Of a stretch of 64,000 nucleotides of DNA, positions 1 to 64,000 are shown piece after piece; position 1 is the first letter of the stretch; each line of letters begins with the position of its first letter. The stretch is from the NCBI GenBank assembly GCA_022376465.1, contig JACDTU010000005.1, positions 1,724,001 through 1,788,000 of the forward strand, read 5' to 3'. The notes beneath the pieces are model-generated. The model ran no database searches and had not been told where the DNA came from. It was given only the letters and a program-made list of their open reading frames with translations. The DNA is from Cubamyces lactineus (Eukaryota; Basidiomycota; Agaricomycetes; Polyporales; Polyporaceae). The translations under genes were made by a program, and so were the position numbers.

Positions 1-147
1 TTCTGGACTTGTTGATATCGAGAAGGCCCTTCCGCCTCCTGCACTTGCAGCTGCGCCCTCTTCTCGTCTCAGGGACTCCGTGCTGTGCAAGGTTCTTTGC
101 CAGCTGCCCCGGGCCGCTTCGGACAAAGCCAAGGTCAGCCCCATTTA

Positions 148-1440
148 ATGCGTTCTACACGTGCATCACTCACACTCTCTCAGCACGCTGCGAGTCGTCT
201 CAGGAATGTCCAGGCCAGCACTGCCAATCAAGTCCCTGGTTCCGCAAGCACCGAGAGCATCGACCCCGACTCGTCGCTTACGTATCCGGAATGGGTCCGT
301 CCTCACCTGAAGGAGATCCGTGAGCAAGCCACGCGGGAGTGGACACTCTACACGCCGAAGGCTCCGCCTGTGATCCCTGAGATCGTCATCCAGTGCCCCG
401 ACGACGAGCCCGTGCCCGACAGCCCTGAAAGCGTCTACTCCTGCGACAGCTCTACCTCCTCTGTACCCGACACGCCCCCGCCCATGACGCCAACCCTCGC
501 CTCCCCGGTCAGCTTCTACTTCCCGGCCAGCCCGACGTTCTCTGCGGGCGAGTATCTCCAGGTACCTCCTCCTTCCTTCAACGCTCCGCGCGAGGAGGAG
601 AAGCCGGTCATGAGGAATGTGTCCAATTTTTCCGGGAGGACGTTCGTACTCGCCCCAGCGCCGTTCAGCAAATTAGGCAAGCTCAAGGAACGCAGGATGG
701 CCGCAGCCCGTGCCCATGCGCAAGCTCAGGCTGGAGTCCGCACACAAGCAACCACACGGTCTAGCTCAGGTGCTATCGGACAGGATCGACAAGCTGCTCG
801 TCCTCTGGCACTCCAGATCCGCAAAGGGTGCGGGATCGGTCCTAGGGTCCCGTCTGCTTTCTCAGTCGGGGTTACCGAGGCAGCCAGCTCGGGGACCGCT
901 AGCGTCGGCTTGGGTCTGCACCTCAGAACTCAGCTGGACTTTCAGGGCTCCCCCGACAAGGCTCTCTCTGCCTCTGGTTCCTCCGGCGAGGCAGGAGGGA
1001 CTAGTTGCCTTTCTGCGACGTTCAGCACTGCCGACTACTTGGATTTCGCCAGCATTCTCGAGGACTCCGCACCCCCCGACGTGGCTCTCCCTGACTCTAC
1101 TCCTGGCTCGCACGACACCCGCGGCACCGCCAACGGCAATCGGAACGGCAACGACAATGACAGTAAAGACGACGACAATGACAACAGCATCAGTCATGAC
1201 GACGAGCGACCGGGACGTCTCGCGCGCCTTGTCGAGGCGTTCGACTCCTCGTTCTCTCTTGCCAGCATCGACAGCGAGAACATCCAGCTTTCGGACATCT
1301 TGGACGGCTACCACTACGACGACTTCGACGAGAACTTCAATGATGAGGACGAAGGCGAGGACGGGGGACAGCACGTCACCTCCGAACTCGTCGTGCACGA
1401 CACCCACGCTCGACGCGCCGTGGTTGTCTACGCGGTGTGA
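148..1440 (+). CDS. Hypothetical Ser/Pro-rich protein with acidic C-terminus, possibly 5'-partial
   Basis: An open frame of 430 codons from the first ATG (148) to TGA at 1438-1440. I do not recognise the family. The protein has a short motif near the N-terminus (YPEWVRPHLKEI) resembling the start of many basidiomycete low-complexity proteins, then Ser/Pro-rich sequence, an Arg/Lys/Ala-rich helix around residues 160-200 and a strongly acidic, Asp/Asn-rich tail (residues about 330-420). The frame stays open upstream of the ATG as far as a stop at 13-15, and a good splice acceptor (CTTGCAG) ends at about position 51. The true start may therefore lie in an exon left of the window. The acidic tail could suggest a nuclear or chromatin role, but that is only inference. 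Confidence 0.6.
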   Translation: MRSTRASLTLSQHAASRLRNVQASTANQVPGSASTESIDPDSSLTYPEWVRPHLKEIREQATREWTLYTPKAPPVIPEIVIQCPDDEPVPDSPESVYSCDSSTSSVPDTPPPMTPTLASPVSFYFPASPTFSAGEYLQVPPPSFNAPREEEKPVMRNVSNFSGRTFVLAPAPFSKLGKLKERRMAAARAHAQAQAGVRTQATTRSSSGAIGQDRQAARPLALQIRKGCGIGPRVPSAFSVGVTEAASSGTASVGLGLHLRTQLDFQGSPDKALSASGSSGEAGGTSCLSATFSTADYLDFASILEDSAPPDVALPDSTPGSHDTRGTANGNRNGNDNDSKDDDNDNSISHDDERPGRLARLVEAFDSSFSLASIDSENIQLSDILDGYHYDDFDENFNDEDEGEDGGQHVTSELVVHDTHARRAVVVYAV

Positions 1441-1604
1441 CTCGCGCTCGCATCTGATCACGCCTCTGCTCCTCTCTTGGCAAACTCGAGGACCGGCGGT
1501 GGGCGGGGCGACGGGCTCACTAGCTGTTGCCGTCGGCACACATCCTCGTCTGTTTCAAGTTCTCTCGTCACAAGTGGAAGTCTCCTAGTTGTTATGCTCT
1601 CTTG

Positions 1605-1671
1605 CTCTCGCTCTCGCTCTCCCTTTCGACACACTCTCGACTCTCGCTCGCCTCTCGCTCTCATCCTCTCG
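1605..1671. repeat. CT/CTCG-rich pyrimidine tract
   Basis: A run of imperfect CTCTCG units on the plus strand just downstream of the first gene. Low complexity; no function inferred. Confidence 0.7.
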
Positions 1672-1707
1672 CAAGCTTTTCTCTTCCAGCTCGTCTCGCC
1701 TCGGTCG

Positions 1708-1805
1708 AAAACGCAAATCCCCACAATGCTCTCGCGTCGGAAATCACAAAACCCCATAATGCTCTCGCGTTCAAAAACACAAAACCCCACAATGCCCTCA
1801 CGAAC
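1708..1805 (+). repeat. Three-copy tandem repeat, about 33 bp unit
   Basis: Three consecutive units (1708-1740, 1741-1772, 1773-1805) share the pattern AAAnCnCAAAnCCCCAnAATG followed by CnCTCnCG. Divergence between copies is a few bases each. Confidence 0.8.
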
Positions 1806-3073
1806 TCTTCCTCTCTCTTCCTCTATTTCCGCTCTAGCCTCGTCTCTAGCCTCTTCTGCACTTTCTCCTTTTCTCGCTCTCAGCTCTCTCTCCAGCTTTT
1901 ACTCTCGCGATACCCCCACCCCCCTTCTCCCTCTCGAAACTCTCGCCGCAGTCGCACCCGCCCGGCGGGTTAGTCCCCGCTGGCGACTGCGCGCGCCCAC
2001 GGTGAAGCCAAGTGGCAGCTTGGTCCCCACTTGCGCGACACCACCGCAACGATCCGGCGTCTGCTCTGCCTGGCCTCCCCGGGCCTTGCAGGCAAGACGT
2101 CGACCCCCAGATATGTATACGCTGGCAAGACGCGATGGCAATGTTCCTCGCGCGGCCCTGGTGCCCCCTACGGTACCCAAACTACACTCGTAAAGTACAA
2201 CAGGTCCATTCTTGGTCCTTCTTTCTTCTTTGCCTCGCGACCTGGAGGGTATACTAAATCTAGCTGGCGACTTCGTCTGGCTAGGCGCACGCGATACGGT
2301 ACATGACTTGACTTTACGTTAGCCTTTTCTTCTCACCGCCATACACGAATTTTTGCTTCACTTCACTCTATGATATACGCATTTTCCTTCTCTTCCTCTT
2401 ACGATACTTACACGTTCGCTCTGCTGTACTGTGGTTCGGTTCGGTTTGCAGGCTCGGCATAGAAAACTGCAGGTCTTCCGCGTGGTATGTCTCCGTTTGG
2501 GTTCCTCGCTCTCCTGTAACTTGGACAATACATGCCTTGACCCGCCGAACGCCCTAGCTGAGTGATCCTTGACTTCTAGTCATAACCATGCCAGCGCAGG
2601 GGTGGCAGCTTCGCTTACGGGTAACAGCGTAGCAGTCAACGTTGCCGGATATCTACAAAACGACGTCGATAATACGGACAGTGCATTAGTTACTGATAAA
2701 TTGTAGTGCTGTAGCATGTATCCTACCGAGAGTCGCTGCACGTATGATATATGCTACGGCGCGACTAAAGGAAAGCAAGAGAACACCAAATGCGAACACA
2801 TCCAGACATCCAGGCTCGAACTTAAGCTGTGCTTGTATCTACGCTACTATCCCAGAAAGCGCGTGTAAAACGGCTATAAAAATCCTCCAGCGCCGCAACA
2901 CCACGACGGCTACGACGATGACGGTACGGACCATCCGAGAGCAGAACCGAAAGAAACCGGCAGCGCCGAGCGCGCCCTCCCTGCACACTGCCTTCCGCGA
3001 CGTACGTATAGAGCCCGCCACACGTGCGCGCCTACAGGATGGCCTGCACCCGCGGCAGAGTGCAGTTGAAATG

Positions 3074-5064
3074 CTACCAGTTCCACTCCTCGTCGTCATC
3101 GTCCAGCAAGCTCTTCGACTCGCCCGCGCTCGTCGCCTTCTGGGTGCTCGTGCCCTTGCGTGCGGCTGCGGTGGTGGAAGACGAAGGGGAAAGGGAAGGG
3201 GTATGTGCGGGGGCCTTGGTATCGGGGACGAGGACGCTGCCGAGCCTGTCTGCGCTCGCACCTGCGTCGTCGTCGTCAAGGAGCGAACGTGCGTGTTGGG
3301 ACGACGCAGACGCGGAGGACTGTGAGTGGGACCGGGACAAAGGGGACGGACTGGGCACCGTAGAGAGGGGGGAGAGCGTCGCGCCGAAAGGGTTCGTCGA
3401 GATCGACACTCCGGACGGGGCGGACGCAGAAGACGATGAAGGCGCGGCGGCCGAGGACGAGGACGAAGAAGGCGACGCGAGTGCGGCGAAGATCGAGCTC
3501 GAGACGTCCGAGAAGAGCAACGAGGCGCGTTTCTGGCTCTTCGTAAATCTGTGCAAACACGTCCCATCCGTCAGCCGTTGGCACCGTCATCATGATCCCG
3601 AGACCGGACAGATGGAGATGGGATAACACACTCACGTTTCGCCCTTCTGCAGCTCCTCCCACTTCTTGCCCACGCTGCTTCCCACACTGCCCATCCACGC
3701 GGACGCCAGTGGGGAGGCGAGCGGACCCAAGCCCGGGATGGACGCCGCGGGCGGGATGCTCCCACCTGCGGTGACATGTAGGCTCGACCTCTTGATGGTC
3801 TTCTTGTAATCCTCCTTGTCCTGCTCATGTCCCTTCACCTTAGATTTGGAGTGATCCCTTCCAGACGTCTGCATAGACGATGTAGATATGGACAAGGGTG
3901 AGGGGCTGGGAGAGAGCGGTGCGATCGAAGGCGAGGGTGGCGGCGCCTCGCGGCTCTTGCGCCGATGGAGCTTTGCAGCTCTGCTTGCGCTCGCGGGTGA
4001 GATCTCAATAGGGCTCTCGATGCCCGTCCCACCGTCGACGCTGATAGACGTGCGCTTCAATCGCGCCTCCGACATCTCCTCGCTCTCGGGTTCGTCATTC
4101 TCAAATGGAGGGTCGTCGAACGCGAGCGAGGACGCAGATGACTGGGACAGGCGGACGCTGGACGAACCGCCAGTGAGGGATGTAGCGTTGGTAGACACAG
4201 AGGACGTGCTCTGGGTGGTCGTGTGCCCGTGTAATCTGCCTGTTCGTAGGGGAAGAATTGGCGTGCGGGGCGCGCTCGATGAAGGCTCCGGTTTGGGTGG
4301 CGGTGTGGCAGACAGGTCGCTGAGTCCAGCCACAAGGAGCCTGCTAACACCTTGCACGCCCTCCTTCACAGCACCTGAGAGCAGTGATCCTGACGCTGAG
4401 GAGTGGGGAGACGATGACGAGTATGCGCGGTCCATGCCCCGACTGACAATGCGTTCCCATTTCCGCTTGAGCTGGGCGAGTTCGGCTTCATGCGCGGCGA
4501 GCTGAGAACGGAGCTCAAGGCATTTGGACTCCTTCTGAGCGATGAAGCGCAAGAGGTCGGCGTGTCTGCACATTCAACGAGGGCAGTATATATTAGCATA
4601 TAATGTCAGGCCATGATGGGGGCGCACGGTCGTCGCGACGAGCACAAACGGAGACGAAGGCAGTGCGATACGTACTTCTCGGTCAAGGTGAGCGGAGGGC
4701 GCTCCACCTGAGGACTCGCCAGTACGTCCGCCACGGGTAGACTCCGTCTGTCCCTCTTGAGCGCAAGCCGCTCCGAAGGCCCTTGGTTAAGGGAGGTGCT
4801 GCGTTTGAGCGACGCCCCCGACGAGCCGGACGCGGTCGTCGGTGACCGGATGTCCCATGTTGGAGTGTGGTCGCTGGGGAAGTAGGCGATTGATGACTGT
4901 CTGCGTGGGTTGAATTTGCGCGCGCTGGGCGGCGGAGTGGACAAGCCTGAGGCGGTGGGTGAAGGACAAGAAGAGAGTGTAGGCGACTGGAGGTTCCCGT
5001 CGACAAGCTGAAGCGGACGGGGCGCGGTGGAGATAGAAGGACTGGCTGGTGCAGGCGAGTTCAT
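3074..5064 (-). CDS. DUF4048-like protein of unknown function
   Basis: Three exons: 5064-4676, 4565-3636 and 3548-3074 (597 aa). Both introns have GT-AG ends and keep the frame. The N-terminal 130 residues are Ser/Pro-rich. The segment across the first junction (KHADLLRFIAQKESKCLELR) begins a predicted coiled coil with heptad Leu/Glu (about residues 130-175). The central part is Ser-rich with basic patches, and the C-terminus has GKKWEELQK followed by SQKRASLLFSDV and a Ser/Asp-rich tail. The coiled-coil block plus the KRAS-Leu-Leu motif near the end are, from memory, what the fungal DUF4048 family shows; that assignment needs a profile search. Role and location are unknown. It lies head-to-tail with ATP19. 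Confidence 0.7.
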
Positions 5065-5471
5065 CGCGACATTAGGCGTGCTGGACGTGTAAAGAGCGTC
5101 TGGCGTCGTCGTGAACTGGCGAATGCGTAAGGTAGAGTAGGGTGTATGGTAGGAGGAAGAGAGGGTGAGGGAGGGAAGAGAACTCGAGCAGTCTGGACTG
5201 CGTTGGTGGTGGAGACGAGATGGGCCAGGGCGGCTACAGCTTCTGACAATCTGTTCCTAGCCGAGCTCTCGCAACGCATTCATCATCCCTTTACGCGCCT
5301 CGCGCAGCAACACACCTCACGCACTCGGAATCATCTCGCACCGGTCAAAGGAAAGCAGGCAGAAAACAAGCAGAGTGTATGGTATTGCAAGGTAGAACAC
5401 GCAGCAGTCGGACGAACGAGGGTGTACGTGCAAAGTCTCTATTGCTCTACAACGCGACAGCAACGACACGA
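5065..5471. other. Intergenic 0.4 kb
   Basis: Promoter and 5' UTR region of the DUF4048-like gene and 3' flank of ATP19. No recognisable feature. Confidence 0.5.
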
Positions 5472-5906
5472 TCAGTGCTTGGAATCCTTCTCCGCCTCTG
5501 CAATGAAGTTCTTGATGCTGTTCATCCTGGTTAGTTGTCGACAGTCCGTTCAATATGCTGTGAGTTCGCATGGGCACGTACAACTCCTCCTCCTCCCTGC
5601 AGAGCGCACGAGCAGACACGCACGACGCGCATGTCAGCACCACTGTCACCTCGCTGGACTTCGCGAAAGGACGTACTTTGAGCTGGCATCAATCTTGACC
5701 GAATCCTTCACCTGCGCAAGGGTGGGCTTCTGCGCGGGGGCCTCCTTCTTGCCACCGGTGGCGAGCATGGTAATCCCAACCGCGCTGAAGATGGTACCGA
5801 GGGCGAGGTACTCGTTTTTGATGGCACGGCCAAGGATAACGCTGTTCAGAGAGGCTGTTTAGACATGCACGATTGGCAGAGACGCGGTGAGGACGTACTA
5901 GGACAT
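5472..5906 (-). CDS. ATP19: F1Fo-ATP synthase subunit k (Atp19)
   Basis: Four exons: 5906-5899 (8 nt), 5841-5677, 5596-5582 (15 nt) and 5526-5472, giving an 80-residue protein with all junctions in frame. The start MSYVILGRAIKNEYLALGT is characteristic of fungal subunit k: a single transmembrane helix (about residues 14-34, ending LATGG), a Lys/Pro linker, then an acidic, helical C-terminus. Subunit k is a small inner-membrane component of the mitochondrial ATP synthase dimer. Translation without splicing hides the gene, because the first exon carries only two codons and two bases and the third only five codons. Length fits the family (about 70-90 aa). Confidence 0.88.
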
Positions 5907-6923
5907 GGCGGGGATGAGATGGTCGTGGCTGCTGGCGGAGACGTGAACACACTCAAAAGTGTCCTGCCGGAATTTCCCGTCCGCGCGCCTCGGGCGTCTA
6001 TCTCTCGTCTGTGGCGCGGTGAGCTGCGGCGACCGTTGTGCAGGTACTGCTACACACGGTTGAACACTACCCTTCGTTCGACGGGTATCAATGTGTCTGT
6101 ATTGACTCGCGGTTGTACAAGAGCACCATGCGCCATATGTATATGTGCGGTATGGTTCACTTTGCTCCCGTCAACTCCAAGAAAAGCGCCCGTTTGACTG
6201 GACCAATTACAGGTCAGGGCCGTCTGGACTCTGTATAAACCACATATTACTCTCCTGACCAATCCCCCAAGGAGTCCGAAGACCGATGATGTTATGCGCG
6301 CCGTAACGACGTGCTGCTGTCTGTGCCTTGGCCCACTGGTACTACATGTAGGGCCGCCCAATGCGCGATGGTGGTCATACTGCGGAATGTCGGTCGCCTC
6401 GAAACGCGACACCTGAGTTTGGAGGGCCGGCAGATAGTCATGGCCAACATTTATATGCTGTCTGGCTAGTTTCCGCAACGCGAAGACGTCTTCGGTGCTC
6501 TCGAGCCGTTCCAGGATCCATGGCCGATCCAAATGAGGTCGATCCGCCGCTGTCGACGAGTTTCACAGTCGGTCACGGTACGCCGTACTCTGCGTTCGGT
6601 TTGAGAGTCTTGGCGATATCTGAATCCACCGTGCTAGGACGGTAGGCTACGCCGTTGATTCGCTCCTGCATGGTCAGAGAAACGAGGTTTTGGAGGGCCC
6701 GCAGGCCATCCGAGGGCAGCGAGTGGAACCGTTGTAGATACAAAGCATCTCGTGTGGTTGCAGCGTACTCGATATGCGTCACTGCGAGCATATATCCATT
6801 AAGATTGCTATGGTGCGTCAATTGAAATACGATCCCCTCTCTCTACCAACCACTTTACTATCGCAATTAGTAGGTAACGTACGTACGTATCGAACATGGT
6901 GCTCAGTCTGCCCTAGTGCCTGC
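5907..6923. other. Intergenic 1.0 kb
   Basis: Promoter side of ATP19 and 3' flank of the desaturase gene. Short open frames on both strands lack family motifs. A GTAC-rich stretch (about 6877-6890) is the only local pattern. Confidence 0.5.
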
Positions 6924-8559
6924 CTACTGCGACTTCGCCGCCACCCAGCCTCGTGCCGTACGGAACTTGACTTCTGCAGTAGGAGCTACCAAAGCCCTTC
7001 GCGGAGGACCAGGTGCAATCCAGTATGTCTGCGATGGAGGAGTGGCGTGGTGGTCAGGTTCCCCCTTGCATTCGACGCCTCCTGCGAGAATCCCTACTCG
7101 CATCATGGATAGCAACTGCGGCGCGTGGTGAGCAACGGTGTCAGATCGTAGAGAGAAATGGGCACACGTTGTGCGCGGCGTTAGAGTGATCATACACCCC
7201 ACCGAAGAACGAGGTAGTAGCGTCCTTCCCGCTGTTCGAAGTGAGCAACTTGGCGCCTCCCGGGTGCTCCTCGACGAAGTTGGTCACGTCATGGATGAAC
7301 CCTGAGACGAGGAGCAAAATCCGCTTCTTTGACTCCTCCTGAACTAAGAGTAGTAGTAGTTGACGTGAGTATTGACGCGACGGATACTCTGAACTCATCG
7401 CTCACAGTTCTCCCAAGTGACAACCGGAAGCTCCTCTGCAGGGCAGGGCCATTCCAAGCTTTCCTGAGTCGCCTTGAGCTTTTTCATCCGCATCGTGAAC
7501 GCGCCCTTGCGGACCTCGTTGCTGGGGAACCGGCGCAGGTGGGATGCGAGCCCGACTGCGCCGCACGCCGCGATAAACCACTTCGTAGGGTCGTACTGGT
7601 ACCACTTGATCGCGTTCCGGTAGTCCATCGGGAACTGGTGGTGGAAGTTGTGGTAGCCTTCACCGAGCGTGACGAGTGCAGTGAAAAGATGGTCTCTCGG
7701 GGTGTGCTTGTCATCAAAGGGCGCGTGTCCGAGAGTGTGTGCGAGCGAGTTGATGCACCATATGCTCTGGGGAAAGTCTCAGTGGATATAGTCATAGTAT
7801 GACTGGTGGTACCTACATGATAACATAGGGCGATGCGGAGAGCTGCGGAGTAGCACAGCCCGCCCATCCAGTCGTCCCAGAAATATCCTGGTACGACAAC
7901 GGGCAGGAGGTACCCAAAGACGACGAAGATCGGAATGTGCCAACGGTGCTGCCACATCAATATTTTGTCGTTCTTCAAGTCCGTCACATCTGCTGACCCG
8001 GCGCGCACGTCCGTGTAGAAGATGAGCCAGCCGACGTGGGTGAAGAGCAGCCCCCGTTTGGAGCTGTAAGGGTCCTTGTCGGTGTCGATGTAGCGGTGGT
8101 GGGCCCGGTGGCCCTTCGCCCACCAGTAGGCTGAGCCTTGTACAGCACATCCGCCGGCAAGAGCAAGAAAGAGACGCAGCGGGGCCGAGGCTTTGTAGGA
8201 GCGATGCGACCAGAGCCGGTGATAGCCTGCATGTTGTGAGGTGGTGAGTAATAAAGTAACCTCTTCATCACACAATAGTCATCGAATTCAGGCGTACCCG
8301 CGGTGACACCTGCGTGGGTCGTTAGATAAGGAGTATTGCGTTAAGTGGATAACGTGAACTTACCGAGTGTCGTGATATAATAGAGCACTGTGGCAAGTAC
8401 CAGTGTAGTCGTCTTAGGTGAGATGTAGAGTAACCCGTAGCCTGCTATGATGTGAGTCAAGAAAATGGCGATGATGTTCGGCCATTTCACCCCCAGAATT
8501 TTGGGGAAATGATCGGGACTGGCGGGAAGATGCTGAGAGGACCGTGCGGTGCCGTTCAT
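6924..8559 (-). CDS. OLE1: Delta-9 acyl-CoA desaturase with C-terminal cytochrome b5 domain
   Basis: Six exons: 8559-8364, 8309-8298 (12 nt), 8226-7817, 7766-7406, 7343-7168 and 7115-6924, giving 448 aa. The three iron-binding histidine boxes are present: HRLWSH (72-77), HRAHH (109-113) and HNFHH (245-249), with hydrophobic membrane segments between. The C-terminal third is a cytochrome b5 domain with the haem motif EEHPGG (His353) and the second haem His in HSNAAH. This is the fungal Ole1 layout: the enzyme sits in the ER membrane and makes palmitoleoyl- and oleoyl-CoA, with b5 as built-in electron donor. An upstream in-frame GTG is not used; the first ATG is at 8559. The 12-nt exon supplies the GVTAG residues just before the first His box, so skipping it would remove part of a conserved turn. 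Confidence 0.93.
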
Positions 8560-9720
8560 GTCAGGTGTCGGGTTGGTAGAAGCTAGCACGGGCCATAGCC
8601 CTGTCGCCTTTCCCTCTTATACACCAGAGCATCGTCTATGACGCCGATTCCTGCATCTCGAGTGTTTCGAAACCCGGATCCCAATCACATCTCGGCTTGA
8701 GCAGCGCCGGATAGCCATCTTGAGCTACAACATACAGGGTAAGGTCAACGCCCCAAACCGTTGAGCGTAGCAGCATCATGTCTTTCTGCACTCATTATTG
8801 CAGCGTCAGCACGAAGTCGTACGGTCGTCTTCCTCTGCAGCGATACGCAAGGTGCATGGCGACGAGAGTTGAGGGCTTCGGCACTATCGCCGGTGGCGTA
8901 TAGTAGGTTGGTCATCACCGCCTCCGTGGCATCTGCAAGAAAGTTGCCTATGTACAGCCATAGTCTGGGCTTTGTCGTACCACAGGCGTTGATCGTTTGA
9001 CATGTTGTCCACGTATCGTCTAACACGGGTTGAAGCAAGACGTCTGGGAGCGCCATCGGTGGTCTTCGACTTTGTCAGCTCATATTGTGCCAAGAACGTA
9101 CTATGTGCATAGCGGCATACCCAGAAGTCGTAGTTTTTGAACAACGCAACAATTGCGGAACACGATAGTGACCGTGACCAGTGTTGGGATTCTCAGGGAG
9201 AATGCGATCGCACTCGTACAGTGCAAAATCCTCCTCCCAGAGAGCTCTAGATAGACCCTGAGCGCTCGTCAGGCACAACCGTGACTTTGGTATACAACGT
9301 ACTATTGCCCGGGTTGAGCGGCCAATACGGCGTCCACCACCTTCAACTCTCGGATGGTCGCGTTCGAACGTTTCGACGTTGACGCTGAGGGCATGTCATG
9401 CAATAACCAGTTCTCAAACACTGCCTGGCTGCGCTGTGGGTCGGTATTTGAGGCACGATGAGCAGTACATGATGGTGGCAGCTTGGCCGCTGCGACTTGA
9501 TGTTCGAGTTGTTAGAATCTGGCGATTCTACATAACAAGCGCTTCAGGCGGCGCTTGTTACTGCGCGGACACAGGCGCCTAAATGCGACCGCCGCCAACA
9601 ATGCTAGCTTGTTCCTTGAGGTCTGTGACAAGAGGCCCGAGCTGCTTCGGTGCGTATTAGAAATCGCGATACCCATACAGAAGTCTTCTGCTACCAGTGG
9701 GAGATTAAGAACGTCCATCC
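8560..9720. other. Intergenic 1.2 kb
   Basis: Promoter of the desaturase and 3' flank of the first GST. I see no gene or repeat; frames on both strands are short and motif-free. Confidence 0.5.
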
Positions 9721-10751
9721 CTAGTTTTGAATCCCTTCAAGCCTTCTCATATACTCATCCCGAATTCTCAGTTGTTTCGCGACAGTGGGCCTCGCACACA
9801 TTTTCTTGTGCCATCTGTGTGATTCATGGTGAGTACCCACCTGTAACTGACTCAATTTACGACCTGAACTTACTCGCTGAATGCGGGGAACTGCTTATCC
9901 GCATCGAAGCCCTCGAAGTTTCTCAGTATAGCCGTGAGGGCGATATCGTTCCAGCTGTCTCGCGTTGAGTCGCGTTGATGTCGCCGTCAGTCACTGGCAG
10001 TTAACCTGGGCCAAAACATTAAACCCGGACAGGCTGCAAAAATACTCACGGAACGAACGACAGGTCGGCAACGGTCATCTTACCGCCGACCAGCCATTCC
10101 TGCTTGGACAACACACTTTCCAGCACTCCGATGACACGGATGGTCTCCTTCTGGTAGCGCTCTATCGCGCTCGGGAGTTTCTCGGGGTGACCACGCATGA
10201 ACCAGACGGCTTGTCCGAAGTAAGGTCTGAGCCAGACTTCAACTGTTAGCTTTTGTTCGCTCAGGCAATCACAGGTCTACGTCTATGCACCCTTGGCCAG
10301 ATGCCTGGAAGAATAGCCATTGGAGTAGCGCGTACTTGTCGTTCGCGTCGGACACGCCCAACTTGTGTTCCTGATCGTACCTCTCGACGAGGTACAGCAG
10401 AATCGCGTTCGACTCCCTGGCACAACAGTGTTAGTCCTAGCGCGTGTCATGACGGGCAAGTACTGGATCTACCAGATTACGAAGTTTCCGTTAGAATGGT
10501 CGACCAATGCAGGAACGCGGCCGTTCGGATTCAGCTTAAGGAACTCGGGCGCCTTCTGCTCGCGCTTCGAGAGCTCAATGGGGACAATATCATGCTCGAG
10601 GCCGAGTTCCTCGAGCACAATAGCAACTTTCCTGCACCATGGTTCATCGTCAGCACGGGCCCTGAACGAAGGTCATGAAGCATGAGACAGCTCACATCGG
10701 GTTGGGCGGTTCAACCGAGCCATAGAGCGTAAATGGTTTACTTTGCGACAT
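9721..10751 (-). CDS. Ure2p-like glutathione S-transferase (copy 1)
   Basis: Six exons: 10751-10696, 10631-10473, 10416-10291, 10226-10050, 9954-9874 and 9814-9721 (230 aa). The N-terminal thioredoxin-fold domain opens with FTLYGSVEPPNP and VAIVLEELGLEHD, then NPNGRVPALVDHSNG and the glutathione-contacting E-S motif (ESNAILLYL). The C-terminal all-helical domain has QWLFFQASGQGPYFGQA and the N-capping segment VGGKMTVADLSFVPW. This is the layout of fungal Ure2p-class cytosolic GSTs (detoxification, peroxide or isomerase activity). It is the downstream member of a minus-strand tandem pair. The lengths of exons 2-5 (159, 126, 177, 81) are identical in all four paralogues of this window. The start is fixed by the ATG preceding the conserved FTLYG. 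Confidence 0.92.
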
Positions 10752-11418
10752 GCCAGAAAACTGCCAGGAAGCTGCGGGAAGGTCTGAGCGACGGAGAAGC
10801 AGGTCGTAGTTTGCAAGTGAAGGTGCTCGGAATGTGCTGGGACAACATCCTTGGATTGTGTCCGCATTTATACCCAAGCAAAGCTGCGCGCAACGGAAGT
10901 GCAGACCTGCGGAGGGACGTTGCAAATTAATTTGCAGAATATGTTTGTCAGTGAATGGCGGCGGCTTGCGGCACCGACCCCGTACTCAACTTGACAGTCG
11001 TCCCCGGTCCCATGGTGCGTATGCGTTCCTTATCACTGTGTGCGCTAGCAGCACGCGCGCTCCATGGTGAGAGTGCTCGTTGGTAACAAGCTCGCCCTTA
11101 CTGCGGGGATGATCACGCTCCCATCATTATGACCGAATGGCGTCTGTAGTTAAAATCCGGCAGCTATTATGGTTGGTCGTGGTGGGCCCCCCGTCGTTTT
11201 CGGGTAGGTTGACTGTGCACGCATGCGAAGTTAATAGGCACACTGACTGTTTCTCGTAGGATTAGCGTGATACACAGGGCCGCTCGCAAATCATCCGTGG
11301 CAAATGGCGAGGCCCGTACAAACAACCCACGTCTCTCGCGACCCAGGCGCGTATTCCTGAACCACTGGCTTCGACAAAGCCAGAGCATCAAAGCGGTGCC
11401 TATGCCGGCGGCCACCCC
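10752..11418. other. Intergenic between GST copies 1 and 2
   Basis: Contains the copy 1 promoter (TATA-like box listed separately) and the 3' flank of copy 2. Nothing else recognised. Confidence 0.5.
10866..10872 (-). promoter_or_regulatory. TATA-like box of GST copy 1
   Basis: TATAAAT on the minus strand about 115 bp upstream of the copy 1 ATG. The other three Ure2p-like GST genes also carry TATA-like boxes 60-110 bp upstream. Confidence 0.45.
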
Positions 11419-12425
11419 TCACTGCGCCTTGTCTTGCATTTCCTTCAAGTGCTGAGCCTGCAGCTCCATAAACTTGGCGACAACGGGCCTCTGTGTGAGT
11501 GCCTTGTGCCATCTGTAATTGGTAGTTAGCACAGGTCAGATTCGCTGATGTATTGAAACGTGTCTCGCTGGCATTACCTATAGAAAGACGGATATTGTTT
11601 CTGGACGTCGAGCCCGTCAAAGTCCTTCAGGAGCATATTCAGGGCGCCTCTATTCCAACTGTAGGGAAGTCATGTATTAGTAAGTAGCGAGGTAAATGAG
11701 CGGACGCTACGCACGGAACGAAACAGAGGTCAGCGACAGTGACTTTCCCGCCGACAAGCCAGTCTTGCTTCGACAGGACACTGTCGAGAACGCTGATCAC
11801 GCGCACGATTTCCTTCTGGTAGCGTTCGATAGCGCTAGGAATCTTCTTGGGGTGGTAGCGCATGAAATGGGCCGCCTGCCCGAAGTATGGTCTGGATAGG
11901 TAGAAAGTATGATTCTCGTTACAAGAGGGGAGAGAACTTAAATCAACGAACCCTTGTCCAGAGGCTTGGAAGAAGAGCCACTGAATCATACTGAACTTGT
12001 CGTCGGCCACTGCGACGCTCAGCTTCTTGTTCTTGTCATACCTCTCGACGAGATACAGGATAATCGCGCTGGACTCCCTATCACACCCGGCCATGGCTAT
12101 ATTAGACATACCTTCATCATCCAAAAGATTGGGCGTACCATATGACGAAGTCCCCGTTCAAGTGGTCTACAAGAGCAGGTACGCGGCCATTCGGGTTCAG
12201 CTTCGTAAATTCGGGGCCCTTGTGCTCGCCGTTGGCAACGTCAACGGACACGATATTGTACTCGAGGCCAAGCTCGTTCAGCACGATAGTTACATTCCTG
12301 CGACGCGTAACCGAAGTACGGTCAGCAACAACACCCTGTATCGGTTAGGTGGAAATTACGCACATAGGGCTAGGAGGGAACACATCGCCATAGAGGGTGA
12401 AGGGCTTACTGTTGGTCAACGCCAT
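11419..12425 (-). CDS. Ure2p-like glutathione S-transferase (copy 2)
   Basis: Six exons: 12425-12364, 12297-12139, 12077-11952, 11891-11715, 11658-11578 and 11512-11419 (232 aa), with the same phases and internal exon lengths as copy 1. Diagnostic segments are FTLYGDVFPPSP, VTIVLNELGLEYN, LNPNGRVPALVDHLNG, the ESSAIILYL glutathione contact, QWLFFQASGQG and VGGKVTVADLCFVPW. It belongs to the same class and cytosolic role as copy 1 but is diverged: Asn replaces Glu in the ELGLEY helix, and it has a Cys in DLCFVP. Its promoter faces the GH16 pair across a 2-kb gap. Confidence 0.92.
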
Positions 12426-14414
12426 TAAACGAGGATGTCAATGCGGCCTAGGAGAAGAGAGAGATCAGCGGGATCTGCGATACCAACTACCACTCGAATC
12501 GTCCTTTTATTCCGCCAGAGAAACTGTGCGGACTCAAGAACAACGCTTGGAAGAGAACCCCAATGTAGGCCATCACTTCGGTCTACATCACTTCGATTAT
12601 TGGGCTTACTAGACAAGCCTGAGGCCTCTCTTGCTCCGCATCGCCTTTCACCGTTATCGGCGGAGGTCCGAGTCGGTATATGCGGCTTGCAAGATGCACA
12701 CCGTAGGATTGCTTGGACACGGCCAGATTCTGCACGCATGCACTGGGTGCGACGACGGATCACAGTGAGATATGCCGAAAAGTCGGCATTTGAAGCGTCC
12801 GGTAGCTGGCTGTTTACCCAGAGAGGGCGGCCGCAAGGTCTATGTCAGCAAGTCCAGAATAATGTGAAAGCTAGGCGATGACCGAAGGATTTAAGCGAAC
12901 ACTCGACGCTCTGACCACGATACCGTCGATTGACAGGCAATCAGTATTGCCGCTGTATATTGAACCACAAGTGGAAACTTGACGATGGTGTGGGGAATCA
13001 ATACCACTTCGAGGCTATCTTGTGCATGTATCCACTGAATGCTCGGACGGGGGCGTCAGCCCAAAGCAAGGTGGCGTCCCAACATCTTCAACACATACCT
13101 CCCCTCAGAATGCAGCTAGACCTGGAGATGAGGACAGTAATATCTTGGTGATTTGAATCTTTACGACGGGACTCGACAGCCCCACGGAGGCCCAAGCTGA
13201 AGCAGTTGGCCAGAGTCATAGATGGCACACGCTCGCCGTGAGGAGTTAACGAGCATAGCTGCCAACACCCATCACCATGAGTCCACAACAAAGTACTGCC
13301 AGAAACACATGTTGCATTTAGCATGTCACATCACCACTTTCCAGCTACTGCCAAGGTCAGTTATGTCGACGTGGTAGCAAGTGGTCGACTAGTATGAGTC
13401 TGGTGGCGCGACGGTGGTGGTGGCTGTCCGGCGTTCTCTGCAGTTTTAGAATATCCGGATCCCGCCGTTTCTAGCACTGGCGCTTCTCCTTTCTCCCGTG
13501 GAGTTGCCTTCTGACGTCCACCATTCAGGCTTGCTCAGAGCGACCGAGCCCGAGTCGGACACAGAGAGGCCCAAAGCATTAGACATGTTGCCTACCGCTC
13601 TTTCGCCCTCGTCTTCGTCTCAGACCATGGACCTCCAGCTTGACTACCCTGGCGGTGTGCCTCGAGCGACGATTGTCTGCGAGAGGGCGCCGCGTCGAGG
13701 TCTTCTGTGCCAGTGAGTGCATGTTTCGCGAGCAGAAGATAGCGCAGTCGCTCAACGATAGGCTTCCCTAGGAGTTCTGTGCGAGAGTCTATGCTTAGAG
13801 GCATGCACCTTCCACAAGTCGCGCACTAGCGACCAACCTAATCCCGGCCGCCAGGCTCTCAACAGGTCCAAAACGCCACACGGCCAACGTTAGTCTTAGC
13901 CATTTTCAACCGCTGGGCTTGGAGCTCTTCAGGAGATGCAAACGGTCGCCGGGCGCGCACGCCTATAGCCCATTGCGGCGACCTATATCCCTCTCTTCCC
14001 CTCCGCCTTCCCCTCCGCGAGCAAACGAGGAATGCAGGGTCAGCCCGTTACTCCGCAGCGCTCCTCCGACCAGCCCGTCTCCGTCCCCTCCTCCTCCTGG
14101 AAGCGCGGTTCAGAGGCTCGACAGCTCTCCACTGGGCAGCTGCACAGTCGCATGCTCGGCTATAGAGTGTTCAGGCTCGCGCGGTGCGCACTGCGCACCT
14201 CGCTCGCCGTCCTGGATTCGCGCCCTTCCCTTCCCCCGCGCCTGCTCACCCCTCTCTAAAAGCTGCAGCTCAGAGGGCAGCTCAGTCGCCCAGCAGATAC
14301 CGACCTCCCGTGTCTCGTTCCTCTCTCTCTGAGCCCTCCCCATCTCCTGCCCTCGGCCGGCCTCTCTCCACATACCCTACCCTACAACCAACTCCCTAGT
14401 TGTCTGTACCTGCG
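12426..14414. other. Intergenic 2.0 kb, divergent promoter region
   Basis: Lies between GST copy 2 (-) and the first GH16 gene (+), so both promoters fall here. The last 450 bp before 14415 are C/T-rich, as in fungal 5' UTRs. No gene, repeat array or RNA gene seen. Confidence 0.5.
12504..12511 (-). promoter_or_regulatory. TATA-like box of GST copy 2
   Basis: AATAAAAG on the minus strand about 80 bp upstream of the copy 2 ATG. Confidence 0.4.
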
Positions 14415-16060
14415 ATGGCTGCTGTCCCCGCTGTACCCGTTGTCCCCGTCCCGGCACCGCCTGTGGTTCCGGGTATGCCTGATGTGCCAGCTCCTCCTGC
14501 TGCGCCAGCTCCTCCCGTTGCGGGTGGAGCGCCCGTTGTACCGGCGACGAACGTCACCTTCAACCTCGCCCGGGACTACTCTGGCCAAAACTTCTTCAAC
14601 GGCTGGGACTTTTACGGCTCGTGGGACAACTTGACGCTCAGTACGTGCTGCCTCCTTTCCCCTGCTGAAATAGTGAGGTAGAACAGTTGCTTATGTGCGC
14701 GTTCTTCTTGTGTTAGGTAACGTGTGGTGGGTAGACCAGCCCACGGCGGCGACGGACCAGCTCGCGTACATCAACCAGGCGGGGAACGCGATCCTCCGCG
14801 TCGACAACACGACCAACGTCCCCGACCAGGGCGCCAACACTAGAAGAAACACCGTACGTCCCCTCGCCTCTGTTGGCGTTGCAACCGCAGTTCAAATGTT
14901 CATCGTATTTTCGTTGCAGGTCCGCATCACGTCGCACGACTTCTACGACTTTGGCAGCCTGTGGGTGTTCGACGCGAAGCACGTCCCGTACGGCTGCACC
15001 GTCTGGCCCGCGTTCTGGACGAAAGGCCCCGTCTGGCCGGACAACGGCGAGATCGGTACGTCTCCCTCTCAACCTCTCAACCTCCCAACCTCCCCTTCGC
15101 CTCTCCGCCTCCTTGACGAATGCTAATCATGCGCGTCGGTCCATTGTGCAGACATCCTCGAGGCGGTGAACCTGATGACGTACAACCAGATGGCGATCCA
15201 CACGACGGACGGCTGCATGACGTCGAACCAGATCCAGCAGTCGGGCCAGCTCGGCTCGGCGGACTGCGCGAGCAACTCGGGCTGCACCGTCAGGGAGCTC
15301 AAGCCGGCGAGCTACGGCGACGACTTCAACAACGCCGGCGGCGGCGTGTGGGCGACCAAGTTCGACATCGACGGCATCGCGATTTGGTTCTGGAGCGTGC
15401 GTATCCCGCGTCTTGCCTCCCCGCGCGTCGCATCTTGAAGCGTGAATATGTGTACTGACTTGGACTCGGACTTGTGTGTCGACAGCGGCCGGATGTACCC
15501 GCGGAGCTGACGGGCGATGACAAGATCGTGGACATCTCCAAGTGGGGCGAGCCCTCTGCCGCGTTCCCTGTCTCGCCGCAGTGCGACATCACCAAGTTCT
15601 TCACGCCCCAGCAGCTCGTCATCGACATCGCCCTCTGCGGCGTCTGGTCAGTCCCGTCTCCCCACTAACCATCGGCATTCCACAGCGTACTCACCTGCGC
15701 ATCCATCGCGCTTCTCTCACCCACCACAGGGCCGGCCCGACGGGCAACTACCAGCAGACGTGCCCGGGCGTGTGCGACGTGAGCGGCGCGGGGAGCCCCG
15801 CGTTCGACAAGGCGTGGTTCGAGATCCAGTACGTGCGCGCGTACACGACGGGCGTCGTGCCGACCGCGACCCCAAGCGCGGCGAGCGGCGCGGCCGGGGC
15901 CGCGACAGCTACGAGCACCGCGACGGCCATCGCGGGACAGCAGGCGCATGGCGGCTCGTCGTCCGGCGCGGTGGGCGAGCGGACGCGCGGGAGGAGCGCG
16001 GGTGCGGTCGCGGTGGCGCTGTCGGTCATCGCGGGCGTGCTGCTCGCGATTTCGGCGTAG
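14415..16060 (+). CDS. GH16 beta-glucanase, GPI-anchored, atypical N-terminus
   Basis: Six exons: 14415-14640, 14717-14853, 14920-15055, 15152-15396, 15486-15646 and 15730-16060 (411 aa). The GH16 catalytic motif ExDxxE is GEIDILE, with nucleophile Glu165 and acid/base Glu170, within a jelly-roll carrying WPAFWTKGP and WDFYGSWDNLTL. The C-terminus is Ser/Thr/Ala-rich and ends in a hydrophobic GPI-attachment tail (VALSVIAGVLLAISA). By family it cleaves or remodels wall beta-1,3(4)-glucan at the cell surface. Oddity: the first 50 residues are a Pro/Val/Ala repeat instead of the normal signal peptide of its neighbour. An in-frame stop directly precedes the ATG but doubles as a possible acceptor (CCCTAG at 14394-14399), so an upstream signal-peptide exon is possible. 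Upstream member of a tandem pair. Confidence 0.88.
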
Positions 16061-17455
16061 AGCTCTAAGCGAGGAGAGCGCAATTTGATTCTTTGAGAGC
16101 GTGCGTTTGGGAAGTTGAGCATGGGCCGTTGACTCTTGAACCGTTTGTGGACGCAGGCACAGTACTCACCCACTTATACTTTACGCCACGATACCAACCC
16201 GCATAACGACCGCCCGCCATCCAGTATATCCAACGTTTACCTCCGTTTTCGAGAATGCTTGCGGCGATGCGTCTCACGCATACGATGCCGACTTGGACAT
16301 GATTCTGGAAGCTACGCTTACTATCGTTCACAGTGACGCTTACGCACTCGGTCTTCACATAGATATTGTTGTAGCCAGGACCGTTAATTCGCACACGAGT
16401 TCGTCCCACGCCTACTTACTACATTTACCAGCCGGTGCATGCATGGTACGGTATGTGTGGTACCATACCGACGCCACCCACCAGGTTTCCAGCCTTCCAG
16501 TGGGTCTCCGCGAATGTACAGCGTTCTCGAGCTGTGGCGATGTACTACTGATGACTTTGTCACCGTAGCTCGACCGTGATGGTTCAGGCGTGTTGGACAG
16601 CGCAACGGCGCAGGAAGGCCAGCACATGGACGCGACGCGACCAAGGCCTTCATTACCCGCGGAAAATTCGCAGTGGATACGGTGGCGGTGAAATTGAAGG
16701 ATTGCGACCCGCCGGGGGCGGGGAGGGTCTTCCGCCGCCACCAAAATGGGCATAGGTTTGGCTGCATGCGGGGAGAGAGTGCCGCACTGAGTCCGCGTCT
16801 TCGCGACGACGCGAGGCGTACTGAAGGGGGCCGTTTAGGGATCTACTCTGATCATCCGATAGCGCAGATGATTCGAGGGCCCATGTGGGACGCGTTGTGC
16901 TTCGCAAGCAGATGGAGGGTGTGGGAGGAGGAGGGAGTGAGGATGAAGAGAGGGCGCGTGGGAGGGATAGCACGAGGCGGAAGAAGGAGGAAAGCTGTGC
17001 TTGACAGCATGTGCGGGGTGGGCGCTTGTGAGAGTGCTCCGAGTCGCTGACGGTCGTTTTGCAGCAGCCCAAGGCGTTCCAGCGGCCTCTGGCCCCCGCG
17101 TCCGACATGAGTTTTATAAGTCCGGCCCTCCCCCCGCCTTCCGCTCTCCTCCTCCACATCCCTCGGTCGCAGAGGCACGGGTCCATCGACGCTCAGTCCA
17201 ACGCTCAGACTGACAGCCTTCCTTCGACCTTCTCTATCCGGAACGGCCTCGACTCGGTGCACTCCCATCTCCCCTTGCGGCTTCTGTATACACACGAAGT
17301 TCGATTGCGAACGCTCTCCGACGGCGTCTCGACGCTCGTGCCTCTCATATTAACCGCCCCCGGCCCCTCCTCCCCGCCGCAGGTTGCTCCTCCCCCTTTC
17401 CCTCTGCCCATCCCTCGCCAGTCGTTCAAAACTCGCCACTGGCCCTCCCCCAGCC
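16061..17455. other. Intergenic 1.4 kb between GH16 genes
   Basis: 3' flank of the first GH16 gene and promoter of the second. The 300 bp before the second start are C-rich. No other feature recognised. Confidence 0.5.
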
Positions 17456-18911
17456 ATGTTTTTCAGGCGGTCACTTGTTCTCGCTAGTTCGCTAGCCATG
17501 GTCACCTCTTCCCTCGGCTATAGCCTCGTTCGCGACTACTCGGGTCAAAATTTCTTCGATGGTTGGGATTTCTACGGATCTTGGGACAACCTCACTCTCA
17601 GTGCGTTTTCCGCTCCCTATTCTCCGCATCGCCGCATTGGCTGATCTCCTGTCGCGCTCAGGTCAAGTATGGTGGGTCAACGAGACCCGGGCAACCGCAG
17701 AGCACCTCGCGTACGTGAACGACGCAGGAAGGGCCGTCCTCCGCGTCGACAACACCACCAACCTTCCTCCGGACATGCCCAACCGGGACACTGTGCGTCA
17801 ATTCCCTGATTAAATTTGACTGAGAAGCGGGGTACTCACATTTCCATCTAGATCCGTCTCACGACCAAGGATTACTACGACTTTGGCAGTCTCTGGGTCT
17901 TCGATGCGACGCACATGCCCTACGGCTGCTCCGTCTGGCCCGCGTTCTGGACGAAAGGCCCCAACTGGCCATACGACGGCGAAATCGGTGTGTGACCTCC
18001 TCACTCGCGCTCTCTTACATTCCTTACTGAACTCGAGAGCAGATATTTTGGAGGGCATCAACCTGATGAAGGACAACCAAATGGCCGTGCACACCACGCA
18101 GGGCTGCACGACCTCCAACAGCATCCAGCAGACGGGCTCGATCGGCTTCACGGACTGCTCAAAGGGCTCCGGGTGCACCGTGCACGAGAACAAGCCGAAC
18201 AGCTTCGGCGAGGGCTTCGCGCAGGCCGGCGGAGGCGTCTGGGCCACGCAGTACGACGTCGCGGGCATCTTTATATGGTTCTGGAGCGTGCGTACCTCCT
18301 TGCTTAAGACCCTCGCCCCTTTGCGTCCTAACGAGCGTTGGTGTGCAGCGCGCTGACGTCCCGGCCGAGCTGACGAACAACGCGTCCACGATCGATATCT
18401 CCACCTGGGGCACGCCCTCCGCCGCTTTCCCGGTGACGCCCGAGTGCAACGTGACGCAGTACTTCACCCCGCAACAGCTCGTGCTCGACATTGCGCTCTG
18501 CGGCGACTGGTTAGTAGCTTTTCTCATGACCCTTTCGACACCCCCACTGAATTTGCTCCCTCGTCGACACACAGGGCCGGTGTGCAGAGCATCTACTCCT
18601 CGTCCTGCCCCGGCACATGCAACGTGACCGGGCCCGGCAGCCCCGCGTACGACAACGCGTGGTTCGAGGTCAACTACGTGCGCGCGTACACGACCGGCGG
18701 ACCCGTGCCCACCTCGACCACGTCCTCGGGCAGCGGCGCGACCGCGACCGTCGTCGTCACCTCGACGAGCACCGACGGCGGCTCCGCCTCGCAGACGGGC
18801 ACGAGCAGGAACGACACGTCGGGCGCCGCGAGCGTGCATAGGAGCGCGGTGGTTGGTGGACTTGCGGTGGTCGTGTCGGTGTTGGCGGGGATGGTTCTCG
18901 CGGCGTCGTGA
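17456..18911 (+). CDS. GH16 beta-glucanase, secreted and GPI-anchored
   Basis: Six exons: 17456-17600, 17662-17792, 17852-17987, 18043-18287, 18349-18509 and 18575-18911 (384 aa). The signal peptide is MFFRRSLVLASSLAMVTSSL, with mature sequence starting near YSLVRDYSG. The catalytic motif GEIDILE has Glu136 and Glu141. Exons 3-5 have exactly the same lengths (136, 245, 161) as in the upstream copy, so the pair arose by tandem duplication. The C-terminus has a Ser/Thr/Gly-rich linker and a hydrophobic GPI tail (VVSVLAGMVLAAS). Likely role: wall beta-glucan hydrolysis or transglycosylation at the plasma membrane or wall. Confidence 0.92.
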
Positions 18912-19131
18912 TCGCTTGCTCGTGAGCTCGCTGGGTTCCTCTTCTTTGTGTGCTTTGGTTGGCCTAGCGGGTGTTTCACTTGCTCGTGGTCGGTGTATTG
19001 ATTTTTGCCTAGGGGACGTCGAGGTTGGCGAATGGACCTTCTTATTCTTACTTTCTTTCCGCTGACGATACCTGCGATGCCTCGTTACGACCCTGTGCGC
19101 GCGCGCTGTTGATGCTGCTGCTTGTTTATTT

Positions 19132-19147
19132 GCTGCTGCTGCTGCTG
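19132..19147. repeat. (GCT)n microsatellite
   Basis: Five GCT/CTG units on the plus strand, with related TGCTGCTGCT just upstream at about 19113. Confidence 0.8.
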
Positions 19148-19372
19148 TGACGCTCTTTACGGACTCTACTCTATACGCTCATACGTCTATTTCCATCGTA
19201 TATTCGAAGTCGAAGTTGTCTCTGTACTGTCGGCTGATCCTCGTGTACTGCAACGTTACAGGACTTTTGGTTTGGTTTGGTTCCTCTGTCTGTAGGGTTG
19301 CTGTGGCTCTCTGACTCTGAGCCTATCTTTGCTGGGTGGTAGCAATTGTAGATGCCAAGGACTGGTACACGG

Positions 19373-19400
19373 TATATGTATATATATATATATATATATA
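19373..19400. repeat. (TA)n microsatellite
   Basis: Nearly pure TA dinucleotide run, perfect from 19381 to 19400, in a gene-free stretch. Confidence 0.95.
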
Positions 19401-20322
19401 CTTGCAAGGCGTGCTGCCAGCGCCGATCCCGAATGTCGGATGCTTGTGTACAATGAATATCGAGACTTTGGGGGTGCTTGAATAGCGTTCCAGTAACAGT
19501 CGGCGTCTGCGATGCGCGTTCCGGAGGCTCGGGCGCATCGCCCGTAGTATTCTTACCGGTTATATGGAGGCTCAGAATCTTGCAATTGACTGCCCTGCGA
19601 TCAGAGTAGCAAGGCTCGTGACTTGCAAGAAATGCGGCTTCGGAGGATGCAGGATGTCTACCTGTCGGGTGAGCTGTCTTGGGATGCAGAGTTTGTTGGG
19701 CACTGTCAAGGCAGCCGGACGCGTCGTGGACGTCGCGCACCGGCAGGACCGCACCGCGCGCCATAACTGCTGCAAATCCGAAGCAGCCGGCACTTACATC
19801 CGCATGGCCTCACGTAACTGTGTGCTTTTCTTGACCCACACCACGCGCGCCCCCGGGTCCTTCGCTTGCTCCGCCGTTCTCTGTAGACTCTAGCCGACAC
19901 CCTCCACAGTCCTCCACAGTGCTCTCGCGCTATAAGCTCTTGCGTGAACGCTGCCCAAGGCTGCCAAGCGTGCGCTACTGGACGCCTCGGACTTAGACTC
20001 GGATTCGGACGGCGTTCGGGATATTGAGCTGGAGGCGGACGATCGTACGACGACGACTCGGGCTTGCTAGAGGGCTAAGTACATCCTACGACTAACTTCC
20101 TACCACACCGACATCGACGCGAGGTCTGACAAAACTCAGCGTTCGGCTATATCGCGCACTCTCGGTACTCTCTAACTCCGCACGAGTCCATCGCGCTCGC
20201 TGCCCTCTGTGTCCGTTTCTCGAACCTCGTCCTCGAACGACAACCTCTACCTCGAAGCCGCACCTACATTTCCCCCACCTCGTACTCTCGCCTCCTCTGC
20301 ACACACACACACACGACCCGCC

Positions 20323-21562
20323 ATGGAAGTCACGCCCGAGGAGCTGCAGACGACGGACTCGATCACGATCCGCGCGCTCAAAGACATCTCGTTCGGGAGC
20401 ATCGCCGGCATCGCGTCCAAGGTGTTCGAGCACCCGTTCGACCTCACCAAGGTCCGCCTCCAGTCGCAGGTCCTCGACGCCGAGGCGCGCTTCAGCGGCC
20501 CCATCGACTGCCTCGTCAAGACGTGGCGCAAGGAGGGCGTGCGCGGGCTCTACAGGGTGCGTCCTTGTCCCTTTCTCTCGCTCTTTCTTTCGCCCTTGCG
20601 TTGCCGGGCTGTTTGGCGTCTGAGAGTGCGTTGGATGGACGTGGGCTGAGATGGCGGACGCGCATGCGCGCGCGTTTGTGTAGGGGCTTCCAGCGCCGAT
20701 CGTAGGCGCGATGGCGGAGAACGCGTCGCTGTTCTGGGGCTACACGGAGCTGCAGCGCGTGATCCGGTGGTGGACGGGCATGCCGCTCTCGCAGAACCTC
20801 TCCCTCGGCCAGCTCGCGCTCGCGGGCGGAGGCGCGGGGTGCTTGACGAGCTTCGTCCTGTGAGTGCTCTCGTTCTCGCTCTTGGTGTGTTGTGGGGGTT
20901 CATCGTCACGCTTCGCCAGAACGCCCATCGAGCTCGTGAAGTGCAAGATGCAAGTGCAGATGCTCATGGTCCCTGCATCCGTCGCTTCCACCGCATCCGC
21001 CACCACCGCTGAAGCCGTCCTCGCTGCGCACCCCAGCGGACCCGTCCCCGCCTCGACATCACATCCCCTCAACAACACGCACCCTCCACGAAAGCTGCCA
21101 GGTCCCATCGCGGTGCTCACCTCCGTCGTGCGCGAGACTGGCCTGCGCGGGCTCTGGCTCGGGCACACCGGCACGCTCATCCGCGAGACCGGCGGCGGCG
21201 CGGCATGGTTCACGGCAAAAGAGAGCGTCGCGACGCTGCTCCTCGCGCGGCGCGGCGCGTCGGACAAGCGCGAGCTGCGCGCGTGGGAGAGCGGGGTGTC
21301 GGGCGCGTGCGCGGGCGTCGCGTACAACGTCGCGCTCTTCCCGGCGGACACGGTCAAGAGCGCGATGCAGACCGAGCTGGAGCTGCGTGGGCCGCGCGCG
21401 GGCGGGGCGCCGCCGTCGTTCTTGGGCATCTTGAGGGATATGTGGAGGGCGCAGGGCTTGAGGGGGCTGTATGCTGGGTGCGGGATCACGGTCGCGCGCG
21501 CGGTGCCGAGCAGCGCGTTGATATTCCTGATATACGATGGGCTGAGCAGGCGATTTGGATGA
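20323..21562 (+). CDS. ORT1: Mitochondrial carrier, ornithine/basic amino-acid type (Ort1/Arg-13-like)
   Basis: Three exons: 20323-20556, 20684-20859 and 20920-21562 (350 aa). It has three mitochondrial-carrier repeats with signatures HPFDLTKVRLQSQ, TPIELVKCKMQVQ and FPADTVKSAMQTE, each followed by the G-x-x-G-type helix of even-numbered segments. The third signature and the opening ALKDISFGSIAGIASK resemble fungal Ort1/Arg11/Arg-13, which exchanges ornithine (and arginine) across the mitochondrial inner membrane for arginine synthesis. An insertion of about 40 Pro/Ser/Ala-rich residues in the second matrix loop lengthens it beyond the usual 290-300 aa. The start has a strong Kozak context (CCGCCATGG). 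An in-frame extension of the frame upstream is open but not conserved-looking. Confidence 0.85.
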
Positions 21563-22394
21563 GACGCCGGTGGTGAAGAGAGTTGAGGAGGATGGAGGTG
21601 AGCTTCGTTGGTATTGAGCGTGGGTGGCAGCGACTCACTATCGGAAAGTATACCATTGTTGTACAGAACTGCTGATGATGCCCTGTGCCGTCGTATAGGC
21701 ACTTGTGTAAGATCGCTATAGACGATATTCCACACATCGTGTCTGTCAATGCGTACTACACCAGCCGTTTTCAAGGCTTCCAAATGACAGGATTCACGTG
21801 TCCTGCAGGCTGCCAGCAGTTGCTCGTTTGCTTTCCTGCCACTACTCAGCGGCGCCGCGGGCTTTCCAGTTCCCCCGATGACACATCGACATAACGAGCG
21901 TAGATGTTCACCAACATCGATCCCATCGAACCTTTTACCTCCAAAGCTACCTCATCAGGACCTCAATTGACTGCGAACTCGCGAAAGGACAAGAGAGTGG
22001 CACTGTTTTCATAGTATTGCCATCAACGCCGACCGATCGGGATTTCTCCGTATAGCATGCCCAGTGTTAGAGAATCGCGACCGGTAATTCTCTGGCACGG
22101 CCGGAAGCCTTCTGTCCCTTCTTCGAGGGCGTATCGGGCCCGCCATAGCCAGCATATCCCGATGTTTGTGGAGGAACGAGAGGGAGGTGGCAGGTGGCGG
22201 GGCTTTGTCAGGACTCTGGGTGAATCGACCTCGGACGCGTATGCCCCCTTGTTTGGGGGTGACACGGGGCAGGTATCGCATGATGGGGAGCCTCTGCATA
22301 AAAGGGCCAGCTGGTAGTGCGTGGACGACAACACGCATCCGCACGACTACTCCAATCCACTTCCCACTCACCAGTAGCCCACAACCGTCTCACA
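21563..22394. other. Intergenic 0.8 kb
   Basis: 3' flank of the carrier gene and promoter of GST copy 3. No gene recognised. Confidence 0.5.
22297..22304 (+). promoter_or_regulatory. TATA-like box of GST copy 3
   Basis: CATAAAAG about 95 bp upstream of the copy 3 ATG. Confidence 0.45.
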
Positions 22395-23449
22395 ATGTCT
22401 AGCAACAGTAAGCCGCTTACACTCTACGGCGACGTCCTTGGGCCCAACCCCCTGTAAGCTTTCGTCGTCTTCTTCTCTATCTCTCAAAGTAGAAGCTGAC
22501 CGAACATACTATTACTCATAGGAAGGTCGTCATCGTCCTCGAGGAGCTCGGCCTCGAGTACAACACCGTCTCGATCGACATCCACAAGGGCGAGCACAAA
22601 GGGCCCGAATTCACGAAGATCAACCCGAACGGCCGTCTCCCCGCGCTCGTCGATCACTCCAACGGGGACTTCACCATCTGGTACGCGTCGCGTTTTCAAA
22701 CCGGCGCGTTCTCTTCGTTTCTACAGCTCAAAAGCTGACGGGCTACTTTGGTGAACCCTGCGCCGACCAGGGAGTCTGACGCGATACTGCTGTACCTCGT
22801 CGAGAAGTACGACAAGGAGCACAAGCTCAGCGTCGCTCAAGAGGACGAGAAGTTTCAGCTCATCCAATGGCTGTTCTTCCAAGCGTCCGGCCAAGGGTGT
22901 GTCTTTGGCCCGCTCTCCCCTACGTTTCTTCAGGCTTTGAGTTGCGCTCATCGCGCGGTTGATCCGATGCAGCCCGTACTTCGGACAGGCCGTCTGGTTC
23001 ATGCGCTTCCACCCCGAGAAGGTTCCCAGCGCCATCGAGCGGTACCAGAAGGAGATCCTCCGTGTTTTCGGCGTGCTTGAGAGCGTGCTCTCGAAGCAAG
23101 AATGGCTCGTTGGCGGCAAGCTGACCATCGCTGACCTCTCCTTCATTCCGTACGTACCTGCTCTCCGCTCTGAGCTTGAGAGGGATTCTTGGGATTGACC
23201 TGGTTCGCATTATACCAGGTGGAACGGGGCCGCTATCGACTTCGTGCTCGCTGCCGTCGAGAATGTCAACGTAGAGAAGGAGTACCCGTCGGTGTACAAG
23301 TCAGTCTACCCTTGTTTGCCATCTATTGGTACACGTACTGATACATTTGCAGGTGGCACAAGAAGCTCACCGAGAGGCCTGTTATTGCCAGGCTTCTGAA
23401 GATACGGGACGAACGCATGAAGGCTTTCCAGGCGCAGGCCTCGAAGTAA
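22395..23449 (+). CDS. Ure2p-like glutathione S-transferase (copy 3)
   Basis: Six exons: 22395-22453, 22522-22680, 22771-22896, 22973-23149, 23219-23299 and 23353-23449 (232 aa). The GST N domain has LTLYGDVLGPNPL, VVIVLEELGLEYN, INPNGRLPALVDHSNG and ESDAILLYL. The C domain has QWLFFQASGQGPYFGQA, VGGKLTIADLSFIPW and a closing WHKKLTERPVIARLL. Internal exons 2-5 are 159, 126, 177 and 81 nt, as in the other three copies. Copies 3 and 4 share the stretch EHKGPE-TKINPNGRLP and look closer to each other than to the minus-strand pair. Probable cytosolic glutathione-dependent detoxification or peroxidase enzyme. Confidence 0.93.
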
Positions 23450-25051
23450 GCTGAAGAGAAGATGCAGTGATCACTGGGACTACTTGTTTGCCCCCAGAGT
23501 GTGTTATGTCCGGTATATCAGACCCAATGATAGCGAAGAGATATTTGCAGCAATGGCCGTATGAATGCTTTATGAAGCCGGACGGTCGGTATGAGCATAC
23601 GTGACTTACCATATCCAGACTTGCCTACTTAGTCGCTACGGTACGCGCTCGGTCTCAGAGACAAACAGGACCTTTGACAATGGATGACTTCCTGTAAGGA
23701 TTTAGAGCATGTAGATTTCTCTAGATCACATAGCAGAGTTGTACTTGATCTGGAGATGGAGCTATCTCTAAACCATTGGCTGCTGCACGATAGCTCTAAA
23801 TCTAGAGTCACAATATCCCACTCAGTTTTGCACTTTGTAATCTGGTGCTTGCAGCTAGCCACTCATGCTCACTTCATGGTACTCTCTAGTGGGTGACATG
23901 CCAAATGACAACAGCCTCATGTAGGTATGTACCATGAGGGTTATCAGAGACTTGTTAGCCATGGGGTTAAGTAATCACAAAGTGCGAACAGAAGTGCAGA
24001 GTATGAAGGACCAGAGTTTGGACTTTGGGGTTGAAGCACAGAGGGTAACATATCCTTCCCTTATGGATGGGTCAGATAAATCATCATCTGGCATCCATGT
24101 GTGCCTCAGTGAGGTACCAACCTTGGAAGTTCAAATATCCATCACAGCGAAGGACAACACGCACTTAGCTGGGCGTATCATCCATGCTCACACACAAAGA
24201 GATTCACTGGGAAGCAAGTCAAGCGACCCTGAGAAAGCATGCAAATCCGATCTCTGCGACTTGAGCTGCGGTGATGAGGAATCAAGTGCAAGAATGCAAT
24301 CAATCCTGCATCGAACGCAGCCTTGAATACAAGTCACGGAGGCCAGCACCGGCATAGCATGCAAAGAAAACAGCGTGATTTAAGGCGAGTGAACCAAATC
24401 GCTTCCCTGTTATTGGCGGGGGGTCATACGTATACAGCATCTGCTCGACACGTTTGCCGAGTCTATGCGGAAGAACAGGATAAAGTGAGGTAAATGTACG
24501 TTAGCTTATTACGATGTGTTCATGCATACTTCGGAGGTCCTAAGCAAACATTCTCACTAAGCTTGCCAGTGCCGCCACATCGCAAGGGGACACGCAAGTG
24601 CCCTGCCGCACCCTCCGCGTTCGTTTGCTAGGCAATCTGCCCGCGGGGGGGTGAGCGAGCAACCACATCATTCAGACATATGCTATAGCCTATCACCGAC
24701 CTTCGAACGCTCAACACGCAGTGGTTATGGCAAGAAAGGCGGGCGGGGGACATGATCGACCACATCAAGCGCAGTACGAGCATGAGTAAGAAGTCTCACG
24801 GATACCAGTTCGCGCGTCGTCGTCGCCGGGGGCGGCGTGGATGAGACTGCGCCGGAGCACGTCGAGCACTCTACGCTATGATGCGGTAGCCTCGGCATAC
24901 CCTCAGTCTGAGACCGCGACGGATGAAGAGCACTCGTGGTCATCCTAGTACGGACAGCAAGCATCGCAGCCTGCGCTGCGAGGTATATAAGGGAGGAGGG
25001 CAAGGCAACAAAGCAGAGACATCGTCCCCTGCAGCCTTCGAGCGATCCACA
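23450..25051. other. Intergenic 1.6 kb containing a lower-GC island
   Basis: Between GST copies 3 and 4. From about 23640 to 24340 the sequence is visibly less GC-rich than its surroundings and carries a 130-codon ATG-started open frame (23934-24326, +) with no recognisable domain. It may be a mobile-element remnant or solo LTR, but I could not define terminal repeats. The remainder is the promoter of copy 4. Confidence 0.4.
24984..24991 (+). promoter_or_regulatory. TATA box of GST copy 4
   Basis: TATATAAG about 60 bp upstream of the copy 4 ATG; the best TATA match in the GST family here. Confidence 0.55.
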
Positions 25052-26049
25052 ATGACCTCCAGCAAACAGTTCACGCTCTACGGCGAGGTCTGGGGCCCGA
25101 ACCCTATGTGAGTTGCAGGCTCGCAGAGTCATCGTAGCGCGCGCGCCGTATGCTGACAAGTACCGTAGGAAGGTCGCTATAGTCCTGGAAGAGCTCGGAC
25201 TCGAATACGACGTCGTCCCAGTCGACATCAACACAGGCGAGCACAAGGGGCCGGAGTACACGAAGATCAACCCGAACGGCCGCCTTCCCACGCTCGTCGA
25301 CCATTCTAATGGCGACTTCACGATCTGGTACGTGCAGGAGCCATTCAGCCGAGTGAATGTCGCTGAACGTGGCACCACTGCAGGGAATCCGACGCGATCC
25401 TCTTGTACCTCGTCGAGAAGTACGACAAGGAGCACAAGCTGAGCGTCGAAGACCTGAACGAGAAGTTCAAGCTCATCCAGTGGTTGTTCTTCCAGGCCTC
25501 TGGTCAAGGGTGCGCCTTCGTAACCCTGCTTTCTTGAGACAGGTGCAGGTGCTAAGAGGGAAACGTCTTACGTAGCCCGTACTTCGGACAGGCCTTCTGG
25601 TTCATTCGTTTCCACCCTGAGCGAGTCCCGAGCGCGATCGAGCGGTACCAGAAAGAGATCCTGCGGGTCCTTGGCGTGCTCGACAGTGTGCTGGCGAAGC
25701 AGCAGTGGCTTGTCGGCGATAAAGTGACCATTGCCGACCTCTCGTTCATTCCGTGCGTTCGATACCGACGACAAGTCTGAGGGTGTTTGACGCTAACGCG
25801 AAGGCAGATGGAACGCTGGAGCACTCGGCTTCGCTGTCAAAGACCTCGAGGGCTTCGATGCAGAGAAACAATATCCATCGTTCTACAAGTGAGTTCGTGA
25901 GTAGCGAAACACGGTAGAGGTACTGATAACTCGCTTTTAGGTGGCACCAGAAGCTTTGCACCCGCCCTGTTGTAGCTAATCTCCTTGCGATACAGGCCAA
26001 ATACGTCCAGGAAGCTCGGGCCAAAGCTGCGGCTGCGGCTGAGAAGTAG
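25052..26049 (+). CDS. Ure2p-like glutathione S-transferase (copy 4)
   Basis: Six exons: 25052-25107, 25169-25327, 25384-25509, 25576-25752, 25808-25888 and 25941-26049 (235 aa). The N domain shows FTLYGEVWGPNPM, VAIVLEELGLEYD, INPNGRLPTLVDHSNG and ESDAILLYL. The C domain shows QWLFFQASGQGPYFGQAFW, VGDKVTIADLSFIPW and WHQKLCTRPVVANLL. It ends with an Ala/Lys-rich extension longer than in the other copies. Same class and probable role as copies 1-3. It is convergent with RRF1, with only about 125 bp between the stop codons. Confidence 0.93.
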
Positions 26050-26175
26050 TGACCAGCGCATCTGGTCCTATATTCGACTTCTCAACGATGTAAAAGTTAG
26101 ATGCGGATAGTGTATGCAAATTATGGCGAGGTACAGTGTGACGGAGTAGTGGAGTCGATGGAGGTTCCGGACGTA

Positions 26176-27158
26176 TCAGCCTGTGGTCTTCTTCAAATGT
26201 GCAAGAATCTTGTCCAGATCGGCTAGTAACTTGTCCAAAAGCCCCTGATACTGTGCAGCGAATGAGCGAATATGGATATGGATACCAAGCCACTCTAGAC
26301 GTACAGTTGTGAAATCGGGAGAATGTTTGTTGATGTTCTCTTTTTTCAACAATGCTTGGTGATGTTTCCGCATCTGGACACGCGCATCTTCCGCCAAGCG
26401 GGTCGCGTTCGTATAGAGTGCATTGCGAGTTTCTACCGTTGGCCTGGAGCGACGTTATTATGTCAGTAAGAGGGTCTCGTGAGATCATACAGCACCTACT
26501 TGGGTATCGGAATCTTAAACGTACGGCTGTCTAGCCTCTGCGGTGTGATGCCGGGGATCTTCGCCTCATAGATAGCCTGCTCTACGCTTTTCAGGGTCTA
26601 CAAGCGGAAAGCGGTCGGCCATGTAGGTTAATTGCAAATTCATAAGCATGTACAATGACTCACATGCTCCTCAAACACTGTGACAAGGAGGGTTGTTCCT
26701 TCCTTGACACCAACGGTCGCGATTTCCTCCAACCGCACGCCTCGCGAGTCTGATGCGTCTGCGACCTTAACGCGAACAGGTGACAGGAGGGCAGGAGTGA
26801 CACGACCCGTCGCACGCGTCTCCAGCGCGGCTACTTCTTTCCTGAACCACTCGAGCACGGTTTGCATCTTGCCCTCCGCCTTTTTGTACTCCTCGCTGGA
26901 CACTATGCGCTGCGACGCGGGAATGAGTTTATCTGTGGATATGCCCCTCTTGGTCTGCTTGGCGGGCGGGCTGTCTTTCTCCTTCTCTTTGCCCTTGTCT
27001 TTGGACTTTTTTGCGGCCTTCGCATAGAAACGCACCTGCGGCCGTGTAACTGCAACCGCCGCCCGCTGCGCTGCGACCCGGGAACATTGCGGTTGAGAAG
27101 CAAACAAAGACGTCGACGTAGCGAGACGGAAACGAAGAAGAGCTGCGGCAGCAGCCAT
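26176..27158 (-). CDS. RRF1: Mitochondrial ribosome recycling factor
   Basis: Four exons: 27158-26664, 26597-26500, 26443-26305 and 26250-26176 (268 aa). The N-terminus is a typical matrix-targeting sequence, rich in Ala, Arg and Ser with no acids, ending near VRFYAKAAKK where a processing cleavage is plausible, then a Lys/Asp-rich linker. The RRF core follows: coiled arm starting YKKAEGKMQTVLEWFRKEV, GRVTPALL, the second domain with LEEIATVGVKEGTTLLVTVF and SVEQAIYEAKIPG, and the C-terminal arm ending YQGLLDKLLADLDKILAHL. It splits post-termination mitoribosomes together with mtEF-G2. The last intron is 54 nt, in frame and open, so retention would add 18 residues. An in-frame ATG-like extension upstream is unnecessary. 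Confidence 0.88.
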
Positions 27159-28241
27159 AGTCGAGAGTCCCTGAAAGCGAGGCGTGCTCGAGGACCGGGG
27201 GAGCACTGGCCAGGCGACAGTCAGTAGGCAGAAGGAAGCCTTGCGCTTGAGGCGGCAGCCTGAGCCTCGGTGGCAGCCTGCTTAATTTTCCGCATTTGGA
27301 TATACGCCTATCACGTGTTCCGTTCACACGACGCGTCGCGATCGGCGCGCGAGTGAACTCACCGCCTCGGCTGTAAACGCGCGTTTCGGTGAACGGGCCG
27401 TACGCTCGCAGTTCTTTCAGAGCTCGAAGTTCGGACATGTCTGATAGCAGCGCAGGCGGAACAAGTGGCGAGCGTGGGACATATCCTGTGTACGAGACGG
27501 TGCGAGACGACCGAGGTGAGCTCCTGCATGACGGACGCGACGCCACCGGAGCCAAACAGAGCCAAAGCATGGCCTTGCCCTGACAGTGGCAGGGACGGCC
27601 TCACGCAAGGCCTCGCTGTGTCCTCTCATCTTCCGACCTACTCTCTCCATCGCGTCGCGTGTCCTCCTCGTCGTCTTCCATAGCGTCGGCGTCGATCTCC
27701 TCGATTAACACGGTTGCTGCCTACCTCGTGCTTTCCGCAGTCTAGGGCAGCCACCCCGGCCAGTCCGGCGAGCTCTGACGCCTGTGCTAAATCAGATCAG
27801 CTCTCACCAAGAGAATAGCGCAGAACCACTGCCCAGCTGCGTTTGTCTCTCCCTTTCTGCAGCGCATATCCGCCCCTCCCGGCCGACGAGTGCCGCCTAT
27901 ATCTACTCTACTACCCTCGCAGTGCCCCTCTTGGACTCCGCTTTGCCCGTTGATACGCCTTGGTCTACCAACCTCTCCGGTTCTCTCTGCGCAGGTTGCA
28001 GCACGATATCTCGTATACCCACGTCCCTGCCAGCCATACTGGCTCAATAACAGTACGTGTTGTCCTCACGTAATTGTCTATAGACATCGCCATTATTAAC
28101 GGCAGTTCGCGGCCCACAGTAATCTATCTGTATATCTATGCCAGTGCTCATACAACGCTTAAATCGCCCTTGCATCCCCTCGCAACGCCTCTCGCACATA
28201 TCTTTCAATCGCTGTCACAACGTATCGTCTCCATCTATAGC
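27159..28241. other. Intergenic 1.1 kb, divergent promoter region
   Basis: Lies between RRF1 (-) and the polyQ gene (+). A short frame starting at 27438 (+) and one on the opposite strand over 27430-27290 can each be spliced into small peptides, but neither resembles a known family. Otherwise nothing seen. Confidence 0.45.
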
Positions 28242-30781
28242 ATGGCCAATGTCATGAAGCCCACTATGGGCAGGGTCACTGGCCCGTACTCGGACAACGC
28301 GTACATTCCGACCGCTACACACGGCTGGGTCCACGCAAATACCTGGTACGCGTCTGTTCCCTTCAACTCTGCCCCTCCGCCCGCGCCTGCGGGAATCAAC
28401 CCTCAGACATGGGCAAATGGCCAGTGGCAGCCCAATCCGTACTTCCGACCGCCTGCTGGAATGACCCAACCTCCCAACACATTCCAGATGTGGGCGCCAC
28501 ACCCTGGCTGGGCGCAAGCAATGGCCAACGCACAGAACTGGAACCCATACAAGCGTATTCCGAAGCCTGGCGATCCGTCCTATTGGGCGACCCAGCTCTC
28601 CGACAACCCACTGATGCTGGAGAATATGCATATCAGGTACGTGATATCCTCCACCGTCCTAAAGTGCTAAAACGTCAGCTCCCAATGAACAGAGACGACA
28701 CACCAGCCGAGGAGCGTCATCGCAAGGATTCTTCGAATGGGGTACCTCATACACCATGGGTTTGGGTTCCCAAGGAACTTGGCAACGACGGCGGTAAGTC
28801 TGCAGACAACACCGGTGCGTCAGCGCCCCGTGAAGGGCAGAACGGACAGACGCAGCAGCCTCAAGCTCAGAGGGAGCCCCATCCAGCCCCATCAGCTCAT
28901 CGCCGGGAGACGTATGACCATGTGCGAACCAACAGCACGTCTAGGAACGCATACGCACCTCCCGCTACTGCCCATGACGCGTCGTCACAGAATCGCCATT
29001 ACCAGTACGACGCGTCGCGTCCGGCGCCTGCTGCGGACGATAGATCTGCGCCGTCTTCCGCTCCGGCCAATATCTCCACGTATTCGGCCTACCACCAACA
29101 GCAGCTGCAGCAGCAGCAACAACAACAACAACAACAGCAGCAGCAGCAGCAGCAGCAGCAGACACCGCAGCGACAACAACAATACCAACATGACACTCAG
29201 AGGACCGCGTTCGAACGCTATGACGCACCGTCGCAACCACAGGATCCTGAGCATCGCCATCGTCGTCAACCGAGTCGGAGTCGAGATATATCACCCAGGA
29301 GAACATATGACTCGCAAGGATACCCTGCGCGAGAATATCGTGGTGGCTCTACGCCCGCCGTGTCATCTTCAGCTTCCGCCGCCGCCGCCGCTGCAGCGGC
29401 GGCAGCAGCTAGGCCGCCGGTCGCAGAATCATCAACGTCGGCTGCAGATTCCACTCCGCGCGACTCCAGACAAGATGAGGCGTTCAGTACGAAGAAAGAA
29501 CTTCTTCCGACTTTCTCGCCCAATATCGTTCGCACTCCCGATTACTATCTCCTCGCGACATCTCCCCCTGGATCTACTCGTCGCTACCCTCCCTCGACGC
29601 CGACCCCCTCTCAGGGCCGCATATATGGATCGTCCTCTACGCCGACCCGCTCCAATAGTTTGAATGCAGGTCGGCAACAGTCACAGAGTTCTATTACCCC
29701 GTCTGCCGCTAACTTCGGGCTTATATCATTTACGGAAGAGCCGGACTCCGTCCTGAGCCCGCTGGTGGTACCAAACGAAACGCCGCCTGCTTCTTCTCAC
29801 CCGAGTCCACACCGCGAGATAGGTCGCAGTCAGACCTATCCTTCTGTTGCCTTCGACCACCCGCCGGTCAACCGCGAGCACCCGGTGTTTAGGAAGACGC
29901 CTCGAGAGCCGCCTCGCGACGTTTCTCCTGAACGTAGCGACTGGCGTGATTACCGCAGGTCTAGAGACGAGGATGCCACTCCCCAGCCCAGTACACGTAC
30001 GCCACCTGCCCAGCACACGCCGCTGCTCTCGCACTACACTCGTCCTTCGCCCGAAGGCAGATCGAATGTGCAGCAGATCTCGCGGAGTCAGACCTATCCC
30101 ATCGTCCCGCCCCCGCCTATCACGCCTCAGCGCTCCCGGTCGCCGCGGTATTCACCACAGGGACAGTCGCAACCGCACGCATACGGGTCTCCGCATGGAC
30201 AGCCGCAGTCGCAGTCTTACTCGACTTCGCCATACCAGCACTCCGGTGCGGGATCGTACACGCGCACGTCGCCCAATCCGCCTGTGTCCTCTATATCCAA
30301 CGCGTCCTCGCCATTGAGGCACAATCCTCTCCCGCGACCCCCTCAGCAATCGCCGTACGTCGAGTCGCTCACTCGTGGCTCTTCATCCGCGTCCGCCGCT
30401 GCCGCTGCCGTCGCAGCCCAGCAACAGCAACATCAAGCTACGCAGCGTCGGCAAGTTCGGTACGGGTACTGGAACAAGCGTGGAGACCACCTGTTCATCG
30501 ACGAGGAGGGAAGACGGTTCATCGTTTACGCGCCGCGGCATCTCGCCAACCCCGGAGACTTGAAAGACTACCCTTCGCCGACGGAGGGTTTTAGGGATCA
30601 TCATGGCAACACCCTGAAGTACGACCCAGGCGTGCCCGAGCTCATGGACTCGCTGCCTCTGCACGGGGAGGCGCCCCGACGGCCGTATCAATCGGTGAGT
30701 GTGTTCACTCGGCACATGCAGCGTGAAATGCGACGTGCTGATGCTCGGACGCGGCAGTTTGTGACCTATGTGAACGTCTGA
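28242..30781 (+). CDS. Low-complexity polyQ/polyA protein of unknown function
   Basis: Two exons, 28242-28636 and 28693-30781 (827 aa). The N-terminal 130 residues are Pro/Trp/Asn-rich with a conserved look (WANGQWQPNPYFRPPAG). Next comes a long Ser/Pro/Arg-rich region with a glutamine tract (about residues 265-290, CAG/CAA-encoded) and an alanine tract (about 365-380). The last 110 residues form a compact, probably folded segment beginning RYGYWNKRGDHLFIDEEGRR. Function is unknown; composition suggests a nuclear or cytoplasmic-granule scaffold, which is inference. The frame of exon 2 is open upstream into exon 1 in another phase. I chose the spliced model because exon 1 in its own frame has clear protein-like composition and both splice sites are canonical (GTACGT, AACAG). 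Confidence 0.72.
29095..29160 (+). repeat. CAG/CAA tract encoding polyglutamine
   Basis: About 20 consecutive Gln codons mixing CAG and CAA, inside the low-complexity gene. Confidence 0.9.
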
Positions 30782-31260
30782 ACAGTGCGATATGTATCTC
30801 CAGCTCGGGTTGTCGTTCCTTTTGGAGCGGACGGACGCAGAGTTTCGCTTCCATTTTTTCCCTGTCTCCCCTCCTCTCCACTCTCTCGCTGCGAATTCGC
30901 CTCGATTCATCTTTATCTAGTCTCCACGTCTCACAATCAATGTATTTGTCGCAGTCTTTTGGCATACACCTCTCATTGTATCTCCCCTCGCTCCATGCTG
31001 CATATGTATTCACTCAACCAACTGTTGTTACAATCTCGCAATACACTTCCATCGTACAAGGTTTCTACCTGACAATCCAGAGGGTATAGCTACGCATATG
31101 GTATGATGAGTCTGGGGAATGAGGCACTGGGAGCCTATCCGAGTCCGTAACAAATCAGCATGAGAGATTGTAGCCTAGGAGTAGAGGGAGACAAAGAGAA
31201 AGTGGTAGTGATACAGAGGGGGGATACATGAAGCTCGAGAACCGGGAAGTTCCATGTCAG
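30782..31260. other. Intergenic 0.5 kb between convergent genes
   Basis: Shared 3' flank of the polyQ gene (+) and the CCCH-RBR gene (-). No feature seen. Confidence 0.6.
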
Positions 31261-34200
31261 TCAAAGTCCAATTCCACCGTGGATAGAACGCATGTGATCA
31301 TATACTTCGCCGCTGAGAGAGAACGTCGCCAGACACACCCAGCAGATGTGCACCTTGCAGCTGACGCACGTCATGTGGTTGCAGCCCGCGGTGCGCTCGA
31401 TCGGAACCTTGCAGCTCGGGCAGTCCTTGACGTCGTGGCCCATCTTCCACTCCTCGAACAGCACCACGTCCTCCGGATTGCTGTCCTGGCACGACACTGA
31501 CTCGTGGGCCTCCATGTTGCAGTGCGGGCAGATGCGGACGAGGCATGACGGGCACTGGAGGATCAGCTTGCGCGCGGACTTGCGGTACACCTGCGGGCAG
31601 TCCGGCGTCGGGCAGTAGTGGAACTCGTTCGGGCGCTCCTGGACGTAGGCTGTAAACGCCGCGTTCACGACGGCGTCGAACTCCTCGGGGGCGAGGAGCA
31701 TCTGGACGATGGTAATGGAGATGGGCTGCGCACACCGCGCCTCGTTCGCGAGACATGTGAGAGGGAAGGACTTGTTGTCTACTGAGGACTTGAGGTAGCT
31801 GACCAGGCAGTCCTTGCACCAAGTGTGTCCACAGGTGAGCGTTACGGGCCGGGAAACCTTCTCGAAGCAGACAGGGCATGCGTCTCCTCCGCCCCGCGGA
31901 TGGTGTGGAGCTTGTTGTCGTGTATGAAGGATAGCGAGCTGTGCGACCTTTTGACAGTCTTCGTCACCACGGACGACGAGTTTCTGGTTGGTGAGGTCGA
32001 CCCAAACGTTCTCCTTGCCAAACTCTTGTTGCAGCTTGACGAGATCGCTGCGCATGAACCCGACAATCAAATGCCCTGGGATGGGGTGGCGCTGCAAGGC
32101 CCGGGACTTGAGGTTCTTGACCTTGTCAATGATCTCGTTCTGGACACGTTCCCGCTCGCCAGATACGCCGAAGAGAGCCAGGGTCCGTCGGCGGGGATCG
32201 ATGCTGATCTTCACTTTGGGATACCGCTGCTCCAGCTCCTGGAGGAAGGATTCTCCTGCCTGCCCTCCAAAAAAGTCGTTCCAGACAATCTGGCCGTTGT
32301 CGGTGACTTTTTCTCCACGCAACAGCCTATCAAAAGAGGCTTTGGCCTTCGTGAGTGACGCCATGCTCTCGGAGAGTAACTTGACAGTGATCGGTCCAGG
32401 TTGAGGGCGTCTGTCGATCACGGTGATGCTCGTGCCGCAATCGTCGCCGATGTACGAACGAAGGTAGTCGATCTCGGGCGCAAGGACGTCGAAAACAGCG
32501 CAAGGTAACGAATAGCGCAGGGACTTGATGTGATGTGCGAAAATCCTCTGTTTGCCGACGAAACGCGGGTTGAACCCATGCAAGGCTCCGCACGCCTTGG
32601 CAGCAACGTCGGCGCTGGAGAAGTGAGCCCACACCTTGACGCACTTGCCGTATGGCGGAGGGAGGACGTTGAGCGTAACCTCCTCATCGTGCTCCTGCAA
32701 CATCCTGCGCAAACCGTTGATCGCGCTAGAAACTGAGGGATACTTCGCACGTTGCAGCATCGCGCCCTCGCACTTCTCCGATGGCTGGACGTCTCGTTCT
32801 TGATCCACGCCTTTGCCCTTACCATTCCGTTTGGCCCGCTTCTTGTTCTCACGTCTCGCCTCCCTTTCCTCGGCGTCAAGAGGTTGCACAAAGTGCTTCT
32901 TGAGGTCATCCGTGGTGAAGTTCGGAGGCAACCCATCGAAACGAACGCTGAAGGTCCCGACCATCGGAATGCCCTCGTAGAGCGTGGCGGAAACACGAGA
33001 GTAGTCGATCTTCGCGGTGCGTGCCAGGGCAATGGCCTTGCGAGCCAGTTCCTCAGTCGGATAGCCGACGAAACCTGTCTGGAAAGGAGTAGGCAAATCG
33101 AAAAGGACATCGCCGTCGAACAGCGTCCCCCCTCCCAACGTCATCGCCTTCTTCTCAACGACACTGGCGGAGATCTGCGCGCCAGCTACGAGTTGGCCGT
33201 CATTGAGAGCAGTGGCCGCTTCAATCGCCGCGTCTCCAGTGGCGAAGGTGACCCTGAAAGAGAGCGTCGAATCCCCGGGCGAGGGGTCGACGGCTGCCAC
33301 ATATGTGACGGCCCCGAATCTCTCTAGCAGTGCCGTAATCGCCGCGGGGACAAAAGTAGAAGGGACGCCCTCGAGAAGTATTTGACGACACTCAAAGCCG
33401 GTAATAATTTGTGAGATCTGGAGCCCGGGACCGAAGGTTGCCTTGGTGGAGTCGAGAATGGTGATGGTGAAGGATTCCGGTGGTGCCTTGGCGGAAGCAT
33501 CTTGTCCGTCTCTCTTCATAAGATCCCTCTGTGACGAAGTATGAGCGTGTGCTGTGCGACCCGCATAAGTGCAGACATACATTCTCCAACCCAAGACCCG
33601 GTGGGACTGCTGGCGAGTCCGTATAGGGACCACTGGTGTGCGACCCTTTGCCAAGCGTAGAAGCTTTGCGGCCAGTTTTTCTAATGACAGGATCACGAGG
33701 AGCGGATGCTTGCGGAGGAGTGTCCTTCGCATCTGGACGATGTCGGCTTCTCCGTGGTTTACCAAGTCGCTAGGTGACGTGAATTCATGTCCATAGTGCG
33801 AATACCATAGGTATCGTACCTCGAAAAAATCTGCTCGCATAGCCTCTCGATCAATCTCATGAGAATACCGGCAGTTCTGGAAACTGCATCGGCCATGCAC
33901 GTAGTTGAAACACGGTAGACTGGCCCTTTGATTGATGTCTCCCGACCCCGAAGCTCTGGGAACTTCAAGTTGAGGCTCACTCTGTGAGTAATGTTAATGG
34001 TTGTCACGGCGAAGATGCGGAAACGCTAACCGCGGAGTGGTAAGCCGTGCTAGCGGTGCTCTCGTCTGCAGTGCTCTCGGAGTGCGACTTGGAATGCAGA
34101 TTGCCGCTGCTTGTCGACGACTGTGAGACGGTGACGTGCTTCTCACCAGCACGATCTCGGCTCGAAACAAGTTCGACAACGGGGTGACTGCGGCGGTCCT

Positions 34201-36147
34201 TGCCCTCACTTACCCCACGTTGGTGAGAGCCAGCTGTCCGTGAGGGCCCTTCGCTCGAGTGAGCGATCGACTCGGTGTCAACAGACCCCGGCTGAACAAA
34301 GAGTTACAACTGTTAGAAGAATTCAACGTCAGGTTCGCAGATGTACCTTGCGAGGCTTCTTGAGCCTCTTTTTCGCCGTGTCGCTGACGAGTTCCGACCC
34401 CGGGAGTCTCACGCTTGGCGATCTAGATGTCAATTCTGGGTTCTTCATCTCGAGCGCCCTCTGGAGCTCGTCAGCGTGCCTGAAGACGAGCTCGTTGTCT
34501 GCCGGTAGTTCTGCAAGATCTAAGATGTCATGTGAGTACCGGCAAGGTCGCCTGTAACACGGGCGTCCTAGGAAGTGCATTCGACAGATTGGTCGGGATT
34601 TCTGCTGTGGCAGTTTAGACTCGTTCGACGGGGACGGGAACCGAATACACTAGCCTTCTGCTCAAGTCCTTGTGGTTTCGTGTTCGCTGGTAGATTGACC
34701 TACAAGGACGTTCAACCATGCCTCAACGACCATATCATTTCAATTACCTGTGGTTGCGAGTAGGACTGCCCCGAAGGAGTACGAGACATGCTGGGCGGTG
34801 GGGTCATCGAGGAAACGAGTACGGACTGGCCAGCATCGTCACTGCTCTCTGCCATCTCTTCTTCGGAGTCAGTGATAGGTTGGACGTCGTGGGCGAATCT
34901 GCAATTGTCGCCCCTATGGCACAAGCCTTTGACTCCTAATTTGCAAGTCTCGCGCTCGCGGATGGTACCATCAGGTGCCTTTGTACAACACATTAGCGGC
35001 TATTTCGCGATGTAGTGCACTCAGAAAGGTGCGTACGGTATAGCGGACAAACGCCGGTACCTATCGAAGAGGGTTGCCGTGAGGATCGGATGACCCAGCA
35101 GACGTAGCAGACGGACCTTCTTCTCCTTATCCTTCTTTGGCGCCGGCAGCAAATGCGTTAAACAAGCCTCGGGGAGTAGGAGGATATGCGTCCTATGACA
35201 CCGCTCTCCCCACAGGCAGGCACCCTTCTGGAAAGCCTGGCACACTTCATCGGACCTCTGTAGCCGGGAAGGTCAGTATAATGCTCCAGATTCGGCCTAG
35301 AAGCATTTTGGCGATGGCGATGGCGATCAGCACTCACTCTCGCTGGCCGTGTATCTACTTCCGCAGCTCTGCTCAAACGCTCCGCGTTCAGGTTCTCCGG
35401 CAGCACTTCATTCCTCTGAGATTGCGTAGAAGTCCCAGAGGATCGAGCGGGCTTGGGGGGAGTTGACGGAGATCGTGCACTCGTCTGAACGACCGTCGAT
35501 ATCGGCTGCATTGGGCGGGCTTCATGACGCCCGTCGCGTCGCTGGGTGTTTTCGTTCGAGTGCGATGACGCCACCTTTCGATCAGCGTTGCCGGAACCTG
35601 AAACGGACAGCACAGACAAGAGCTGGTCCGGGGAAAAGCGGTGAATTTTGCTGAACCGATCCGTGTACGCGCCATTCACAAATCGTACAGTCGGATGAAT
35701 CTCGTATAGAGCATCTTGCGTCGCCACTGGCGCCGGGGGTGGCGCTGGGGCTTGCAATGCCGTAGTCTGTGGCGGCTTTGCGCGACCTTCGGGGAGCTTC
35801 CGACTGCAGTCAGCGAAGCCACTCGGAGCCGGACGTTCCACTTGTAACCTACGATGTGGGAACGACGGCATTTGTCGCCCATGCTGCAGCGTCCTGCGAT
35901 GTTATTCCGACACACTTCTTTTCGTGTGACCTGCGGAAAAATCAGAAGACAGCGTGAGCACGCAGACGCAACGCAGTATTACAAGGCGCATGACCTCGTC
36001 TGCAGCTGACTGCAGCTGGGGTTTATGAGGGCCGGCCGGACGCTGCGGCAGCGGATGGCTAAGCCTCTCATTTGAGTTTTGCGACGCGCTAGGCTGCGGC
36101 GGAGGCCTCTGGTGGCGTGTAGAGTGTGTGCCAGGCGGCGCAGGCAT
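31261..36147 (-). CDS. Multi-CCCH zinc-finger RBR E3 ubiquitin ligase
   Basis: Probable exons: 36147-35995, 35930-35853, 35796-35338, 35257-35117, 34999-34748, 34604-34347, 34291-34008 and 33955-31261 (about 1440 aa). Five CCCH fingers lie on separate exons (C-x7/8-C-x4/5-C-x3-H, e.g. CRNNIAGRCSMGDKCRRSH). Then come about 700 residues with RRM/KH-like character and a C-terminal RBR unit of about 205 residues: RING1 (CPVCFEKV...CGHTWCKDC), IBR (CPTPDCPQVY...CPSC...CPHC) and RING2 (CPSCKVPIERTAGCNHMTC). The Cys of GCNHM is the expected thioester-forming residue. By family it transfers ubiquitin through a HECT-like Cys, and the CCCH fingers suggest an RNA-bound ligase. Exons 2-5 are the uncertain part: the exon 2-3 junction needs a weak GAAG acceptor, and exon 4 ends at a weak GTCCGT donor. 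An in-frame 66-nt segment near 33594-33529 may be an intron. Confidence 0.78.
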
Positions 36148-37025
36148 GGTGGTCTGTGGGAGGAGGAGTGACAACGTCGGTCAACTATGCACGCATATAC
36201 ATGAGAGCGGCTCCGAGTGAGAGTCCGCCACTCACAGAAGGAGTCATGTCCGCCGTGTCTTGGACCACAAAGCTCCGCATTTGTGACTGTCCGGGGCCGC
36301 TATTGTTGCGAACGGTCGGTACCGCAGCACTTCTACAATCCTTTGTCATATTCGGGTATGCGGGGGCGTCTGGTATCCACCCCTGATCGCTTATTCTCGC
36401 CCTATGGATAAGCGTGGGGCCGTCGGCGGGCATGGCTTGGCCTTCGAGGTATGTATGGGGTACGTAGACCTAGTGGTCGGGTGGCGGTCTACTCGTAAGA
36501 TGAGAATTAGGCTCGAGCGTCCGAAGCCACGCTATTCTCGCCACAATGCTCAGACATCCACCACGCCGCAAGAATGCCATCTTTACCTTTTATAGTAAGA
36601 GGTTTACTAAGCGGTTAATCGCTTGTTATACAGCTTTCAGGACCGGTCCTCCAGCGTTATTCCGACAATGTAGACCGCCTTAACTACAACGCTGTCGTCC
36701 ACACGCAAGCGTTTTGGCATGAAGGCTGCGGCCCTTGCTCGCTCGCCTAAGTGCGCAGAGCAACATTGTGGGTGCTTGGTCGCAAGCGAACGCTGTGACC
36801 CTGAAGCAGATATTCAGATTGGAAGAATCCAGACTGGCTGAGCGCGGACGCCCTCGGACACTGCCCCGGGCGTCCATGCCGTCACAATACATCCGGGCAC
36901 CACATAGCAACAATGGCAATGCTTCGCTGCGAGGAATCCCCACTACCAACTACACAAGCTTTGTCCGCCATTGAAAGGAGGTCCAAGTCATGCGGGTTCA
37001 TACAGCGTGCATTCGGAGGACATGA
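36148..37025. other. Intergenic 0.9 kb
   Basis: Promoter of the CCCH-RBR gene and 3' flank of KAR5. No gene or repeat seen. Confidence 0.55.
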
Positions 37026-39460
37026 TCAACAATCAGACGGCCTGCAGAGCCTTTCAGGTATACGAGAGAACTGGGGCCGGTGACGGCGGGTTGCCTTGAC
37101 AGTAGACCGTGGCGTAATGTCGATTGCGTCCAAAGAACCAGGTATGTCACAGACCGGGACCGAATATCCAGCAGTAGCCGTAGAGCCGAGATATCTCAGT
37201 CGAGCAGAGCAGTCGTCAGAGTGGGCATGATAGGTGCTGTCGTCACTGTGAAGATCGACCCTAGCCTTGGCGTCCGACAAGAGCAGGCGGTTCCTTGAGA
37301 GCAGTAGCACGAGAGCGCTCTGGAGGGCCTCGAGTGTAAGCATGGTAGTAGATACTAAGACACACTCACCAATAGTCCAGAAGAGGCGAACCCGAGGAAA
37401 GACCAAAATACACGCCAGCACAGTGCCAGTATGCGGAAAGCGGGAACGTCAAGGTACGCGTGGTCTACTGCAAAGATCAGTGAGCATGCGGCTCGATATG
37501 CCAGTGTATCAAGTACCTTTCCAGATGGATCTTAGGAAGAAGAGCGACGCGGCCTCGAACCAAGACCACGTCACACCAGACCACCCTGCCGAGCCGTCGT
37601 TCAGAAGGGATCTTTTCACTGCTATGGCCGTCTCGTTGATGCTTTGGACTTCTAGGTGTGCCATGTCAATGAGATCACCGAGCACAGTCGTGATATCTTC
37701 GGCTGCCCTGGCCGTTTCGAGCTGCTTCTCCTGTGCTATGAGGGATGACCGTAACCCTTCTTCCAGCGCCACTCTGGCTGTATGAATGTCTCCCGTCAAG
37801 GTACCGACATCCTAAGATCGTAGCTGATTGAGACGGAACGCGCATCTACAAGGCCGCGACTTACATGCTGTAGGAGAACGACGTCTCGTTCGAGATCACC
37901 GAAGTGCAAAGCTGCCTGTCCCTGTATGAAATGATATTGTCGATCGCCCCAGCCATGAGGACAAGTTCATACCGCCAATTCATTCAATCTGTGCAATGTT
38001 GGAGTGACGGACGTGAGCACGGCTTCAATGCTATCGCTGAGCAATCCTTCAAGCATCGGACCCAGGGTCGATGTTGCCATGGCCAGCTGCATGAAGCCAA
38101 CGTTCAGCATAGATTTTGGAGACTAGGAATTGTGCTTACATCTGCGACTATGTTGCCTAGACGTGCCTCCATCTACACTATGATTCAGTCCGCATCAGGA
38201 GGGAGACTGTTGCGATGCGTACCCGATGTTTCTCCAATGCGTGTTCTTGGAGATAATGCTGTTGCATAGCCACGGTCGAGCTTTGGTAGTCATTGCTCAT
38301 CTACATTAGGCCATGCAGGCTACGTCAGTAACATATGGATAGGTAGATGACCCTTTACCTTGCTGAGCACTTGTCTCAACTCCTCCATGATTCCACTAGG
38401 CAATGCGTTGATAGAAGTAGATGATATGTGAAGCTCGTCCAATACGACACGCATATCCTGCCAGGATCATGTGAAGGAGTGTGACAAAGAGCAGTGCATG
38501 GTGATAGTCTCCACCTTAACGAGCGCACCGGACTGAAGCAAGATGTGCTCTGACAGCTTCTCGCGACCAGCAAGATACTGTAAAATGGTGAGGCTCTGTA
38601 CAGTCGTGTTTCGATGCAACTCCTTTGCCACATCTGCGGTACCTGAGTGAGCTCCATGAGCACGCGGATAACAGGTCAGTATCTCACCTATGTCGTTCCA
38701 ACGTGTGAAAGCGAAACACAATTGCGCTATCCAATCGCCCGTATCAACGCGAAGCAGACGGGCACCTTGCGACCTAGCTACTTACGCACTTCTCGGAGAT
38801 ACCCCGAGTAACTCGACCAATACTGTGCACTCCGCGACAAGGCTCTGCGGAGTGGTCAGAAGGGTCAAGTATGCGAGTTGGGTTAGATCAAACTCACTGG
38901 ACACACCGGCTAGGTGAAGCATGGCCGTCATAATATGACGCCTGGAAGCCTGATTGGAAAGGGGCACACTCCATAGGGAACGAGTGGTGTTCTGCTGTAG
39001 CGATCTCACAAAGGGTCATGGCGAGTGCAGCTGCGTGATAGTCTTCAATTTACTCGGTCGAGGTGGATCGCCGCAAGTGAGCTGGATACCTTTGACGCGC
39101 TCGTCTTCGCGGGTTTCAAGTTCAGCACAGCTGGCACGAAGCATCGCAGCGGCCCTGCGGAAGCAGCCCGGCTTTGCCGAGTACTTCTCCAAAGCATCTT
39201 CGGATGGTCTGTGGCACGTTTGCATACTGCCAGAGGTTTGCTCACCTGATCCCTTCAGAATTGAGGCAATCTCGTCAGGAGAATGACTGTCTGTACCGTA
39301 TGGCCAGGTGAGCTCGGCGATACCGTTGCATGCGGTGGTGCATACCAGCTAACTCCTTGGGTCCTTGCGCAGTATCCCCCTTCCAGAAGGATGTATGCGC
39401 CCATGAGAGAGCGCCGGCTAGGGGTAGGAAGGCCCCGAAGGGCGCCCAAGTGATACGCAT
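37026..39460 (-). CDS. KAR5: Nuclear fusion protein Kar5/Tht1
   Basis: Fifteen exons: 39460-39346, 39290-39246, 39197-39090, 39030-38898, 38844-38786, 38726-38688, 38642-38515, 38457-38359, 38300-38223, 38172-38140, 38086-37973, 37921-37865, 37811-37517, 37467-37370 and 37328-37026 (567 aa). All junctions are in frame. The N-terminal signal-like segment is MRITWAPFGAFLPLAGALSW. The Kar5 cysteine region follows (KPGCFRRAAAMLRASCAELE, MTLCEIATA, SFPMEC, QYWSSYSGYLRE, QLCFAFTRWNDI), then a long coiled coil, and a C-terminal membrane part with two or three hydrophobic stretches (FFLRSIW, LCWRVFWSFLGFASSGLL, ALVLLLS). The end has SRIPERLCRPSD, typical of the basidiomycete members. Kar5 sits in the nuclear envelope and acts in nuclear membrane fusion during karyogamy. 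The cysteine pattern and membrane tail, not any one motif, carry the call. Confidence 0.85.
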
Positions 39461-39914
39461 CGCGTGGATGTCCGACCTCCGTGTGTTCTGGGAGTAGCTA
39501 CGATCTTTGCGCAGTGTAAAGAGCCCCTTCAATGCAGACAGGCGTCGGTGTGAATGGAAAGCCGGCGTTAGTGGAAGTGGGTGTGAGCCTGGGTGTATGC
39601 GCCCTCTGTGAGACCGTGGACAAAGGAAGGCTCATGGGAGCAGAGTGTGAGGCGCCCATGTGGCGTTTACTCACGCTCACGTTTCCTGGCGATCGTCTCC
39701 CTCGCCCATGGCCACTTGCAGAGTCAGGTCGCTCGCCGAGTACCGTCACTGCGCACGGTCGTGTACGCCCGCCATAGGCCCATATGGCGTTACTTACCAA
39801 TAATTGTATGCGGCAGATCCTCTGTCATCCAAGCGTTTTCCAGGGACGCTGTCCGTCGACGCAGTCCACGTCGTTTGTTCCCCACGTCCAACTTGCCTCT
39901 TCACCACCTCCATC
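39461..39914. other. Shared 0.45-kb promoter region of KAR5 and a GST
   Basis: The two genes diverge from this interval. No strong TATA box or repeat seen. Confidence 0.55.
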
Positions 39915-41066
39915 ATGGCCGAACCCACCGCTCAGCCCGTCGGAGATGCTCCCAAGCTTGTTGTACATCACCTCGACGATTCGCGCTCTCAGCGGATCCT
40001 GTGGCTTGTGGTATGCCCCGCGGGTTACCGGATCCCTTTGTCACCATGATCTTTGTCCACTGACGCGCCCTCCGTGATTCATTCGCAATGCCATGATATA
40101 GGAAGAGCTCGAGGTCCCGTACGAGCTGAAGAAGTATAAACGCACGTCGGAGAGGCTGGCGCCTCCTGAATTAAAAGCCGTCAATCCGTTGGGAAATGCA
40201 CCGGTCATTACTGATGGGAGCCTCAACTTGGCAGAGAGCGGTGCCATCGTTGGTACGTGGTTCTGCGGTCTTCAGACAAATGCACACTGTCACTGTCCGC
40301 GGTCGAGCGCTCTGACAGTGTCGTTTGTTCTGCCACCTGGTTTCCATGCCTCGGGAATGATCGTCTGACGCCAGTGCAGAGTACATCATACAGAAGTATG
40401 GTCGCGGGCGCGCACAACCTCCAGAGTCTGGAGCAATAGATAACCTCTACTGTAGGCCCCCAACTTGTACGATTCCTTCATCCAGCACTGACGCACCCCG
40501 TGTAGACACTCACTATGCTGAGGCCTCGTTGATGCCCATGCTGGTGAACAAGCTCATATTTCGCATCATACCTCAGCGATCCCCCTTCTTCCTGCGACCA
40601 ATCCTCAAGACTGCATTCAACGCTATATCTGCCAGGATGCTCGATCCTCGTCTGAAGGTCCATGCCGAGATGGTGCGCCTCGACGACAGAGCGCCTGTGA
40701 CCGGACTCTGACCGTTCCATGTCTGATACACAGATCGAAACGCATCTGTCAAAGTCGAACGGATTCTTTGCAGGGGGCGATGAACCGACTTCCGCCGACT
40801 ACATGATGATATTCTGTCTCGAAGCATGGGCTTCCGAGGACGGCGGTGATCTGGGCCCTCAGACAAAAGCCTACATTGACAGGATTCATTCAAGGTACGG
40901 AAGGATCTTCGCTCTCGTCCGCACTATATCGCACTCACTTGCGACGTGTACAGGCCTGCCTATCAGAGAGTAAGCATGTTCCACTCGGGCTTCGTGGCAT
41001 TCATTGACTGTTTCATAGGCGCTGCAGAAGGGAGGCGAGTATGCATTTGCCAAGGCGACCTCTTAA
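39915..41066 (+). CDS. Gtt1-like glutathione S-transferase
   Basis: Seven exons: 39915-40010, 40102-40252, 40380-40451, 40506-40672, 40734-40894, 40954-40969 (16 nt) and 41019-41066 (236 aa). The N domain reads LVVHHLDDSRSQRILWLVEE, as in yeast Gtt1 (HWLDHSRAFRLLWLL), followed by YKR, NPLGNAPVITDG and the glutathione-binding ESGAIVEYI. The C domain has FFAGGDEPTSADYMMIF and the C-terminal AYQRALQKGGEYAFA. It is a different class from the four Ure2p-like GSTs of this window. Yeast Gtt1 is ER-associated and has glutathione transferase and peroxidase activity; location here is unproven. The second intron interrupts the ESGAIV motif. Confidence 0.88.
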
Positions 41067-41747
41067 AACAGCACAAAGTTCTCGTGCCGCGTCGGGGCTG
41101 CCGTGACTACATATATCTTACGTGGACGTCAAACGCCTTACTTTGGAGCAACTATATCAGTAAAATCTACATTGCAAGATTAGCTACGGTATAAATATGC
41201 ATGTGGATGGACGCTCGGTGCCGACGAAGGCTGGGGTAGTGACTGTAGTCTACTGAGATGCTGCGAATTCGCGGGGGGCCTTTCAGAGTGCCGTCTGATC
41301 AATGGGTAGGGCTACAAGAGATATATGTATTAGGGAAGCTATTAGTAAAGTACAGGATAGTGATGCTACAAAGGCCAGCGAAGGCCAACGCGGAGAGGTC
41401 TACCAGCACGAGGACAGATCACTAGAGCTACAGCGGGTAATGAGAGTCGTGGGGATATCGAGAGTCCAGCGTGTACACGACTCGGCGCAGTGCACGGGTA
41501 TGAATAGGGATACACCAAACAGGACGAACAAGCTCTACGTCCGTCAATACAATAGAGAAGGTGAAGAGGACAAAGTGGGGGGTCAAGTGGAAATAGGGCG
41601 AAGCGCGAAAATAATTAGGACGAAAGCGGAAGAAAGCAAGAACGGGGGAGGCTATGGAGACAGCGGGATAGGAATGTGCGGTGCGCGCGTGTGTAGTGTG
41701 TGGGTGCGGAACTAGAGGATACAGTGGCGTACGACTTACAGAGATGT
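41067..41747. other. Intergenic 0.7 kb between convergent genes
   Basis: AG-rich 3' flanks on the plus strand. No gene seen. Confidence 0.55.
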
Positions 41748-42958
41748 TCACGTAGAGCGGCGGTCAGCGTCGGTGCGGTTTCGCCTGGAATGCGGTGCGC
41801 CGGAGGCAAGCCTCTGCTCCCACTTTCCGGCGCCTTCGTCTCCGATCCAGTTGCCAGTGACCGGATCGCGCTCGAAGTCCCCGTCGCGGTAACCGTAGCG
41901 ATTCTGGAGAAGCTTGAGAAGCGGGTTCCTGAGCGCCGGGTCCATGCGGACGTTCTCCCCGGGAAGGTAGCTGCCCACGCCGTGGCGCGCGAGGCTCTCT
42001 TCGAAGAGCGCTTCCTCGTAGGTGCACCCGCAATTGAGGTAGCCAGGCGGCGCGTTGCGCGGGGGGTATACTCGGCGTTCCCGGCGGGAATCGTGCCAAG
42101 AGCAGAGCGCGTTACCCGCGCGGTTCAGCGAGCAGAAGAGCTTCTTGCGAGCCTCGGTGCGCGCGCGCCATTCCTGCTCGAACGAGGGCGCGGGTTGGGG
42201 AGTGGTCATCGGCGATGGAAGACCCCCGGGGTAGACGCCGCGCGAGACCTCCGCCTCCAACTGCCTGATCCTGAGGCTGGAGGAGTGGTTGACGATCTCG
42301 AGCTGCCTGATGCGTTCCAGGAGTCGCCGGTTCTCCTCCTCGAGCTTCTCAGGCGAAGTCCGAGAATGCCGACTGTTCGGCCCTGGCGCGGGTGTCGAGG
42401 ATGGAGAGATGACCATGGCCGCGGATGAAAGCTGTCCCTGGTTGGAAGGGTAGCCGTACTGCTCGGGGAATGAAGAAACAAGCCCGGGCGATGCCTCCGG
42501 GCTGCCATACAAAGGAATGTTGTACTGGTCGTATGAGGCAAAGGCACTAGACGAGCCCGCAGACGATACGGGGGTCACAGGCCCCATGAATGTCATGCTC
42601 GGGTCTTCGGATACGAAAGGGCCACCCGCGATCGAACTAGACGTTGGAGACGGAGTCCAGGACGCGAGTCCCGACGGAGGTGTCGCGGAGTTGCGGGACT
42701 GCATGCCGAGCTGGGCGTCCCCCATGGCACCGGACAGGCTCGACGTAGAGCTGGAGTGTGGGCGCATACCCGAACGCGACTGCAGACGGCGCTGCGCGTC
42801 AGCCTTTAGCGGAGGTTCAGTACGCTGTATAGTACGTTGATGGTATGCCGTACCTGGGAATACCCCCCGGACGCCATGTTCACTTGGGGTAGTCCAGGGT
42901 ATTGGTCATGTTCAGCCTTGACGCCGGTCGGCCACGTTGCGTACGGCCCTTGAGACAT
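41748..42958 (-). CDS. Conserved-looking protein of unknown function with coiled coil
   Basis: Two exons, 42958-42854 and 42803-41748 (386 aa). The N-terminal 150 residues are Ser/Pro/Gly-rich. A short leucine-heptad coiled coil lies near residues 175-210 (EEENRRLLERIRQLE). The C-terminal 130 residues contain a densely charged, Cys-containing block starting KKLFCSLNRAGNALCSWHDS, then RRERRVYPP, YLNCGCTYEEALFEESL, DPALRNPLLKLLQNRYGY and DGDFERDP. I believe this block recurs in agaricomycete genomes but know no function. The Cys/His content could form a small metal site; that is inference. The stop may be preceded by an alternative donor (CTCTAC then GTGAAC), so a further exon cannot be excluded. 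Confidence 0.7.
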
Positions 42959-45422
42959 TTTCGTGTAAAGAGAGGTGCGACAGTAGGGCTTTTGGTGGAT
43001 CCTATTTGTTCTTGAGGAGGGGAGCGCACTCGGGCACGCGAGTCGTGCACTGGAAGGTAGGAGGGATGTCGAGATCGACGGGGATAAGGAGGGGGAGACG
43101 GGTGGCGACGGGAGATAAGTAGCCAACTTGAGGGACGCGACTCGGGCTGAGTGACGGAGTAGCGGTGTACAGGGCGGTTTTAATGTGAAACATGGTGGCT
43201 GTGATCCTCCCTGTACGGCGCACGCAGATGTCCACAGTTCACTTGTTGTAGACCTCCTTGTCCGACCATCGAATTGTCGAGGGGGCAGGGGAGATGATCA
43301 GATGTTGTGAGGGGCGGGGATCCTATGGACTGGAGGGCGGCGCGGTGCATGCGGGAATGTATGGTGGGGAAAGAGCCGAGAGGGGACAAACTGACGTGGA
43401 CCGCCTCGGGTCTAATCTGGAAGTGGAGACCACAGAGCACCTCCGTAGTAAAGCATCTGGATCAGAAGCTGGAACGCATGATATTATGGTGATCCTACGT
43501 ACGACGGCATGGCCAGAATTGGATCTCGCCAGACATCTTCAGCGTTCTCATCGTAAGCAGCGGCATCGCCCAGGTATGCCGCGCAGCACCACCCAGACTT
43601 GCGGTTATCTGTGCTCGAGAGACATTCGAGCATCTCGCATGGCCTACGAGGCGGAGCAGCATAGCGTCCGCGGGTGATCATCTATCACGTGTCGTAGCCT
43701 GGAAGGGGAATCTTGACAATGCTGTTCGGGAGGCGATGCACGAGAATACGAAAATATGGGGACCTAATTCTGCGGCATGGCGAAGGGCGGTCAGGCCTTG
43801 CGGGTGCCTTACCTCTGTTTTACGTGGCTGTTTTAGCGAAGCTAGTTGAGGTCGTCTTCGCCTCGCAGGAACACAACCAGACGCGCAGGAAACATTGTGG
43901 CCGCTAGACGTCAGCGTTGGACCTGGATGATGGGATATCAGCTACAGTGCGACGGCTGCTTTGTAGCGCCAAGACTTGCGGCTGGCGCCTGACGCTCAAC
44001 CGACGACGCCACAGTGGATGAAGCTGGACGATGGATCACAAGAGGAAACGTGAGACGGCGTCCGTCAGTGACTGATCGAGAACGTATCGCCATGTAAGTA
44101 GTGTCAAATGACAAACCGCTCGAAACACTCTCGGAGTCGGATGCACTCGACGAAGTGATCCGGTGTGTTGATCATTGCGTCATGGTCATGTCTAAAGGAA
44201 GGCGCCTGGAGGACAACGGATATAACGTCGTCCACATGCATACGCAACGACGGGGCGGCACAACAAGGGCTCCGTGATAGAGACGTCTTCAGGTGGTTCT
44301 TTCACTACGACCAGAAGTCGCGCCACGTTGCGAGCCGTGACATGGCAAATCAATACCACGAGTACGACATCGAAGAAGCACGATAGCTTGGTCGCCATAC
44401 GTCCAGCCCCGACGGCGTGGGACGAGTGTGCGAGCACTCTGGTAACGGTTGAGATTGTATGTTGCCCATGCGTCTCTACGAGATGCGGAGGCCATCTCGC
44501 AGACAGTCCTGTAGTCGAGCAACCTGACGTCTTCAGAGCATGCCATCAGTTGATGAGAGTGAATGGCAACCTATCACCTTGCGATGCTATGCACGGGTCG
44601 CTGTCTGGAATGGCTGGGAAATAATGCTATCCTGTAAAACGGAACGTGTTTATCAGTTGGTCATATGGGGTTCTATGTTGCGATGGGACAATGACCGACA
44701 AAATGTCGGAGCAGCTTGAAGGAGTGGCAGCTGACATGGCAAGGCAACGTCGCCGGCCTGGATCCGTCGAAGTCCAATATCTCGTCGATCATATATTGCC
44801 GTGGTGAAGGCAATCAGTCGGGCGCCCACATAACGGCGACAGACACCGCTGATCTGCAAGGGGATCAAGAGATGGCTACGCGCCAGCATTGATACTATGA
44901 TAGCAACCCTCGCAATCGACCTTGAGAACGGACTATGGGTGGATAGTTGTGTGTTGGAAGATTCCCCGGATACCGGTACTTTGGGATCGACACAACGGAG
45001 CTCACTGAATCGAGGGAACCGCGCTGTGATCGGAGGACATACGACACGCGACTTGTTGACAAAGAGTGCTAGTGGTGACGTTGATGAGCGAGTGTCCGTG
45101 GGCATGGAAGACCATACGTACGTTGCGATGAACGGGTCGAGTCTTACTCTCACTCTCATGGGTACTGTGCCATCGAATTCATCAGTAAACCCATCCGCAG
45201 GCACGCAGATAAATTTCTGATATAGCCGGTACACAGCGTTGCTCGTGATAAATGCTTGCAAGTAGCTTCGCACCCTCGTTTTGGTGCTGTGAGATTCCCT
45301 TCACACGAATGCTATATGCCACTTGCCATTGGGAGTCCGGAATGGCACGACTGATAGGATGGGAGTATCACTCAGGAACGATCCAAGCGTGAGTACGAGC
45401 GAGGGCTCGGAATGCTTGCAGG
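42959..45422. other. Gene-poor 2.5 kb
   Basis: The first 300 bp are the promoter and pyrimidine-rich leader of the preceding minus-strand gene. From 43.3 to 45.4 kb I find no convincing gene. The longest open frame (minus, 45273-44653) starts with GTG rather than ATG and has no recognisable motif. Composition is more balanced than the coding regions. It could be a decayed gene. Confidence 0.45.
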
Positions 45423-45822
45423 CTAAGGTATGTCTGGAGAGTCTTGCTCGTATCGAATAACATCCCTCCACAGCTTGCCCTTTGGGAGTGTTTGGCTAGG
45501 CCAAAGTGATGAATTTGATTGCAGGAATCTATTATGCACAAGCGACACGGACCTTGACCGGGGAGGTACATGGACGGCCCCCGTTTCCACGTCCATCTCG
45601 ACGAACCTGGTCAGCTCGACGGCGGGTCTATTCTGGCATCTAATATGGAGTGAGAAGCCATGCATCGCGTCACAGGTAGAAAGTTATGTACATGCGGAAA
45701 ATGCGGATTATTGGCAAGCAATGCCACTCAGCGGTATCCTCTTGGGGATTGCAATTGAACTGCACGATTTCGGCAAGACGACATTGGCCAGGAGTATGAG
45801 CGTCCGCAGGGTTTTGTGACAT
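45423..45822 (-). CDS. SOM1: Som1-like mitochondrial inner-membrane protease subunit
   Basis: Three exons: 45822-45692, 45639-45553 and 45495-45423 (96 aa), all junctions in frame. The core pattern is QCRLAEIVQFNC - 12 residues - CLPIIRIFRIC, then VELTRFV. Yeast Som1 has the same spacing of paired cysteines (C-R-L-x-E-L-V-Q-x-x-C ... C-x-P-x-x-R-L-F-x-x-C), so this is a probable Som1, a small subunit of the Imp1/Imp2 inner-membrane peptidase that matures intermembrane-space proteins. The paired CxnC motifs suggest import by the Mia40 disulfide relay, which is inference. Fungal homologues are usually 75-130 aa. Translating without splicing masks it. Divergent from SAH1 with 302 bp between starts. 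Confidence 0.75.
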
Positions 45823-46124
45823 GGTAGGTGCACAACTATATATCGACTGCTAAGACGATATTGGAGAGAGAAGCGAAGACGTGTGCATGAGAGCTAAGAG
45901 TGAATCTCAATTCCAAGTCGAGCAGCCCTTCGGCGTCTGGCGGCACGAACGTTGACTGTGAGCTTGATCAGATTGGCGCCTTACCACGTGTGTTTCGCGT
46001 GGATAAGATGAAGATACTCGTTCGATCCTGCTTGCAAATAAAACGGCCGCGTCCGTCCCATCCCTCTTTCTTCCCCACCCCTCCCTCTCCCTCATCTCTC
46101 ACAGACACCGTATCTACGAGCACA
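45823..46124. promoter_or_regulatory. Shared promoter of SOM1-like gene and SAH1
   Basis: 302 bp between two divergent start codons. It contains AAATAAAA at 46036-46043, a TATA-like box about 85 bp before the SAH1 start, and a C/T-rich leader just before the ATG. Confidence 0.5.
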
Positions 46125-47952
<1,828 letters not shown>

Positions 47953-48555
47953 ATGCTATCGTCGTCACGTTCTCTGATGCGTAGACGAACATCGGCCTCA
48001 ACGCGCCCTCTCCAGAAAAGATCCGATGCGTACGGGATCCTCAACGACCCTCGAGGTTAGGTTGGAGGTAGGGTAGTAGCAGCGCTTCCTGCCCGGCGGC
48101 ACTCGTGTCGGGGCAGCAGGCAGCGCCTGGTGTGCCGAGTCGGCCGTGATGTTGACGATGATGCCATCGTACGGGGCCTCAACGTGCCCCTTTCTGTTGT
48201 ATGTCGCTGTACGAGTGGATGTTATGGATATTGAGTTGCGATATACGTGAACCGCCTTATTGCCAGCGAGTTGTGAACTATCATGGTATGTAAGCATAGC
48301 ATCGTTTATGTTTACCGTCTGACTTCACATGCCTGACTTAACGAAACCTGCATGGAACCCAGCAGCTACGTGTGCCTACTCGCATAGTGCTATTATCGAA
48401 CGCACCGTGTTTGGTACTGCTGGTGGACAGACAGTGCTTGGTCCCTGCTGTGTGTACATGCAGTACTGTCCGCGCATGAGCAGACGTAGGCTCGTGGACC
48501 AGTCGTTCGGGTCGGACATACGATCAGCCGTCGCAAGCTCCTCGAGGGATGTCCG
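47953..48555. other. Intergenic 0.6 kb
   Basis: 3' flank of SAH1 and sequence outside the left inverted repeat. No gene seen. Weak similarity to the right flank may extend the inverted repeat outward to about 48487. Confidence 0.5.
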
Positions 48556-48628
48556 AACGGCTGGTACGACTGGGCGTCGTTTTGGCAGGGCGTCCGTATA
48601 TGGTACCCGTGTGAAAACGTACTTGTTG
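48556..48628. repeat. Left copy of 73-bp inverted repeat bounding the RecQ-DUF6589 module
   Basis: The reverse complement of this 73-bp segment matches 56481-56553 at 67 of 73 positions without gaps (counted by eye). It includes an identical run of 27 bases around CACACGGGTACCATAT and another of 25. It begins 84 bp past the RecQ stop codon. Weaker similarity continues both inward and outward, so the full repeat may be 150 bp or longer. Confidence 0.9.
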
Positions 48629-48711
48629 ATATTTCGCTTTCGCTCCAGTGAGGAGAAGGGCCGGCGTCGAAATCCATGAATCTCCACAAGCTCTGGCCTA
48701 TTACAATTGTT

Positions 48712-51700
48712 CTAGTAGCTACCGTAGAATCCGTCTACAAAGTACTCCTCGTTCATATGTTGAGATCCCGATGGCATCGGTGACATCGCGCTCGGAATGC
48801 TGAGCGGTGGGCCCGGGTGCGAGGGCCATGAATGGACGGCGTCGATGGATTGTAGAGATGGCGTAGACGTAGCAGCCGGGTCCGGATTCTGGAGGAGAGG
48901 ATGAACAGAATCTGGCCATGAAAGAGAAAGACCGCCGGAGTTGGGCATGGTTTGAGACGGCGGCGTAGCAGATGCCAGTGAACTTGTGTTGCGATGGTCG
49001 AGGCGCGCTGCTTGAGTGTAACTTGGGTGCCGATGATCATCCAGCATGGCCGCGCTCAAGTGACTCCTGCTATGGGCCAGGTGTGTCTGTGCAAGTTCAC
49101 CATCGAAGGCGTAGTCGAGCCTTTGGCTTGCAGCATGACCGATGTGTGATGGGGTACTAGGCAGTGTTGCCATCGCCGTGCTGCCGAGACGAGGTCGCTT
49201 GGTTGGCGAGGGGGTGTAAGGTCCATAGGGTGAGTTCCTTGGGCTCGCCTCAAGCCGCTCAGGTTCCATCGGATACGGACGCTTGCTTGGTGTCGCCACA
49301 AGGGAAGGCAAGGCTGTATTCGAGGGCGCCATCTGAAACCTGGGACATGGAGGCACAAATGGCTGCTCAGCCTGAAAGCCTGCAAGACGTGCCCCAGCGT
49401 GAGGCGAGTAGGCGGGGATGATCACGGGGCTAGGCATAGATGGCCATCGCTCGACAGGTGTCGGCAGATAGTCCTGATTCGGAGGGGCAACAAGGTCCGG
49501 GCGGAACGTGCCACTGCCATAGCGCGGCGGTCCTACTGAGCGCAATGTCGGAGAACCCTTGACGTACGTAAGGGCAGACGGCGAGGGGGGTACAGAGAGG
49601 GTGTGTGGTTGGAATGAGAGGTGGCGCTGCGGTGATTGAGATGTAGAACGGTATTCCGCGCGGAATGGCGGCGGTGCAAGCGAAGGTGCGTGTTGGGAGA
49701 AGGGAGTTGATGAGAGTGTCAACTGCGTGCGAGGGGGCAGGGGACGCGCCGAAGGTGTTGACGTGTAGCTCCGAGCGTCATAAAGCATGGGCTGGGCGTT
49801 GCTTGTAGTCGTTGTGGGCTGAGGCAGCCAAACAGGGGCGGTGAGCGAGCTTGAGGGCAGTGAGGAACGTGGCCGCAGGTTTATGGGAGCTTGGTCGCGG
49901 TGCTGTGGATGGGATGGAGCAGGCATGGAGAGCGTGGGAGATGGTGGTGTAGGACGCGGAACACCGGCGCGAGCTTGAGACGCAGGAGTAGGAAGTCGGG
50001 AGGGCGGGATGGGAGTCGCCGATGTTTGAGCTAGCGATGCAGAAGGTGCAGAAGGGTGAGCGGGAGGTGCGCGCGGTTTCAAAGGGATGGGTGTGAATGT
50101 TATATCCATTGTCTCGAAAAGACGAGTGATTTCATGTCGGTACTCGTCCCAGAAGGTCCACTTGCCTCTCAGGAGGGTCTCCAGCTGGTCGGCGGATAGA
50201 GGTCCATAGAGAGTGAGCGTGGCGATGAGCTCATCGTTGAGGATAGCGCTCTCGTCGAATTGCGCATGAGGATGGTCGCGAGTGTAAATCTGCAGCCGCC
50301 ATTCGCGCAGTCTATCTTGAGCAGATGTATCCGGAAGCCCGCGCCTCATGGTTTTGGCTCGTCTCTCAGCTGAGACGACCGCTGGACGGCAGGTGTCGAA
50401 CAGAGAGGGAGAACAGATGTCGCAGCATGGGACAGTCAGCGCTGAAAAATACAGTCAGCATTGCCAACTGATGCAGAGCAGTGGTTCAGGTCTCACCAGT
50501 GGGTGCCGGGCTCTCGAAGACTTCAGCCCAAACTAGCCTGCGGCAAGACACGCTCTGAACGAATGTGAGGAGGCCTTCGTCTGGATCTTCGGGGTCAAGA
50601 AGAGGCTGTTGGCCGTTGGGAGGAGCGTCGTCGTGGCTGGTACCGCCACGTCCAACACCGTGGGACCTGGCATACTCGCGAGCCTCTTTAGGCTCTCTCT
50701 TGACGCTGGATGAGGCTCCTCCTGGCTCCCCGTCGGGAGCAGGTTTTGACGCTGCGGCGGCTTTGCGTCTAGTCTTCGCAGTCGAGCCAGCCTTGCCGTT
50801 CGCACCAGAGGCCTGTACGTTGACCTTATCGATACTGTACGCGGACTTCTCAACGAGTAAGATCGCGGTTCCTGTCCGACCGCGACCTCGCGCTGCACGG
50901 CCCGCACGCTGGATGAAGCTAGAGAAGGTCGTAGGCAACTTCCATTGCACTACACGGTCAATGTCCGGTATGTTGCAACCCTAGTACCATTTGTACAAAG
51001 AGAGAAACATCAGCAATTGAGGAACAGAGCAAGAGAGGTGGCGGTGCTTACCATTCCAGCAGCGTCCGTGCATACAAGCACGCGGATGGTACCTTGACGG
51101 AAGTGTGCCATGGCGAGACTACGGTACTCCTGCGACAACGTCGCGTTGAATGGCCGTATGAGACCGTTCGGGCATGAGCGTGCTGTGGTAGTACGAGTTT
51201 GTGGCTCCGAGCCCAAGTTCAAGTCGCTGTCTCCAGTGATCCCAGGTGACGGTGTGCCTGACTCCCATCGCTTAGTGAGTTCGTTGTTGAGGTAGTCCAA
51301 GATATCACCGCCTACAGCGATGTTGTCGACGTAGATATAAGTCTTCGGGATGTCAGCGGGATTACGGACACGAGGGGGTATGACGAAGCCGAGGTCCATG
51401 AAGGAATTGAGGGGATGTTCGCAGGCGCGAACAACAATTGATACGTTCGGGCGGTCATTACCTTTGTTGATGAAACGGGACTGTGCTTCTGACTGACTGA
51501 AGTGGAGGGCGTGATGGATTGTCCGGCGCACTTGGGCGGTGAGGGTTGCCGTGACCGCAATGACAGGGGTCCCACGAGGAAAGAACACCCGGACTTTACC
51601 CAACGAGCCATATTTCTTTCGAAATTCCGCACCCCAATGCGCAATGCAATGGGCCTCATCCACAAACATCGAGATGATGTTGCGCATGAACTGCGTGTTT

Positions 51701-52324
51701 CGTAAGATGCGATCTAGAAACATCCGCGACTGGACCATCTCGGGAGAGATGAGTATAATCTGATATTTCATGGCAAGTATATCCTTCGGAGAGCATGCGT
51801 GAGCTCACATACAGCATGAAGACTCTAGGCCATGTGCGGACTCACCTTGATGACTAGGGGCGAACAAGCTCCGTTCGCGCTGTTTAGAGCTACAGCGTTG
51901 AGTCCGAACTCGTTTTTGAAAGTCTGAACCTATCCAATAGATCATATAAGCATGCATTACACGGAATCGGAGGTTTTGATGACCTACTAACCATTTCTTC
52001 TTCGAGGGACAGCAATGGACACACCATAAGCGTGAATTTGCGTTCGTTTCCAGGCCATAGATGAGGGCCGGCAGCTAAGGCGGTTTTGCCGGACCCAGTG
52101 GGAGCTTGGACGATCATGTCGACGCCTTCAATCTGTGCTTGAACAGCAGCTAGTTGAAAGTCCTTGGGGTCAGCGTCCCACTTGAACGCACGTCGCATTT
52201 TCGAAGCAAGTGTCTTCAGCTGTTTGGCATTGAGCCGCGGGCGGGTCATCCCAGAGACAGTCGAGCGAGCCTTGGCAAACAAAGAACAGAAAGTAGCTGC
52301 ATTCTTCGGGTTTCGGCGAGCCAT
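48712..52324 (-). CDS. RecQ/Sgs1-type DNA helicase with long C-terminal extension
   Basis: Five exons: 52324-51992, 51929-51846, 51783-51052, 50980-50497 and 50441-48712 (1120 aa). Superfamily-2 helicase motifs: Q-like region KDFQLAAVQAQ, motif I APTGSGKT (74-81), motif II VDEAH (180-184), motif III TATLT, motif V ARVLVCTDAAGMGCNIPDID-like, and motif VI SFIQRAGRAARGRGRTG. A RecQ-type cysteine region follows (SCRRLVWAEVF, then CCDIC near 550). After it comes a conserved block (LREWRLQIYTRDHP, SAILNDELIATL, GPLSADQLETLL) that I recall at the C-end of agaricomycete Sgs1-like helicases, then about 430 Pro/Ser-rich residues. The last exon alone looks like a separate 545-aa protein, but the splice joins it in frame to the zinc region. 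It is a 3'-5' helicase by family. It diverges from the DUF6589 gene and is the left half of the inverted-repeat-bounded module. Confidence 0.88.
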
Positions 52325-52558
52325 TATAATCAATTGAGACGCAGAGTGTACAAGTAGGCAAGCAGGTCAACAAAGAGCGTAGAGTGCATAGAATGCGAAG
52401 CGTGCAAAAGGGTGGTTACCATTTTAGGACATCCGACGGTACTCCATGAATGGTCTGCAAGTAAACTCCTCCTCTCCCTAGACTCTCGACTCAACATCTA
52501 TCGCTTGGCCATATTCACCTAGTTCTGTACTGGGGCATTAGCAGGCCGCTCTCTAAAG
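52325..52558. promoter_or_regulatory. Bidirectional promoter of RecQ and DUF6589 genes
   Basis: The two start codons are separated by 234 bp, so expression is likely coupled. No clear TATA box on either side. Confidence 0.5.
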
Positions 52559-55500
52559 ATGCCGGACACTGAACTGGACGGCTTACTCACTATATCGCCG
52601 CTCAGCTCGCCTCTGAGCTCACCCCCAACCTCGAGACGGAACTCCCTGCTCGGCGGCCTACCACCCTCCTCACCTCTGCCATCGCACACTCCGCCAGCCA
52701 CAGGCAGCAGCCGTTTCCCTCAAGTTTACGCTCCTAGAGCAGACCTAGATACTTGGTCAGCTCCTTCAAGCGACCCCGGAGTCATCCCAACCTCGCCAAT
52801 TGTAGCCAACGCTGTCGAAACAAGAGATGAAGTCAGAAGACGTAAGGCGCAAAAAAAACGAAAGCGTACAATGGAAGCGCATTATACAAAACGGGTTTGC
52901 ACCCGCGAAGACATGCTACGCAGCGCTATAGAAGAGAACAATGCCGCCCGTGCCCTCTCGGAAGCGAACTTGGAGGAAGCGAGGGATTTGTGCTTCCAGG
53001 AGGTTCTCACGCGGCTTGAAGTCGCTGGGCTAACCTGGGGGGACCTTGTTGAGTGGATATGCACACCTGGGACGGGCCGAGGAGACATACGCTACCGTGG
53101 GTTGTTTGAGAGAGGAGCTCAAGTCGAGAGGATCCTAGACTTGTGGGTCTCAAAGAATTCGCGCACAGGGCGGGACACAGTGCACAAATGGGCTCTGCAA
53201 TACGTCGGACAGGTTGTCAGTAAGGAAGGCCATCAGGCAACCAAGAGCGGGACGTTGATGTCTTGCCGCATGGCACTCACCGAATCCTTTGTCCTCAATT
53301 TCAACTTCTCGAGCATGCACCGCGCTCTTAGCGACCTGTGCCCTTCTATGGCAGACCTGATGCACGCGTTTAGCACAACCCAGCGGCAGAGACATCGAGC
53401 CAAGCAAATCTCCGAGTCCGCTCAGGAGGAGGAAGTAGCGCAGAAGCGCGCTGACAACAAGGAAAAGGTGTGCGAACTCGCTCTTACCTTCAAGTGTAAT
53501 CTGACGTGTAAGATGCCTGTTCTTGCAGAGAGTCGGGCAAGCCTTGAGCAACCTGTTGGCAACCCGTAGTCAGAACAATAGTTATGTCCGACATATTCTC
53601 GGACTATACCTGTATACCTCGGGTGCCCAGCGCCAGGTGCTCTCAGTGCTATCCGCGCTCGGAATCTGTAGCGGTTACACAACGATTGCCGGAAGCGGTG
53701 TAAACGGCCGGAAAGGTGACAAAGGCACTTCGGACCAGGACCCCAGTGACGACTTGGTGAGCAATGAGGGCAGTGGGGACGAGCGCAAGGTTGATGAGGC
53801 GGGGGACGGGGATGATGGTGCCAGCGGTGCCGAAACAGTGGACTCAGACCTTGAATGGTTGCCTGAACTTGAAGAAGACGAGTCCGAGGAAGATGAAGAT
53901 GAAGATGAAGACGAGTCTGAGTCAGAGAGTTCGAAGTCGGAAAGTGAACCCACGCCGGAGGTAAGTACAGGTCAAAGACTTGAGGAGAGACGCGATCGAG
54001 ACGCGATCGAGCAGGAGCCAAACAACGCGTCACAAACGCCCACAACCGGTCTCAAGCACTCACTCTACCGCGGCGTGGGCCTGCTGCAGCGTCTCTGTGC
54101 AGCTTGTCGTCTGACCTCACGGACCTGCGCTCAGACTAAGCTATGCGGCCACGTCTATGACAACATCAATATGATGTTTAAAATTGCTGAACAAATCCTG
54201 GGCCGAAAGGACTCGCAAGAGAACGGAACATGCGCGACCATCTTTCCACTGCTAGATGCTCGTGCTGAAGACATGCAGACGGCTGATATGCTGGCGTCCT
54301 TCGATGCTGCTCCTCCACTCTCTCTCAAGGACATTCTCCACACGTCCATAGAAGCCATTCAATTTGAGGACTCGCTCGAACACGCTGCTCTCCGAGATCT
54401 GGTCTACACCTCTGACCTCTTCGCGCGCTTTCGTCCCGCCGTAGCAGCCAGTCTCCCTCACACCGACCATCAGATCCCGCTCCATCGCACTGAGATCCAC
54501 CCTCTCCCGACCATGAACATCGACGAGTCAAGCATCGTAGGGAACGCTCAAGTCATCGACACGATGTTTCAAGAGCTTGGGTTTGATGTAGGGACCACGA
54601 AGTTCTCAGGGATAGTCCGGCCCATTTTCGGTGATCAGCTCTCCATTGCTCGCCTCCGCACCCTCTTTGCAAACCGCGCAGGCCACGAAAGCATTGCACG
54701 ATCATACAGCAACCTCATCTTTGGCCCCGGCTTCTTCCATCATCAGATGGCTCTCACGCATGGCATTATCGAAACGCACTGGGGCGACCCGCATGCAGGG
54801 ACGAGGAATCCTGGCTCTCTCTCCTTCCTCAACACTGTGCTTGATCGCAAACCAATCGTTTTGACTTCGCTTCCCCCCTATCGCACTTGCCGTGATCTGA
54901 TCTTCGTCTCGCTGTCAGCTTGTCTCCTCCACTGCCTTGAACGTGTCTGTGGATGGGACTCGTTCAGCGATTACATCGCCGAGGTGTCCTTCAACGATTT
55001 TTGTGCACATGTCAAGAAAATCATGAAGACCTATGTCAATGCGGCTGAAGTTGCGGTCTTGCGGTCCCAGCGAGAACAGCAGATGCGAACCCATCATGCA
55101 AACCTGGCTGCAGAGCACAACACGAAGCGTAAGTAGTCCAGAAGCTCTACGTCTACTGTGCTAATTTAACCTGCCACAGCTGTTATACCTACTACGACAG
55201 ACGGCCCGGGTTTAGCGGATGCACCTCAGCCGCCGGAGGCAGCCGCCTCCCAGTGTCCGAGTTCGACCACCAAGACACCTCAAGTTACAGAGGGAGACAT
55301 CATCTACGAGAACATTTGTCTGTTCCTCCGCGACGCACTCGTCTTGCGTGAGTTCACCGATGCCATCAAAGGAGGCTATTCCGGGCGCATCATCCGCACC
55401 CTGAAAGTCCTCGCGCTCATGTACCGTGGCAGCGGGCGTACAAAATACGCCCACGAACTCCTGCACCTTATCCATAACCTCACACATGTTTGGCCCAAGC

Positions 55501-56376
55501 CTCTGAGGTATGGCTCTGCTTGAAGCATGTTTTTCACGAACTCACGTTTGCATAGGGACATAGTAATCAAGAACTGGCTCGTCAATCCGTCGGGAAAGCC
55601 CAATTCATGGGTGCCCGTCGATCTCCTGCAAGAGCATATGAATTTCTGGGTGAAGGTACGGCACAGGCATCTCTTAATCAACAGCTACTGACCACATACC
55701 CAGGTGATCTTCAAGGCGCAGGGTAGCAATGCATCGTGGGACTGGCTCGGGATGATCTCCCCTTGCATTGGCGTGTTGCGCAAGTTAGCCCTCGAAGTCA
55801 ACGGCGCGCTCGGGGTCAGGCTCGGCTCGAAGCATCATACGCCAAACGTTGAGCGCGATTTGATGGCAATATGCAATTCCCTTCAAGAGCACAATGTCTT
55901 TGGAATTGAGCGCGGCCGTGTCATCAACCCGATAGACGTAATGAACGGACTTGTCCCCAACGTAATCAATATCGGCCTCAACCAGCTCGCAGGCCCCTTG
56001 GACGAATACAACGACGTGTTTCGAAAGCTTCAGCGCCGACGCCGAATGACACCCTTGATCGAACTTGCGGCACCTGCTGGGGACGTGGAGTCTCAAACTC
56101 ACAGGACGTCAGACGTGCGTTTCGTCCTTTGGCTTGTTATCTACTATGGATCTATACCCTCTGCTGATCTGGTCACGCTCTTAGCTGCATGGTACTACCA
56201 GCAACCTAGCTGCTACTGCGGCAGACTATTTAGATGCATCCCACCAGGAGGACGATCATGTCAGCGACACGGACAATGAAGAAGACCTCTGGCGTTTCTT
56301 TGATAGTGATACTTATGATGTACGGCACGCTTTTGCAGAGGAGGATGAGCCGTCTTTGAATCTCGATGACTACTAG
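52559..56376 (+). CDS. DUF6589 protein (basidiomycete family, unknown function)
   Basis: Six exons: 52559-53467, 53529-55128, 55180-55507, 55556-55655, 55704-56114 and 56185-56376 (1179 aa). The N-terminal 300 residues are Ser/Pro-rich, then basic, then helical. The family core has SQNNSYVRHILGLYLYTSGA near 320, an acidic insert (about 390-440), GDQLSIARLRTL and FHHQMALTHGIIETHWGDP near 670-730, NPGSLSFLNTVLDRKPI and LPPYRTCRDLIFVSL. Later exons give NWLVNPSG, DLLQEHMNFW and a terminal DSDTYDVRHAFAEEDEPSL. These segments match my memory of DUF6589, a large agaricomycete-expanded family of unknown activity. The Asp of GDQ and the His/Trp pair of THWG are candidate catalytic residues for a nuclease or transposase fold, which is inference. 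It is the right half of the inverted-repeat-bounded module. Confidence 0.82.
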
Positions 56377-56480
56377 TATATACATGTATTCAATGTGCAC
56401 CCGCTATGATACCGCTGCGCCCACAGCTGCCTATTGCGCGACCACCTCCTACTGCAGTTCCACTAGACGAAACACAATTT

Positions 56481-56553
56481 CACCAAGTACGTTTTCACAC
56501 GGGTACCATATTTGGACGCCCTGCCAAAACGACGCCCAGTTGGACCAGTCGTT
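56481..56553. repeat. Right copy of 73-bp inverted repeat bounding the RecQ-DUF6589 module
   Basis: Inverted counterpart of 48556-48628, 67 of 73 matching, beginning 105 bp past the DUF6589 stop. The two copies enclose 8.0 kb. A second patch of similarity (CCCGAnCGACTGGT) follows in both copies about 60 bp further out. Confidence 0.9.
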
Positions 56554-56681
56554 AGGGCGCAAGCTGTCTTTCAAACCCCGATTGACAGCTTCCACGCGCG
56601 TCCCGATCGACTGGTTTTCGAGTCTAGAGCAGACGGGTGGGCATCAGTCATGCTGGATGGAGCATGTGTGCCTATCTTGAT

Positions 56682-56712
56682 AGAATGCCTGATTGTGTAG
56701 ATCAGGCATTCT
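56682..56712. repeat. Perfect 12-bp hairpin, 7-nt loop
   Basis: AGAATGCCTGAT (56682-56693) and its exact reverse complement ATCAGGCATTCT (56701-56712) are separated by TGTGTAG. It lies about 130 bp outside the right inverted repeat, a position where an element end might be. Confidence 0.85.
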
Positions 56713-56803
56713 TAGTGATTGCGTGGCCAAGAACGCACTTGATCGTCTTCTTAACTGATTCTGCCCAGAGTAGTCCTGCCAAGGCTCGGAGAAGGCTACC
56801 ACA

Positions 56804-58686
56804 ATGAGCGATACTATATCCCCGCTGGGGCCGATTGACCCAGCCTCGGTACCTGAGGCAGAAACGGAGAAAACGGCGCCATGGATCGTGCGCAAGCTCG
56901 TGGGGGTGCGTAATGGGCTATACTACCGTCTGTTCCCGTCACCTCAACTGACGGTCGTTGTCAACAACCGCCATGCCACATCCGGGGATTTCTGTGCCGG
57001 ACTATGCAGTCGATGACGGGGCGCATCGTACGGTCCTCATGGGAGACCCTCAGAGCTTCTGGGACCAGCGTCGTTTGCTTGTCGCCGGTAGGTTCACAAT
57101 CTTCAATGCGGTAGAGTCTCAACGTACTGACCAAAGCGGCATGATGCCGGTCAACGGCTAGTGGGGGGACTCGTCTCCACTTCTCCTACCATGCATCCGT
57201 TTCAGAGACCTTGCGGTGCATACCATAATTGCTGCGACTGTAAGGCACCCCTGCCATACTTCACCCGCCGAGGAGATACTGATATCCACCCATCTCACCA
57301 TATCGCACGTTCTCAATACACGCGTACGGCTGTACGTCACCTAACCCTTCACACCACTGCTTGCGGCACAGGGCGGCGTCGCTGCTGTTGCAGCACCTGT
57401 TATGGGACCTGTTTCAGACGTGGTGGTGTCTACGCTTGGGGACACTATCTTGGTCGAGATGGGCATGCACGTTGGCTTCGATTTGACGACAAAGGCTGCC
57501 AACGATCTCATATTCGACGGCGCGATCAAACAAGTCGTGCCCATCCACTCACGTCGGCTGGAGACGACCAGTGTGAAATCCATGACCATCACACTCAAGT
57601 ACAAACACGTCCCTGAGGACGCATCGCTTGGCTTCTATCGCAGTGGCGTGCACAAGTGAGCTCGGTCTCGTCTTTCCGGACGCCTTCTGCCGTAGGTCGC
57701 AGCCACGCAGACTGACATTGTGCGATGCGGTTTCTCACAGGGACAACTCTCTGTTCGCGAGCGTCATGGACTATCTCGCAGTTGAGAAGGGCTGGTTCTC
57801 CCCGTATCTGTTTGCGAGCGGACGTCGTCCCGTCATCCCACGTTCGGTCAAGCCAGACGTCATCTTTTGCCACGGTCCATTCCTGTCGGGTGAGTTCAGA
57901 CTTCACGGGACCGCATTGACTAGTCATGTCCCCGTGCACCACAGGGGTGTGCACGCATGCTAATCAACGATCCCAGGCGATTACAGGCTGGGCGAGACGC
58001 TGCTTGCGGAGTCCGCAGTGGTCATCACGCTCTGTAAGCCACCACCGCCGACTACGGAGCCTGCGCCAACGCAACCACACTCGTCGTCAAGTCTCAACCT
58101 CCCGAGCCTGTCAAACGTCTTCTCCAGGTCCCGCACTCCCTCTCCAGAGCCCGCACTCACACCTCTTCCGCCACCACCTACCCCCCGGCGTCTCGCGATA
58201 TTCGTTGTTGGGCTCAAGCCTCATCGGACGTTCTGGACGACAAGCGCGCGTCCTGAGGAGAGCGTGATACAGTATCAATTGCTCAACGGTTGCCCTGCGG
58301 TCGTCATTCCGGCCAAAGTCGGAGCACCGCTGCTCGCGTGGGACACTTTGACGCTTGAGCAATTGTGGAAAGTTACCCTGCCGCAAGGAGACGCCTCGGA
58401 CGCACGGAGCAAGGACGGCAAGTTTGAGGGAATCGTAGACGTCCTCTACGAGTTTGTGGATTTTTGTGTGGACTGGGAGAGGGTCGTGCTGTCCGACAAG
58501 CAGGGAGAGGCGGCAGGAGACGTCCAAGATGGTATCGTGGACGTCGGCTTGGATGACAGGAAGGCGGCAGTCAAAGATGCGCTCAAGGTCCTGGTCGCAG
58601 CCGCCGTCAGGAGCGGAGACAGCAAGGAGGTTAAGAAGGAGGTCGACAAAGAGAGGAGTGGCATTGCGATGTGGAGGATACCCTGA
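56804..58686 (+). CDS. Unrecognised protein, six-exon model
   Basis: Proposed exons: 56804-56909, 57010-57087, 57162-57331, 57372-57655, 57741-57889 and 57977-58686 (498 aa). All junctions are GT-AG and in frame. I do not recognise the family. Segments that look conserved are GAHRTVLMGDPQSFWDQRR, a beta-rich part (SDVVVSTLGDTILVEMG, FDLTTKAANDLIFDGAIKQ), LFASVMDYLAVEKGWFSPYL and ESVIQYQLLNGCPAVVIPA. A Pro/Ser-rich linker separates the last two, and the C-terminus is Asp/Lys-rich and helical. Exon 3 has the least protein-like composition and is the weakest. The start codon lies 250 bp outside the right inverted repeat, so it is probably a host gene, but element cargo is not excluded. Confidence 0.55.
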
Positions 58687-58871
58687 AGCAGCCCGGCCAT
58701 CGGTGTCTGAATATGCACTATGTGTGGTGCAAAGATGGAACTATGTATTGGATGGATGTTGCATAGATCGTACCGTATTCGAAATGCGTATCTTGGCTAA
58801 AAGGTAGCACTAGAGACGCGTCATCAGTCGCATACAACACTGGTATATTTACGCTGCATAGCGGCGTTACT

Positions 58872-60365
58872 TCACAAGTCGAACGATTGCAAGATCGTTT
58901 CCGTGGTGTTCCACAACTCTTCCGCGAGCTCCGTGTCCTCCGCATGAGTTGTTGGCGGGGCGACAAGCTTGCCGGGTGGCTCCAGCCAAGCTCCCTTGTA
59001 CCTATCTCTCTCAGCTTTCACAACTGGGGATGCTGCAGCGAGCGCCGAGGTGTAAGCGCCTTCAGACGGGCTCATAAAGAACCAGCCGAGGAGAGACTTC
59101 ATGAGTGGACCGACTAGGGGAGTTTGCATGGTGGGGTCCTTCCCGAACCCCTCTGTAAGACGTCATTCTCATCTTAAGTGGGATTCTCACCCGACTGAAA
59201 GGGTGTGGCGTACCGGTGTTGACAGCACCTGGGTGAAGAGCCATGACTGTGATAAGAGCACCCTCGAAGTCGAACTTCTTCTGTAGCTGCTTTGCATACA
59301 ACGCGTTTGCCAGTTTGCTCAGGGCTGTAAGAGCGTGAGTTTGGTGAAGGATCCGTGCATGGGCAAGTGGCTCACCATATCTGTTAAGCTCAGCGAATAT
59401 CCCACTGAACTTCTGATTGAAGTCGTTGATATCCCGGAAGTGTACCTCGCGCCCCTTCAGCATGCGTATAGTGCCAGAAGAAACCTATAGGAAATGACGC
59501 CGATACTAAGTACCAGCCAAACGAGAGAAAGGCTACGGCGCTCACCATAACGACTCGAACGTCGCTGCCTGGCTCTTTCGCCGTTTGTACCAACAGCGGC
59601 AGTAAGTTCTTTGTGAATACGAACGGGCTGACGTGACTATAGCATAGCAAAGGCGTCAAGAGCAATCCTTATTTAGCCCAATTGAGCGCCACGTACTTGA
59701 CTAGCATATTGTCTTGGATGCCTACAGTATCCGAGTCGGTGAGCATTCCGAACAGCGTATAGAACGTATCCGAGTCGGTAACACCGCACCGTAAGTCTTG
59801 TCGATCCTGTAGGGCACACGCATACTGTAGGAGACAAATGCTTAGGACCTCGCGTCACATCAGAAAACGATTTTCTTGAGACTTACATCCCGGCGTTATT
59901 GACTGAAGTTGTTAATCACGGTGGCACAATAGTCAACATGACAGATCTGAAGAGTCTTACACATCTGTTCTTACCCAGAATGTCTAGCCTCCTCTCCTTG
60001 GCTAGGAAGGCTTCCGCGGCTTCCTTCGCTTTGCGCGGGTCGTTGAGATCGAGCTGAAACCAGTCAAGCTCCCCATTCCCAGGTTGTAAACCTTCAGCGC
60101 GCAACCGTTCGATTGCAACCCTTGCGCGCTCTTCGCTACGAGCACCGATGTACACCTTCGCGCCGTGTCGGACAAGGTGCTGCACGGTCGCATAGCCGAT
60201 GCCACTGCTGTTCAGGTCACGGACGACAAGTCAGCTAAGAGTCAACTCTTGTTATGCAGAAGCAGGCACTTACTTCCCACCTGTAACGATCGCTACCTTA
60301 CCTGTAAGGTCGGCAAGGTCTTTGGCCGGGTCGAACTTGGACTGCTTGGAGACAAAGCTCCCCAT
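58872..60365 (-). CDS. Short-chain dehydrogenase/reductase, retinol-dehydrogenase-like
   Basis: Nine exons: 60365-60274, 60207-59975, 59902-59887 (16 nt), 59824-59790, 59721-59697, 59636-59546, 59484-59376, 59324-59214 and 59152-58872 (330 aa). The Rossmann start is GKVAIVTGGNSGIGYATVQ (TGxxxGIG). Then come GARSEERARVAI, LDLNDPRKAK, VNNAG, the VVMVSSGT serine region and the catalytic YALSK (Tyr-x3-Lys) followed by LANALYAKQLQ and HPGAVNTEGF. This is the classical SDR family related to WW-domain oxidoreductase and retinol dehydrogenases; Arg in GARS points to NADP(H). The substrate is unknown. It is divergent from the La-motif gene. Three consecutive exons of 16-35 nt make it easy to mis-annotate. 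Confidence 0.9.
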
Positions 60366-61484
60366 GACAGAATGAGCGTGTCGAATACGTGGCAAAACCA
60401 ATGGCCACCACTACAGAAGGTTTTCCATCAAACAGAACGTTCAGCAAGTCAGCTCTCACACCATACACGTGGGGCCGGACAAATTGAGAGACGATGTCCG
60501 ACGAGTGTTCCTCATAGTTCTACCAATTTGTCACATGGGCATGATATCTGCAGACGCGTCTGATACTTGTAGTGCCAACGATGCAGCTCAGTATGTCTGG
60601 GGAGAACGACTGTCGCGAGCGTTGCATCTCATGAATCGACGAGTCGATGGTTGCGAACCCGCAAAGTGGGGTTTGAAAGGTTTGTCTGACAAACCTACTT
60701 GTCGCAAGTCTTATTGTCAATCCGGATCGGTTAGCTATGCGGTCAGACGTTACAACTGGACGAATGGGAATTCTGAGGTTGGGGGTTAACCAATCATAGT
60801 CGGTATCTTGGGAAGTTCTGCTTTCGTAGAGGCTTACGCGCAAGTGCTCCTCGGTGGTAGAATGCAAGTCAGGCCCGTGGTGCATAGTACGTGGGTGTTA
60901 TTTAGGACAGCGTGCTAAGTCGGCAAGTACCGAATGGAGTGGGTTGGCCGCTCGAGGAATTCAGCTGCTCGTCTAGAGCGACTCCACTGCGCCTACTGCA
61001 GTGGACCATCTGCACCGTCTGTGAATGGACTACGTTTATCATGAATTGCATCGCAAAGCAGCCAGCTGCAGAGTTGTCACGTACTGCAGTGGCCTGCAGC
61101 TTGTGCGTGGAAGAGAATCGAAGAGATGTGCCACCCTTCGAGGCGCGGTTACGTGAGCGGCAGGGGGCAAAATACGATGCCGTGTCGTTCCTGGGTCACT
61201 GCCAGACCTCCTTGTCTTTAGCCATCATCTGCGAGTTGTTCTCAGCTCGCATCCGGCTCCTATATTTTTCGACTCCTCTCGCATTCCGTGCGCGGCCTCC
61301 AGCTCTCTCTCAGACCCTCAGCTGCTCTTCGTCCAGGAACATCTTACAATCGATTCTCCTCTGCCCCCGATCTCGTCCTCATCAGTCTCTTTGCACTCTC
61401 GTCTCTCTCTGCTTCCGCTCTCTCTGCTGTATCATCTTTCTGCGAACCAGGCTGACTTCAGCCACGATTCTGTCTGCGGAATCC
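60366..61484. other. Divergent promoter region, 1.1 kb
   Basis: Between the SDR (-) and the La-motif gene (+). The 250 bp before the latter are C/T-rich, as in a fungal leader. An open frame runs upstream of its ATG but has no motif. Confidence 0.5.
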
Positions 61485-64000
61485 ATGGTCTCTCCTGCAC
61501 CGCTGGCTGCCGCCAACACCCCTCCCCTGTCATACGCCGACAGCGCGAAGAAAGCCCCAAATGCTAAAACTTCATCTCAGGTAGTGGCCACACGCCATAA
61601 CACCCAAAGCGTGCCCACAAGCACTGCCAATATAACTGCCTCTACTGCGCATAGTTCTGCCACACCTCGCCCTGCTGCCCTCATCGCACCGAACATTGCT
61701 TCCAAAGCTTCATCGTCTAGCCGCTCAACAACTGACACAACCATTGCTTCCACGGCTTCACCACCCCTGCCTGGGCCATCTGCCCATTCGGCCACGCCTC
61801 TTGCTGCAGAGCGTCTTGCCGAAACTAAGTCTAACGGTGACGTAAGCCTGAACGGTGACTCTACGCTGTCGGCGCCGTCTGTACCGTCTACCCAAAAACA
61901 GGCTCCGGCGCCTCCAGTGAATGTATGGAACATACGGAAAGAGCAAATGGCAGCTCGTGCCCTCAACCAGAACCAGCCCCGGACTACAAACACGCCTTCT
62001 GTCGCGTCAAACCACATCCTCAGTTCTGCTCTCTTGTCCGCTCAACCACCCGCTCCCGAAGCTTCCGCGCCAGGCGCATCTAGCTCTCAGACGTCTCCCA
62101 ATCCGTCCATGAAGCCTTCGCCAGTTATTTCTGCTACCAATGGTCATCCAGTGTCTTCTACCGAAGAGGATGATCCCTTTGTCGTACGACTTGGACGAAC
62201 ACCGCCAAATCCCACACCGCCCGCGATCGACGACACTGAAAGCTGGCCTCAAGTAGGTCAGGCAGCGGCGACTCCTCCGCATGTTAGCAATGGCCGTGCT
62301 GAGGGAAGGAACAAGGAAGGCGATGAGGATAGAGGACACGAGAGGGAGGCGTCGCAAGGGCATGGTTCAAGAAAGAGTGCGTATCCTCCTCTAAGTCCTC
62401 TCGCAGGGCCTCCTTATTAGTTTCCAACTTCTTCCGCCTCTTCACGGACAATGTCTTGGTCACACGAACATCTCGCTGATTCTAATTCACTCTTCCGCTC
62501 CGTCGTTGCACGTTCTATGCATCGTCAAGCAGGTGAGAAAACGAAATGGGTCCCCATACCCCCAGAGGAACTGCAATTCGAACGGCCAAACCGCGCACAG
62601 CATCCCAGACACCGCCCTCAACACCCAGAGCGTAGCCATCGGCAATCCGGTGGCCCTTCTGGTGCAGCCTCTTCGTCCTCTGGACAAGGGTCCCAACAGC
62701 AAAGTCGGACGCATTCCGCGAGCGGTGTGCGAGCGCCGCCTTCGCATGCAGGGTCAGTGTCGCATTCTCAAACTCAAAGTCGAACAGGCAGTGTACATTC
62801 CAGTCCTCGACACTCGAGTGTGCGAGGAGGCGGCAGGCGACTACCCGATGACGGCGGCGTCTCTGGGTTCAGCGGCAGCAGGAGCTTGCGATCGTCAGGA
62901 CCAAGCTCCCCGTCTACATTCGCACAGCCTCAGCCGCTCCCTGCACAAGAGTTCATTCCTAGTGCAAGACCGTTCATCAACACGAACATTGCACAGACTG
63001 GGGTGGACGGCCCCTTCAACTCTATTCCTGAATCCAGCGCCGTAGAATCCCCTCACCTGGGCGCGTACTATCCTCCGAATCCGCAACCACTCGGCGTGTC
63101 TCCGTACCATTCTCCTCGCCCAGCTGGTTCGCCCGCCACAAATCCTTACGCTCTCCCTCCCATGGTCTATCCAGGCCAGCCTGGCATTCCAGCACCCGTC
63201 CCTGTTCCCGGGTACGGCACACCTCCTTACCCTGTATACCCTCCGTACCCCTATGTATACGGTCAACCCTACATGTACTGGCATCCCCCTGGTGCACCAC
63301 CTCCCGGCATGCCTGTAACTTCGCCTACGGCGTTCCCGGCCGATATCGGAGTCCCGCCTCCCACCATGATCGTGCGCCCACCTCCACCGAGCGAATCCGA
63401 AGCTGTGGCAGGATATCGCGAAGTTGGCCCTACTTCACCTCCTCCCGTCGATCCTGGGCAGATTCATCAAGGCGAGAGCGTTCCTACAGAGCGCGGCAGA
63501 CGCACACGGGAGCTCAGCTTTGGTACAATAGCTGTGGGAGGCGGAGAAACCCCTAACGTCGCGCCGGGATCGCCGAGTGTGGGCGCTGTGGCGGACGGCG
63601 CTGTGCTGGGGCTCGATGTGGCTGGTGAGCGCGAGTCCGCCTCGGTAGCTGGAGAGCAGCGGAAGGCTGGCGAGGACAGCAACATCGCAGAGAAATCATC
63701 GAAGGGTTTCTCTACTTTCTCTATCGGGGTTTCTCCTGGCGAACTCGGTCCGGCACGCTTACGCTCACGCACACGAACACAGTCGAGGGGCGCTGTTGCT
63801 GCTGTGCAGACCGAGGGATCGGCAGCCAGCGACTGTGTTGACAGCGGAGCCACATCTGTCGATAGCGTTGCGGTTCTCGCGGACGTTGCTGCAAAGGTCA
63901 TCGATTTGACGGACCCGGAGACGAAGTGGGAGTTCGGAACCACCAAGCAAGGCGATGAGCCCGTTCCTCAAGTGAATGAAGATCGCTCGGCTCCCCCGGT
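61485..64000 (+). CDS. Probable La-related (LARP1/Slr1-like) RNA-binding protein, 3'-partial
   Basis: Exons 61485-62376 and 62533 to beyond the right edge (781 codons seen). The visible part is all low complexity: Ala/Ser/Thr/Pro-rich residues 1-200 with NVWNIRKEQMAARA, an acidic stretch with DDPFVVRLGR and ESWPQVGQA, then across the splice KTKWVPIPPEELQ, Gln/Ser-rich and Pro/Tyr-rich sequence. The VNVWNxRKEQM and KTKWVPIPPEELQ motifs are, in my memory, the N-terminal hallmarks of fungal LARP1/Slr1 proteins, where the La-motif follows further downstream. Such proteins bind mRNA 5' or 3' ends and regulate translation of ribosomal-protein mRNAs. The La domain itself lies outside the window, so the call rests on the linker motifs only. 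Confidence 0.6.

Follow-up and report, generated by a model that had tools for sequence, protein, structure and literature searches.

Several described DNA transposons carry a helicase or have a transposase of comparable fold. Helitrons encode a transposase and a helicase and have a hairpin at one end; to our knowledge, they have neither target duplications nor long terminal inverted repeats. Duplications are of 8 bp for hAT and P elements and of 5 bp for Transib, and we know of no helicase in hAT, P element or Transib/RAG1. The RecQ proteins form a family of 3'-5' helicases, and KolobokH, which has one, targets TTAA. AcademH, of the Academ superfamily, was reportedly described by Kojima in 2020 (Mob DNA 11:15). 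From passages of two articles (PMC10045372, PMC10799480), AcademH associates a DDD/E transposase with a helicase and with 9- or 10-bp target duplications, and is present in low copy number in Basidiomycota. A remark in one of these passages links its longer duplications to its helicase (PMC10045372). In a passage of a third article, KolobokH is presented as a DNA transposon of fungi in which the transposase domain is followed downstream by a RecQ helicase (PMC9587614).

In the window, i.e. the whole stretch of 64,000 nucleotides analysed here from Cubamyces lactineus (Polyporales; contig C39), we identified an intact DNA transposon of 8140 bp, located at positions 48487-56626. This element has defined termini and two intact genes, RecQ and DUF6589. 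The perfect 9-bp duplication that flanks it, the multi-copy family with matching ends to which it belongs, the short non-autonomous relatives of this family and the DDE-like predicted fold of the DUF6589 protein all agree with the autonomous DNA element proposed in a preliminary description of the locus. It is very probably an intact AcademH-type DNA transposon that moves by cut-and-paste, and a probably autonomous one.

Boundaries and genes of the element

The tips of the element (TAGGCTCG from 48487 and CGAGTCTA up to 56626) are bordered, directly outside, by the perfect 9-bp direct repeat GAGCAGACG (Table 1). When the ends of related loci are aligned, homology runs on outward to the tip TAGRCTCG; this continuity, together with the duplication just outside the tips, sets the limits of the element. 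The preliminary description made it end at a 73-bp repeat. This boundary is ruled out by the aligned ends, which reach TAGRCTCG, where the duplication sits, so that, at either end, the true terminus is about 70 bp farther outward. The outer part had been overlooked because it holds a hairpin, the sequence of which is unlike between the left and right ends. Inverted copies flanking the gene pair had also been noted, and these are real: the arms 48553-48633 and 56476-56556 are 90% identical over 81 nt without gaps, and a gapped alignment gives 85 identical positions out of 98 (E = 1e-28).

Table 1. Position of the features of the transposon in the window
Feature	Position	Strand	Remarks
Left target-site duplication GAGCAGACG	48478..48486	.	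Exact match to right copy
Left tip TAGGCTCGTGGA	48487..48498	+	10-end alignment; first 8 letters conserved among ends
Left terminal hairpin, 66-nt span	48499..48564	+	11/13 first stem positions Watson-Crick; DNA folding z -4.3
Left core, terminal inverted repeat	48565..48650	+	Aligns with 56461-56544
RecQ-family helicase gene	48712..52324	-	Gene model: 5 exons, 4 introns, 1118-1120 aa, intact; ATG 52324, final stop-codon base 48712; open through short GT-AG introns
Divergent intergenic region, 234 bp	52325..52558	.	Between the two ATGs
DUF6589 gene, likely transposase	52559..56376	+	Gene model: 6 exons, 5 introns, 1179 aa, intact; ATG 52559, stop ending 56376; open through short GT-AG introns
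Right core, terminal inverted repeat	56461..56544	-	Aligns with left core
Right terminal hairpin, 70-nt span	56545..56614	-	11/13 first stem positions Watson-Crick; DNA folding z -4.8
Right tip TAGACTCGAAAA (read inward)	56615..56626	-	Related-end alignment and adjoining duplication
Right target-site duplication GAGCAGACG	56627..56635	.	Exact match to left copy

The gene models confirm two divergent genes with a 234-bp gap between their ATGs. These models are mechanical, and the NCBI models P0001 (911 aa, DUF6589) and P0121 (1095 aa) differ from them in detail. Within its first 662 amino acids, the RecQ protein matches the Pfam domains DEAD and Helicase_C above cut-off; against TIGR00614 (recQ_fam), it reaches 147 bits, under the cut-off of 219.8. 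No RQC domain match was found in this protein, which has a long, low-complexity C-terminal tail. One RecQ exon used as query matches the solved relatives RecQ, RECQ5, WRN and BLM.

The second protein, P0001, matches PF20231 (DUF6589) with 464.5 bits. It had been suggested that DUF6589 could be the nuclease or transposase of the element and that its fold should be predicted and compared. Foldseek alone gave no significant match with the predicted structure. In a structural comparison, the best 25 rows were all Hermes, P element, RAG1 or Transib, and the prediction resembles in fold those DDE (RNase H-like) transposases that have an insertion domain. On this predicted fold, DUF6589 is likely a DDE transposase with an RNase H-like core and an insertion domain. 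Four acids are conserved (D306, D464, E670 and E713 in P0001 numbering), identified from conservation; we infer that D306, D464 and, as third residue, E713 or E670 are the candidate catalytic acids.

A multi-copy family in the host genome and in other fungi

A search of the host genome with PF20231 gave 20 matches, corresponding to 10 DUF6589 loci when two pieces at C14 are counted as parts of a single gene interrupted by an insertion. With one RecQ exon of the window as query, 11 matches were obtained at 10 places, all of them near a DUF6589 locus (weakest match at C2, E = 4.6e-5). The two genes are 11-12 kb apart at three loci (C11, C15 and one of the C43 copies), and closer at the other loci. 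Their order is divergent at four loci (C39, C12, C14 and C11) and convergent at six (C8, C1, C2, C15 and both C43 copies). The elements at C14 (22,199 bp) and C11 (32,710 bp) are long because they contain stretches, lying between long, nearly identical direct repeats, that look like nested LTR retrotransposons.

The ends of the window element, searched in the host genome, yielded beyond the window just partial copies at C42 and C25 (77-80% identity) and, at C11, a piece of 39 bp belonging to the end of a related element; such a search may miss copies. A genome search for the core of these ends (CCGTGTGAAAAYGKACTT) gave 10 exact matches, i.e. two in each of four elements and one each at C42 and C25, where it stands as a single end with no gene found. 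Two further matches have two mismatches, versus two for the reversed control pattern. As 8 of the 10 exact matches end four RecQ/DUF6589 elements, the core is not spread through the genome. The preliminary description had raised both the possibility of a repeat occurring genome-wide without link to these genes, which is not what we observed, and that of other loci with the same repeat around the pair, which do exist, the core being common to both ends of the four elements. The tip pattern YAGRCTCSTNCCCA gave 43 genome matches versus 5 for the control. The variant CAGGCTCCTACCCA accounts for 21 of them, of which 20 make 10 inverted pairs with a spacing of 1.1 to 14.5 kb: two hold the gene pair (C8 and C15), seven span 1.1-1.6 kb, and one at C5 (11.4 kb) has no DUF6589 or RecQ match inside.

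Target duplications, another expectation of the preliminary description, are exact over 9 bp in 13 of the 15 elements with both ends defined, including that of the window, and the duplicated sequence varies from site to site. From the first set of 14 elements, 12 have an exact duplication, C3 has 8 of 9 letters and C17 has none; besides that of the window, perfect 9-bp direct repeats are for instance TGGCACGAT at C12 and GTAGGGGAG at C14. A motif scan of the merged stretches recovered C12, C14, C8 and C39 and added C1, an element of 5926 bp with the exact duplication GGAGCCCAT. The same scan found no tip pair with a duplication at C2 or C43, and C11 and C15 were beyond its reach, their left ends being outside the merged stretches. 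A short copy at C4 has an 861-bp middle 98% identical to C11:535400-536255, which lies inside another short copy with a different duplication; this identity between differently duplicated sites indicates that the C4/C11 short-copy family moved recently. The coding DNA of the divergent family (C39, C12, C14 and C11) is 66-77% identical where aligned (stretches >150 bp), that of C39 being aligned at this length to C12 only. Judging from these sequences, the divergent family is more diverse than the short-copy family.

Across fungi, DUF6589 has at least 343 relatives and RecQ at least 274 (120 listed for each), and the named matches among those listed are, presumably, from Agaricomycetes. The listed matches of the two proteins have 54 contigs in common, out of 117 and 118 distinct contig sizes, contigs being paired by their exact size in bp as a proxy for identity, irrespective of species, and adjacency being unproven on large contigs. 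Three pairs are consecutive gene tags on contigs smaller than 10 kb (EVJ58_g10195/g10196, NM688_g6203/g6204 and NM688_g6046/g6047). No match was found in plasmids, and none of the 21 pattern stretches in viral contigs is a relative.

Possible terminal hairpins

In the divergent family, a hairpin is present in all 10 ends, starting 11-12 nt from the tip and spanning 59-79 nt. The stems are unlike in sequence between ends yet complementary within each of them. Over the first 13 stem positions, the two arms of an end form on average 12.1 Watson-Crick pairs (range 10-13), versus 9.0 for arms from different ends (maximum 13, some related ends pairing fully), and none of 20,000 arm reassignments attained the observed pairing sum. 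For pair counts, the arms were aligned by themselves, since the whole-end MAFFT alignment shifted one group of ends by one column. The 3' arm was the best-pairing one among candidate CTGG sites (C25 and C12 right included), a choice that favours pairing somewhat. In the covariation count, 96.9% of cells were paired versus 79.6% in shuffles, 23 cells were changed on both sides versus 7.9, and the covariation score was 0.526 versus 0.191, none of 500 shuffles being as high for any of the three. Stricter counts gave a weaker signal, with double-sided changes at 7 of 13 pairs versus 4.9 (32 of 500 shuffles as high) and 14 further pair types versus 10.7 (19 of 500). Sliding the partner arm by one column lowered pairing to 40-50%. 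The covariation is strong, yet these shuffle counts are not a probability, because the control keeps relatedness and the ends are related.

The DNA folding energies of the 10 hairpins are 4.3 to 8.6 SD below those of dinucleotide shuffles. Of the 6393 windows of 74 nt across the 64 kb, 34 match or surpass the left hairpin in folding and 62 the right one; by energy alone, the hairpins of the window element are thus unusual, not unique. In a second family of ends (C8 left and right, and both C4 ends), a stem with a larger loop follows 11 unpaired nt, and matched changes between the C8 and C4 stems were seen by eye. At C1, the left end carries a long stem in the corresponding position and the right end shows no clear hairpin. 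In total, 15 of the 16 ends examined, from three end families and including two near-identical C4 ends, have a hairpin starting 10-12 nt from the tip; the C3 ends, of which the stretch analysed is too short to judge, are outside this count. In the literature searched, which did not extend to the original AcademH paper, we found no fitting description of hairpins on such ends; we do not claim that they are unpublished, and they are the part that may be new.

As for the mechanism, DUF6589 would bind each end at its tip, hairpin and core, pair the ends, excise the element and insert it with a 9-bp stagger. More tentatively, RecQ could open the ends or the target, or process or resolve the hairpins, the repair gap or a joined intermediate, and the 9-bp stagger might go with the helicase, as would fit the remark on AcademH in the published passage (PMC10045372). 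It is conceivable, with considerable doubt, that this cut-and-paste DDE transposon, with a transposase of the DUF6589 family, has ends read partly by DNA shape: a single-strand or cruciform hairpin 10-12 nt from the tip would be exposed or resolved by RecQ, and the 9-bp stagger would depend on that step.

Alternative explanations and comparison with described transposons

The covarying hairpins might also be non-functional, which we consider rather unlikely, if template switching during replication kept rewriting one arm from the other. According to a passage of a published article, this process can create and maintain perfect stems without selection (PMC8794818), so that the function of the hairpins stays putative; the right end of C1 and the 74-nt windows that fold as well or better point in the same direction. 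However, palindromes made by template switching need not sit at one place, and the fixed position of the hairpins in three end families counts against it, as do the double-sided changes at 7 of 13 pairs in the window family. The gene pair itself was first described from one locus only, so that two ordinary host genes that happen to have an unrelated repeat on either side, or a segmentally duplicated stretch of conserved synteny, had to be considered. This is refuted by the exact 9-bp duplications, different in sequence at each site, and a gene order that is divergent at four loci and convergent at six also counts against it. Moreover, separate RecQ-type loci exist in the host away from DUF6589, for instance at C12:2743228-2745035 (which has the only RQC match found), C34 and C13; TIGR00614 gave 38 matches in this genome, one of them at C12:2743363-2745035, none above cut-off and many being general helicase matches. 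The target duplications also rule out host genes with shared 3' regions.

Finally, the element could belong to an undescribed superfamily of RecQ-bearing DDE transposons, resembling AcademH through convergence in helicase and stagger length. Accessory RecQ genes have been gained more than once by DNA transposons, KolobokH having one too (PMC9587614), the likeness to AcademH is one of description, and the name DUF6589 is absent from the literature searched. We nevertheless judge this improbable, as helicase, 9-bp duplication, inverted repeats and low-copy occurrence in Basidiomycota all coincide with AcademH as portrayed in the published passages (PMC10045372, PMC10799480).

The element points to a likely function for DUF6589, so far an uncharacterised Pfam family and a common one among mushroom-forming fungi: its members are best regarded as probable DDE transposases, and RecQ genes adjoining them as parts of a transposon, not as repair genes of the host. 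With an intact copy whose ends are defined, experiments can address why a helicase is carried by some DNA transposons. Should the covarying hairpins prove functional, it would be uncommon for a DDE transposase to read the structure of the DNA at its ends.

Among described systems, Helitrons share with the window element a transposase and a helicase, but they are ruled out by the inverted-repeat ends and 9-bp duplications of the latter, which moreover has a DDE-like predicted fold. The transposases of hAT (Hermes), P element and Transib/RAG1 resemble the DUF6589 prediction in fold; hAT and P element are ruled out by a duplication of 9 bp, not 8 bp. KolobokH is likewise a fungal DNA transposon carrying a RecQ helicase, but its helicase lies downstream of the transposase domain whereas RecQ is here a separate divergent gene, and duplications of 9 bp that vary between sites, instead of TTAA, rule it out. 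No paper combining Academ, transposase, XPG and helicase was found in the literature searched. The preliminary description knew of no element with RecQ and DUF6589; in the literature searched, this stands for the name DUF6589, but the combination of transposase, helicase and 9- or 10-bp duplication is in print as AcademH. Compared by description, the window element is probably an AcademH, from which it has no known difference: both have a helicase beside the transposase (here RecQ-family and intact), terminal inverted repeats and a low copy number in Basidiomycota, and the 9 bp duplicated here are within the 9 or 10 bp of AcademH, an agreement in helicase, in the length of the duplication, in the repeats at the ends and in the group of the host.

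Solitary ends and inverted DUF6589 copies

In the host genome, two single ends of the window family, the elements with divergent gene order, are probably truncated copies (table). No partner end was found for either by a core-pattern search of the genome, and genome searches for DUF6589 and RecQ gave no match at either site. On contig C43, the two inverted arms are 100% identical to each other, and the DUF6589 copies that they carry are both flanked, on their outer sides, by RecQ matches of the window type. The arrangement could reflect an inverted duplication that happened recently, or else it stems from the assembly.

Coordinates of the inverted arms and of the solitary ends
Feature	Location	Remark
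Inverted arm with one DUF6589 copy	C43:693969-698821	4853 bp
Inverted arm with one DUF6589 copy	C43:701537-706389	4853 bp
Single window-family end	C42:453721-453864	hairpin and core
Single window-family end	C25:192773-192912	hairpin and core

An element without DUF6589 or RecQ matches, relatives of the short C4 copy, and window features

An 11,363-bp element (C5:979205-990567) with an exact 9-bp duplication contains no DUF6589 or RecQ match in the genome searches; its interior may include other cargo or a nested insertion. The short non-autonomous C4 copy has additional relatives at C9:566493-567389 and at C42:337069-345620, the latter interrupted by several kb of different sequence.

In the window, the C-terminal half of RecQ (48712-50349) is a long tail rich in proline and serine, and this open frame has no Pfam match. 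Among 74-nt windows, the most stable single-strand folds are located at 15831-15961 and 21211-21301, both outside the transposon.

Nested stretches in the C11 and C14 elements

The C11 and C14 elements each contain an internal stretch bounded by 543-bp direct repeats, whose paired copies are 100% and 99.8% identical. A second C14 stretch, bounded by 308-bp direct repeats, encloses the first. The two stretches bounded by 543-bp repeats are ~93% alike and probably belong to a single LTR retrotransposon family.
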